The translations under genes and the position numbers were made by a program. A model generated the notes under the pieces. That model saw only the letters and a program-made list of their open reading frames with translations, made no database searches and was not told the DNA's origin. Below are positions 1 through 50,362 of a DNA stretch of 50,362 bases, piece after piece; position 1 is the first letter of the stretch; each line of letters starts with the position of its first letter. Source of the stretch: Magnetococcales bacterium (lineage in GTDB: Bacteria > Pseudomonadota > Magnetococcia > Magnetococcales > JADFZT01); the NCBI GenBank assembly GCA_015232395.1, contig JADFZT010000030.1, positions 1-50,362 on the forward strand, read 5' to 3'.

Positions 1-30
1 TCATTCCCGCGAATGCGGGAATCCAGGGTG
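1..30 (+). repeat. REP-like palindrome (left edge, copy 1)
   Basis: A short hairpin, ATTCCC-N8-GGGAAT, followed by CCAGGG. It has the shape of widespread bacterial REP elements and of the dRS3 type. It is the inverted partner of the related palindrome at 126-173, so the two could fold as a REP doublet (REPIN). The element may extend left beyond the window. Confidence 0.7.
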
Positions 31-125
31 CCAGACACGAAACTTTCCAAATCTTGCTTCACTTTCAACAAAATACCGACCTTGCTGAAGGTTTTGTTTT
101 TTCCTTGAGGGTTGTGATTCTCTCT

Positions 126-173
126 CTGGATCCCCGCCTTCGCGGGGATGACGAGTCAGGGAAGAGTGTCCAA
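126..173 (-). repeat. REP-like element (48 bp, copy 2)
   Basis: Contains the palindrome CCCCGCCTTCGCGGGG. The full 48 bp recur exactly, in reverse complement, at 50311-50358, so the repeated unit is longer than the palindrome alone. It lies opposite in orientation to the copy at 1-30. A RAYT transposase gene, the enzyme class that spreads such elements, lies at 48103-48768. Confidence 0.85.
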
Positions 174-275
174 CTCTGAGGTAGACCTACTATAAAATGG
201 CACATCAGTCTTGATTGATGCGGTTCGCACAGCTCACCACATCCTACGCATGCGTTCCCCCCCAGAGAGATGAAC

Positions 276-318
276 AAAAAAACCTTGAGAGAAGAGAATT
301 CCCCCCAAGGTCTTTTTT
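276..318 (-). terminator. Rho-independent terminator, possibly bidirectional
   Basis: The arms ACCTTG (282-287) and CAAGGT (306-311) form a hairpin. It is flanked by an A-run (276-282) and a T-run (313-318), so read on the minus strand it ends in a U-tract. It lies 26 bases past the stop of the sigma-54 activator at 344-1336. The stem is short (6 bp plus A/T pairs). Confidence 0.6.
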
Positions 319-343
319 AAATCCCTTAAAGCCAGAAACGTTT

Positions 344-1336
344 TTAGATCGGCAGGGCGTATTTTTTAATGCGGTAGAGGAAGGTATCCCGGGTGAGACC
401 CAGGAGTCTCGCAGCCCGGGTTTTGTTGCCCCGGGTTTTTTCCAAGGCCTGATGGATCAGATCCTTTTCCAACTGCTCCAGGGAAATCCCTTTGGCGGGC
501 AAGTGAAACGGAGAAGCCATCCCTTTTTCACCGCCACCACTCTCCGGCGTTAAAATTTCCGTCGGCAGGTGACCGGGACGCACGGTTTTACCGGAACAGA
601 GCACCACCAGACGCTCACAGAGATTGCGCAACTCCCGCACATTTCCCGGCCAAGGGTGCTGCTCGATCAAACCAAAAGCCTGGGCATCGATTTGAGGGGC
701 GCTCAGTTGATGCTCCCGGGCAAATTGGGAAATAAAACGCTCCAGCAACAGCTTGATATCTCCCTCACGCTCCCGCAGGGGAGGCAAGGCCAAAGGCACC
801 ACGTTGAGGCGGTAGTAAAGATCTGCCCGAAATTTGCCTTCCCGAACCTGAGTCAGCAGATCCCGATTGGTCGCTGCCACCACCCGCACATCCACCCGTT
901 CCGGGGCAGGACTCCCCACCGCCTGGGTTTCGCCGGATTCCAAAAACCGCAGCAGCTTGGGCTGAATGGAGAGAGGAATTTCGCCGATTTCATCCAGAAA
1001 GAGCGTACCCCCCTCTGCCGCTCGAATGGAGCCTGTCTGGTTGGCAATGGCTCCAGTGAAGGCGCCCTTCAGGTGACCGAAAAGGGTGGATTCCGCCAAG
1101 GTTTCCGGCAAGGCCGCACAGTTGATGGCGACAAACGGACCCTTTGCCCGGCGACTTTCTTTGTGGAGATCCCGGGCGAGGAGTTCCTTGCCGGTGCCGG
1201 ATTCGCCGGTGATGAGCACACTGACATCCGTCGCTGCCACCACTCGGGAGGAGCGCAGTACAGCCTGGAATTCCGGGGCGTTGCCCCAAAGGTGTTCAGA
1301 CATGTTTTGTTCGCTTTTCAAAAAGGAAACCACCAT
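344..1336 (-). CDS. sigma-54-dependent transcriptional activator without a receiver domain
   Basis: An enhancer-binding protein that would use ATP to open sigma-54 RNA polymerase promoters. The AAA+ domain starts almost at the N-terminus: Walker A GESGTGKE at residues 44-51, the sigma-54 contact loop GAFTGA at 91-96, and Walker B GGTLFLDE near 109-116. A Fis-type helix-turn-helix ends the protein ([20 protein letters not shown]). There is no N-terminal receiver, GAF or PAS domain, so this is a PspF-like orphan that must be controlled by a partner or by its level. An internal Met at residue 12 (1303) is an equally possible start, since neither has a clear ribosome binding site. The terminator at 276-318 follows it. 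The target promoters are unknown. Confidence 0.9.
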
Positions 1337-1455
1337 CGCTGGATAAAATATATCGCTCGCTCAAAAAAGGGAGAGCCCCTCCAGAGAGACCACCCGGATG
1401 ACGATTTGGTTCCCACAAAAATCGGGATGCGTCATCACTGCCATCAAGCCGGGAC

Positions 1456-2202
1456 TCAGTGTCCATCGATCCCAAATAGACTCAATAGATTGTGCCAGGA
1501 GGCGTGTCCGGGGTCGTGACCGATCAGTCCCAACGTGACCAAACCCAACAGTATCAGTATAACACCCAAAATTTCCTTGATCCAGGACAAGTTGGACCAA
1601 TGCAGCACCCGTCCCGACACCAAACCCGCCACCAGGGTCACCGGTAGTGTGCCCAGGCCAAACCCGAGCATCACCATGCCGCCACCAAAAAAACCATCGG
1701 CACTGGCAGCCATAAACAGGGCGGTATAGACCAAACCACAAGGCAACCACCCCCACACCACCCCGAAAAGCCCGGCATGCAGGAGGGTTGAAGCGGGTAG
1801 AAAACGCTTTCCCACCGGCTCGATATGACGCCAGAGAAGATGACCCACCCGCTCGATCATGGCCCAGCGTTTAAAAAGCCCCACCAGATGCAGCCCCAAC
1901 CCCACCAACACCACAGCCGCTAAAGCCTGGGCGATCAGGTGACCGTGACGGGGGCTTAAGGCTTGAAACAGGGACTGCCCCAGATTGCCGATGATCAGAC
2001 CTGCCAGAACATAACTGCCGATGCGACCGATATTGTAGGCGATGAGATAGCGAAACAGGCGTGGGGGATTATTGCGCACCTCGGGGGGGAGGCTGAAGCT
2101 CAACGCCCCGATGATCGCCCCGCACATACCCAGGCAGTGGAGGGAACTGACAAATCCCACCAGCAAAGAGATATAAAAATGATGGTCGGGTTGATCCAAC
2201 AA
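1456..2202 (-). CDS. SafE/DsbD-type polytopic membrane protein (HCxGMCG family)
   Basis: A 248-residue membrane protein with about six hydrophobic segments. It carries the motif HCLGMCG at residues 22-28 in the first helix and a second Pro-Cys pair (WLPCGLVYT) near residue 158. These features place it in the sulfite exporter TauE/SafE or DsbD-2 (UreH-like) family. Members are often found near copper or cytochrome oxidase maturation genes and may move metal or electrons across the membrane, but the substrate is unproven. The start is a TTG codon (two in tandem at 2202 and 2199), as a stop lies a few codons upstream and no ATG fits. It is separated from the sigma-54 activator by about 120 bases on the same strand. 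Confidence 0.75.
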   Translation of the reverse strand: MLDQPDHHFYISLLVGFVSSLHCLGMCGAIIGALSFSLPPEVRNNPPRLFRYLIAYNIGRIGSYVLAGLIIGNLGQSLFQALSPRHGHLIAQALAAVVLVGLGLHLVGLFKRWAMIERVGHLLWRHIEPVGKRFLPASTLLHAGLFGVVWGWLPCGLVYTALFMAASADGFFGGGMVMLGFGLGTLPVTLVAGLVSGRVLHWSNLSWIKEILGVILILLGLVTLGLIGHDPGHASWHNLLSLFGIDGH

Positions 2203-2414
2203 GAGAAAACGCGGCTCCGGGGCTTAAAGAAAATTCTGACTGGGGTGACAGGGTGCACGCCTTCACCACGACAAGCGCGCCCCACTTCAACCACTATCTT
2301 GATTCACTGAGCCCCACGAAACAAGCCCCCATGCCCGAAAGAGTGCCACGATCCCTTTCAGGCTACCCCCAATCTCCCCTTTAGTTATTCTCCACAGGAA
2401 TCAGCCAGCCCACG

Positions 2415-2449
2415 AAAAAAAAGCCGCCGAACCCAAAAGGAACGGCGGC
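2415..2449 (-). terminator. Strong rho-independent terminator
   Basis: GCCGCCG and CGGCGGC (2423-2449) form a 7-bp GC stem followed, on the minus strand, by eight T residues (2422-2415). It sits 27 bases after the stop of the trypsin-like protease gene and should end its transcript. Confidence 0.9.
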
Positions 2450-2475
2450 CAAGGAGAGCTAACTGTGATGAAGCA

Positions 2476-3786
2476 TTAGTTTTGGGGCGGGGGAGTCCCT
2501 TTGAGCATCAGGACAAAGCCGCCATCCCGCTGGAAGGATTCGAAAGTGATGCAACCGTCCTCATCAACTTGAGAGACCTGGGGATGCGCCCCTCTCTGCC
2601 TGAGGAGTGCTTCATGAATTTCACGACCATCGGCGATCTCAAAGCAAGCCCGAATCGCCACATTCGATCCCTCGGCACTGGCGGTATAGGCGGTGAAGGT
2701 GGCATCCGTGGTCAAAACCTCCTCACCAAAAACCGAATAGAGACGGGTATAAACAGTGGAACCATCTTCCGGGAGATCACTCACCGTCAACCGGGTTTCG
2801 GTGGTCTGGCTGCCGCCATAAATGTCATATCCACCCTCGCTGGAGCCCACATCCAGCTCATAATAATCAGCGCCGACGTTGTCCCAGGTGAAAGTCACTT
2901 CGGTGCCCTTGAGGGTATCGTCCACAGCAGGCCGGGTGATTTCAGCAGCGACCGGCTCGGCATCGCCCAAATAGCCATCCATCCAGTCGTCATACATGGA
3001 AACCCGGGTATAGACCCCATAATAATCAGGCATGGCACAGCCATAACCCCAGCTCACCACCCCGGCCAAGGAAAAGCTGCCGTCGCTGGCTGGAACCATC
3101 AAAGGGCCGCCGCTATCACCGGAGCAGGAATCCTTGCCCCCATCGTCATAGCCCGCGCAGAGCATGTTGTCGGTAATCTGGCCGTTGTAGCCGTTGTTGC
3201 AGGCGTCGTTGGTCACCAGGGGTACCTGCACCTCCTGCAAGGCATCCGGATAGTTGGCTTGCCCCGTGCCTTGGGTGTTGCCCCAACCGATGACGGTGGA
3301 GAGCACCCCTTCGGCGGTGAGTTCATCGGCGTTATCACCGGTCACCATACTGATGGGCTCCTGGGAGGCGGAGGAAGCCAGGTGTAAAAGCGCAATATCG
3401 TTATCCATGGTGTGGGTGCTGTAGTCGGGATGGACGATGATTTCCGACACTTCCAAGCGCTCGCCACTCTCTTCCCGCAGGTTGTGGATATCCAGCACCA
3501 CATCCACCTGATTGGGGCGCTCTCCCTCCACACAGTGGGCCGCCGTCACCACCCACTCGGGGGTAACCAGCGTGCCGCCACAAAACTGACCGTGATACGC
3601 ACTGGGGCTTGCCGCGTTGACCAGAGCCACCATCCAGGGATAACTGCCAGACTCCGCTTCGTTGCCGCCGACGATACGGGTTTCAGCCACACTGGAAGCG
3701 GCAAACAGGTCTGGAGTTCCTGGAGCAGCATAACCAATGAGGCCGGCGGTCAACATCAGAGCGGTGGTCATTTTGCGATTCATCAT
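2476..3786 (-). CDS. Secreted trypsin-like serine protease (S1A) with C-terminal extension
   Basis: A chymotrypsin-fold endoprotease. A Sec signal peptide covers about residues 1-30, followed by the activation site RIVGG (mature N-terminus I38). The catalytic triad is visible as His84 (TAAHC), Asp130 (DNDIALLHL) and Ser225 (GDSGGP). Asp219 in DSCSGDSGGP occupies the S1-pocket position of trypsin, predicting cleavage after Arg/Lys. Paired cysteines suggest disulfides, hence periplasmic or extracellular action. Residues from about 285 form a beta-rich domain resembling an Ig/FN3-like module, then a tail of about 60 residues with two Cys. The ATG is preceded by AAGGGGA. It is monocistronic, closed by the terminator at 2415-2449. 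Zymogen activation is inferred from the intact R/IVGG site. S1A proteases occur patchily in bacteria. Confidence 0.92.
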   Translation of the reverse strand: MMNRKMTTALMLTAGLIGYAAPGTPDLFAASSVAETRIVGGNEAESGSYPWMVALVNAASPSAYHGQFCGGTLVTPEWVVTAAHCVEGERPNQVDVVLDIHNLREESGERLEVSEIIVHPDYSTHTMDNDIALLHLASSASQEPISMVTGDNADELTAEGVLSTVIGWGNTQGTGQANYPDALQEVQVPLVTNDACNNGYNGQITDNMLCAGYDDGGKDSCSGDSGGPLMVPASDGSFSLAGVVSWGYGCAMPDYYGVYTRVSMYDDWMDGYLGDAEPVAAEITRPAVDDTLKGTEVTFTWDNVGADYYELDVGSSEGGYDIYGGSQTTETRLTVSDLPEDGSTVYTRLYSVFGEEVLTTDATFTAYTASAEGSNVAIRACFEIADGREIHEALLRQRGAHPQVSQVDEDGCITFESFQRDGGFVLMLKGTPPPQN

Positions 3787-4399
3787 TCTATCCCCTTACA
3801 AACGAAACGCCCCGAAAGACGTATGGATCCGGATCTTACCTGACGGCCCCCACTTGGGGTGAAATTGGGTGAAGAGAAGAGTTTAATCGACTTCTGCTTT
3901 TCACCTGCCCGGCATGACCTATTGGTATGGATAGTTTGCAAAAGGTTCACCAGTTTTTTTTATTATTTGTTTTCAACATGTTGCATAAACAATCCACCTT
4001 CATCACCCCACTTGGCAGACCCGTCTGGATACATTTATTTTTACACACTGTCCAGTTTAGGTGACACATCAAAAAAACCGTCCAACCCAGTTTACACCTT
4101 CACAGAACTGTCCAACCTGGTTTACATATTGCCAATCATCCACACCCCCGGCCAAGCTCCAACCCCCTCCAGCCAAAGGCCATCACCAATCCTACAAGCC
4201 CCCCTCAAGCAACATACCGGCAGACCTTTGAGGGCGTCCAGCAAAACCCGAGCTGAGGCAAAAATTCAAACCAATCCGATACCCCAAACACCCCGCCCCC
4301 CTCCTCCACAAATCTGAAAACAGGGCGTGGGGGTTGCAGCAGGCTTGTGGCAGGCCTAATCTTGGCGTCGGCTATTACTGACTATGACAAGGTTAGAGC
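3787..4399. other. Intergenic region between protease and larC
   Basis: About 610 bases between divergent genes with no convincing gene. It is AT-richer than its surroundings in the first 250 bases. It holds the three-copy 30-bp repeat at 4046-4135 and presumably both promoters. The larC ribosome binding site (AAGG, 8 bases before the ATG) lies at the right end. Confidence 0.6.
4046..4135. repeat. Three imperfect 30-bp tandem repeats
   Basis: The core GTCCA-(A/G)-N-C-(C/T)-(A/G)GTTTA(C/G)A recurs at 4050, 4080 and 4110, that is with an exact 30-bp period (consensus CTGTCCAACCTGGTTTACA). The spacing is near three helical turns. It could be the multi-repeat end of a lost insertion sequence, as in IS21-like termini, or a set of protein-binding sites upstream of larC. 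Confidence 0.65.
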
Positions 4400-5659
4400 A
4401 TGAAAATTCATTTGGACACCCAGAGCGGCATTGCCGGGGATATGTTTTTGGGAGCTTGCCTGGATTTGGGGCTGGACCAAGCCGCCTTGACCCAGGCGTT
4501 GACGGGGCTCGGAGTGGATGGCTGGTCCTTTGATCTCAGCCAAGAACGGCGCGGCGGCATTCGGGGGATGCGCCTGGAAGTGATCGCCCCGGAAGAAAAA
4601 AAACATCGCCATCTGCGCCATATCATCGCCCTGATCGAACAGGCCCACTTTCCCGCCCCTGTGGCAAAGCGGGCGAAAGCGATCTTCCACACCCTGGCTG
4701 TGGCGGAAGGGGCCATGCACGGGGTCTCTCCGGAAAAGGTCCACTTCCATGAAGTCGGGGCGGTGGATGCCATCATCGATATCTGCGGGGCGGCTTTTGC
4801 GCTCTGGCATCTGGGGGTGACCGAAGTCACAGCCACCCCCCTCCCCCTCAACAGCGGCCAGGTCACCTGCGCCCACGGCCAGATGCCCCTCCCTGCCCCA
4901 GCGGTGACGGAAATTTTAAAAAGCCATCAAGTCCCCCTGCAACCAGTCGCTTTCGACCGGGAGCTGGTCACCCCCACGGGGGCTGCGATCCTGGTCAACA
5001 TGGTGGATCGCTTCGGCCCCCCCGACCTGACCCGCATCGACCGGGTAGGCTATGGCCTGGGTGGCCGGGAAATAGCGGGGCAAGCCAACGCCTTGCGGAT
5101 TTTGGCCCAGGAGGCAACCGCCCCCTCCCCCGCTTCGGCCACCCCATCCGCCTCTACCACCCCCATCCCCACGCTGGATCGAGGATGGGTTGGCGAGCTG
5201 ACGACCCATGTGGATGACATGAACCCCGAATGGTACGGCCCCCTCTGGGAGACTCTCTTTGCCGCAGGCGCCCTGGATGTCGCCCTCATTCCCATGACCA
5301 TGAAAAAGGGGCGTCCCGGGGTGCGTATCGAGGTGATGACCCCTCTGGGACAAGAGGAAAAGCTGGCCCGACTGCTCCTCACCCACACCACCGCCCTGGG
5401 GGTGCGGTTCAATCGCCGGGAACGCTTCACCCTGCCCCGCAGCCATCGCCTTTTCGAAACCCCCTGGGGTAGCCTTAGGGCGGTGGAGGCTGGAGAGATC
5501 TGGCGGGTGGAGCAGGATGATCTGGCCACACTCGCCAAACGACAAGGATGGAGCCTGCCCCAAGCCCGACAGGAGATCGCCCCCCATCTCCAAACCGCCA
5601 TCCAGCAGGATGCAGCAGCCCCGACAACCGAATCAAACTCCCAAGCCACTGAAGGGTAA
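4400..5659 (+). CDS. larC: LarC, nickel insertion protein for the nickel-pincer cofactor
   Basis: LarC is the CTP-dependent cyclometallase that inserts nickel into the dithiodicarboxyl nicotinic acid mononucleotide made by LarB and LarE, giving the NPN cofactor of lactate racemase and related enzymes. The family signature is clear: SGIAGDMFLGACLDLG at residues 9-24, HFHEVGAVDAIIDICGA near 115-131, and the LVTPTGAAIL segment near 190. A Pro/Ala/Ser-rich linker near residues 235-255 separates the N- and C-terminal halves. In Lactiplantibacillus plantarum these are joined by programmed frameshifting (larC1/larC2), but here they form one continuous 419-residue frame. AAGG stands 8 bases before the ATG. 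larB follows 58 bases downstream in the same direction. No larA racemase gene is nearby. Confidence 0.93.
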   Translation: MKIHLDTQSGIAGDMFLGACLDLGLDQAALTQALTGLGVDGWSFDLSQERRGGIRGMRLEVIAPEEKKHRHLRHIIALIEQAHFPAPVAKRAKAIFHTLAVAEGAMHGVSPEKVHFHEVGAVDAIIDICGAAFALWHLGVTEVTATPLPLNSGQVTCAHGQMPLPAPAVTEILKSHQVPLQPVAFDRELVTPTGAAILVNMVDRFGPPDLTRIDRVGYGLGGREIAGQANALRILAQEATAPSPASATPSASTTPIPTLDRGWVGELTTHVDDMNPEWYGPLWETLFAAGALDVALIPMTMKKGRPGVRIEVMTPLGQEEKLARLLLTHTTALGVRFNRRERFTLPRSHRLFETPWGSLRAVEAGEIWRVEQDDLATLAKRQGWSLPQARQEIAPHLQTAIQQDAAAPTTESNSQATEG

Positions 5660-5717
5660 GCCAACCAGGCACAACGCCTGAAAACCGTTTTCCCCCTGAG
5701 CGAAAGCCATTTTAAAC

Positions 5718-6521
5718 ATGACCCCCAGCCAGTTAAAAAGCCTTTTGACCGATCTCAGCCAAGGGCGTTGCAGCCTGGAGCAGGCCCTCTCCATGCTGCA
5801 ACGTTTTCCCATGGATCCCGTCGCCCAGGAGGGGGGGGTGGTGGCCCGGCTGGACACCCACCGCCAAGTGCGCCACGGCTTTCCCGAGGTGGTGCTGGCC
5901 CAGGGAAAAAAATTCAAGCACCTGCGCGCCATCGTCGAGCGCTCCCTCACCCATGGGGGAGATCTCCTCATCACCCGCCTGGGCAAAAAACGGCGGGTCA
6001 AACTCCAAGGGCTCTTTCCCGAATTGAGCCACGAGCCGAGCACGGGATGCCTCTACCGACAGATGGAAGATCAGGGTGAGGAAGGGTTGGTGGCAGTCTT
6101 TTCTGCGGGCACCAGCGATATTCCGGTGGCGGCCGAAGCGGCCCTGGTCGCCCGGCTCATGGGGGCCCGGGTGGCGACCCATTTTGATTCCGGTGTGGCG
6201 GGGCTCCATCGGCTGCTGGCGGCGGGGGATCTGTTGCGGGAAGCCCGGGTGTTGGTGGTGGCGGCCGGCATGGAGGGGGCGCTGCCGTCGGTGGTGGGGG
6301 GGCTGGTGGATAAACCGGTCATCGCCATCCCCACCTCCCAGGGCTATGGCTCCTCCTTTAACGGCCTCTCAGCCCTCCTGGGCATGCTCAACAGCTGTGC
6401 CGCCAACGTGACAGTGGTCAACATCGACAACGGCTTTGGGGCAGGATATGTGGCGGGACTGATCAATCGCCTGGGGAATAATCGGGAAGCCCATGGGGAA
6501 GCAGGTGAGGAAAACAGTTGA
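5718..6521 (+). CDS. larB: LarB, nicotinic acid adenine dinucleotide carboxylase/hydrolase
   Basis: LarB catalyses the first step of NPN cofactor synthesis: carboxylation of the pyridinium ring of NaAD and cleavage of its phosphoanhydride. The C-terminal half is a PurE-like fold, with GLVAVFSAGTSDIPVAAEAA near residues 123-142, AAGMEGALPSVVGGL near 181, and the SQGYGSSFNGLSALLGMLNS segment. The 267-residue length is normal for the family. It lies 58 bases after larC, probably in one transcript. It converges on the oligosaccharyltransferase gene, with only 46 bases between the stops and no obvious terminator. Confidence 0.93.
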   Translation: MTPSQLKSLLTDLSQGRCSLEQALSMLQRFPMDPVAQEGGVVARLDTHRQVRHGFPEVVLAQGKKFKHLRAIVERSLTHGGDLLITRLGKKRRVKLQGLFPELSHEPSTGCLYRQMEDQGEEGLVAVFSAGTSDIPVAAEAALVARLMGARVATHFDSGVAGLHRLLAAGDLLREARVLVVAAGMEGALPSVVGGLVDKPVIAIPTSQGYGSSFNGLSALLGMLNSCAANVTVVNIDNGFGAGYVAGLINRLGNNREAHGEAGEENS

Positions 6522-6567
6522 ATACCCCGACCCCGTTTTTCAGACTCCATCCCCCCTCCCACCGACA

Positions 6568-8658
6568 TCAACCCCTTGGATCGGGATGCACCTCCCAGAG
6601 CTGATAATCGAGACCTTCCAACAACAGAGGCGTAAAATAACCATCCCGAGGGCGCTGGAGCAGCATCAGCTGGATCAGGGTGGAGCGCTCCACCCCCAGG
6701 TTCATGATGAACCCCTCATGGTCAGGCTCCAGCATCAGCAGGGTCCGGTCGAGTTTTTTATCACTGCGGCGCAGCCAGCGGGCGGTTTCAGAGCTTTGAT
6801 ATTGGTTGAGGGAATCTGCTGGCACCCGGAATGTCCCATCTGGTGAAACATACCCCCCGTCTGACACCTTCTGCACATTTTTCGGGATGGACTTGAAAAA
6901 AGAGTCCTCCCCGCGCCGATGATCGATATCCCAACTGCCGAAGGGATACCACCATCTGACCATTTTCAGCATCCTCCCGGGCAGGAAAAGATAGCTGGGC
7001 TTGGCACTTGCCGGAAAAAAGAAATCCAACCACCCCTCCACCCCACGCCACTCCCCCTGGGGAATCAAGTGCGCCCCACTGATCATCTCCCGGGCGGCCT
7101 GCGGCCCCGCCGCCAAAATCCCCTTCACCAGCTCCAGCCCCTGCTGCCGCTCTCCCCCCACAGCCCGATAAAAAAGCTGCATCCCCTCCCGCCCCCGCTC
7201 GGCATAAAAGCGGATAAAGTTGGCTGCCAGGCGTTGATCAGCGGTAGCCAGGGGAATAGCGGTATAGACGATGTGCTCACCGCTCGTGACATCGGAGTGG
7301 CCATCGCTGATCACCCGATTTTTGGTCCAGTAACGCAAGAGGTGGCCAAAATCCCACCAAGCCCAGATCACCCCCTGCTCCGACACCAACTCCCGGGCCT
7401 GGACCATCCCTTGGACCTGGGTCGCCTCAAATTTTCCGGGGAGGTAGGTGGTGCGATAAATGCGGGTTTGGCTCTGATACCAGGCAAGCCCCAACCCCAA
7501 AATCACCAGAGCCACAGAGGTGCGAAACTGTTTATCCCCCCAACGATCCAGGAGTGTCTGGAGCAGGTAACCGTAGCCCAAAACCATGACCGGTCCCAAA
7601 AAAATCAAAAAACGCTGGGTAAACAGAAGCCCCCAAAGCCCCAGCCCCACCGCCGGGAGCAAAAACAGTACCCCCTCTCGACGGCGCTGCCATAAAAGCA
7701 AGGCGAGCCCAATCCCGGAGACCAAAAAAATTTGCGGGTTACCAGAGGTCGCCCGCATCGAATAGTCAAAGGTGGGGGTTCTGAATTCAGAGATGGAGGC
7801 GGAAAGGTTGGGGAACCCCCCTGCGGCGGATTTGCTGAAAAAAGTCAAATTTCCAAGCAGGTTGCCAGGAATCCCCAGGAGATAATCGAATCCCAGCCAC
7901 CCCCCAAGCATCCCCAACGCCAGGAGCGCCGTCCCGGCTAGAATCATCTGTTCCCGTTTTTGCCGATAAGGGCGATGGATCCCTGCCAGCACCAACAAAA
8001 ACAGAAAGATGGCGGTAATCTGGGCCGGGGCCTGCTCCCACCACCAGACAAAGCCACCATAAACCGTAAGCGCCCCTCCCAGCCAACCATACCCCCGCCC
8101 CGGCTCGGCTTTGGAAAATCGCAAAAAGCAATAGACAAGCCCCATCAACCAGGTAACATTCAAGACATCGGTATCACACCACCCCAGGCTGGAACGCTGC
8201 ACATAAAAGGGGGAGATGATGCCGAGAAAAGCCCCACTGAGCCCCATCACCACCCCGCCCAAGGCACGCCCCAGCAAAAAAAGGGGGATCGCCAAAAGCG
8301 GCCCCAAAAAAGCCGGAATCAATGCCGCAACCCAGAGGGGAGAATAAGCCGATATTTCGGAGCCTTTGGCGATCATCACTCCGAGCAGGGGCACCCGTTC
8401 GGGGCGGGGAAAGGTGTGTTGCACCTCCCCCTCCCGGGGCAATCCAGCTTCATAGGTGCCCTCCAGCAGATCCCGGCCCAGATCCAGATAATAGTAGCCA
8501 TCCGCCCCCCGCAACAGCGGCTCTTCGGCATAAAAAGCCCGCTCAGGCTGAGCACTCCAATCGGCCAGATCATCCATACGGGCAAACCAGCCCGCCATCA
8601 TGATCAGGAGCAGAGACAAAAAGGCGATGAGCCCTTTGGCGCTGGAGTGGGTGGGCAT
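6568..8658 (-). CDS. STT3/PglB-type oligosaccharyltransferase (GT66-like)
   Basis: A polytopic membrane protein of 696 residues with about 11-13 hydrophobic helices, then a soluble periplasmic domain from about residue 425. It carries the hallmark motifs of the STT3/PglB family: a first acidic site in GADGYYYLDLGRDLLEG (Asp53), a second DTD at 162-164 (SLGWCDTDVLN), a dynamic-loop Glu candidate, and the acceptor-binding signature WWDFG at 434-438, a variant of WWDYG. Such enzymes move a lipid-linked glycan to Asn in N-X-S/T sequons on the outer face of the membrane. It is the last gene of a unit with larE, 43 bases after its stop. No glycosyltransferases or flippase lie nearby, so the glycan donor must be made elsewhere. 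The exact substrate is unknown. No good ribosome binding site is visible before the ATG. Confidence 0.85.
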   Translation of the reverse strand: MPTHSSAKGLIAFLSLLLIMMAGWFARMDDLADWSAQPERAFYAEEPLLRGADGYYYLDLGRDLLEGTYEAGLPREGEVQHTFPRPERVPLLGVMIAKGSEISAYSPLWVAALIPAFLGPLLAIPLFLLGRALGGVVMGLSGAFLGIISPFYVQRSSLGWCDTDVLNVTWLMGLVYCFLRFSKAEPGRGYGWLGGALTVYGGFVWWWEQAPAQITAIFLFLLVLAGIHRPYRQKREQMILAGTALLALGMLGGWLGFDYLLGIPGNLLGNLTFFSKSAAGGFPNLSASISEFRTPTFDYSMRATSGNPQIFLVSGIGLALLLWQRRREGVLFLLPAVGLGLWGLLFTQRFLIFLGPVMVLGYGYLLQTLLDRWGDKQFRTSVALVILGLGLAWYQSQTRIYRTTYLPGKFEATQVQGMVQARELVSEQGVIWAWWDFGHLLRYWTKNRVISDGHSDVTSGEHIVYTAIPLATADQRLAANFIRFYAERGREGMQLFYRAVGGERQQGLELVKGILAAGPQAAREMISGAHLIPQGEWRGVEGWLDFFFPASAKPSYLFLPGRMLKMVRWWYPFGSWDIDHRRGEDSFFKSIPKNVQKVSDGGYVSPDGTFRVPADSLNQYQSSETARWLRRSDKKLDRTLLMLEPDHEGFIMNLGVERSTLIQLMLLQRPRDGYFTPLLLEGLDYQLWEVHPDPRG

Positions 8659-8701
8659 AGCGGTCAGGTGCCTGGATGGATTGGGTGGGAGAGAAAAAAA
8701 G

Positions 8702-9532
8702 TCATGGTGCGGATGGTTCCACCGGGATATCGATCACCCGATTGAGCTTGCCGCTCATGAATCCCTCCAGATCGAGGGTGACAAAGCGAAAGCCAAACCC
8801 TTGCAGGGTAGCGCTGACCTGCCTGCGCAGATCCCCTTCGAAAAACCGGTCCATCTCCCCTTCGAGCAACTCGATCCGGGCGGTCTCCCCCTGTTTGCGC
8901 ACCCGCAGGGTGGTAAAGCCCAACTCTTTGAGATGGATCTCCGCCTGCTCCACCATCCGCAATGCGGCCAGCTCAATGGGATCCCCGTAGGCGATCCGGG
9001 AGGAGAGGCAGGGGGAAGCGGGTTTATCCCAGGTGGGCAGGTCGAGCTGTTTGGAAAAGGCCCGGATCTCCGCCTTGGTGAGCCCCATGTCCAGCAAAGG
9101 GCTCAACACCCGAAACTGATCCTTGGCCTTGAATCCGGGGCGGTAGTCATCGATATCGTCGGCGCTGGAGCCATCCAATACCCCGTCAAACCCTTCTGCT
9201 TCGGCGAGCCGGGTCAATCGACCAAACAGATCGCTCTTGCAGTAGAAGCAGCGATCTGGTGGATTTTTAACAAAATTATCGTCAGACATCTCACCGCTTT
9301 CGATAATGCGGTGATTGATCCGGCGGGCAGCAGCCCCTCTTTTTACTTCGGCCAGATCGTGAGCCGGCATGGTGGGCGAGGTGGCGGTCACGGCGAGATA
9401 GTCGATCCCCGATTCCATGACCGCCGCCACCAAAAAGGTGGAATCCACCCCCCCCGACCAGGCCACCACCACCCGGCCCAGGGTGCGCAAGTGATTGAGC
9501 AGGTCTTGATATTTTTGTTGAACCTCAGCCAT
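8702..9532 (-). CDS. larE: LarE, ATP-dependent sacrificial sulfur transferase
   Basis: LarE adenylates the carboxylates of the LarB product and replaces them with thiocarboxylates, the sulfur coming from a protein cysteine in the best-studied members. A PP-loop ATP site SGGVDS is at residues 26-31. Cys175 in the conserved PASPCLSSRIAYG segment matches the sacrificial cysteine of the L. plantarum enzyme (Cys176). A second pair lies in RCFYCK (95-98), so an Fe-S cluster-type mechanism, known in other LarE, cannot be excluded by eye. The start is taken as the ATG at 9532: GGGGAGG precedes it and it overlaps the upstream stop by one base (TGATG), implying translational coupling. A GTG at 9544 would overlap that ribosome site. 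It is transcribed opposite to larC/larB. Confidence 0.93.
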   Translation of the reverse strand: MAEVQQKYQDLLNHLRTLGRVVVAWSGGVDSTFLVAAVMESGIDYLAVTATSPTMPAHDLAEVKRGAAARRINHRIIESGEMSDDNFVKNPPDRCFYCKSDLFGRLTRLAEAEGFDGVLDGSSADDIDDYRPGFKAKDQFRVLSPLLDMGLTKAEIRAFSKQLDLPTWDKPASPCLSSRIAYGDPIELAALRMVEQAEIHLKELGFTTLRVRKQGETARIELLEGEMDRFFEGDLRRQVSATLQGFGFRFVTLDLEGFMSGKLNRVIDIPVEPSAP

Positions 9533-9945
9533 CAGCGTTGCCACCTCCCCTTGCTTGTTTTTCGACTCTCTCCCCCCGGCCCGGCTCCGCCCCCTTTTCC
9601 CGATCCCGGCCCCTGGCGGGAGAGAAGGCGCACCATAAAGAAGGCCACCAACGTCCCCATCAACAGCGCCAGAAGGGTGATGACGGTAATCAACAGGATG
9701 GCACTACGGCTTCTTTCATCAGCCACCCGCTTGAAGGTACGGGTCTGGTGAAAAACCTCCTCCACCTGGGGATCCGTCGCCGGAATCCCCGCGAGGGAAC
9801 GCTCCAGCCGCTCCATCTCATAGGCCAGATAGTTTTGTTGGGAGATCAAGAGATTAACCGACAACCCCGACACCATCGGCACCAGCAGCAAAAGCATCAC
9901 AGCCATCACCGCGATTTTTTTGTGCAACGGCCATTTGTCCATCAT
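9532..9945 (-). CDS. Small membrane protein with two transmembrane helices
   Basis: Unrecognised, 137 residues. One hydrophobic segment lies near residues 10-32, then a charged, helix-prone periplasmic loop of about 45 residues, a second hydrophobic segment near 82-105, and a Gly/Lys/Arg-rich cytoplasmic tail. This resembles the sensor part of a methyl-accepting or kinase protein without any output domain. GAGGTGGG stands just before tandem ATGs (9945 and 9942). Its stop overlaps the larE start (TGATG), so the two are translated together. No function is assigned; a link to LarE is only by position. Confidence 0.7.
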   Translation of the reverse strand: MMDKWPLHKKIAVMAVMLLLLVPMVSGLSVNLLISQQNYLAYEMERLERSLAGIPATDPQVEEVFHQTRTFKRVADERSRSAILLITVITLLALLMGTLVAFFMVRLLSRQGPGSGKGGGAGPGGESRKTSKGRWQR

Positions 9946-10184
9946 CCCACCTCATTGATAAAGCCCTGATAAACGCCCCAATCGACCCCCAAGAAGATAG
10001 CCCAATCCAACAAACCGGTCGATCCCTCTTTCCTTACCTGCTGAAATCCCGGACACAGGGGTATGGGCACGATGAGCTGGGGGGAGTGCCATCCGGAAAA
10101 GGACAGATATAATGGATTTAAACTGTACGTCTTTTGCGATTTCTGAATGAAGACCAATATCATGAATAAAATCTCAATCGCAAC

Positions 10185-10378
10185 TATTCAGCACCCTGTG
10201 AAAAGATTATTTCCAACGCATGAGATAGCCACCTCTGGATTCCTGCAAATGACGATCTTTATTCGCGGGCTTGTTCTGGCATATTTGCCAACGTCATTCC
10301 GCAAATTGGAGAACCCAGGAAAACTTCAGACCTCATCCTCTGTTCGATTCCAGGCATCATCCAACAGGGTGCTGAATA
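10185..10378. mobile_element. MITE-like element with TA-flanked inverted ends
   Basis: The perfect 16-base inverted repeats CTATTCAGCACCCTGT (10184-10199) and ACAGGGTGCTGAATAG (10364-10379) bound about 160 bases. The inner arms are each flanked by the dinucleotide TA (10185-10186 and 10377-10378), as expected for an insertion by an IS630/mariner-type transposase. The element itself would be 10187-10376 (190 bp). No transposase is encoded. Inside lie two degenerate REP-like halves in opposite orientation (10235-10254 and 10292-10311). Confidence 0.6.
10235..10311. repeat. Degenerate inverted REP-like pair
   Basis: CTGGATTCCTGCAAATGACG (10235-10254) and CGTCATTCCGCAAATTGGAG (10292-10311) are both eroded relatives of the REP element at the window edges. 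They stand in opposite orientation 37 bases apart, inside the MITE-like element. Confidence 0.5.
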
Positions 10379-10487
10379 GATACCATAGGGCTACCAAATC
10401 CATCGTCTCTCTGGTTAAACCCTTTTTCAGGTCATAATAAACAGCTGGATGAATTGGGGGTGGCCAGACACTTCGTCCTTGAACGAA

Positions 10488-10534
10488 GGGGGGGTGGGTA
10501 ATTTTTCACTTTGTAAAAATAATCACCACCCCCC
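10488..10534. other. Long imperfect hairpin
   Basis: A G-rich left arm (10488-10506) pairs with a C-rich right arm (10515-10534) through GGGGGGTGG/CCACCCCCC and TTTTT/AAAAA, with loop CACTTTGT. A second small hairpin, CTTCGT/ACGAAG, abuts it on the left at 10471-10487. It has no U-tract. It could be part of a non-coding RNA or an element remnant. Confidence 0.5.
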
Positions 10535-10777
10535 AAAATCTGTCCGATATTCAAGGTTTTTTGCCGTTAATGAGAAGCAATCCCCATTCAGCGACTATAT
10601 TTTTTTCACCCCCCTCCCCCCAGCTCACCCCCCAAACAATTTTGCCAGTCAATTGTTTTTGTTGGATCTTATATTCGAAAAACAATGTGGCACAGTTTGT
10701 GTTATCTATTTAAGGGTAAAAACAAGGAAGTATCCATCAACACGGAAGATGATGGATCCCGGGTTCTCCGGGATTCC

Positions 10778-10824
10778 TGCCAAAGGTTGGACTTGGCCCC
10801 CCCTCTCCCAACCAACCTTTGGCA
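10778..10824. other. Perfect 13-bp inverted repeat (hairpin)
   Basis: TGCCAAAGGTTGG (10778-10790) and CCAACCTTTGGCA (10812-10824) are exact complements around a 21-base C-rich loop. There is no U-tract after it, so it is not a classical terminator. Confidence 0.65.
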
Positions 10825-10973
10825 AACTTTTACAACAATAACCCGGGAACTCCCAAGCAGACTTTGGGGCTGGATCCAAAAGCCCATCGCCTCCGAAAAA
10901 AAGAGCCCTACCCGGTTTACATAGAATACCCCCACAAGGGTTCAGAAAGGGCCGTAAGTTTCTTGCGTCCCAG

Positions 10974-11029
10974 ACCGGGGCTGCTGAGAGAAAAATCCCC
11001 CCCTCCCTTTTCTCTCACCAGCCCCTGGT
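10974..11029. other. Long hairpin with a stem of about 20 bp
   Basis: The left arm 10974-10994 and right arm 11008-11029 pair over about 20 positions with one mismatch and one bulge (GGGGCTG and TGAGAGAAAA blocks). The 13-base loop is C-rich. This is the strongest RNA-structure candidate of the gene-poor region. Confidence 0.65.
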
Positions 11030-11125
11030 TCCTGCACAAATACACAATAAAACACAATATGTTGCCATACCTGATGGCCACTGACCCACAGGGCTTGGAC
11101 AGAGAGGGAAGCGGCTGCGCATAAC

Positions 11126-11143
11126 AGAATATCTTGATATTCT
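11126..11143. promoter_or_regulatory. Perfect dyad, possible operator
   Basis: AGAATATC-TT-GATATTCT is an exact 18-base dyad in AT-rich DNA about 530 bases before the hybrid kinase gene. The shape fits a dimeric regulator. No known consensus was recognised. Confidence 0.4.
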
Positions 11144-11673
11144 TAATTTAGATTTATTAATATGGCGATTATTGGATTTTTTTGGATAAACTTAACTTTC
11201 CAATCATCAAAAAATTCTTGGAAACAGTCGGTAGGCCCATCCAGTCCCCAGACCAGGCCCTATCCCGACACCCCACATTCCATTAAATTATTTATCCTCA
11301 AACCCAGCCAGCAAAAACATAGGCTCATAGGGGCTAAAGACACGGATCAAGAGGGGGCGACCAGTCCAGAGCGCCTGACTGCCAAATCGAAAGTTCAATC
11401 GAATTTTCAAGCGATGAAACGATTGTAGTGGAGAATGGCCATGGCTCACCAAATACCGTGCTCAATCAAGAGGCTTACTCCCTCGTTTATCAGGATTTAT
11501 CAGCCGATTCACCCACGCCCCTTCTCCCCACCCCAGCGCCACACAACCTTCACCACTGATCAATCGCCCTGCATAACTTCTTCAATAGGGTTCCTCTCTT
11601 TACCGGCCAAGATCGCCTCAACCCGCAGGTCATTCCCCCCCAACCAAACCGGAAAGGGAGTAGCCAGTCGGAT

Positions 11674-14600
11674 ATGACGGATCTCGATCCCAAACAAGCC
11701 GAAAAAATCCCCTTCTATCAGGGTATCGGCAGAAGGCTTCTGCTGTGGTTCATGACCATCGCCATCCTCCCATTGGCTGGGGTGATGTGGGGAAGCTATG
11801 AAAATGCCAAAACAGAGATCCTCACCAATGCCGACCAGATTCTCACCAACTCCCTGGTCTTGAAAACCCGCTATATCGAAAAATATCTGGATGAGGAGTT
11901 GATGGAGCTTGACTGGATTTCCCGGTCACCCACCACCCTCCGGTTTCTCGAAGATCTCATCGCCTCCCACGAAAAAAGCGGGCTCACGCTCCAGGCGTTT
12001 ACGCAAAGCGCTGCTTGGCAGGCCTTGGCAACTCAACACAAAAACGAGCTGGAAAATTTTCGGGAAAGTTTCGAATATACCGATATCTATCTGCTGGATC
12101 TGGACGGAAACGTTCTCTTTGCCCTGAAAGATACCATCTGCCTGGGAACCAATGTCCCGACTGGTGACAAGGGTGACACCCCCTTTGGGTTGGCCACCAA
12201 AGAAGCACTCCGAGGCCAAGGAGCGGTCATTTCTGATCTGGAAATCCATGAGGCGAGCCGGGGACAGGCCACTTTCCTGACCATGCGCCAAGTGAAGGAT
12301 GGTGCAGGCCACCCCATCGGCTTGGCAGCCATCCGCCTCACCAGCAACGAAATCAATGAATTTCTCTCAGACCGCACCGGGTTGGGCTTGAGTGGCGAGA
12401 CCTACCTGGTGGGCCGGGATGGTTTCATGCGCTCCAACTCCCGATTCGAAACCGAACCGACCGTTCTGAAAAAAGAGATCGACACCTTAGCCAGCCACCT
12501 CTGGTTCCATAACGAAATTGAAACACATGGTTCCGCATGGACCGGTCGGAAACCGGACATGAGTGCTCAAGTCCATGACTTTGAAAAAATGACGGAGGAA
12601 CCCCTCACTCCGCTTAGTGAAATAAATGCCACCATTTTCAAGGTCGCCCAGCCCTATCCAGACTATCGCGGGAAGATGGTGCTGGGCTGGATCGTGGATA
12701 TCGCTTTTATTGAAACATACGGTCTGGAGTGGGCTCTCATTGCGGAAATCGATGCCAATGAAGCTTTTGCGCCCATCGCAGAGCTTAAGGCACGGATGAT
12801 CTTTACCCTGGCGGCCACCACGATTTTGGTATTTCTGGTGGCGGTTTTGGTGACTGGCTCCATCGTCGGCCCCCTGCGGCGTTTGACCCAATGGTCGAAA
12901 CAGATCGCTGCGGGAAACCTGCAATATGCCGACATCAAAACACCCCCCGATGAGCTGGGGGCGTTGAATCAAAGCTTTCGGGAGATGGTGGACTCCTTAT
13001 TGGATGTCTCGGAGGTGTGCCAGGTGATCGCCCTGGGAGATATTGGCGCCCCCCTCACCATCCGCAGCACAGAGGATGTCACAGGTCGCGCAGTCAACCA
13101 GATGCGAGAAAATTTAAGCCAGGTGATCGAGCAGGCCAACGCCATCGCCCAGGGTGACTATTCCATCGAAATCACCCCCCGCTCCAGCCGGGATACTCTC
13201 TCCACCTCACTTCTCAGCATGACCCACTCCCTGAGGGAGATGAGTTCCAGAAACGAACGGGATCAGTGGCAAAAAAGCGGCCAGACCATCTTGAACGACC
13301 GTATACGGGGGGAGCAGGAACCCGCCGCCCTGGCTGCGACCATCATTCGATTTTTGGCTGACCATATGGAAGCCCGGGTGGGCACCTTCTATCAATCCAA
13401 AGCGGAAGGAGCCCTGGAGCTACTGGGTAGTTATGCCCTGATTCAGGATCAATCCCCTGCCACCTATCAGCCTGGAGAGGGGCTCGTGGGGCAGGCCGTA
13501 GTGGAAAAAGAACCGATCCTCGTCACCAACGTCCCGGAGCACTATCTCCCCATTCACTCCAGCCTGGGAGAGGGGACTCCCCGGAATATCCTGATCTACC
13601 CCATCGTCCGCAACGGCTCGGTACTGGGGGTGTTGGAGCTGGGTAGCCTCAATGAATTCAACTCCGAGCATCTGGCCTTTTTGGATTTGGTGACAGAAAG
13701 CATCGCTCTGGCCATCATCGGTGCGGTCTCCAACCAGCAACTCAAGGAGATGCTTCAGCAGACCCGTCAGCAGGCTCTGGAGCTGGAGGCCAAGGGAAGG
13801 CAGCTCACCCACACCAACCAAAAACTTCAGGAGCAGACCGAAGAGCTGCAAGCCAGCGAAGAGGAGCTCAAGGAGCAGCAGGCGGAACTACAAGCCACCA
13901 ACGAAGCCCTCATGGCCTCGGAAGAAGAGCTGAAGAAACAGCAGGAGGAGATTCGAGCTACCAACGAAGCTCTGTTGGAAAAGACCGAACACCTGGAAAA
14001 TAATCAATCCGCCCTGGAAGAGGCCCAGCACGAAATCGAGGAAAAAGCCCGGCATCTGGAGGAGGTGAGCCGCTACAAATCCCAGTTCCTCTCCAACATG
14101 TCCCACGAGCTGCGCACCCCACTGAACAGCTTGCTGATTTTGGCCAAAAATCTCACGGAAAACGAAGAAAACAATCTCACCTCAGAGCAGATCGAGGCCG
14201 CCCAGATCATCCATGCCAGTGGCTCGGATCTACTCAGCCTGATCAACGACATTCTGGATCTTTCCAAGGTGGAGTCCGGCAAGATGGAACTCCACACCAG
14301 CTGGGTGGAAACCGACGACATGGCGCTCTTCCTGAAGCGCCACTTCACCCATGTGGCCAAGGACAAGGGGCTGACACTCCAGGTGGATGTGCTGGACGGC
14401 ACGCCGACGGGGCTTTCCAGCGATGAAGGCAAAATCAGCCAGGTTTTGAAAAATCTGGTCGCAAACGCCATTAAATATACCGACCAAGGCACGGTTTCGG
14501 TCCGCTTCCGCCCCCCACCCACAGATCGCCGTCTTTCTGAAAATGAGCTGAGGCTGGCCGCTCCGGAACATTTGGCGGCCTCCAAGGCGCTGGCCATCGA

Positions 14601-16200
14601 AGTGGAAGACAGCGGCATCGGCATCCCTTCCGAAAAGTATGAATCCATCTTCCAGGCCTTCAAACAGGCAGATGGCACCACCAGCCGGAAGTATGGCGGC
14701 ACAGGTCTCGGACTCTCCATCTCCCGGGAACTCACCCGCCTTCTGGGAGGAGAGATCCGCCTCATGAGTCGGGAAGGTCAGGGAAGCGTCTTCACCCTGC
14801 TCCTCCCCAAAAAAATCGAAGAGGCCTGGTCCGAGCCAGACACCCCCCCCACCACCCCCATGGGCAATCCCCTCACTCGCCGGGCTTCGGATCGGCGAGC
14901 CCCAAGATCGCCCCCGGTCATCACCTCCCCCCCACCCGCCTCACCACCCGTGGTGGACGATCTCAAAATAATCACCAGCGGGGATCGGGTCATGTTGATC
15001 GTCACCGCCGACCAGAATGAGGGTCAGGTTCTCCTGGAGATGACCCGGGAAAAAGGCTTCAAGGGCATTTTGGCCAAAGATGGCACCTCTGGACTGGCAC
15101 TGATTGCCAAACACGAACCCACAGCCATCCTCCTGGACGCTTCCTTGCCGGGTCTGGATGGTATGGAGGTGATGGAGCGTCTCAAGCAGGATCCCGAAAC
15201 CCGCCATCTACCGGTCCACATACTCTCCGACGATATCCAGAAGGATCAACTGGGCCTCAAAAAAGGGGCGGCGGGATTGATCCAGCGACCGGTCAACAAA
15301 AAACGGATGGCCGAAATTTTCCGTCAAATCGAACGTCTGACCGGTCCCGAGCCCCGGCAGCTGCTCATTGTTGAGGACAACAGCGTCGCCAGGAAAGAGC
15401 TGGGACGAATTTTTGCAAGCCCCGAAGTGCAGGTTATCGCTGTCGGTAATGGTGAAAAAGCGTTGAATCTCCTTAAAAAGAGGGATTTCGACTGCCTGAT
15501 TCTCGATCTGGGGCTACCGGATATGACCGGCATGGAAATGCTGGAGCGTATGGCGCGGAAAAAATATGCCGCCAAAACCCCGGTGATCGTCCACTCCGCC
15601 CGGGATCTGAGCCGGGAAGAGATTCTACTTTTGCGCAAATATACCGAAAGCATCGTCATCAAAGGGGTGCACTCCCAGGAACGACTCCTGGATGAAGCGA
15701 CCCTGTTTTTACATCGCCCCACCAAAAAGCTCCCCAAAAAACAGCGCTCCATGCTGGAAAAACGCCAGGATCCGGCACAAGCCTTTCAGGGTCGGACCAT
15801 TTTGTTGGTGGATGATGACATGCGCAACACCTTTGCCCTGAAGAGAATTCTGGAACCAAAGGGACTTAAGGTGGTACCTGCGAGCAATGGCCGGGAAGCC
15901 ATGGAAGAGTTGCAAAAATCATCCGACATCGATCTCATTCTGATGGATGTCATGATGCCGGAGATGGATGGCTTTGAAGCGATTCGCAACATTCGTGGGG
16001 ATGCCCGATTCCAGGAGATCATCATCATCGGTCTCAGCGCCAAAGCAAGCCCCGAGGATCGTAACGATCTCCTCAAGGTGGGGGCCAACGACTATCTCTC
16101 CAAACCGGTGGATCAGGCATTGTTGCTGGCCAAGCTGCGTAACTGGCTGGAAAAATATCCGACAAAAGAAGAGACTGATCATCCAGGGGAACAGGCCTAA
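11674..16200 (+). CDS. Large hybrid sensor histidine kinase with three receiver domains
   Basis: A 1508-residue membrane sensor kinase. Order: TM1 near 22-42; a large periplasmic dCache-like domain to about 370; TM2 near 374-397; HAMP (398-442) with a second HAMP-like segment to about 525; GAF near 540-683; a long Gln/Glu coiled coil (about 685-800); HisKA with the phospho-acceptor His811 (MSHELRTPLNS); and HATPase_c with the N box NLVANAIKYTD (about 927) and DSGIGIP (about 978). Three receivers follow, with phospho-acceptor Asp1155, Asp1278 and Asp1425. No Hpt domain is present, so phosphorelay to a separate protein is expected. The start follows GGGAG with a long spacer of about 13 bases. 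The ligand is unknown. The REC-HK-REC gene 16412-18121 follows in the same direction after 211 bases and is a plausible partner. Confidence 0.9.
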   Translation: MTDLDPKQAEKIPFYQGIGRRLLLWFMTIAILPLAGVMWGSYENAKTEILTNADQILTNSLVLKTRYIEKYLDEELMELDWISRSPTTLRFLEDLIASHEKSGLTLQAFTQSAAWQALATQHKNELENFRESFEYTDIYLLDLDGNVLFALKDTICLGTNVPTGDKGDTPFGLATKEALRGQGAVISDLEIHEASRGQATFLTMRQVKDGAGHPIGLAAIRLTSNEINEFLSDRTGLGLSGETYLVGRDGFMRSNSRFETEPTVLKKEIDTLASHLWFHNEIETHGSAWTGRKPDMSAQVHDFEKMTEEPLTPLSEINATIFKVAQPYPDYRGKMVLGWIVDIAFIETYGLEWALIAEIDANEAFAPIAELKARMIFTLAATTILVFLVAVLVTGSIVGPLRRLTQWSKQIAAGNLQYADIKTPPDELGALNQSFREMVDSLLDVSEVCQVIALGDIGAPLTIRSTEDVTGRAVNQMRENLSQVIEQANAIAQGDYSIEITPRSSRDTLSTSLLSMTHSLREMSSRNERDQWQKSGQTILNDRIRGEQEPAALAATIIRFLADHMEARVGTFYQSKAEGALELLGSYALIQDQSPATYQPGEGLVGQAVVEKEPILVTNVPEHYLPIHSSLGEGTPRNILIYPIVRNGSVLGVLELGSLNEFNSEHLAFLDLVTESIALAIIGAVSNQQLKEMLQQTRQQALELEAKGRQLTHTNQKLQEQTEELQASEEELKEQQAELQATNEALMASEEELKKQQEEIRATNEALLEKTEHLENNQSALEEAQHEIEEKARHLEEVSRYKSQFLSNMSHELRTPLNSLLILAKNLTENEENNLTSEQIEAAQIIHASGSDLLSLINDILDLSKVESGKMELHTSWVETDDMALFLKRHFTHVAKDKGLTLQVDVLDGTPTGLSSDEGKISQVLKNLVANAIKYTDQGTVSVRFRPPPTDRRLSENELRLAAPEHLAASKALAIEVEDSGIGIPSEKYESIFQAFKQADGTTSRKYGGTGLGLSISRELTRLLGGEIRLMSREGQGSVFTLLLPKKIEEAWSEPDTPPTTPMGNPLTRRASDRRAPRSPPVITSPPPASPPVVDDLKIITSGDRVMLIVTADQNEGQVLLEMTREKGFKGILAKDGTSGLALIAKHEPTAILLDASLPGLDGMEVMERLKQDPETRHLPVHILSDDIQKDQLGLKKGAAGLIQRPVNKKRMAEIFRQIERLTGPEPRQLLIVEDNSVARKELGRIFASPEVQVIAVGNGEKALNLLKKRDFDCLILDLGLPDMTGMEMLERMARKKYAAKTPVIVHSARDLSREEILLLRKYTESIVIKGVHSQERLLDEATLFLHRPTKKLPKKQRSMLEKRQDPAQAFQGRTILLVDDDMRNTFALKRILEPKGLKVVPASNGREAMEELQKSSDIDLILMDVMMPEMDGFEAIRNIRGDARFQEIIIIGLSAKASPEDRNDLLKVGANDYLSKPVDQALLLAKLRNWLEKYPTKEETDHPGEQA

Positions 16201-16411
16201 AGGCTATGGCGTATCTCTCCAAAACAAAAGAGAGCGTCGTGCTGGCAGGCTGGCTAGACATAGAATATATGAATGAATCATTAATTCCATACCATCTGTT
16301 ACATCTTAATGGCTGACAGACCTTTACCATCAAGCAAAATGACCCATAATCTCACCCCAGTCCAAAAAGCCGCACCGATCCCTGTAGAGCGAACGGTTTG
16401 TCTGATCAAAC

Positions 16412-18121
16412 ATGGATAACAGCCTCCCCAAAATCCTCATCATCGACGACAAGCCGGCCAACCTCACGGCCATGAAAAGCATGCTGGCCAAAGTCGACGC
16501 CCAACTTTTCACAGCCGAATCAGGCAATGAGACCCTGGCTCTCTGCCTGAAAAACGACTTTGCCCTGCTGCTTTTGGATGTCCAGATGCCGGACATGGAT
16601 GGCTATCAGGTGGCGGAATTTCTCCGGGACGAGCCCCAAACCCGGCACATGCCGATTATTTTCGTCACCGCCTATTATGCGGAAGAAAAAAACAAGCTTA
16701 AGGCCTACTGCTCCGGGGGGGTGGATTTTATTCTGAAACCCATCGATACCCGGATTTTGCTCTCCAAGGTGGAAATTTTTCTCAATCTTTACAATCAAAA
16801 ACACCAACTCCAACGGCAGGCCACCCTTCTGGAAGAACAAAACGCCCGTCTGGAGCGGGAGTTGATCCACCGCCAAGAGATGGATGTGAAAATCCAAAAG
16901 GCGCTCAAGGCTGCGGAATCGGGCAACCGGGCCAAAAGCCGTTTTTTGGCCGCCATGAGCCATGAAGTGCGCACCCCCCTGAATGGTGTGCTGGGCTTTG
17001 CCCAACTGCTCACCAATAGCGAACTCAACGAAAAACAGCGCCGCCATGTGGATACCATCATTCGCTCCGGCAACGATCTGCTCCTGATTATCAACGACAT
17101 TCTCGATTTTTCCAAAGTGGAGTCGGGGGTGGTGGAGCTGAACAAGGTCGCTTTTGATCTGGGGCCGTTGGTTGAAGAGGTGATCAATCTGCTCACTCCC
17201 CGAGCCCGACAACAGGAGGTTGAGCTTCTCTGGCAATTTTTTCCCGATATACCCACCCGGCTGATCGGCGATCCCCAACGACTCAAGCAGGTGTTGGGCA
17301 ATCTGATAGGCAACGCCATCAAGTTTACCGAGGGGGGGCTGGTGACCCTCTATATCAAGCTCAAGGAAGCGACTTCTTCCCGGGCGGTGCTGGAGTTTAT
17401 GGTGGATGACAGCGGCATCGGTATTCCCAAAGAAGCGCTGGATCAACTGCTGGTGCCGTTTTATCAGGTGGATGGTTCCAGCACCCGCAGGTTTGGTGGT
17501 ACGGGCTTGGGGCTTGCGATCTCCTCGGGGCTGGTGGAGCTGATGGGGGGTGGGATGGAGGTCAAATCCACCGAAGGCTTGGGCTCCTCCTTTCGTTTTT
17601 CAGCCCGCTTCGAAAAACCGACCCAACAACCCCTCCCCTCCCCGATTCGCAAACCCGCCACGCCCCCGGTCGACCAACACACCCAGCGTCCCCCGGTACC
17701 CTTTGGCGGCCTCAACCTGCTGGTGGCGGAGGATGAACCCATGGCCCAATCCCTGATCGGGGAAATTTTGGTCCGGTTGGGTTTTGCCAAGGTCGAGGCG
17801 GTTTCTAATGGCCAGGAGGTTTTGGATCGGATGGAGGCTGGGCGCTACGATCTCATCATCATGGATTGCCGGATGCCGGTGATGGATGGCTATCGGGCCA
17901 CCCAGGAAATTCGCCGTCTGGAAAAGGCGCAAAATTTCACCACCCGAATCCCCATCATCGCGCTAACGGCCAACGCCATGCAGGAGGAGCAAAAGGCCTG
18001 TTTTGATGCGGGAATGGATGCTTTTGTTGCCAAGCCTTTTCGGATTGAAGAGTTAAAAGCGACCATTCAGAAGATGGTTTCGACTTCGATGGCCAAGGGT
18101 GCTATTCCCTCCCCGGAGTGA
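16412..18121 (+). CDS. Cytoplasmic hybrid histidine kinase (REC-HisKA-HATPase-REC), paralogue 1
   Basis: 569 residues, soluble. An N-terminal receiver has phospho-acceptor Asp56 ([14 protein letters not shown]) and Lys109 (FILKP). A coiled-coil linker covers about 125-175. The HisKA His184 lies in AAMSHEVRTPLNG, followed by HATPase_c with a GNLIGNAIKFTE N box and DSGIGIP and [11 protein letters not shown] glycine loops. The C-terminal receiver has Asp485 (LIIMDCRMPVMDGY). It has no sensory domain, so its input is probably phosphotransfer to the N-terminal receiver. Over most of its length it closely matches the gene at 21528-23231; both share for example [20 protein letters not shown]. The two paralogues bracket the AT-rich OLD/TA island. 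Confidence 0.92.
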   Translation: MDNSLPKILIIDDKPANLTAMKSMLAKVDAQLFTAESGNETLALCLKNDFALLLLDVQMPDMDGYQVAEFLRDEPQTRHMPIIFVTAYYAEEKNKLKAYCSGGVDFILKPIDTRILLSKVEIFLNLYNQKHQLQRQATLLEEQNARLERELIHRQEMDVKIQKALKAAESGNRAKSRFLAAMSHEVRTPLNGVLGFAQLLTNSELNEKQRRHVDTIIRSGNDLLLIINDILDFSKVESGVVELNKVAFDLGPLVEEVINLLTPRARQQEVELLWQFFPDIPTRLIGDPQRLKQVLGNLIGNAIKFTEGGLVTLYIKLKEATSSRAVLEFMVDDSGIGIPKEALDQLLVPFYQVDGSSTRRFGGTGLGLAISSGLVELMGGGMEVKSTEGLGSSFRFSARFEKPTQQPLPSPIRKPATPPVDQHTQRPPVPFGGLNLLVAEDEPMAQSLIGEILVRLGFAKVEAVSNGQEVLDRMEAGRYDLIIMDCRMPVMDGYRATQEIRRLEKAQNFTTRIPIIALTANAMQEEQKACFDAGMDAFVAKPFRIEELKATIQKMVSTSMAKGAIPSPE

Positions 18122-18144
18122 TGCTTTGGGATGGTTCCAAAGCA
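18122..18144 (+). terminator. Hairpin directly after the kinase stop
   Basis: TGCTTTGG and CCAAAGCA form an exact 8-bp stem with a 7-base loop starting at the base after the stop codon. It is followed by a C-rich tract (CCCCCCTCCCCCC) instead of a U-tract. That is unusual for intrinsic termination but compatible with Rho loading or 3' end protection. Confidence 0.5.
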
Positions 18145-18615
18145 CCCCCCTCCCCCCATTATTCCCCCAAGGCCTCATCCCGGGCCTTTATCGATAATTC
18201 AGCTTTGTTCCTATAGCCCAACCCTCAATACAACAAAACCTGGACCCACTCCCCCTAACGACGGCATGCTTTACATATACCACAAAAAAACATCAAGGTA
18301 ATTTCAGAAAGTCACAAAATACACTGTAAAATGACGAAAAATTTTCAATAAATTCCCTCCCAGACAAGACTCACCTTCCTCTCACATATTGACCCAACCT
18401 TGGTACTAACAAAGGAATACATTGCCCGCACTATACATACAGACCAGACTATATACCACTTTCTTCATTGACAGACAGCTGTGCACCGCACACAATACCT
18501 CTTGAAGTTGTAATGCAGTCAGTCCGCATACAAGCCTAAACTGTGAAAGCACAAACTGAAACAAGCTTTTCTTGTCTCAAGATACACCCTCATCACCTCA
18601 AGGAAATCATTAACG
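18145..18615. other. AT-rich intergenic region before the OLD nuclease gene
   Basis: About 470 bases with base composition changing from GC-rich to AT-rich, marking the left side of the island. No gene is seen. The likely promoter of the nuclease gene is at 18468-18496. Confidence 0.6.
18468..18496 (+). promoter_or_regulatory. Candidate sigma-70 promoter with internal dyad
   Basis: TTGACA (18468-18473), a 17-base spacer, then CACAAT (18491-18496). The dyad TGTGC-ACC-GCACA (18480-18492) lies between the boxes, where a repressor could bind. It would drive the OLD gene with a leader of about 110-120 bases. Confidence 0.5.
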
Positions 18616-20511
18616 ATGATCATCAAATCAGTGATAGTTAATGGATATAAAAGCTTAAACGTGGCAAACATTAAGTTTGAAAAATTCACCCGGATACTAG
18701 GGCCGAATAACAGCGGAAAATCAAACCTGATTTCGGCCATTGAGTTTTTTGTTTCCACAAAAACAAAACCTTCTCCACAAGACGTGTTCGTTAACCACAA
18801 ACACAAAAGTCCAATCTGGGTTGAGATCGTTTTTTCTCATTTAACAGCAGACGAAAAAGACACCTTTAAAAAGTATGTGCGGAATGATGGAAGCATAAAG
18901 ATAAGAAAAACAGCAACATTATCTGTTGAAGGGGCAAAAGTTTCCTATAATGGGTACATATCTGAGCCTGCAGAAAAATACCTCAAGGAATCAGAAGCTA
19001 AAAATCTAACCGACAGAGAGGAGATAAAAAAAACACCGCTACAAAATCTGGTTCCAGAAAAAGGAAAACTCACCAAGAAAAAAATCCTGGAGGCACAAGA
19101 ACAGTATATACAAAACAACCATAATGACATTGAGTTTATCGAATCTATTGAGTCTGGGCCTTTTATGGGCCAAATGAATGTTGCTGGCGGATTATTGCCA
19201 GAATTAATAATCATCCCTGCAATACGTGATTTGTCAGAAGAAACAAAAATAAAAGCGACGACATCATTTGGCCGACTACTAACTAGAACCATAAAGGAAA
19301 TGACTGAAAACAATAAAAAATTTCAAGATATTCGAAACCAATTGGATGGTTTGGTTAGAAGTTTGAACTCGAGAGAAGATGATGGTGAAAGTGAGGAAGA
19401 AGAGTTTGCCAATGAGTTGATTGAGTTGGAGAAGGCTCTTGCAAGTGAGCTTATCGATTGGAATGTAAAGGCTCAGATAAAAATCAACCCTCCAGAAATT
19501 GAGAAAATATTTGAACTTGCATCTGAATTGCACTTAGACGATGGTTTATCAACACCAGCTGACAGAAAAGGACATGGACTACAAAGAGCAGTGATTTTCG
19601 CTTTACTTCGAGCATGGTCAAACACTTTGCGAAATGCTAGTGAAAAACAAAAACTTAAAAAGGGTGCCAGCCAAAAAAGATCAGCTTCTGAATCTGTAAT
19701 ATTTGCAATGGAGGAGCCAGAAATATTCCTCCACCCACAGGCACAGAAAAGACTAGCAAAGTCACTTCAAGAAATATCTAAAACTGACGGACACCAAGTT
19801 ATCATCTCAACCCACTCCCCTTCTTTTGTAAACCTTGATTTTTACAAAGAAATAATCATTGTTTCAAAAGAGTATGGGGAAGTTGAATCAAAAATCCGGC
19901 AATGCACTAAGGATTTGTTTGAGGGAGACAGCCATCAGGGAAGAAAAAACAATTTCAATATGGTTCACTGGGTAAACCCTGACCGATCAGAAATGTTTTT
20001 TGCGCGAAAGGTTGTTTTCGTTGAAGGGATAACAGAAAAAGTTGTAATACCTTTTGTGGCTGAACGAATTGGATTGTTTGACCCAAGCATTTCAATCATT
20101 GATTGTGGCTCCAAATTCAATCTCCCCATTTACACTGAAATAGCAAACTCGTTTGATTTTGAATATTTTGTTGTACATGACCAAGATCCACTACCAGAAA
20201 CATGGCCAGACAATTGGAATGAGGACAAGAGGAAGTCGAAAAAAAGAACTTATGAGTTAAATGCTGAAATTGCTGACAGAGTTAATGGTCATAATGGCAA
20301 TGTGATCATGTTTTCTCCAGACTTTGAAGGTAACATTGGTGTCTCCAAAAACCAGGGCGAAAAAAAAGGAAAAGCTCTTGCAGCTCTCGATTTCCTGAAA
20401 GATCTTGATCCAGAGAGCATACCTGACAACCTTTTATACCTTATTGACTATGTGAAAAAAATATATAAACCCGTGCAACCTGAGCAGAAAATGACAACTC
20501 TTCCTGGTTGA
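18616..20511 (+). CDS. OLD-family ATP-dependent nuclease (AAA ATPase plus TOPRIM)
   Basis: A 631-residue OLD (overcoming lysogenization defect) protein. The N-terminal ABC-type ATPase has Walker A GPNNSGKS at 29-36, Walker B FAMEEPEIFLHPQ near 365-377 and the ISTHSPSF H-loop near 398-405. The C-terminal TOPRIM nuclease domain shows VVFVEGITEK (metal-binding Glu, near 465) and VVHDQDPLPE (near 519). OLD nucleases act in phage and mobile DNA defence. Class 2 members pair with a UvrD-like helicase (Gabija), but no helicase gene follows, so this looks like a stand-alone class 1 type. The gene is markedly AT-rich against GC-rich neighbours and its codons favour A/T, which suggests recent transfer. 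AAGGA precedes the ATG. Confidence 0.88.
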   Translation: MIIKSVIVNGYKSLNVANIKFEKFTRILGPNNSGKSNLISAIEFFVSTKTKPSPQDVFVNHKHKSPIWVEIVFSHLTADEKDTFKKYVRNDGSIKIRKTATLSVEGAKVSYNGYISEPAEKYLKESEAKNLTDREEIKKTPLQNLVPEKGKLTKKKILEAQEQYIQNNHNDIEFIESIESGPFMGQMNVAGGLLPELIIIPAIRDLSEETKIKATTSFGRLLTRTIKEMTENNKKFQDIRNQLDGLVRSLNSREDDGESEEEEFANELIELEKALASELIDWNVKAQIKINPPEIEKIFELASELHLDDGLSTPADRKGHGLQRAVIFALLRAWSNTLRNASEKQKLKKGASQKRSASESVIFAMEEPEIFLHPQAQKRLAKSLQEISKTDGHQVIISTHSPSFVNLDFYKEIIIVSKEYGEVESKIRQCTKDLFEGDSHQGRKNNFNMVHWVNPDRSEMFFARKVVFVEGITEKVVIPFVAERIGLFDPSISIIDCGSKFNLPIYTEIANSFDFEYFVVHDQDPLPETWPDNWNEDKRKSKKRTYELNAEIADRVNGHNGNVIMFSPDFEGNIGVSKNQGEKKGKALAALDFLKDLDPESIPDNLLYLIDYVKKIYKPVQPEQKMTTLPG

Positions 20512-20561
20512 AAGCCCAGCTGACCTGAATATAATCTGAATTCCTTCTGGTGTTGAAAAAA

Positions 20562-20849
20562 CTACCGGAACCGATCCTGTGATGTATGCCAGATAGTGAG
20601 GATTTCCACGATCTGTTCGTCCTCTTTTACGCGATACCAGATGACGAAAGGATAGCGAGGGACCACGGCCTCCCGAAACCCGGAAAACGCCCTGCTTTGT
20701 GGGGAGAGGTAGGGATGTTCGGCGATTTTATCTACGACACGTCTGATAGCTGTTATGACCTTCTTTGCAGCCTCTGGGTTTTCCTTGCGGATATATTTTG
20801 TTCCGTCATAAAGCCTGTATTCAGCTCTTTTTGTCCATCTAACCCGCAT
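20562..20849 (-). CDS. ParE/RelE-family toxin
   Basis: A 95-residue toxin-fold protein beginning MRVRWTKRAEYRL, typical of the ParE/RelE superfamily. It has the central RRVVDKIAEHPYLSP helix and the C-terminal strand pattern YPFVIWYRVKEDEQIVEILTIWH. ParE members poison gyrase and RelE members cut mRNA; sequence reading alone does not decide, though the xREAVVPRYPFVIWYRV block is more ParE-like. The ATG at 20849 overlaps the antitoxin end by 11 bases, so the two are coupled. An upstream ATG at 20867 would add six residues. It converges on the OLD gene, with 50 bases between the stops. Confidence 0.85.
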   Translation of the reverse strand: MRVRWTKRAEYRLYDGTKYIRKENPEAAKKVITAIRRVVDKIAEHPYLSPQSRAFSGFREAVVPRYPFVIWYRVKEDEQIVEILTIWHTSQDRFR

Positions 20850-21057
20850 CCGAATTCCATCTATCAAAAAAAGCCTCTATTTCTTCCGGATCGGCATATT
20901 CCCCCCTATCCCCTTGCGTGGCTGATTCAGCCAACTCTTTCCCCAGAATCTGTTTTTCCAAGGCCGTTTGAGCCGCCTTTACGATGAAATCATTGGCATC
21001 CGGCTGCTCTCTGACCCTTTTGCCCAACTCATCCGGAAAGTGGATAACCATATCCAT
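20839..21057 (-). CDS. Antitoxin of the ParE/RelE-type module
   Basis: A 72-residue acidic protein (MDMVIHFPDELGKRVREQP start) with an N-terminal beta strand and helices compatible with a ribbon-helix-helix DNA-binding antitoxin. The acidic C-terminus (YADPEEIEAFFDRWNSD) would wrap the toxin. GGGGAG stands 7 bases before the ATG at 21057, preferred over a start 45 bases upstream. It is the first gene of the pair and overlaps the toxin gene. Antitoxins of this type usually repress their own promoter; the CCAGAA/TTCTGG dyad at about 21114-21136 is a candidate site. Confidence 0.8.
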   Translation of the reverse strand: MDMVIHFPDELGKRVREQPDANDFIVKAAQTALEKQILGKELAESATQGDRGEYADPEEIEAFFDRWNSDAG

Positions 21058-21102
21058 GGTTGCTCTCCCCTCGGTTACTGGTCTGAAAAAAGGTTGATAC
21101 AC

Positions 21103-21527
21103 CTACCAGAAGATAGTCCTTATTCTGGTCGCAAGAAAGACAAATCATTTCGCCCATCCTCCCCCACAAGCTCTCGCTGGGCTCCTACTCATGGGGCTCA
21201 GGCTGGAGTGCGTCAATCCCACTCAACCAACGACAGCCTTGGTTCAGGCTGCCATCCTCTTCCGGCTCATAAAACGGGGTGGGATGTTGAAAGAGGCATC
21301 CTATCCCTGGACAAATGGGAGAAAACCCCAAAAGATGGGGGGATCAATAAGATCAGATCGGTCGCCCACCAAGCACCACGGATCTTTCCTTGATTTTACC
21401 CGCTTCACCACCCAGATCGCACCTCGATCCATGGCAGATCATCCTGTGATTTCGTTCTACACCTCTCCACGCCCTGGGTTGCCTGGCGTGGGCCTCATCT
21501 TAACATCCAAGAGGCCCCGGGATCGTC
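21103..21527. other. Intergenic region right of the TA module
   Basis: About 425 bases without a convincing gene between the divergent TA module and the second kinase paralogue. Composition returns to GC-rich. Apart from the possible TA operator near 21114-21136 nothing specific is seen. Confidence 0.5.
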
Positions 21528-23231
21528 ATGTCTGAAGCTTCCCCCAAAATCCTGATCGTCGATGACAAGCCCGCCAACCTGATCGCCCTGAAAAGCCTTC
21601 TGGCGAACGTTCCAGCTGAGATCGTCACCGCCCAATCCGGCAACGAAACCCTGGCGCTCTGTCTTAAAAACGACTTTGCCCTCCTGCTTCTGGATGTCCA
21701 GATGCCCCAGATGGATGGCTATGAGGTGGCGGAGCTGCTGCGGGGGGATCGGCAAACCCGCCACATTCCCATCATCTTTGTGACTGCGGTCTATGCTGAG
21801 GAAAAAAACAAGCTCAAGGGGTATGACGCCGGGGCGGTGGATTTTATTCTGAAACCCATCGATGACCGCATTTTACTCTCCAAAGTGCGAATATTTCTGG
21901 ATCTTCACCAACAAAAGCGGACTCTCTCCCATCAGGCGGATTTGCTGGAAGATAAAAACAACCAGCTGGAACAGGAGATCCGCCAACGACGCCAAGTGGA
22001 GCAAGAGTTGCGGCAGGCCAAACAGGAAGCCGAAGCGGCCAACATCGCCAAAAGCCGCTTTTTGGCCGCCATGAGCCACGAAATCCGCACCCCCCTTAAT
22101 GGCGTACTCGGATTTGCCCAGCTGCTGATCTCCAGCGCCCTCGATGAAAAACAGCGCCGTCACGTGGATACCATCATCCACTCCGGTCAGGGTCTGCTCA
22201 CGGTCATCAACGATATTCTCGACTTTTCCAAGGTGGAGTCCGGTGCCATCCATCTGGAAAAAATTCCCTTCGACCTGGCCCCGGTCCTGGAAAATGTCAA
22301 AACCCTCCTCACCCCCCACGCCACCGAAAAAGGGGTGGAGATGTTATGGCAGATTTTCCCCAACGTCCCCACCCGGCTCACCGGTGACCCCAACCGTCTG
22401 CGGCAAGTGCTCCTGAATCTCCTGGGCAATGCGGTCAAATTTACTGAAAAAGGAATTGTGTCGCTCTATGTAGAGCAGGTAGAGGTAACTGAATCAGAAG
22501 CGCTTTTGCGTTTTTTGGTGGATGACAGCGGCATCGGTATTCCCGATGAAGCCAGGAGCAAGCTCTTCTCCCCCTTTTATCAGGCCGACAGCTCCACCAC
22601 CCGCCGGTTTGGCGGCACCGGCCTGGGGCTGGCCATCTCCTCGGGCCTCGTGGGAGTGATGGGAGGGAGCATGGAGGTGGATTCCATCGTCGGCAAAGGC
22701 AGCTCCTTTCGCTTTACCGCCCAATTCGGCCTTCCCAGCACCCAGGCACAATCCCCCCAGCCCAAAACCGGTGGCGATGTCCAGCAGCCCCATATCGATA
22801 ACGTCCGCTTGCTGGTGGCCGAAGATGATCCCATGGCCCAATCACTCATCGGTGAAATATTGGAAAGAATGGGGTTTGCCCAGGTGGATCTGGTCTCCAA
22901 CGGCCAGCAAGTGATCGAAAAATTGGCCAAAGCCCCCTACGATCTACTCATCATGGATTGCCGGATGCCCCTCATGGACGGCTATGAAACCACCCGTGAA
23001 ATCCGCCGCCTGGAAAAAAATACCGATACTCCCCCCCTCCCCATTCTCGCCTTGACCGCCAACGCCATGGAAGAGGAACGCCAAGCCTGCTTTGCCGCTG
23101 GCATGGATGATTTCATCACCAAACCCTTCCGCATGCAGGATCTGCGGGAACGCATCCAACACCTCGTCCAAACCAGGGTCCAAAACACCCCATGCACAAA
23201 AAAAACCGGCCACAGCCGCCCCCCCCCATGA
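21528..23231 (+). CDS. Cytoplasmic hybrid histidine kinase (REC-HisKA-HATPase-REC), paralogue 2
   Basis: 567 residues with the same architecture as the gene at 16412. Receiver Asp56 ([14 protein letters not shown]), a coiled coil near 130-175, HisKA His184 ([13 protein letters not shown]), HATPase_c with an [11 protein letters not shown] box and two glycine loops, and a C-terminal receiver with Asp477 ([14 protein letters not shown]). The first 56 residues and the catalytic core are nearly identical in pattern to paralogue 1; the linker and the region before the last receiver diverge most. No membrane or sensor domain is present. The two copies are in direct orientation about 3.4 kb apart, so recombination between them could delete the OLD/TA island. 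The ribosome site is weak. Confidence 0.92.
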
Positions 23232-23325
23232 CTTGATGCAACCAACCAGCAACCGAAGCCGAAATATCGAAACCGCTGTTTAACCAATAAACTCACTCAA
23301 CCTTTCATATCCGGAGCCCACGATC

Positions 23326-23913
23326 ATGTTCCCAGATACCCCCGTCATCCAATTCCAAGACCCCCTGGGAGATCTCCTGGGAGCTGGAGAGGACGCATTC
23401 CACTACACCTTCAACGATGCCGTCAAGCTCGCCGGACACGCCTGTCCCACCGTGGCTGGAGCCTTTCTGCTGGTCAAAAGAGCGGTGGAAATTCTCTATC
23501 CCGACTCCCCCCCCCAGCGGGGAGATATTGAAATCAAGGTGAGTGGTGGGGTCGCGGAAGGGGTGAACGGTCCCATGAGCCAGGTGATGACCCTCCTCAC
23601 TGGCGCAGCGGCGGAAAACGGCTTTAAGGGATTGGGAGGACTCCACGCCCGGGAGGGATTGCTCAGTTTTGATTCCGGAGAGCCCCACCCCCCCACCCGC
23701 TTCACCTTCAAAAGCCGCTCCAATGGCCGCTCCACCTCCCTGGTTTATTCACCCCAGGGCTTTCCCCCAGCACCAGAGATGGGGCCTGCTCTCCAGGCCA
23801 TCCTCTCCGGCAACGACGACCCGCAGGTCAGGGAACAGTTTCAAAATGCCTGGCGGGGACGGGTGCTGGCGATTCTGGCCGATGGGGGGGAAACCACGGT
23901 GGGGCAAGTCTAA
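23326..23913 (+). CDS. FmdE-like protein
   Basis: 195 residues with the segment VKLAGHACPTVAGAFLLVKRA near residues 33-53. This resembles the FmdE (formylmethanofuran dehydrogenase operon protein E) family, where a conserved His-x-Cys-Pro site binds metal. The rest is a compact alpha/beta domain with PQRGDIEIKVSGGVAEGVNGP and ARVL-type strands. Biochemical role is unknown in bacteria. GGAG stands 8 bases before the ATG. It follows the second kinase paralogue after 94 bases and converges on the small gene at 24000-24209. Confidence 0.6.
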   Translation: MFPDTPVIQFQDPLGDLLGAGEDAFHYTFNDAVKLAGHACPTVAGAFLLVKRAVEILYPDSPPQRGDIEIKVSGGVAEGVNGPMSQVMTLLTGAAAENGFKGLGGLHAREGLLSFDSGEPHPPTRFTFKSRSNGRSTSLVYSPQGFPPAPEMGPALQAILSGNDDPQVREQFQNAWRGRVLAILADGGETTVGQV

Positions 23914-23999
23914 CGGGGAAAAAAGAGCACCTGGGTCCGGAATCGAATAAATGGTTCACAGGAACATTCCGGATCCAGTCCGCTTGTATGAAAAAGGGA

Positions 24000-24209
24000 T
24001 TATTCTTCGATACGAAATTCCGGGGCATCCACCGAAACCACCTCCACCCCATAGATGGTGGTCAATCCCTCGCCGGGATCAAAGCCATAGAGGTGGTGCA
24101 GCTCCCGCCGTATAATCTTAGCCTGTTCAGCCGTGAGATGAATCCCCCCGGCTTGGCGGCCATCTGCTTCAAACGCCTTTTTCAACACCTTGATCTCTGC
24201 CAGTGTCAT
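24000..24209 (-). CDS. Small hypothetical protein downstream of the DNR-type regulator
   Basis: 69 residues, helix-rich N-terminal half (MTLAEIKVLKKAFEADG) and a short beta-rich acidic end. There are no Cys, no membrane segment and no recognised family. A weak AGGGA lies about 11 bases before the ATG. It follows the regulator gene by 83 bases on the same strand, so it may be co-transcribed. No function is assigned. Confidence 0.5.
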   Translation of the reverse strand: MTLAEIKVLKKAFEADGRQAGGIHLTAEQAKIIRRELHHLYGFDPGEGLTTIYGVEVVSVDAPEFRIEE

Positions 24210-24292
24210 TCGTCGGTCATCCCTGTTCCGAGAGTGAATTTCTTAAAAAAAACCGTTTGCCATCATCGTCATCCCCATTCCCAAAAAAAAAC

Positions 24293-24991
24293 TCACGCCT
24301 CCGTGGTACCATACTCCCGCAGCGCCTCGACATCCGGAATACAGATGGTCTTGTCCTCCACCTCAATCAACCCTCTCTTGCGCAGCTTGCCGAGAATTCT
24401 GGAAAAGGTCTCCGGCTGAATGGAAAGCCTGGAAGCGAGCACCCGCTTTCTGGCCCCCAATTGAAACCGGCAAGGACCGACATTCCCTTCGGGAACCTGA
24501 TTGAGCAGATAGCGCACCAGACGACCCGAAGCGGTGTTGAGGCAGAGGCTGTCGATCTCCGCCACCTGATTAAAGAGCCTTCGGCTCATGTCAGCCAGCA
24601 CCCGGAAGCAGGTTTCCGGAGACTCCTTGAGAATATCCAAAAACTGGCGGCTATCGAAGGAGAGCACCACACTCTCCCGGGTCGCATCCGCACACACCGG
24701 ATAGAGCCGGGTTTCCATAAACATCACGGCGGTCGCAAAAAGTTCCCCCGGATCAATAATCTTGATGATTTTTTCCGCACCATTGGCTGAGAGCCGAAAA
24801 AGCTTTACCTGCCCCCGGTAGAGCAGAAAAAACCGTTCAGCCTGCTGTTGATCGTCAAACAGGTTTTCATTTTCAGCCAGCACCACCACCCGCATCCCCT
24901 GGCGCATTCTGGCAAGCTGTTCCTCGGAGAGGGCGGTAAAAAGAGCTGTCTCGCGGAAAGTCCGGTCGCTGATCTGACTTGCTTTCATCAA
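24293..24991 (-). CDS. Crp/Fnr-family regulator of the DNR type
   Basis: 232 residues. A cyclic-nucleotide-binding-fold sensor domain covers about 15-130 and a C-terminal winged helix about 170-225 (ARKRVLASRLSIQPETFSRILGKLRKRGLIEVE). The recognition helix with ETFSR matches the FNR/DNR class that reads TTGAT-N4-ATCAA. The N-terminal cysteine cluster of FNR is missing, as in DNR proteins, which sense NO through haem. The gene lies beyond the end of the nap-hao operon on the same strand, after about 400 bases. An FNR/DNR-type box lies upstream of napF (34343-34356), making this protein the obvious candidate regulator. Tandem ATGs open the gene (24991 and 24988). Confidence 0.85.
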   Translation of the reverse strand: MMKASQISDRTFRETALFTALSEEQLARMRQGMRVVVLAENENLFDDQQQAERFFLLYRGQVKLFRLSANGAEKIIKIIDPGELFATAVMFMETRLYPVCADATRESVVLSFDSRQFLDILKESPETCFRVLADMSRRLFNQVAEIDSLCLNTASGRLVRYLLNQVPEGNVGPCRFQLGARKRVLASRLSIQPETFSRILGKLRKRGLIEVEDKTICIPDVEALREYGTTEA

Positions 24992-25391
24992 TGGTTTCCA
25001 GCCTCCCGGGAAAAAAAATCCATCAGCCGAGCCAATCCACTACCGGGCATATCCACCGATCGGAGGCAGGATCGATGTTTGGCTTGAACCACAGGGAATC
25101 TAGCCCCATCGGCATCGAATTGGAAAGGGGTTTCCTACACGGAGCGGGCAAAATTGAGGAAAGTTCCCCCACCACCCAAATCCTCTGAGAGCCACGGGAT
25201 TTCAGAAGAAGGGTGAATCAGGAAAAGCTGAAGAGAAAACAGGGCGTGAATACGGAAAAGGACGGGAAAGGATTTTTTCTTGGATCATGCCTATCTGGCA
25301 CTTGGAAACCGAATCCCACAGGGGGAACGGCTCCCAAGGCCAGAAAGGATTGCCGATCAGTGAGGCCAGGCTTTAAATCGGCCTCCCTTGA
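24992..25391. other. Intergenic region between napC-type gene and the regulator
   Basis: 400 bases with no gene recognised. It should contain the promoter of the regulator gene. No clear TTGAT-N4-ATCAA box was found here. A weak CCTCC/GGAGG inverted repeat spans the napC-type stop. Confidence 0.5.
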
Positions 25392-26027
25392 TCAGGAGGT
25401 GCGTTCAAAAATTTTCGCTGCTTCACCCGGCTCCAGGTTGAACTCCTGTTCAATCATCTCGTTCCAGGCATCCCGCTTGAAGGTTTTGCGGTCGGGTACC
25501 TTGCGATGGACCAGGTTGTAGTGACATTCGATGCAGGTTTTACCCTCCTGGACCTCCTTGGTGTGCAGCTCTCTGACGTGGGGACGGCTGCCGATGATCG
25601 CCTCATTGACGTGACACTTCAGACAGGTGGCCGAACCGGTTTTCTTAAACCAATCCCGGGTCTTGAAGGCCATTTCGGGGCGGTGCAGTTCAAAAACCAC
25701 CTCATCGCCGTAATCACCGGTGATCTCCGCCACCAGATCCTTGTAGGCCATGATGTGATCCCAGGTGGCCGCAAAGATGCCCGGGGAGACATGGCAATCA
25801 CCGCAGATGGCCCGCACCCCGGAACGGGAGTTGTAGTGAACCGAGGTGCGATATTCATCCGCTGCAAAATCCATGGAGTGGCAGGTGGTGCAAAACTCTT
25901 CGGTGGCGGTCAAATGGTCGAACTCCACCAAAAACACAATCCCAGCCATCCCCACTACGATGCCGCCAGCCAGCCAGGGCAGCATGCGTTTATATTTGGT
26001 GAAAAGCCCGACGATCCAATTCTTCAT
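25392..26027 (-). CDS. napC: Tetrahaem NapC/NrfH-family quinol dehydrogenase
   Basis: 211 residues. An N-terminal membrane anchor (about 16-35) is followed by a periplasmic domain with four haem-binding sites: CTTCH (46-50), CGDCH (75-79), CLKCH (135-139) and CIECH (165-169). Proteins of this family take electrons from menaquinol or ubiquinol and pass them to periplasmic reductases. The start overlaps the stop of the octahaem gene by four bases (ATGA), so the two are a translational unit and likely partners. By position it also completes a napFDAGHB-C order, so it may serve both NapAB and the octahaem protein. In Campylobacterota the equivalent Hao partner is called HaoC, so the symbol napC is tentative. 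Confidence 0.85.
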   Translation of the reverse strand: MKNWIVGLFTKYKRMLPWLAGGIVVGMAGIVFLVEFDHLTATEEFCTTCHSMDFAADEYRTSVHYNSRSGVRAICGDCHVSPGIFAATWDHIMAYKDLVAEITGDYGDEVVFELHRPEMAFKTRDWFKKTGSATCLKCHVNEAIIGSRPHVRELHTKEVQEGKTCIECHYNLVHRKVPDRKTFKRDAWNEMIEQEFNLEPGEAAKIFERTS

Positions 26028-27526
26028 TGAGCGCCTCCCTTGGCTTCACCGGTCTCCTGTATATATTCATCCATCTGCATGTGCAGGATGGGATCATCGA
26101 TGTTGTGATGATTCATCCACTCGTGGTGCTTGCTTTGGCCCACATGGGTCGCCACCAGGTCACTGCCCAGCTGGAAGCCGGCCACTTGATGCACCTCGGG
26201 GAGAAACTTGGTGTAGAAGTTACGGGCCACCTGATACATCCCTTCCCACCAGACGTGGTTGGGGCTCCCCATGGAAGCGCCGTGCCTGGCACGGGCACCT
26301 TCATCATGCCACAGCTCCCAATAGGTGTATTCGATGGGCTCGTCAAAGGGGGTCGGTGTCAGCTTACCCCGCTTGTAAAGCTCCTGCATGATGGCCAGCG
26401 CCGGCTTGCCGAACTTTTCGTTGTAGAGCACCACCACATCGTCGAAAAGCTTCATGAAGCCGTTGGCAAACGGGGTGCCGTGACATTCTACACACACCTT
26501 CATCATGGCTGCCCGACGCCGTTTGGGGCCAGCCACCACCTTGACGATACCGGTCGTGCCATCCCGTTTGGCCAGGCCGTCGCCTTTTTTCGGAGGCTCC
26601 TTGCTGACGGGCCAGTTTTGTTTGTCGCCATCCTCAAAGATGATCAGGTATTGCTTTTCGGACACCGGGGTATTGAGCTTCCAGGCGTTGCGCATACCCA
26701 CATCATGGGTTCCCCGCAGGGAGGGCGTGGCAGCCATGTGGCAGGTGACGCAGGTGGGAGCGACGTTGTTGTCAACACCGGTGACCCAGCTGTCGCTTTC
26801 AAAATTCATTTCATGTTGCCGGGAGGAATAAACCATGCCGTGCTTGGAGGCGTCATAGATTTCCTTGTCCGGGGAGTCCAAACCGCTGTGGCAGCGGGAG
26901 CAGGCCTGGGGATCCCGAGCCTGGGCCTTGGAAAAAGAGTGGCGCACGTGACAGGAGGAACAAGAGCCCCGGGAACCATCGGGGTTGATGCGACCGATAC
27001 CGGTATTGGGCCAGGATTCGGGCTCCAGAGAGCCATCACCCCGCACCTTCACCCGGGAGCCGTGGCACTGGGCGCAACCGGCATTGACCACCGCCGGGCC
27101 ACTGACCAGATTACCCAGGGTCTTGACATATTTATCCAGACGCACCACGGCATCGGCATGGGTGGAGCCCTGCTGCTGCTTGAACTCCTTGGGATGGCAA
27201 CGGGCGCAATCCTTGGGAGAGACGATCAGGGAGATGATATTCCCCTTGTGCTCAAAAGCATCGGCATCGCTCTCCTCAGCCCGGTGGCAGTCATAGCAGT
27301 TGACGTTGGCCTTGCCATGGGCTCCCCCTTTCCACTGTTCAAACAGGCCGTGGGAAGATTTTTTGTGACACTTGACGCACTGGCCTCCATCCTCATGCCC
27401 CCAATTGGAGGGGTCCAGGTCCACCTTCTCGGCATATGCCGGTTGAACCAGGGCCATACAGACCATTGTGATGGACAATACTGCAAAAATTTTCCTTAGA
27501 ACGCTCATAAACATCTTCTTTCCCAT
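26024..27526 (-). CDS. Octahaem cytochrome c of the hydroxylamine oxidoreductase family
   Basis: 500 residues with a Sec signal peptide (cleaved after QPAYA, residue 32) and eight CxxCH sites at 50, 77, 107, 151, 189, 209, 259 and 345 (first Cys). The C-terminal helical part contains YTYWELWHDEGARARHGAS, the family signature also seen in nitrifier Hao. Family members oxidise hydroxylamine or hydrazine, or, in anaerobic bacteria lacking the haem P460 Tyr crosslink, reduce nitrite or hydroxylamine. Several Tyr lie near the crosslink region, so the direction cannot be settled by eye. The ATG at 27526 is chosen because GGGGAGG stands just before it; a TTG at 27544 is less likely. It sits between napB and the tetrahaem gene, overlapping the latter by four bases. 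Periplasmic. Confidence 0.88.
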   Translation of the reverse strand: MGKKMFMSVLRKIFAVLSITMVCMALVQPAYAEKVDLDPSNWGHEDGGQCVKCHKKSSHGLFEQWKGGAHGKANVNCYDCHRAEESDADAFEHKGNIISLIVSPKDCARCHPKEFKQQQGSTHADAVVRLDKYVKTLGNLVSGPAVVNAGCAQCHGSRVKVRGDGSLEPESWPNTGIGRINPDGSRGSCSSCHVRHSFSKAQARDPQACSRCHSGLDSPDKEIYDASKHGMVYSSRQHEMNFESDSWVTGVDNNVAPTCVTCHMAATPSLRGTHDVGMRNAWKLNTPVSEKQYLIIFEDGDKQNWPVSKEPPKKGDGLAKRDGTTGIVKVVAGPKRRRAAMMKVCVECHGTPFANGFMKLFDDVVVLYNEKFGKPALAIMQELYKRGKLTPTPFDEPIEYTYWELWHDEGARARHGASMGSPNHVWWEGMYQVARNFYTKFLPEVHQVAGFQLGSDLVATHVGQSKHHEWMNHHNIDDPILHMQMDEYIQETGEAKGGAQ

Positions 27527-27906
27527 GGCTCCCTCCCCGTTCAAGGGGCGCTCGTTTGCAAAAGGGGGTCATCAGTGCCATCTGTATTTTAAGAGAGGCC
27601 CTAGGCCCCCTCTCTCAAAAGCCAGCCACCCTCCCCCACCACTCCGCTCTCTCTCCAACCCCACCACCCATGCCCTCGCTCCGGTCATCGGGGAGGGGGA
27701 TTGTGCCACTGGTTGCGGCAAACCTGCCACCAGCTTTCTTTGAACCGTTGTCACTGTCTCAATCAGGCTGCTGCCTGGCCAAATCGAATACCCCCGTCAC
27801 ATGCCATCAGCCTATAATGGCCATCCGTTGGGGAAATTTGAAACGCTATGAAGGGAGGAGTCGCCTCCCCCCTTCATATTCAAACAATGCAACAGATCAG
27901 GATGCG
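27527..27906. other. Intergenic region inside the nap-hao cluster, with two hairpins
   Basis: 380 bases between napB and the octahaem gene. Two inverted repeats are visible: AGAGAGG/CCTCTCT with TTTT and AAAA flanks at 27587-27620, and ATGAAGGG-AGG/CCT-CCCTTCAT at 27848-27877, the latter 30 bases past the napB stop. Neither is followed by a U-tract on the minus strand. They could mark an RNA processing site that sets napB and hao mRNA levels apart. No FNR-type box was found, so a separate hao promoter is not evident. Confidence 0.55.
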
Positions 27907-28404
27907 CTAAAAGATATCATCCTGGGCTGCTTTTTTCTTGGCAACCTTCTTCGTGGCCACGTAGGGGATGCCCTTGAAGGTGTTACCCACCAGAGGCTTG
28001 CCATCCACCATCTGCACGTGACACTGGGAGCAGTTGTAGCGGCCCTGATAGAGCTTATCCAGCGCCTTGCCGGTGCGATCCTTGTAGTGGCTCTCACCCA
28101 TCACCGGGGCTTCAGCCATTTCATAGGTGGAGATGTCATGGCACTCCAGGCAGGTGTTCTTGCCCTTGAGGATCACCATTTTGTCCTGGGTGTGGGGAAT
28201 CTGTGGGGGGGCGGTGTTCCAGGCCCGACTCATCACCTTCTGCTTACCGGGCTTGTCTCCCAGATAAGGCTTGTCCGGAGCTACCACTTCATCGGCAAAA
28301 AGACTCTTGTCACCACGCAGTGAAACTATGCCACTGGCCGCAGCCAGGCCGCTCATGCCCAGCAGCACGAAAGCGGAAAGTAGAACCATAAACTGACGTT
28401 TCAT
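27907..28404 (-). CDS. napB: NapB, dihaem cytochrome c subunit of periplasmic nitrate reductase
   Basis: 165 residues with a Sec signal peptide (cleavage near AAASG, residue 23) and two haem sites, CLECH (85-89) and CSQCH (125-129). NapB passes electrons to NapA. Conserved family segments include PPQIPHTQD, before the first haem, and VMGESHYKDR between the haems. A strong AAGGAGAGG lies just before the ATG. It is 49 bases after the napH stop. The tail is Lys-rich (KKVAKKKAAQDD). Confidence 0.95.
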   Translation of the reverse strand: MKRQFMVLLSAFVLLGMSGLAAASGIVSLRGDKSLFADEVVAPDKPYLGDKPGKQKVMSRAWNTAPPQIPHTQDKMVILKGKNTCLECHDISTYEMAEAPVMGESHYKDRTGKALDKLYQGRYNCSQCHVQMVDGKPLVGNTFKGIPYVATKKVAKKKAAQDDIF

Positions 28405-28453
28405 GAAACCTCTCCTTAAGATTTTCCTCTGATATCCCGTTCAGGATCAAGGC

Positions 28454-29281
28454 TTAAGATTGGCGTTTCCCGAAGCGGAACACCTCTTGGGGGCAGATAT
28501 CGATACAGCGCCCGCAGTTGGTGCACATCGCATCAAGAATCGTCACATCCTTACCTCGAATTGCCGGTACGATCACCTGGGGTTCGGGACAGATATAGTA
28601 GCAATCGCCGCACTCGTCACACTTTTCCTTTTCAGAACGAATCCGCAAAGGACTCCACTGACCAACCAGGCTGTAGGTGGCCCCCATGGGACAGAGATGG
28701 GAACACCAGGCCCTTTCAGCAAAAAACGCATCCAGCAGGAAAATCCCTACCAGAATGGTCCAGCCCATTCCCAGACCGAAGATGATCTCCCGGTGCATGA
28801 TGGAAACGGGATTGACCGGCTCCCAGGCGATGACCCCCAGCAGAGCACTCACCAACAGCACCATACCGAGTACCCAATAGCGCAGATTGCGAGTCAGTTT
28901 GGCATAGCTTTTCAGCTTCAGCCGCCCCCGAACCCAATGTGCCCCATCGGTGACCAGGTTGACCGGGCAGGCCCAGGAACAGAAGAGCCGGCCCCCAACC
29001 AAGCCATAAAAAACCGTCACCACCAGCAAACCAATCCAGACCTCTTTTGCCAATGTCCCACTGGCGAACCACATCTGTAGAGCCAGCAGGGGATCGGTCA
29101 GGGGAACCGTATCCAGAATGAGACTCGCGGAAAGATTCCCCTTGATGATCCAGATGCCGAACCACGGTCCGAGCAGAAAAAGTGTGAGCACGAAAAATTG
29201 CGACATCCGCCGCACGAACAACCATTTGTTGGATTGCCAAAAACCTTTTGCTTGAGACTTGCCCGGAGTGGATGTGGTCAT
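28454..29281 (-). CDS. napH: NapH, membrane ferredoxin-type quinol dehydrogenase subunit
   Basis: 275 residues with four transmembrane helices, cytoplasmic SWACP and SHLCP cysteine pairs, and two C-terminal 4Fe-4S sites ([12 protein letters not shown] and [12 protein letters not shown]). With NapG it forms a quinol dehydrogenase that feeds NapB or a NapC protein. The start overlaps the napG stop by four bases (ATGA). Confidence 0.95.
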
Positions 29282-30180
29282 TCCCCCACCTCCGACCCCT
29301 GGTTGAGAATATCCATGGCGGAAGGACCGAAACGGGCCTTCAACTCCGCCGGGGTATCCTCTGGCTGCACCAGGCCAATGGTGCCGTGTTGATAGCTCAC
29401 ACCGTCAGGGAGGTTGTAGCGATGAGGCACGTCAGGCGCGACCAGACTTTTCCCGGCCTTACGCTTCTCTTCCCACCCTTTGCGGTAATGTGCACCCAGC
29501 TGCCCCTTGGCCAGCTTGATGGGCAATACCTTGATGGCCGCCTCCTCCAGAATGCAGGCGCGTTCGCACTTGCCGCATCCGGTGCAGGCGTCGGAGTGAA
29601 CCACCGGTATGAACTGCGCGTGCACCCCGGAGCGAACGTTGTGCCGGTATTCCAGGGAGATCGCCTGATCAATCGCCGGGCAGACCCGATAGCACACTTC
29701 GCACCGAAGGCCCAAAAAGGCGATACAGGTTTCCTGGTCGAGCAACACCGCCAGCCCCATACGGGCTTTGTCGATGTCGGTCAATTCCGGATCCAACGCC
29801 CCCGAGGGGCAAGCTTTCACACACGGGATATCCTCACACATTTCGCAAGGAATCTCTCTGGCGTGAAAGTAGGGAGTCCCCAAACTCACCCCATCTCCCA
29901 CCCGGGAGAGTTTCAGGGTGTCAAAAGGGCAATCCCTGACACACAATCCACAACGCAAACACTTGGCCTGGAAATCAGCCTCCGGCAGGGCGCCCGGAGG
30001 CCGGAGGGCTTCGGCGGGCAGATCTTTCTTTGCCCCTTCCGCCTTCCAGGCCACCAGCATCCCCACCAGGGAGACGGTGCAAGCGGTCTGCACCGTCTCC
30101 TTGATGGCTTGTCGGCGAGTCAGCTGCCGACGACCATCAGGAGGGCTTGCCTTCAGCTCCGATTTCCGACTTTCCGCCAT
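29278..30180 (-). CDS. napG: NapG, Tat-exported ferredoxin-type protein
   Basis: 300 residues. An unusually long N-region precedes a twin-arginine signal ([12 protein letters not shown], near residues 20-31) and a hydrophobic stretch. Four 4Fe-4S clusters follow, seen as [35 protein letters not shown] and [11 protein letters not shown]. It is the periplasmic partner of NapH. The ATG overlaps the napA stop by one base (TAATG), so it is translationally coupled to napA. Confidence 0.95.
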
Positions 30181-32690
30181 TAGACCTTAACCAGTTTGAC
30201 CGCGCACTTTTTATAGTCGGTCTCTTTGGAAATAGGACAAGTGGCATCCAGGGTGACTTTGTTGATCAGCACCCGGGCATCGAACCAAGGCACATAGATC
30301 AGACCCACTGGAGGCCGGTTGCGACCACGGGTTTCCACACGGGTGGTCACTTCACCCCGACGGGAGACCACTTTCACCTTGTCACCCCGCTTGAGACCCC
30401 GTTTTTTGGCGTCGTCGGGATGCATCTCCACCAACGCGTCCGGGAAGGCCCGATAGAGCTCGGGAACCCGTCCGGTCATGGAGCCGGAGTGCCAATGCTC
30501 AAGGACACGACCGGTGCACAGCCAGAGATCATACTCTTTGTCGGGCATCTCTGGGGGAGGCTCATAGGGAGCGGCGATGATCCAGGCCTTTTTGTCGGGC
30601 TTGCCGTAGAACTGGAAGTCGCTGCCCTTCTCCACGTGGGGATCGTAGCCTTCTTTGAAGCGCCACAAGGTCTCCTTGCCGTCGATCACCGGCCAACGCA
30701 TGCCACGGGCCTTGTGATAGTCGTCGAAGGGGGCCAGCTCATGACCCTTCTTGGGACCGTCGGAAGAGAAGCGACGATACTCCTCGAAGAGACCCTTCTG
30801 GATGTAAAATCCGAAGTGTTCCATCTCGTCGTTCTGGTAGGTGTTGCCAGCGCTGTCAGTGACCTTGGTCGCCGGGAACCGATCCACCTGACCGTTGCGA
30901 TAGAGCACATCATAAAGGGTCTTGCCACGATATTCCGGCATCTGCTTGATCAGATCCTCGGTCCAGACATCCTCAACCTTGAGATATTTGGAAAATTCGA
31001 CGATCTGCCAGAGGTCGGATTTCGCCTCACCCGGAGCTGAGACCTGCTGACGCCAAAACTGGGTGCGCCGCTCGGCGTTGCCGTAAGCCCCTTCTTTTTC
31101 GGTCCACATGGCGGTAGGCAGCACCAGATCCGAAGCCTGGGCGGAAACCGTGGGATAGGGATCGGTGGTGATGACAAAGTTTTCCGGATCCCGGGCGCCT
31201 TTGAGCCAGGGATTCAGGTTGGCAAAATCCTGGAAAGGATTGGCGCATTGGACCCAGAGGACGTTGACCTTTTTGTCTTCCAGGGCGCGCATCATCGCCA
31301 CAGCATGGGTACCGGGTTTGCCGGGGATGGTGCCGGAGGGGAGCTTCCAAACCTTTTCGGCAAACTTCCGATGGGGCTCTTTCATCACCACCAGGTCAGC
31401 CGGGAGACGATGGGCGAAGGTACCCACTTCACGGGCGGTGCCGCAGGCGGAGGGCTGACCGGTCAGGGAGAAGGGACCGTTGCCGGGCTGGGAAATCTTA
31501 CCTGTGAGCAGATGGATGTTATAGACCAGGCCGTTCATCCAGGAACCCCGGGTGTGTTGATTCATACCCATGGTCCAGTAGGAGACGATCTTGAGCTTGG
31601 GATCGGCATACATCTTGGCCAGCTCTTCCAGCTTCTCTTTGGGCACCCCGGAAATTTCGGCGGTGTGCTCGAAGGTGTAGGTGGAGAGAAACTTGGCGTA
31701 AGCATCCATGTCGATGGGCTGGGAGCCAACCTGGGCCTTGCGGGGGCTGGAATTCTTGGCAGCCTTTTCCAGGGGATGGTCGGGCCGGAGGCCATAGCCG
31801 ATGTCGGTGTTGGCCAAGCGCAGGTTGACGTGCTTGTTGACAAAGTCGCTGTTGACCGCACCCGACTGCACGATGTAGTTGGCAATGCAGTTGGCAATGG
31901 CCAGATCGGTCTGGGGCTTGAAGACCATTTCCAGGTCGGCCAGATCGGTCACACGGTTGGTCAAGGTGGTGAGATTGACCAGCTTCGCACCCTTGGTGAG
32001 CTTGGTGTCGGTCAGACGGGAGAAGAGAATAGGATGCATCTCCGCCATGTTGGCGCCCCACAGCACGAAGGCGTCGGCATGCTCCAGATCGTCGTAGCAA
32101 CCCATGGGCTCGTCGATGCCGAAAGCCCGCATGAAACCAGCCACAGCTGAGGCCATGCAGTGACGGGCGTTGGGATCGATATTGTTGGAGCGCAGGCCTG
32201 CCTTGTGGAACTTGGCAGCGGCATACCCTTCCCAGATGGTCCATTGACCGGAGCCGAACATGGCCACCGAGGTGGGACCCTTTTTCTTGATGGCGGCTTT
32301 GTATTTTTCAGCCATCAGCTTGAAAGCGGCATCCCAGGAGATGGGGCCAAATTTCCCATCCTTGGCAAACTTGCCATCTTTCATACGCAGCATGGGCTGA
32401 ACCACCCGGTCGCTGCCGTACATGATCTTCGAGAGGAAATAGCCCTTGATGCAGTTGAGACCCCGATTGACCGGTGCGTCCGGATCACCCTGGGTACCCA
32501 CGACCTTGTCATTTTTTACACCTACCAGAACGCTGCAACCCGTACCGCAAAAACGGCAAGGGGCTTTGTCCCAGCGCACATCACCATGGCCGTCGGCCAT
32601 GGCTGTTACCGGATTGAGTTCCACACCGGCCGCCGCTGCTGTGGCCGCCACTGCGGAGGACTTGATAAATTTCCTGCGAGTTAGATTCAT
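30180..32690 (-). CDS. napA: NapA, catalytic molybdenum subunit of periplasmic nitrate reductase
   Basis: Reduces nitrate to nitrite in the periplasm. 836 residues, the usual length. A Tat signal ([20 protein letters not shown]) is followed by a 4Fe-4S site formed by Cys45, 48 and 52 (CRFCGTGC) and Cys80 (GLNCIKGYF). The molybdenum ligand is Cys178 in ARHCMASAV, the Nap-type cysteine. The bis-MGD binding domain covers the rest, ending in [27 protein letters not shown] precedes the ATG. The 181-base gap to napD contains the hairpin at 32758-32778. Confidence 0.97.
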
Positions 32691-32757
32691 GCTTTAAGTC
32701 TCCTCCCTTGCTGTTGACATCCCGAACAAATTTTTATTGATCTCCGTATAGTCACTG

Positions 32758-32778
32758 CCGGTCGCCAGACCGGTTTTT
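32758..32778 (+). terminator. Hairpin plus T-run between napD and napA (plus-strand orientation)
   Basis: CCGGTC-GCCA-GACCGG is a perfect 6-bp stem with a tetraloop, followed on the plus strand by TTTTT. In this orientation it would stop antisense transcripts entering napD. On the nap mRNA the same stem follows an A-run and may instead protect the 5' end of a processed napA message. Confidence 0.6.
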
Positions 32779-32871
32779 CCACTTTTTTAAAACGCCTCAC
32801 CTTCCAGTTGATTCCGACCTCTCAGCCTCCTTGGGTCAGATCACGGCCATTTCTTCGACCGGGGAGACGCT

Positions 32872-33225
32872 TCAGCGCTGAGACTCCTTTTTCTTCTGCT
32901 CTTCCCGCTCGCTGGTCTCATCGTTCTCTTCCTTGACCTGCAACGCCTTGATCACATTATCGGTGAGCTTCATCTGTGCCGCCCGCTCATCGGATTCTTC
33001 CTCAAAATAGTGGTAGACCATCGCCGCTGAAATCACCCCGGAGGTGTGGTGCAGATTGCTGATGAGCCGGGCTTGGGTCCCCATCCCCGTGCTTTCGTAG
33101 GTGATGATGATTTTACCGTTGTCGAGCACCTCATGAACCTCGATGCCCTCCTGCTCACCCAGATTTTCGGCCACCTCATGCTGTCGACCGGGTTTGGCGT
33201 AAACCAGAATGCCGCTGATATTCAT
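32872..33225 (-). CDS. napD: NapD, NapA maturation chaperone
   Basis: 117 residues. NapD binds the Tat signal peptide of NapA and holds export until the cofactor is inserted. The family start MNISGILVYAKPGR is clear, as is the ferredoxin-like fold pattern to about residue 90. The C-terminal 25 residues are a highly charged Glu/Lys tail (EENDETSEREEQKKKESQ), an extension compared with the usual length of about 90. Confidence 0.92.
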   Translation of the reverse strand: MNISGILVYAKPGRQHEVAENLGEQEGIEVHEVLDNGKIIITYESTGMGTQARLISNLHHTSGVISAAMVYHYFEEESDERAAQMKLTDNVIKALQVKEENDETSEREEQKKKESQR

Positions 33226-33455
33226 GATGCAAAACCTCGGGATCGATTCAGGGTGGAATGGGCAGAGGAATCCTGGCAGTTACCAGGGAGCAGTCCGGAC
33301 GGTGTGACAGGGGTGTTCGATGGGGGGGGTAGGTCGGTTGGTTCGAAACAATAGATCCCAGAGCCGGATGGCATCCTGGTGGATAAAACAGGGTGGTGTC
33401 CGTGGTGCGTCAAGAGGTTCGAGCCAAGGTTCATCGTCATCCGTTCAATCCGATC

Positions 33456-33989
33456 CTAGGCGGCATGGGCCTTCGCCTCCGTTGCCATGGTGATGGCGTT
33501 GGTGGGGCAGGCTGCAACACAGGCCCCACATCCGCTACAGCTTGCCAGATGGACTTCCGGCAGCTCAGCCGCCCCCAGACGGGGTTTGAAGCGCAAGGAG
33601 CGGGGCTCACAACAATCTCCGCAAGCCCGGCAAAACACCCCTTTGTGGGCCAAACAGCCGCTGCCGATATTCGCCTTGATGTACCAAGGTGGGGCACTCT
33701 CCCCGGCTGGCGGCGCCAGCAACGCCCCGTCCTGGCAGATTTCCAGACATTTTTTGCAAAAAGTACACTCTCCCCGGCTGAAATCGACCTGGGGAAAACC
33801 GGCCCGATCCAGGGTGAGAATCCCCTCAGGACAGCTTTTTATACAGTCGCCACATCGGGAGCAGAGCGTCGTAAAGCGGGAATCGGAAACATGCCACGGC
33901 GGGCGGGTGGGAGGCGTTCCCCGAAAAAGGAGGTTTCTTCTGGAGATGGCCTGCGGCATTGTTGTCCGGTTGGCAGGGGGTGGAGTCAT
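33456..33989 (-). CDS. napF: NapF, cytoplasmic ferredoxin-type accessory protein
   Basis: 177 residues with three 4Fe-4S sites: CSRCGDCIKSCP, CTFCKKCLEICQ and CSGCGACVAACP, plus a CRACGDCCEP segment. NapF interacts with NapA in the cytoplasm and may help load its Fe-S cluster. The N-terminus holds SRRNLLFRG as in other NapF. Start ambiguous: ATG 33989 or 33959 (MPQAISRR), neither with a clear ribosome site. First gene of the nap operon; napD follows after 230 bases. Confidence 0.9.
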   Translation of the reverse strand: MTPPPANRTTMPQAISRRNLLFRGTPPTRPPWHVSDSRFTTLCSRCGDCIKSCPEGILTLDRAGFPQVDFSRGECTFCKKCLEICQDGALLAPPAGESAPPWYIKANIGSGCLAHKGVFCRACGDCCEPRSLRFKPRLGAAELPEVHLASCSGCGACVAACPTNAITMATEAKAHAA

Positions 33990-34036
33990 TCATTTTGGAT
34001 GGCTGGTAACAGCCGATCCGTCCTTTACCTAAAATG

Positions 34037-34105
34037 GTACGTGCATCCGGCGCGGCTCTCCATGATTCACCATGGCAACCCTGAGCCCGATGATGGTTCG
34101 GTACG
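34037..34105 (-). promoter_or_regulatory. Candidate structured leader of the nap operon
   Basis: A stem-in-stem: GGCTC (34054-34058) pairs with GAGCC (34083-34087) around an inner CCATG-ATTCAC-CATGG hairpin (34060-34075). It would lie in the 5' leader of napF mRNA, ending about 50 bases from the first ATG. A cofactor riboswitch is conceivable for a molybdenum enzyme operon, but no known consensus was recognised. Confidence 0.35.
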
Positions 34106-34342
34106 ACCTGTCTCAGCCGATCCGAATCCCTCCCCTCCCCCTTTGTGTCCGGTAATGATCCCAGCCTGAAAAAAACCAAGCTTGGGTGGCTCCCAGCTGC
34201 TTTTGACGGCAACCTGGAACATTCACCGCTACCTCTACCTGACATTTTGCGAGACTAACGGAAAAAAGGCACGGGTTCTATATCAGAAAATGTAAATTTT
34301 TTGTAACTGCACGTAAACAAAAGAAAAAAACGTTTGTATTCA

Positions 34343-34356
34343 CTGATATTTATCAA
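34343..34356 (-). promoter_or_regulatory. FNR/DNR-type operator upstream of napF
   Basis: On the minus strand the site reads TTGAT-AAAT-ATCAG, nine of ten consensus positions of TTGAT-N4-ATCAA. It is centred about 360 bases from the napF ATG, so the leader would be around 300 bases long if activation is from -41.5. The DNR-type regulator at 24293-24991 is the likely binder. Confidence 0.65.
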
Positions 34357-34838
34357 TCTTAGGCTGGGATGATGCACCCAAAAAACATTTTCAAAATTGA
34401 TCGGCGTTAATTTTTTGCCGTTATCCATTTTTTCTGTCCGCAAAGCGCTGGCGCTTGTAAAGATGGCTGGTCATCTCTCGAAAAACAACCCGTCTGCGCA
34501 CTGGCAATGATATTAATTCTCAATACGCTCCGATTTCTTTTCAATCAGCACAATTTCGAAAAGTCCCCCTGAAAAACAGTGATGCCGAAAGAAGGCAGCT
34601 CCCCAAAAAAAAGCGACTGCCAAATCTGTTTTTGATTGGTGCTACATTCCAGACAGGAAAAAAGATCGGCACTCAAGGAAGGAAGGGAGAGACAGGGAAG
34701 GGAAAAGCTGGGCGGGAGAGAGACCATCAGGAGAGGACTCTTGACGGTAATGATGTGCTTCCATCGCACCTCCCTCTCACAGGAAGGTGCTGCTCTTTTC
34801 AGCCAAATTCCCGATAGAGCAGACGAAACGATAAAACC

Positions 34839-34929
34839 GACGGAACCCAATCGCTTCGTCAGCCAACGCATTGGCTTGGGACCATGCCCACAGCAAGCAT
34901 AGCCCCCCAAACCATAAAATGGTTCCGTC
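34839..34929 (-). other. Nested inverted repeats, candidate structured RNA
   Basis: GACGGAACC (34839-34847) and GGTTCCGTC (34921-34929) are exact complements 73 bases apart. Between them lie AGCCAA-CGCA-TTGGCT (34861-34876) and, overlapping the outer arm, AACCAT-AAA-ATGGTT (34910-34924). The outer stem and the last hairpin share bases, so they exclude each other. The set begins 62 bases past the cytochrome stop. Confidence 0.5.
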
Positions 34930-34990
34930 AGCCGAAACCCGGGTCCAAACCCAGGCTGGTTTCACCACAAAAACCGGATGCCTGGAAACA

Positions 34991-35524
34991 TTACAACTGT
35001 TGCAAAAAGAGAATGATCTGCCAAATTTGCCGGGTGGTGAGTCTCTCCTTATAGGCTGGCATATCCGATCCCAAAGGTATCCCACCCTCGGCAATGCTCC
35101 AAAACAGATACCCCCCTTCATCCCCGATCCCACGACCGATGAACGCCAGGCGGGCTGGGGGTGGGGAGAGTGTGGCGGAGTGATAGCCGAAACCAAAGCC
35201 GTCCGCGCCATGGCATTCAGCACAAAACTGCCGATAGAGATCCCCTCCAGCCACGATATGGCCACGGGTGGCTGGGTACGGATTGGTAACAAACAGATAA
35301 TCAGCCGGTTGCCCTTCGGCATAATAGTCCCGTCGATAGCTGTACCAGTCCCGCTCCTCCTGGGCAGAAGGGGCCGCCAAGACCAACGGCTCCCAACCCC
35401 CGGTCACAAGGCCTGCCGTGACCCAAAAAACCACCACAGCCACAACGCCCACCCCCCTTTTCAACCAGGATGGTGCCCCAGGCTCTCCCCGAACTCTTTC
35501 TGTTATTTCCTGCCGCTGATTCAT
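34991..35524 (-). CDS. Membrane-anchored monohaem cytochrome c
   Basis: 177 residues. One N-terminal transmembrane segment (about 24-42) is followed by a class I cytochrome c domain with CAECH at 101-105 and a likely distal Met in LGSDMPAYKERLT (near 161). It would carry electrons in the periplasm. GGAGGGGG lies just before the ATG. It is upstream of nap on the same strand but separated by 1 kb, so it is probably not in the nap mRNA. The redox partner is unknown; a link to nap-hao respiration is only positional. Confidence 0.88.
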   Translation of the reverse strand: MNQRQEITERVRGEPGAPSWLKRGVGVVAVVVFWVTAGLVTGGWEPLVLAAPSAQEERDWYSYRRDYYAEGQPADYLFVTNPYPATRGHIVAGGDLYRQFCAECHGADGFGFGYHSATLSPPPARLAFIGRGIGDEGGYLFWSIAEGGIPLGSDMPAYKERLTTRQIWQIILFLQQL

Positions 35525-35806
35525 AGCCCCCTCCAGGCTTTATTTTACGGACCTTTTACTTCTGTTGGACACCCTTTTTCGGTTAAAAAATCCCGGATAA
35601 ACGAGACTGTCCACGCCCCATTTTCAGATATCCATCACGCCCCAAACCCCTCCTGTTCCAGGCCCGGACCAAAAGCAGACACACCCCAAAACAGCACTTC
35701 TTTCAGCAACCACCCTCTCCATTTGATATAATAATTGAATGATTACGTGCACCTCTTTCGGGAAGAGGGAGCCCCCTCAACCCGGGAAAAAGTGTAAACT
35801 ATTTTT

Positions 35807-35835
35807 TTGACATCTCCCAATCCCTCGGTTATCTC
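35807..35835 (+). promoter_or_regulatory. Candidate sigma-70 promoter of the GAF/sigma-54 activator gene
   Basis: TTGACA (35807-35812), a 17-base spacer, then TATCTC (35830-35835), about 80 bases before the ATG. The -35 box is perfect and the -10 box weak. Confidence 0.45.
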
Positions 35836-35916
35836 TAGGATTTCCAGCCATACCTGGGACCGGATAGCCAGCGAACAAGAGATGCTGGACGATCAGCGCG
35901 TCCCGGGAAATCTACC

Positions 35917-37455
35917 ATGCGTGAGCCCATGGATATTCATCAACGATTAATCAGACTGAAATCCAACCTGGAGCGTGTCAACCGGGCCTGGACCCATGAC
36001 GACTATGACCAGCTGATGGGTTTTTTCGTCGATATTTTTCCCCAACTCATCGGTGGCCAGCGCTGTTCCATTTTCATCGCCGACCGGGATAGCGAAGAGG
36101 TGTGGCTGAAGTTTGGCACCAACCTCACGGAAAAACAGATCAAGGCCCCCAGAACCGGTTCCATCGTCGGCAAATCCATCAGCACCGGACGGGTCATCAT
36201 CCAAAACAATCTCGACACCCAGGAGGGATATCACTCCGTCACCGACCGCAAGACCGAATTCGTCACCCGCGACCTGATCTGCGTGCCCATCAAAAGCCTC
36301 TTCGATGACACCTATATCGGTGCGGTGGAGGTTCTCAACAAGATTTCCGGTGAATCATTTTCCCAGACCGACGCCAAACTCCTGCAAAGAGCGGTCAAAT
36401 ATCTCTCCCTGGCCATCGAAAGCAACTCCGTCTCCGAAAGAATTTCCACCATTTCCCAGCAGGTGGAAGAGGATATCGAAAAATCCGGGGAGGATCTTTT
36501 CGGCTCCAACCGGGTAATCGCGGAGAGCGATGGCATGCGCAAGGTGATCCAAATCACCCAGCAGGTGGGTGCGCTACCGGTCAATATTTTTATCTCCGGA
36601 GAGAGCGGCACCGGCAAGGAAGTGATCGCCCGGATGGCCCATCATATGGGGGATAAGAGGGGACGCCCGTTCGTCGCTGTCAACTGCTCCTCCATCCCGG
36701 AACAGCTGATGGAGAGTGAATTTTTCGGTCACGAAAAAGGGGCTTTCACCGGCGCGATGAACAGCCGTCAGGGCCGTTTTGAAGAGGCTGAAGGAGGCAC
36801 CCTGTTTTTGGACGAAATTGCCGACATGCCCGCCTCCATTCAACCTAAATTTTTACGGATTCTGCAAGAGATGGAAGGCGCCCGGCTCGGAGGCAACCGA
36901 GTCCGTAAATATAACTTTCGCCTGATCAGCGCCACCTCCCGGGATCTGCGGGGAGAGGTGGAAAAGGGTAAGTTCAGAGAAGATCTTTTCTTCCGCCTTT
37001 TCGCTGTGGATATCGACATCCCCCCCTTGCGGGAGCGGCGGGACGATATTCTACCCCTGGCGTTGATGTTCTTGCGGCGAACCAACGAAAAATTTGAAAA
37101 ACGGGTGGCAGGCTTTTCCCTGGAAACCCTGCAACTCTTCGAGTCCTATTATTGGCCCGGCAACGTCCGCCAGCTGCAACACGAAGTGGAACGCCTGGTG
37201 GCGCTGACACCAAACAATGAAACCATCTCCCCGGAAAGCTGCTCCCAAAAGCTCCTGCCCAGCATGAGCAAAACCAACGAACCCACCTTCGACACCCTCT
37301 CCCTGCCGACCCAACGGAAAAACCTGGAAATCCAGCTCATCAAAAAAGCCCTGAAACGGGCTCGGGGCAATAAAATCAAAGCGGCCCAGATGCTGGAAAT
37401 CACCCGGCAATCCCTGCACAACAAAATCCGCCAATACCAGCTGGAAATGGCCTGA
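35917..37455 (+). CDS. sigma-54-dependent activator with N-terminal GAF domain
   Basis: 512 residues. A GAF sensor domain covers about 25-170, then a short linker, an AAA+ domain with Walker A GESGTGKE (228-235), GAFTGA (275-280) and Walker B GGTLFLDE, and a Fis-type helix-turn-helix at the end (GNKIKAAQMLEITRQSLHNK). The layout is that of NorR, NifA or FhlA, but the GAF residues that would name the signal cannot be judged by eye. It is divergent from the cytochrome c gene and the nap cluster, which makes a nitrogen-oxide or redox signal an attractive guess only. No clear -24/-12 promoter was found nearby. Confidence 0.9.
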   Translation: MREPMDIHQRLIRLKSNLERVNRAWTHDDYDQLMGFFVDIFPQLIGGQRCSIFIADRDSEEVWLKFGTNLTEKQIKAPRTGSIVGKSISTGRVIIQNNLDTQEGYHSVTDRKTEFVTRDLICVPIKSLFDDTYIGAVEVLNKISGESFSQTDAKLLQRAVKYLSLAIESNSVSERISTISQQVEEDIEKSGEDLFGSNRVIAESDGMRKVIQITQQVGALPVNIFISGESGTGKEVIARMAHHMGDKRGRPFVAVNCSSIPEQLMESEFFGHEKGAFTGAMNSRQGRFEEAEGGTLFLDEIADMPASIQPKFLRILQEMEGARLGGNRVRKYNFRLISATSRDLRGEVEKGKFREDLFFRLFAVDIDIPPLRERRDDILPLALMFLRRTNEKFEKRVAGFSLETLQLFESYYWPGNVRQLQHEVERLVALTPNNETISPESCSQKLLPSMSKTNEPTFDTLSLPTQRKNLEIQLIKKALKRARGNKIKAAQMLEITRQSLHNKIRQYQLEMA

Positions 37456-37464
37456 TTACCCTAC

Positions 37465-37492
37465 CCCGGGTTGAATCTCACTTCAACCCGGG
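37465..37492 (+). terminator. Perfect 11-bp hairpin after the sigma-54 activator
   Basis: CCCGGGTTGAA-TCTCAC-TTCAACCCGGG starts nine bases past the stop. The stem is strong but lacks a U-tract (GAAATGG follows), so it may need Rho or act as a 3' end stabiliser. Confidence 0.6.
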
Positions 37493-37688
37493 AAATGGCG
37501 GAAGCCACCCTCCTCTCACCCTGTTTTCTGGACAAACCTTTCCCACATAATGCCCCCAGAACCCACTTCCATGCCCTATCCGCTCAAACCAAGCCGTTAT
37601 TTTTACCCTTATTAAACAATAGATTCAGCTTGACACCCCGCTCACCAAGCCACTATTTATTTTCCGAATACACCCCATGAGTTTGATA

Positions 37689-37737
37689 TTGACAAAAACG
37701 GTACAAGACGTTACATTAGAAAAACACATTGTAACGT
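37689..37737 (+). promoter_or_regulatory. Strong sigma-70 promoter overlapped by an operator-like inverted repeat
   Basis: TTGACA (37689-37694), a 17-base spacer, then TACATT (37712-37717). The arms ACGTTACA (37708-37715) and TGTAACGT (37730-37737) are exact complements with centres 22 bases apart, about two helical turns. The left arm covers the -10 box and the right arm lies in the early transcribed region, a layout suited to repression. The first gene downstream is the 61-residue protein at 37819. Confidence 0.6.
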
Positions 37738-37818
37738 TAAGTTAATTTTTCTCCATCCTGGTGGAATATTTTTTACTAGAGATGGCCATGGAATCCATAC
37801 GCTGCCAAGGGGCAACCA

Positions 37819-38004
37819 ATGGAAAACCGCATCATTTCTCAATCTCAATCTCGATTCCAACCGCACACGCCATTCATCGCCCCCCAAGCGACCTCAGAGC
37901 GGCGCTGTGGCCAGGAACGTCGGAAAGACTCCTTCGTCTTTCGGGATGAGGAAACCGAGCGCCGGGGATTTTTTCAGCGGCGTCAGCACAGTCGGCACGC
38001 CTAA
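37819..38004 (+). CDS. Small Arg-rich protein of 61 residues
   Basis: Unrecognised. The N-terminal third is polar and Gln/Ser-rich; the rest carries repeated charged Arg pairs: SERRCGQERRK, TERRGFFQRR and a HSRHA end. There is no membrane segment or signal peptide. AAGGGG stands 7 bases before the ATG, and a strong promoter with operator-like arms lies about 100 bases upstream (37689-37737), which together argue that it is expressed. The basic ERR/RR pattern suggests binding to nucleic acid or an acidic partner, but that is inference. Confidence 0.55.
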   Translation: MENRIISQSQSRFQPHTPFIAPQATSERRCGQERRKDSFVFRDEETERRGFFQRRQHSRHA

Positions 38005-38106
38005 AAGCTTCACGCTGAACCCTGCCTCATCCATATAATGTATCGACCATCCCCCGAGAGTCTGAAACGAGGGCCGCTCATGTTTTTTTTGTGGCCTCTC
38101 ATTCCC

Positions 38107-39204
38107 TCACCAAGGGGGTAAAAGTCGCCGAAAGCCGTGTAACAGAACCACTATAAAAAACAGAAAATTGCGCAGGGGCAGGAACAAAAAGCCCCCACTC
38201 GATGGAAACCTCTCCTCTCTACCAACCAACCTCCCGGCAAGCACCCGAGCCACCCCCCGCATCCAGACCACACTCCTTGGCCACTCCCACACCTCGTCAA
38301 GCCACTTTTCAGGAATGCCCTCCTCCCCCACACCCGCACCGAGAATTCCCCCCAGGATGGCTGCGGTCGTATCCGTATCCCCTCCCAAAGCGATGATTTC
38401 TCGAATGCCTCGCGGATAATCCCCGGGAAAACGCAGCCAAATCTGCAACACCACCGGCACGGTATGGAGGATGTAACCACTCACCCCTTTGTCACACCCC
38501 AGGCTCTTGGCAAAATGATGGGGCGCCTCCCCCCTCCCGGCACTCTCAACCGCCCCTCTGACCGCTTCCAGAAACGTGTCGGCGCCACTCCCCCGGAGCA
38601 CCCCCGTCAGTTGGGCCAGATAATCCTCTCCGGAAACACTCCCCCCGGAACGAAAGGCCATTGCCGCCGCCAGCGCCACCGCCAAGGCTCCCTGCTCTGC
38701 CAGGGGATCGGTGTGGGTCACCCGGGTGGAGCGTCGCACCAGATCCCGAAGGGTGTCGATATTTTCCCCGTAAGCGACCCCCAAAATCGGCGCCCGCATG
38801 GCCGGACCGTTGCCAGCGGAAAAAACCCCGCTTTTCACCGGTGAAAACCCCAGCCAAAGCTTGATGATCGCCTTCCCTGTGGCCATCCCCACCCCGGCTG
38901 GCAGCCCCATGAGCCAAAATCGCAGCCGCCACCCCAAACTCCGGGAAAAACGATCCCCCTCCCCCTGTGAGCGGATCAAGGCCATGGCCGTCATGCAGGC
39001 GTGTTCGGTATCGTCGGAACAAAACCCCTTGCCGAACAAAAACCGATAGCCGTCATGGTCAGGCTTAAAGCGGGTCTGCCGCCCACGGGAGATCCCCTCC
39101 CAGGGCAACCCCATGGCATCCCCCACCGCAAGCCCCAGCAGAGAACCGGTGATGGCTGCCGAAAGTCCCGCTGAATCTCCCTTGCCGCGATCCGTTTCCC
39201 CCAT
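38107..39204 (-). CDS. ADP-ribosylglycohydrolase family protein with hydrophobic C-terminus
   Basis: 365 residues from the ATG at 39204, chosen because GGAGGAGGGG stands just before it (a reading from 39348 would lack a site). The DraG-like fold is shown by VGDAMGLPWEG (28-38), the di-metal motif SDDTE (63-67) and the second motif GGDTDTTAA near 273. Such enzymes remove ADP-ribose from proteins or metabolites. The last 28 residues are hydrophobic with an Arg-containing end (FLFLPLRNFLFFIVVLLHGF), consistent with a C-terminal membrane anchor, which is unusual for DraG relatives. No ADP-ribosyltransferase partner is seen nearby. It is divergent from the YdjM-like pair. Confidence 0.88.
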   Translation of the reverse strand: MGETDRGKGDSAGLSAAITGSLLGLAVGDAMGLPWEGISRGRQTRFKPDHDGYRFLFGKGFCSDDTEHACMTAMALIRSQGEGDRFSRSLGWRLRFWLMGLPAGVGMATGKAIIKLWLGFSPVKSGVFSAGNGPAMRAPILGVAYGENIDTLRDLVRRSTRVTHTDPLAEQGALAVALAAAMAFRSGGSVSGEDYLAQLTGVLRGSGADTFLEAVRGAVESAGRGEAPHHFAKSLGCDKGVSGYILHTVPVVLQIWLRFPGDYPRGIREIIALGGDTDTTAAILGGILGAGVGEEGIPEKWLDEVWEWPRSVVWMRGVARVLAGRLVGREERFPSSGGFLFLPLRNFLFFIVVLLHGFRRLLPPW

Positions 39205-39363
39205 TTTCCCCTCCTCCATAGTCCCGATACACTCAAAGTCGTCATAAAAATGGAGAACGCCACCCCCCATTTGGGATATCCTGTTGGCAGCCTGGGGCAG
39301 ATAATCCAAAAGCAGCGAACACCTGGGCAACCGCTCTTGGCAAACCAAGGGCGTTCATTCCAT

Positions 39364-39392
39364 TTCAGGGATAACCGACTTCAGGGATAACC
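39364..39392 (+). repeat. Two direct repeats in the translation start region
   Basis: TTCAGGGATAACC occurs at 39364-39376 and 39380-39392, a 16-base period ending three bases before the ATG at 39396. The second copy supplies the AGGGA ribosome site; the first is a duplicate of it. Confidence 0.6.
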
Positions 39393-39395
39393 ATC

Positions 39396-39926
39396 ATGCC
39401 CATCACCCCCCTTCATTTTGGACCGGGACTGGCTCTCAAGGGGATCGCTCCCAGAGGGGTGAGTTTTTTGGCCTTCGCAGCAAGTCAGGTGATTACCGAT
39501 ACCGAGCCCTTCTACTGGATTTTTATCGCCAACGAATTTCCCTATCACCGTTTTTTCCACACCCTCCCCGGAGCCTGTGTGGTGGCCTTTCTGGCGATAC
39601 TCACCACCTGGCCCATCCTGAAATGGCTGGGGCCCTTCTGGAACCAAAGACTACCGGAACAATTAACCCCGGCCTGGAGCGTGCCCCCGGGCTCCCCGCC
39701 CCTCCCCAACCTGGCCATGGGGGCCTTTCTCGGCAGCTTCAGCCACGTTTTTTTGGATATGATCATGCATAGCGATGTCCTCCCCTTCGCCCCCTGGTCA
39801 CCCTGGAGCGGCCCCTTGGGATGGCTGTCGCCGGGGGGATTGATGCTTGTGTGCCTGGTGAGCGGCATCATAGGGCTCACCCTGATCCATTTTCGCCACT
39901 CCCCTTCCCACAAGAGCCCGTCATGA
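39396..39926 (+). CDS. YdjM/DUF4184-like membrane protein, gene 1 of 2
   Basis: 176 residues with about four hydrophobic segments. It starts MPITPLHFGPGLALKG and has ITDTEPF, FFHTL and GSFSHVFLDMIMHSD, a pattern of His/Asp near membrane helices. This recalls the YdjM/DUF457 group of predicted membrane-bound metal-dependent hydrolases. Substrate unknown. Its stop overlaps the start of the next gene (ATGA), so the two are made together. Confidence 0.6.
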   Translation: MPITPLHFGPGLALKGIAPRGVSFLAFAASQVITDTEPFYWIFIANEFPYHRFFHTLPGACVVAFLAILTTWPILKWLGPFWNQRLPEQLTPAWSVPPGSPPLPNLAMGAFLGSFSHVFLDMIMHSDVLPFAPWSPWSGPLGWLSPGGLMLVCLVSGIIGLTLIHFRHSPSHKSPS

Positions 39927-40495
39927 GCCCCATCACCCACGGCCTCATAGGCTGGATTGTCGCCAACAGCTCCCCCAAGCTCAATCCCAAGGAACGGGGC
40001 ATCATTACCCTTGCAGCCCTGGTGCCGGATCTGGATGGCCTGGGAATCATCATGCAATATATTACCCAGGATTCCGATCACCAGGCGACCTGGTATTTCG
40101 ACTATCACCACACCTTCGGCCACAATCTTTTTTTCGGAATATTTTTGATGGGGGTGGCGTGGATGGTGACGGAAAAACGGGGAGTTGCCGCCCTTCTCAC
40201 CGGCTTGAGCTATCATCTCCACCTGCTGGGAGATCTGGTGGGCTCCCGGGGAACCCATGTGGACGACAAGTGGCCCATCCCCTATCTCTTTCCCATCTCA
40301 GATGAATGGACCTGGAACTGGTCGGGGCAGTGGCAGCTGGTCTCCTGGCAAAATTTTACGGCCACAGCTCTCACCCTGGGGATCACCTTTCATCTCGCCT
40401 GGCGCCGGGGCTATTCTCCTCTGGAGTTGATTTCAAACAGAGCAGACCAAGCGTTCGTAACGACCCTTCGCAAGCGTTTTCCCGCTTCCGGATAG
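39923..40495 (+). CDS. YdjM-like membrane metal-dependent hydrolase, gene 2 of 2
   Basis: 190 residues from the ATG at 39923, which overlaps the previous stop by four bases; an upstream ATG at 39821 lies inside the other gene and is rejected. Motifs: MSPITHGLIGW, LVPDLDGLG, YHHTFGHNLFFG and LSYHLHLLGDL, giving the His/Asp set of the YdjM/DUF457 family. About four hydrophobic helices. Function unknown. The downstream 77 bases before the convergent transglutaminase gene show nothing notable. Confidence 0.7.
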   Translation: MSPITHGLIGWIVANSSPKLNPKERGIITLAALVPDLDGLGIIMQYITQDSDHQATWYFDYHHTFGHNLFFGIFLMGVAWMVTEKRGVAALLTGLSYHLHLLGDLVGSRGTHVDDKWPIPYLFPISDEWTWNWSGQWQLVSWQNFTATALTLGITFHLAWRRGYSPLELISNRADQAFVTTLRKRFPASG

Positions 40496-40572
40496 CGGCA
40501 TGCAACCACAGGCCTGGATAGCCGACTCATTGGGATAGCCAACTCACCGACAGACCCTGCCAAAATCACCCC

Positions 40573-42594
40573 TCACCCAGCCCGCTCCTGACCATGGCCA
40601 CCCCCTGAATTTTTCTCCCTCCCAACCCCGGACAACCAGTTGGAGAGAACCGCCTCTAGCTCTTTCCGGCAAAGGCTGCGATCCACCTCCGGGTCAAAAC
40701 GGTAACGATAGTAGAGGGTGATCACGGGGATAAGCTCCGGTCGTTTCAGACGCCTGATCCAATCACCAAGGGATTCCCCAGCCTGGCGCTCCTGCCCCAG
40801 GCCTGCCAGATGAGTCAGCAGAGGATCAAGAGGTGTCTGCCTGGGGGTACTGCTGGAAAGGGCTGTACGTGGACGCCTTCTACCCAACCCGGCCCGCACC
40901 GCTCCCCCCTTTTTCCACAGCCGCTTGCCGAGAATATAGCCAGGGATCAGGACCAACCAATAAAACCCCGGAATCTCCCTTAACCCCCGAGCCCCCTGCC
41001 ACTGGGAAAAGTGAAAGCGCGCCTTGCTCCAGAGATCCATCAACCCCTGCCAAAGCTGCGCTCGGGCCTCCTCAAAATCAATCCAGGCCCCGGGGGTGTT
41101 ATCCACATCCTGCCAGTGGCCGTTCACAAAAGCCGTCGCCCAGGCGTGGGCGTGACGACCCCGCACCACATAGACCCCCTCCTCCTCCCAATATTCCTGC
41201 ACCGACCAGCCAGAGGCATAACGCGCTGGAATGCCCGCCGCCCGCAGCAGCAAAACGGAAGCGGTGGCAAAATATTCACAGTGGCCCGAGCGGGTGTGGC
41301 GCAAAAAATCTCCCACAGGGGTGGCCTCTTTGCCGGGAGATTCCAGATAGAGGGAATAGCTGAATTGATTGACGAAAAAAGCTTCCAGACGCCCCAGGCT
41401 CCCTTCAGGATCATCCGCCGTCAAGCCAAGCTCCTGGACGATCTCCTGCAACACCGGGAGTTCCTCAACAGGCACCTGAAGATCCCGATCATCCGGGGCA
41501 TCGCTTTGGGACTGTTTTTTTTGGTAGAGGAGTCCATACCCCGGAAAGGGCGGCCCTTCATCCACCTTCACCGAGGCGAAGCGGTTGAATTGCATGCGTT
41601 GAACCAACAACTCCTGCAATTGGTAGGTACCCAGTGGGATCGGCAGCACCCCCCGCCCCCGGGAAAAATCCTTCCAAACATGGATCCGAATCGGCTTCCC
41701 TGCCCCCTTCTCACCCAGTTGCCAGGTTCCGCTCTGGTTGAGAGGTGTCATGGCCCGAAATCCCGGTCGGGAAGCGTGCCACTCGGAGCCCATGAACAGA
41801 TTAAAACTCCCCTCCCGCAAGAGCAGAGGTTCCACATCCAGGGGGTTGGCCTGCACCCGAAAAAGAATCCGCCCGGAGCCCTTCAGCCGCCCCACATCCC
41901 CAATCGCCGTGCGCCGCTTGAAGGAATCCTTTTCCCCGGCAAACATCTCAATCAACCATTCGGAATATTGTTCCGCCATCACCTCCTGAAGCTGGTTCAA
42001 GCCCGCCTGCCCCACATAACCCATTCCCACAGCCAGACTCAAAAACATCCCCCACACCCAAGCCGGGATCCATCTGCCCCGCACCGGCCAAAGGGACCAG
42101 GCGACCAAAACCACGATGCCGACAAAATACCAGGGATTGCGGGCCTCCACCGCGCCAGCCGCCACCAGACAGATACCAAAATAGGGATACGCCGGGGCAA
42201 TGCCTTTGGCCGTCTCTCCCACGGCTGGTTTTTTCTTGCGGAGGGAAAAAAACAGACTGCTCAGGGGAATCGTTTTCCGGTCGCTGAAAAGAAGGGCGGT
42301 CATCAGCAGAAAAAAAACCAGCGGCAACATCCGCAGCACCCCAATCACCGGGGCATCGCTTCCCTGTACGAAAAAGGCCCAACCAAGCACCATCACCAAC
42401 AGCCCGGTGGAAAAATCGGCCACCCGATAAAAATCCCGATCCGTCGCCGACCACTGCCAGGGAACAAAGGGGCGGCTTTCAATCACCACCGCCAGCACCA
42501 TCCCCAGCACCAAAAAACCGGTCTGCCAACCCCAAAAAAGAATCCCCGCCCCCAGCAAAACAGGCGGCATTTTCACCAGAGATGGCCCGTTCAT
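40573..42594 (-). CDS. TgpA-like membrane transglutaminase
   Basis: 673 residues. Five to six N-terminal membrane helices (to about 215), a periplasmic region with a transglutaminase-like core, another helix near 560, and a cytoplasmic tail. The catalytic Cys lies in SGHCEYFATASVLLLRAAGI, followed by the His in RGRHAHAWATAFV and the Asp in WQDVDNTPG. P. aeruginosa TgpA has this layout and is essential there, but its substrate is not settled. The start overlaps the DUF58 stop (ATGA). Last gene of the MoxR-DUF58-TgpA operon. Confidence 0.9.
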   Translation of the reverse strand: MNGPSLVKMPPVLLGAGILFWGWQTGFLVLGMVLAVVIESRPFVPWQWSATDRDFYRVADFSTGLLVMVLGWAFFVQGSDAPVIGVLRMLPLVFFLLMTALLFSDRKTIPLSSLFFSLRKKKPAVGETAKGIAPAYPYFGICLVAAGAVEARNPWYFVGIVVLVAWSLWPVRGRWIPAWVWGMFLSLAVGMGYVGQAGLNQLQEVMAEQYSEWLIEMFAGEKDSFKRRTAIGDVGRLKGSGRILFRVQANPLDVEPLLLREGSFNLFMGSEWHASRPGFRAMTPLNQSGTWQLGEKGAGKPIRIHVWKDFSRGRGVLPIPLGTYQLQELLVQRMQFNRFASVKVDEGPPFPGYGLLYQKKQSQSDAPDDRDLQVPVEELPVLQEIVQELGLTADDPEGSLGRLEAFFVNQFSYSLYLESPGKEATPVGDFLRHTRSGHCEYFATASVLLLRAAGIPARYASGWSVQEYWEEEGVYVVRGRHAHAWATAFVNGHWQDVDNTPGAWIDFEEARAQLWQGLMDLWSKARFHFSQWQGARGLREIPGFYWLVLIPGYILGKRLWKKGGAVRAGLGRRRPRTALSSSTPRQTPLDPLLTHLAGLGQERQAGESLGDWIRRLKRPELIPVITLYYRYRFDPEVDRSLCRKELEAVLSNWLSGVGREKNSGGGHGQERAG

Positions 42595-43943
42595 AACTTC
42601 GCCAACCCTTCCCCAATCTGCCCGGCCTCCAGCACATGAAACCGCTGGGGTGCACCCGCCATGGGGCCGGGATTGAGCCGCTCCCCCCCTCCCCGAGGCT
42701 GAATCACCATCACCTCCAGGGGCAATCCCCGGGAGAGCAGTTTGGAGACCAACTCCTGGCGCTCTGCATCCCAGGCAAGGAGTATCAGCAGCACCCCGCT
42801 CAAAACCGCCACATGATCCAACACCCAGGCGGCGAGTTGGGAAAAGGGTTTGTTCAGCTCATGGGGCACCGTCGCCAAAATTTCCAACACCTGCTCCGCT
42901 CCCCCCACCCCCCGCCCGGTGGTCACCTGAATCGCTGTGCCCGAGAGCAACATCCAGTCGAGCAACGCCTCCCCGGAATCCAAGGTCACCGCCATACTGG
43001 CCGCCACCGAGACCGCCTCTTCGAACACCTCTTCCGGCCCCTGGAGAAAGGTGTCGAGAATCAACGCGTGGCGGGTAAAATATTCTTCCTGAAACTCCTT
43101 CACCACCGGCTTGCCACTGCGCGCCCAGGCAGGCCAATGGATATGGCGAGGAGAATCCCCATCCCGATACTCTCTTAAAGAAACAAACTCCTCGGCATCT
43201 CCCACCGATCCAGCCAGGGACTCCCCTCCCGGCTGATATTGGCGTCCTCCGGGCAGATTAAAACTCACGGGAAAGGGGTGGCGGCGAGGCAGCACCAGAA
43301 GGGTTTGGGGGCTGGGAACTCTGGCAAACCCCTTGAACAATCCGAAAGGATCAGCCCGGGTGACGGCAATGGCGGCGAATGAGATACGCCCCCGGCGTTT
43401 GGGGGTGGCGTGCATTTTGATCCGCACCTCCCCTTGGGGAGCCAGGGTGGGAACCTGTTGGGAGCCCGTTTTGATGCCCACCTTTTTGGCGATCAGCCAC
43501 ATAAAGCGATGGAAGCTCACCTTGCGATCAAACCAGTTGCGCTCCTCCTCCCCCGGCTCCCGGGCTTGTTGAAACTCGGCCAACGTCGGACGGGGATCGG
43601 CCAGCTCCTCTTCCACCCCCAGCCCGATCCAGCGTTTGTCAGAGGGATTTTCCAGGACGATTTCATAGGAGAAGGATTCCCCGGCGGTAGCGAATTGGGG
43701 AAGCTGCCGGGAGGCTCTAAAACGGCCCCGAAAAAAGAGCGTGGAGAGCATGGCCGGGATCAACAGGGCCATGAGCCAGGCAAAGAGCTGATAGTCGAGG
43801 GTTTGGGAGGTATCGATGCCAAAGATGGCGGTGACCCCGATACCGGTGATAACGAGGAGGCCGGGGGAGGTAAAACGCCTGCGCCAGCGGTGGGTCATTC
43901 CCGCAAAACGCCGAAACAGGGGATAGAGCAGCCGACGGATCAT
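42591..43943 (-). CDS. DUF58 protein with von Willebrand-like domain
   Basis: 450 residues from the ATG at 43943 (GGGCGGG stands before it; a TTG 15 bases upstream is less likely). Two N-terminal membrane helices (about 30-75), then an immunoglobulin-like region, then the DUF58 signature SLREYRDGDSPRHIHWPAWA near residue 265. DUF58 proteins work with MoxR ATPases, probably as the target or adaptor of the chaperone. It starts 11 bases after the MoxR stop and overlaps the transglutaminase gene. Confidence 0.9.
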   Translation of the reverse strand: MIRRLLYPLFRRFAGMTHRWRRRFTSPGLLVITGIGVTAIFGIDTSQTLDYQLFAWLMALLIPAMLSTLFFRGRFRASRQLPQFATAGESFSYEIVLENPSDKRWIGLGVEEELADPRPTLAEFQQAREPGEEERNWFDRKVSFHRFMWLIAKKVGIKTGSQQVPTLAPQGEVRIKMHATPKRRGRISFAAIAVTRADPFGLFKGFARVPSPQTLLVLPRRHPFPVSFNLPGGRQYQPGGESLAGSVGDAEEFVSLREYRDGDSPRHIHWPAWARSGKPVVKEFQEEYFTRHALILDTFLQGPEEVFEEAVSVAASMAVTLDSGEALLDWMLLSGTAIQVTTGRGVGGAEQVLEILATVPHELNKPFSQLAAWVLDHVAVLSGVLLILLAWDAERQELVSKLLSRGLPLEVMVIQPRGGGERLNPGPMAGAPQRFHVLEAGQIGEGLAKL

Positions 43944-43954
43944 CCCGCCCCCCG

Positions 43955-44908
43955 TCAAGTTGGAACAGGGGTGGAAGCGAGGATTTCCCCGACAATGCCT
44001 TCTGGGGTTTCTCCGGAAAATTTGGCTTGGGGATCCAGCTGCAAGCGGTGGGCGATGCAGGGTATGGCCGCCTCCCGAACGGGATCCGGGCTCACAAAAT
44101 CAAGACCATCGGCCAGGGCCAAAGCCTGGGAGATGCGCATGAGGTTCAATGATGCCCGGGGGCTGGCACCGAGCTTGACTCCGGGACGGGTGCGGGTGGC
44201 TTGCACCAGATCCACCACATAGCGTTTCATCTCATCGCTGATACGTACCCTGGCAACACTCTCCTGCAAAGCGATCATCTCCTCCAGGGTGGCTGCAGGT
44301 TGCAGATCGGCCAGGGGGTTGGCGTGGCCCTGGTTGGAGAGAATCTCCACTTCCATTTCCGGGGAGACATACCCCAAACCAAAGCGCATGGCAAAGCGGT
44401 CCATCTGGGCTTCGGGGAGGGGATAGGTGCCGTGAAACTCCACGGGATTTTGGGTGGCGATGGCAAAAAAGGGTGCGGCCAATGGCTTCACCACCCCGTC
44501 AACACTCACCTGCCCCTCGGCCATGGCTTCCAGAAGGGCGGATTGGGTGCGGGGGGAGGCGCGGTTGATTTCGTCGGCCAGGAGAATGTGGGTGAAGACC
44601 GGCCCTTGGCGAAAATTGAAGGTGTGGGCGGAAGGATCAAACACCGACACCCCGACAATATCGGAAGGGAGGAGATCGGGGGTAAACTGAATGCGTTTGA
44701 ATTCGGCGGATACCGTAGCGGCCAAGGCCTTGGCAAGGGTGGTTTTACCGGTGCCGGGCACATCCTCCAAAAGCACATGCCCCCGCCCCGCAAAGGCCGC
44801 CACCAGCCAACGCAAGGCTTTGGTGGGATTACGAATAACCGCCGCCAGATTTCCCTCAATCCGCCCAAACAGCCCCTGCCCCCGTTCCAGTTCCAGTTCC
44901 CCGTCCAT
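43955..44908 (-). CDS. MoxR-type AAA+ ATPase
   Basis: 317 residues. Walker A in LLEDVPGTGKT (46-56), Walker B HILLADEINRA (107-117), sensor 1 in FFAIATQNPVE, and an arginine finger region AQMDRFAMRFGLG. MoxR ATPases act as chaperones in maturation of membrane-associated or cofactor-containing complexes, here with the DUF58 and transglutaminase products. GGGGGGA lies before the ATG. First gene of the operon. Confidence 0.95.
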   Translation of the reverse strand: MDGELELERGQGLFGRIEGNLAAVIRNPTKALRWLVAAFAGRGHVLLEDVPGTGKTTLAKALAATVSAEFKRIQFTPDLLPSDIVGVSVFDPSAHTFNFRQGPVFTHILLADEINRASPRTQSALLEAMAEGQVSVDGVVKPLAAPFFAIATQNPVEFHGTYPLPEAQMDRFAMRFGLGYVSPEMEVEILSNQGHANPLADLQPAATLEEMIALQESVARVRISDEMKRYVVDLVQATRTRPGVKLGASPRASLNLMRISQALALADGLDFVSPDPVREAAIPCIAHRLQLDPQAKFSGETPEGIVGEILASTPVPT

Positions 44909-45148
44909 CCAAATCCCCCCATCCCATGGAATGAATCAAAGAGTCTACAGGGGGTTGATAAAACCACACTCTGGCAGCTGGGTCCACATTAGACTGAACA
45001 ATATATTCATAAGAGGAGAGTCTATTCTGAAGGCTCCCGGGTTGGTGGGTATATCTGTGCGGGGGGCGTTGGCGATAAACGCATTTCTTCCCAGGCCTTG
45101 TTAAAATGCATGGATAGCTTGAATGCCTGAAAGGATGATCACACCTTT

Positions 45149-47635
45149 TTATTCGCGCTTACGAATATCCTGGATGGCCTGTTCCAGTTCAGCCAAGGCT
45201 TCCTGGCGCTCCTCATCCTTGAGGGTGGCGAGATCCATCATCACCAGCAGGCCTTTTTTCTCCAAATGTACGTAACGTTGATTCCGGGCCAAATCCCGGT
45301 AGAGCCCCACCACTGAAAAAGGCCGGACCGGGCGGTGGATGCCTTTGACTTTGATTGTGGGCTGTTCCTCGGCATGGACCATCTCCCGGGCCAAGGCATA
45401 GGTTTCATAGGTCATCATAATGCCGTCCGGTTCGGCTTTGTCTTCCAATCGGGCGGCCAGATTCACCTCGCCACCGATGATGGTGTAATCCATCCGATCC
45501 TGGCTGCCAAAATTGCCCACATTGCAATAACCGGTATTGATGCCGATACGCATATGGAAGGTTTGTTCATAGCCCATGCTCTGCCATTTGGAGCGCAAAT
45601 CCTGCATTTTTTTTTGCATGGCAATCGCCATCCCCACGCAGGCGATGGCATCTTCCTTGGCTCCTCTGGTCTCCGGATCACCAAAAAACATCAACATCGC
45701 ATCACCAATAAATTTATCGATGGTGGCCCCATAGGTGATGGCAATATTGGACATTTCGGTCAAATAATCATTCAAAAGAAAGGTGAGATCTTCCGGCTCC
45801 AGATCATCGGTAGTGGCGGTAAAATCCTTGATGTCAGAGAAGAAAACCGTGAGTTTTTTGCGCTCCGTGGAGAGGGTGACATCCCGCTCGCCGCTAAAAA
45901 TCGATTGATAAACCTGGGGGGAGAGATATTTGGATAGTTTTATTGAAAGTACCTCCAACATCCCATAAGCCTCGTCCCGCTCCGCCTGGGTCTGCTTGCG
46001 GGCGGTGATATCTTCCCAAATGGCCACAAAATGGGTAATTTCCCCCTTGGCATTGGTCAGAGGCGAGATGGATATGGATTCCCAATAGAGTTCACCATTT
46101 TTTTTGCGATTCTGAAATTCTCCAGTCCAAATACGGCCCCGCAAAATAGTATTCCATAAATCCTTATAAAGTTCGGGATCGGTGTTGCCCGAAGCGAGGA
46201 TACGGGGATTCTTGCTCGCCACCTCTGCCAGGGTGTAGCCGGTAATGTTGGTAAACTCGGGGTTGACGTACTCGATTTCCCCTTGGGGGCAGGTGATCAA
46301 AACCGCCACAGGGCTCTGCTCCACCACCCGGGAAAGCTTGCGCAGCTCCTCTTCCGACTGTCGGCGCTGGGAGATGTCCATATAGGTGCTGACAAACCCA
46401 CCACCAGGCAAAGGGCCTCCGGCGATCTCCAAAACCGTCCCGTCCCGACGGATCCGCTCAAAACGGTGTACTTTGGAATGTTTGGCTTGCTCCACCAACT
46501 TGTTCACCAGGGTTTCCTGATCCCCCGGGCCAAACTCTCCCCGGGCCACCTCATATCGAATCAGATCGGAAAAATGGGTCCCCGGGCGGACCAATTCTTC
46601 TGGAATGTCGCGTAATTCGCTAAAACGTTCATTGGCTATGATGACCCGCAGATCCCCATCATAGGCCACCAACCCCTGATGGATGTTGGCCAAAGCGGTT
46701 TTCAACAAAATCGACTGACGGGAAAGCTTGTGTTCAGTGTTGAGACGATCGATGAGCCCGGCCAGGGTGTTGGCCACGGTCACCAAAAAAGCATCCTCCT
46801 CCCCTCGGCGCATATGCCCAGCCTCGGTATAGAGGTTCAAGACACCCAACAGACGCTCCTGCAATAAAATGGGCACACAATAATGGCCGTGATCATGGAT
46901 GCCCTCAAAGGTGACGTCATGGCGGTGATCCAGATGATCCGCAAAAACCACCTCCCGGCTTTCAGCAGCCTTGCCGCAAAGACAGTGGCCAAATGGAATC
47001 TTCTCACAACGTTCCAGAAGAGGCCCCGCCAACCCTTTTTGTGCGACCAGGGACAGCTCCCGACTATCCGGGGAGACTAAAAATATGGAGCCCTTGGATT
47101 CCAGGGATATCCACGGAATTCGGAAAATGACTTCCAAAATTTCCGCCAACATCTCTTTCATGGGCATGTTTTTCAGACTGATATAGGTGATTCGGGTGAT
47201 CACCTGGTCGGCAACTATCCCGCGCTCTTCTTCGGTGACATCCTGGACTGTACCGATAATTCGGATGGGCTTGTTGTGCTTGTTGAGCATGACCGTCCCT
47301 TGTGTTTCCAGGATGCAACAAATGCCATCGGGACGGAGAATGCGATATTTAAAATGGTGGGGGGATCCTTCAAGGGAAGCTTTGACCGTTTCGATATAGT
47401 GGGCCCGGTCTCCAGGGTGGACCCGGTTTAACATGGTCTCATAGGAGGGCTCGAACTCCCCTCTTTTCAGGCCGTATATCTCCCAAACTTCGGCAGACCA
47501 GATAAGCTTATCCTGCTGAATATTCCACTCCCAGTGGCCCAGGGAACCTTTTGGGGAGGCGGATGACATTTTTTGGAAACTGGGGCGTGAAGTGGAATTT
47601 TCCACACCCTCATTTTTGGGAGGATTATTCTTCAT
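45149..47635 (-). CDS. PAS/GAF-regulated class III adenylate cyclase
   Basis: 828 residues, soluble. Order: PAS (about 33-135), GAF (about 160-300), PAS (about 310-425), PAS with PAC (about 430-555), then a class III nucleotide cyclase (about 575-790). Metal-binding Asp lies in FFSDIKDFT (near 597) and IGDAMLMFF (near 643). The Lys of DKFIGD and the Thr of DYTIIGG (near 718) are the substrate-specifying pair, giving a Lys/Thr (class IIIb) adenylate cyclase; Asn and Arg of VNLAARLE complete the site. It should make cAMP in response to signals read by the PAS/GAF array. The ribosome site is weak. No Crp gene of the cAMP type is in the window. Confidence 0.9.
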   Translation of the reverse strand: MKNNPPKNEGVENSTSRPSFQKMSSASPKGSLGHWEWNIQQDKLIWSAEVWEIYGLKRGEFEPSYETMLNRVHPGDRAHYIETVKASLEGSPHHFKYRILRPDGICCILETQGTVMLNKHNKPIRIIGTVQDVTEEERGIVADQVITRITYISLKNMPMKEMLAEILEVIFRIPWISLESKGSIFLVSPDSRELSLVAQKGLAGPLLERCEKIPFGHCLCGKAAESREVVFADHLDHRHDVTFEGIHDHGHYCVPILLQERLLGVLNLYTEAGHMRRGEEDAFLVTVANTLAGLIDRLNTEHKLSRQSILLKTALANIHQGLVAYDGDLRVIIANERFSELRDIPEELVRPGTHFSDLIRYEVARGEFGPGDQETLVNKLVEQAKHSKVHRFERIRRDGTVLEIAGGPLPGGGFVSTYMDISQRRQSEEELRKLSRVVEQSPVAVLITCPQGEIEYVNPEFTNITGYTLAEVASKNPRILASGNTDPELYKDLWNTILRGRIWTGEFQNRKKNGELYWESISISPLTNAKGEITHFVAIWEDITARKQTQAERDEAYGMLEVLSIKLSKYLSPQVYQSIFSGERDVTLSTERKKLTVFFSDIKDFTATTDDLEPEDLTFLLNDYLTEMSNIAITYGATIDKFIGDAMLMFFGDPETRGAKEDAIACVGMAIAMQKKMQDLRSKWQSMGYEQTFHMRIGINTGYCNVGNFGSQDRMDYTIIGGEVNLAARLEDKAEPDGIMMTYETYALAREMVHAEEQPTIKVKGIHRPVRPFSVVGLYRDLARNQRYVHLEKKGLLVMMDLATLKDEERQEALAELEQAIQDIRKRE

Positions 47636-48102
47636 TGGGAAAATCCCGGTTGAATTGAAAATATAGAAGACGTTGCAACGGCCCCCATTGCCCAGAAATC
47701 CTGATAAGAAGGAGGGGCAAAAATCGCCTCCTCACTTCTGACTTGGGTAACATTGAGCGTCATCTCCCACTTCCAAACTTTTGGCAAGAGGCGAATGTTC
47801 ACCACTAAATAGAGCGAACCAGTCATCGTCCCTGATGTTTGGAAATGGCTTTTGAAGCGAAATTTTCTTTAGTAATACAATCCTCACATAATGAAGCTGT
47901 TTCAAAAAAAAGTCAAACAAAAGGGGGTGAAACAGCTCTTATCCAAGTAACAAGTACTAACCAATTTGTAACAGCTTGCTTTTTTCGTGAAAATTGTTCA
48001 ACGGAACGGCGTTTTGCAAAATATTTGAAAAAGAGAGCAGGGTTAACAGGGACAGTATATTCAAATTGTATTTATTGGCTGGTTATGCTAATGATGTTTC
48101 CC
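47636..48102. other. AT-rich region before the RAYT gene
   Basis: 467 bases, AT-rich compared with its neighbours, with no convincing gene. The frame of the transposase stays open upstream to 47839 but shows no family match. A perfect 10-bp inverted repeat AGCTGTTTCA/TGAAACAGCT is at 47895-47904 and 47928-47937. Confidence 0.5.
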
Positions 48103-48768
48103 ATGGCACGTATTCCAAGAATCACCGTTCCCGGCATCCCCCACCACGTCACCCAATATGGTAACCGGGGGATGACGACCTTTTTTGGCCAGGAGGATTA
48201 TCAGGTTTATCTCGACCTTTTGCGGCAATTCAGCAGCAAGGCCGGTACAGAAATTTGGGGCTATTGTTTGATGCCCAACCACTTGCATTTGATTTTGATG
48301 CCCTCCAAAAAAGATGGACTGCGCCGCGCATTGGGGGAGACCCATCGCCGATATACCAGCCGCATCAACCAGAGGCAAAAGACCCGGGGACATCTGTGGC
48401 AGGAGCGATTTCACTCTTATCCCGTGGACGAAGAAAATTTGCTCCTTTGTGCGCGTTATGTAGAGTTAAACCCGGTGCGCTCCGGGCTGGTCAAAAAAGC
48501 AGCCGATTGGCCATGGTCCAGTACGAAGGCACATTTATTGATTCATAATCAAGATGTTGTCCAGGTAAAGCCGTTATTGGAGCGGGTGGATGATTGGCAG
48601 CGGTTTTTAAAAAAAGGGCTTTCCAGTGAGGAGCTGGAAACCTTGCGCCGTCACAGTCGAACCGGCCACCCTTTGGGCTCAGATGATTTTTTTGAAATGC
48701 TTCGAATGAAGCTTGGCAGGGATGTCAAACCCCGCAAGCGGGGACGCCCGAAAAAATCTGATGGATGA
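48103..48768 (+). CDS. REP-associated tyrosine transposase (RAYT, IS200-like TnpA)
   Basis: 221 residues from the ATG at 48103. The HUH metal site is HLH (His60 and His62, in MPNHLHLILMP) and the likely catalytic Tyr is Tyr84 (HRRYTSRIN). The family block GHLWQERFHSYPVDEE and ARYVELNPVRSGLV are intact, so the enzyme may be active. RAYT proteins bind and process REP palindromes in single-stranded DNA. REP-like elements occur at 1-173 and 50311-50362. The C-terminus is basic (KPRKRGRPKKSDG), AT-hook-like. No strong ribosome site was seen. Confidence 0.9.
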   Translation: MARIPRITVPGIPHHVTQYGNRGMTTFFGQEDYQVYLDLLRQFSSKAGTEIWGYCLMPNHLHLILMPSKKDGLRRALGETHRRYTSRINQRQKTRGHLWQERFHSYPVDEENLLLCARYVELNPVRSGLVKKAADWPWSSTKAHLLIHNQDVVQVKPLLERVDDWQRFLKKGLSSEELETLRRHSRTGHPLGSDDFFEMLRMKLGRDVKPRKRGRPKKSDG

Positions 48769-48809
48769 CTGTTTCCTTCATTATTCATCAAGAGTGAGGG
48801 GGGTAAATC

Positions 48810-49853
48810 ATGTCTGGGAAGAAAATTTGGTTGTTTTGGTTGGTATTGATGGTCGGTCTGCCCTGGGTGACCCCGGAGCAGGGGGAAGCCGCCCCAAAAG
48901 ATCGGTTCAGACCCCACAGAGACTTTCCCCCTGGGCTTGAACCCTCAGGTGCTCGGGAGTTTCCCGCCGGCCCCATCTGGAACCATAAAGATGCCAAAAT
49001 CAAATGTTCCATGGTGTGCCAGGCGGTTGGCGGGGAGTGGACCGGCCAGTGGCGTACGGTAAAAGCTGCGGAAAAATCCCTTTGTCAGTGTGGCGGATTC
49101 ACTCGGGATGTGGTGGTATCCAATATCGACCGGTCGCTGATGCTGGGAGAGTGGCCCTTTGACAGGCAGTTCGAAGGTGAACGCTATTGGGGAAAAATCG
49201 TCATCGACCGAAAGGTGGGTCGCAATAAATATACCGGGAAAAATTATACTTCATTTATCTCTGGGGGTAAGAAACATGCGGTGGTGATGGATGTTGACGC
49301 CATTGTGACCAAAAAGAAAGTGACGTTTCATGGGATCAACTTTAAATACACCAAAAACCCCAACCATAATAAAGTATACTATCCAGACAATTTTGTCTGT
49401 CGCCGAAAAATCGGTTATTTCGACTGCTACAGCTATGATGGCGTTCGGGAGACCGTGAATAACTCCGGTGGCAACTTTACCATCCAAAAAGAGCCCTCAT
49501 TCGATGAACCGGTAGAGGTGGAACCCGAGCCTCTTCCTCTGCCTGAACCGCGCCCTCTCAAATCCAAAATAGCCGGCCTCTGGGAGAGCCGCTTTGGAGA
49601 GGTGGAGTTGCGTCGTGATGGTGGGGATGTGACCGGAGATTATGGCAAGGATGGGCGCATTTACGCCCTGGTGGATGGCAACGTGGTCGAGGGTGTCTGG
49701 GTTCGACCTGTCAGCAAGAAAAAATGCCGAAAATCCCGACACGGTTCCCGTTATTGGGGGCGCATGGTTTTTCGGTTTTATGGCGACCATTTCAACGGTT
49801 TTTGGAGCTACTGCAATGCTTCCCCCAATCGGGAGTGGAACGGTTTCCGCTGA
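48810..49853 (+). CDS. Secreted protein with N-terminal MVL-type mannan-binding domain
   Basis: 347 residues with a Sec signal peptide (about 1-28). Residues 55-96 (PIWNHKDAKIKCSMVC, then GEWTGQW and SLCQCGG) match the MVL / mannan-binding lectin repeat first described in Microcystis viridis, which binds oligomannose. Only one copy is seen here. A beta-rich middle (about 105-230), a Pro/Glu linker (VEVEPEPLPLPEPRP), and a C-terminal module with GLWES-FGEVELRRDGGDVTGDYG repeats follow. Several Cys suggest disulfides. GAGGGGGG precedes the ATG. It starts 41 bases after the RAYT stop, same direction. The role could be binding to glycan on prey, host or its own surface; not proven. Confidence 0.75.
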   Translation: MSGKKIWLFWLVLMVGLPWVTPEQGEAAPKDRFRPHRDFPPGLEPSGAREFPAGPIWNHKDAKIKCSMVCQAVGGEWTGQWRTVKAAEKSLCQCGGFTRDVVVSNIDRSLMLGEWPFDRQFEGERYWGKIVIDRKVGRNKYTGKNYTSFISGGKKHAVVMDVDAIVTKKKVTFHGINFKYTKNPNHNKVYYPDNFVCRRKIGYFDCYSYDGVRETVNNSGGNFTIQKEPSFDEPVEVEPEPLPLPEPRPLKSKIAGLWESRFGEVELRRDGGDVTGDYGKDGRIYALVDGNVVEGVWVRPVSKKKCRKSRHGSRYWGRMVFRFYGDHFNGFWSYCNASPNREWNGFR

Positions 49854-50016
49854 TTTTGCAGGCGTACCCGTTTTCCCCCTCAGCGCAATGATCGTGTTGG
49901 TGATGGCTTGATGAATAGATCACCCGGGAGGGGAAGAGGCCCACAAAATCCCCAGCCGCCCCCTCCCAAGGCGTTATAGTTGCTGTGCCAAGCGGTCCCA
50001 TGGCACCAATCCGGGC

Positions 50017-50328
50017 ACCTCTAAAGAGGCTATCTCCGGCTATCGGCAAACCCTGGCGATTCAGCCGAATAACATCGATGCCTGGAACAATATGGGGGCC
50101 GCTCTGGCTGGCCTGGGTCGATTCGCTGAAGCCATTGAAAGTTATCAAAAAGCCCTCTCCATCAACCCCCGTCACCATGAGACCTTGAACAATCTGAGTT
50201 CGGCTCAAAAGAAGCTGGGGCGGCTGACTGAAGCCCTGGCGAGCTTTCAACAGGCCCTGGCTATCAAGCCCAACTATCCCAAGGTTCACTATAGCAGTTC
50301 TATCTCAAAATTGGACACTCTTCCCTGA
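50017..50328 (+). pseudogene. TPR-protein fragment, truncated at both ends
   Basis: The frame encodes part of one and two complete 34-residue tetratricopeptide repeats (AWNNMGAALAGLGRFAEAIE, then TLNNLSSAQKKLGRLTEALA), then enters the REP-like element at 50311 and stops. In frame, no plausible start lies upstream; the frame is open from 49915 and the part before 50017 has no TPR pattern. An ATG at 50092 would lack the first repeat. It is either a remnant cut by the repeat insertion or an unusual short gene. Confidence 0.6.
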
Positions 50329-50362
50329 CTCGTCATCCCCGCGAAGGCGGGGATCCAGGGAG
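50311..50362 (+). repeat. REP-like element (right edge, copy 3)
   Basis: 50311-50358 is an exact inverted copy of 126-173 (48 of 48 bases) with the CCCCGCGAAGGCGGGG palindrome. It interrupts the TPR fragment. It continues to or past the window edge. Confidence 0.85.

Follow-up and report, generated by a model that had tools for sequence, protein, structure and literature searches.

A candidate arginine-rich orphan small frame downstream of a promoter-like site in a Magnetococcales genome

Does the intergenic region between a regulator gene and an ADP-ribosylglycohydrolase gene of a Magnetococcales bacterium encode a small, tightly regulated protein, as an initial annotation of this DNA proposed? 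We addressed this question in the window, i.e. the whole of one contig (C30; 50,362 nucleotides) from a genome of 4.94 Mb that comprises 170 contigs, and in comparisons that include 60 other genomes, none of which belongs to the family of the source genome.

The locus and its promoter-like site

The intergenic region (37456-38106) has a + strand regulator gene to its left and a − strand glycohydrolase gene to its right. Of 48 order genomes, 40 contain a match to the regulator at E 1e-100 or better, and 4 contain one to the glycohydrolase at E 1e-20 (own genome included in both counts); nap genes (napA, napD and napF) are situated further left in the window. The features of the locus are as follows, with the basis of each in brackets.

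35917-37455, + strand: GAF/sigma-54-activator/Fis-type regulator gene, left flank (family-model matches)
37689-37717, + strand: sigma-70-type promoter-like site TTGACA-N17-TACATT, matching 10/12 (promoter scan; such sites occur at chance count in the window)
37708-37715, + strand: left arm ACGTTACA, overlapping the -10 hexamer
37730-37737, + strand: right arm TGTAACGT, at about +7 to +14 of the putative start
37807-37812, + strand: AAGGGG, possible ribosome-binding site 6 bases before the ATG (predicted 16S pairing)
37819-38004, + strand: 61-codon ATG frame with 12 Arg, ERRCGQERR and a third ERR (list of open reading frames, codon score and simulations; no credible relatives)
38069-38100, + strand: predicted hairpin whose loop has eight U; it lacks the form of a canonical terminator (fold prediction; not in the terminator scan)
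38107-39348, − strand: ADP-ribosylglycohydrolase gene, right flank (family-model match)

A repeat or mobile element was rejected, a 511-bp stretch of the locus being single-copy when searched across its own genome. A sigma-54 promoter (TGGCAC-N5-TTGCW) under the neighbouring regulator was also rejected: with up to 2 mismatches allowed, none lies in 37456-38107, and the window has 23 such sites against 28.9 expected. Directly after the regulator gene stands a perfect 11-bp inverted repeat with a 6-base loop and without a T run (37465-37492). Elsewhere in the window, a + strand frame at 48810-49853 matches the MVL mannan-binding family over a short stretch (E 3e-7).

The promoter letters given in the initial annotation are present, with TTGACA at 37689-37694, TACATT at 37712-37717 and a 17-base spacer between them. 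The site is not the best promoter in the window, as had been claimed: TTGAAA-16-TATAAT at 20508 is the top match (11/12), and sites at 10/12 are at chance level in the whole window (4 vs 3.3, sd 1.8, in 30 simulated windows), while 11 sites at 9/12 occur in its last 20 kb vs 10.2 expected. A promoter at 37689-37717 is plausible but ordinary, of the housekeeping type. The 11/12 match lies at the end of an AAA/OLD-like TOPRIM protein gene (18616-20511, + strand), which lies in an AT-rich patch with a GC content of 0.38-0.43.

The paired arms as a candidate operator

The two inverted arms had been described as straddling the promoter at two helical turns. Both arms are present and are spaced 22 bp start to start, but they do not straddle it: the left arm spans -16 to -9 of a putative transcription start at 37724, so that it overlaps the -10 hexamer, and the right arm lies past the start. 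The arm pair has a single match in the window, where 0.05 would be expected at up to 3 mismatches. Inverted repeats of 8 bp (loop up to 22) number 45 in the window vs 29.4 (sd 7.1) in 30 simulated windows; overlap of such a repeat with a 10/12 promoter is seen once in the window vs in none of 25 simulated windows. Among 4000 simulated 245-bp regions with the local composition, 0.3% show such an overlap. The coincidence of promoter and inverted repeat at 37689-37737 is tight and suggestive, though it was chosen post hoc from the whole window. The single-composition simulation ignores AT-rich patches and may understate chance overlaps, because at 9/12 there are nine promoter/repeat overlaps in the real window vs 1.3 simulated.

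Repression would fit arms that lie over the -10 hexamer and at about +7 to +14. A dedicated repressor, bound to both arms two helical turns apart, could thereby switch off the small-protein promoter, and the low expectation for the arm pair, even with 3 mismatches allowed, favours this explanation. The counts of the arms elsewhere argue against it. The exact pair is single-copy in the 4.94-Mb genome, where near-matches at up to 3 mismatches (3 sites, own included) equal those of a reversed control (3). Across the 48 order genomes, near-matches at up to 2 mismatches are fewer than for the control (10 sites, own included, in 8 of the 48, vs 18), and the arm 8-mers are absent from the regulator loci of all 29 relatives. 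In genome_contigs, the exact pair occurs in 15 stretches of scattered taxa, about 60 being expected by a hand calculation that assumes 16 fixed bases, 257 Gb and even composition. Hence the operator of a regulon, recurring upstream of other genes or of orthologues, was not found in the own genome, the 48 order genomes or the 29 regulator loci. Neither a regulon nor conservation is indicated for the candidate operator, which would leave a single-target repressor; we consider a dedicated repressor of this kind unlikely. The tight regulation claimed in the initial annotation thus draws no support from a single-copy pair whose near-matches are not enriched in the genome or in relatives.

The 61-codon frame and its arginine pattern

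The small protein had been introduced as ERR/RR-rich and as having a good ribosome site. An Arg-rich frame of 61 codons does follow AAGGGG, but the ribosome site is only passable: 17% of 730 + strand ATGs equal or better the 16S pairing predicted for it (-6.8 kcal/mol), which is weaker than that of napA (-11.8) and stronger than that of napF (-0.3) in the same computation. Of 2000 sequences simulated with the local composition, 70% contain an ATG frame of at least 61 codons. The codon score is intermediate, at 0.12 bits per codon: the 166 gene segments lie at 0.37 (sd 0.17) and the 830 segments read in a wrong frame at -0.16 (sd 0.24); 7% of the former score 0.12 or lower and 15% of the latter 0.12 or higher, the gene distribution being favoured because the 22 hand-chosen training frames of the model also gave test segments. 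The opposite strand scores about equally (0.11; its 46-codon frame 0.18).

The frame had been described as the only gene that fits. It is the best of the ATG frames that have a ribosome site, and other frames of similar length overlap it (i.e. 62 codons from GTG at 37761-37949, + strand, and 58 codons from TTG at 37711-37887, − strand). A 134-codon open + strand frame (37634-38038), mostly without a usual start codon and of a length reached in 22% of simulated regions, finds weak matches at E 0.1 in 9 of the 47 other genomes, the best of which (E 0.004) contains two internal stops; a 70-codon − strand frame has no match at E 0.01. A decayed gene was rejected, 12 open frames of the region being without a Pfam match. 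A known structured RNA was rejected as well (Rfam: 0 at the gathering score in the window and 0 at E 1 in 37440-38120), as was structured RNA in general (folding z of -0.78 for 37724-38092), and there is no tRNA in the window. The terminator scan found no + strand terminator-like site in 38004-38107.

The ERR pattern is the one feature not easily given by chance, and it stands out against promoter score and frame length. The in-frame ERR-x3-ERR...ERR arrangement, picked after the protein had been seen, is rare in simulation: the doublet, present once in the window, arose once among 40 simulated windows and never among 1500 simulated local regions, and the triplet arose in none of either set (0/40 and 0/1500). 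When [DE]RR-x-G-x-[DE]RR was searched as a DNA pattern, in which Ser codons are allowed too, 32 matches in 23 of 48 genomes were obtained vs 21 control matches. Two of the 32 yielded no locus. Among the 30 loci read, the word occurs in evident proteins of the order, being found in the C-terminal tail of one (L075) and in kinase-like linkers of others (L072/L095, L080 and L096; all labels by eye), and at many other loci it lies in short or implausible frames. The kinase-like proteins of three related genomes (L072, L080 and L096; label by eye) bear repeat linkers of the form ERR-x-G-x-DRR.

Chance could account for the locus as a whole if it were non-coding intergenic DNA in which a promoter match, an inverted repeat and a 61-codon frame coincide, favoured by a stop-poor stretch that comes after an AT-rich one, any transcript being untranslated. 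Consistent with this are promoter counts and a frame length that chance would give, the presence of antisense and other frames comparable in length and score, the lack of above-chance DNA similarity to the loci of 32 relatives, and the non-conservation of the frame described below. The ERR doublet and triplet, far rarer in simulation than seen, and a correctly placed, passable ribosome site argue against it. We regard non-coding DNA as a possible explanation, somewhat short of probable.

Relatives, preferred reading and known systems

Relatives of the protein had been proposed as a check, and no credible one was found in the 60 other, 48 order or 398 phylum-sampled genomes. The 61-residue protein has no match in Pfam, NCBIfam, PHROGs or PDB, and Pfam gives 0 families both at E 0.1 for this form and at E 1 for a 74-residue form. 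The 60 other genomes contain no relative at E 0.001. In the 48 order genomes, weak matches at E 10 occur in 30 (own included; best relative E 0.078); the 29 loci inspected are scattered frames, several with stops, none resembling a relative, and the matches in L008, L014 and L024 sit opposite frames reading as PAS domains (label by eye). The 398 phylum-sampled genomes yield two matches besides the protein itself at E 0.02, one with an internal stop (E 0.005) and one inside a 741-codon frame (E 0.013), both of which read as unrelated; its 33-residue ERR part finds nothing besides itself at E 0.05. No relative was confirmed in genome_contigs or viral_contigs, and plasmids and phages gave matches of E 1 or worse only. 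A tblastn match at E 0.075 in L067, partly within a stretch matched by the glycohydrolase query, is taken as chance.

The stretch downstream of the regulator was read in the loci of 29 relatives (with less than 450 bases available in L037, L043, L049 and L056). In 7 of them (L036, L038, L044, L047, L051, L057 and L064) one of the open frames there shows a loose RR pattern, and none resembles the protein. The closest in position is a 57-codon frame in L064, which overlaps a 428-codon antiporter-like frame (label by eye). No title concerning this protein was found among the titles and abstract openings obtained by literature search. The initial annotation would be refuted by a lack both of a translation signal and of conservation, and half of this was observed: the frame is unconserved, yet its ribosome site is passable.

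On balance, we lean towards an orphan small frame that encodes an expressed small protein, with regulation unproven. Four observations count for it: (i) the coincidence of promoter and arms is tighter than simulated sequences give; (ii) AAGGGG stands 6 bases ahead of the ATG; (iii) the ERR doublet and triplet are rare; and (iv) the same ERR word occurs in evident proteins of the order. Counted against it are the lack of a credible relative, frame length and promoter count at chance, the intermediate codon score with the opposite strand about equal, and the absence of a + strand terminator-like site after the frame. Because neither frame nor arms were refound in relatives, we describe it as an ordinary, unproven orphan small gene.

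What the analysis establishes is the sequence and placement of the features, the absence of relatives from the searches made and how rarely the ERR pattern arises. The transcription, translation and any regulation that we infer would proceed as follows. RNA polymerase with a sigma-70-type factor would start near 37724, giving a leader of about 95 bases and then a short message, on which the ribosome would use AAGGGG to make a 61-residue basic protein with 12 arginines, seen in this genome only. A DNA-binding protein on the arms could cover the -10 and start region and cause repression, to judge from their position. This basic product is probably disordered; its single-sequence fold is uninformative, a low-confidence model (mean pLDDT 67.7, pTM 0.15) that has little secondary structure beyond a single helix of six residues. 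The likeliest kind of role, putatively, is for the Arg-rich half to bind either nucleic acid or a second protein.

A more elaborate version, in which a lineage-specific Arg-rich small protein stands under a single-target repressor and its ERR repeats are a free-standing form of the linker or tail word of larger order proteins, seems to us very unlikely. If the orphan frame is translated, it would add one more orphan small protein, probably of an order of magnetotactic cocci, with no sign of a new mechanism. The lesson of the locus is that promoter score and frame length are each at chance, and that the ERR word stands out.

Compared with known systems, DUF1127 (YjiS-like) proteins are likewise small and Arg-rich, but the 61- and 74-residue forms have no Pfam match at E 0.1 and 1, respectively. 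The ERR-x-G-x-DRR linkers and tails of larger order proteins have the [DE]RR-x-G-x-[DE]RR word in common with the frame, but there the word forms part of large proteins, internally or at their end, and nothing else aligns. Bacterial orphan small ORF proteins (unnamed) are likewise short, lineage-restricted, basic and without a domain match, and the candidate frame described here may be one of them.
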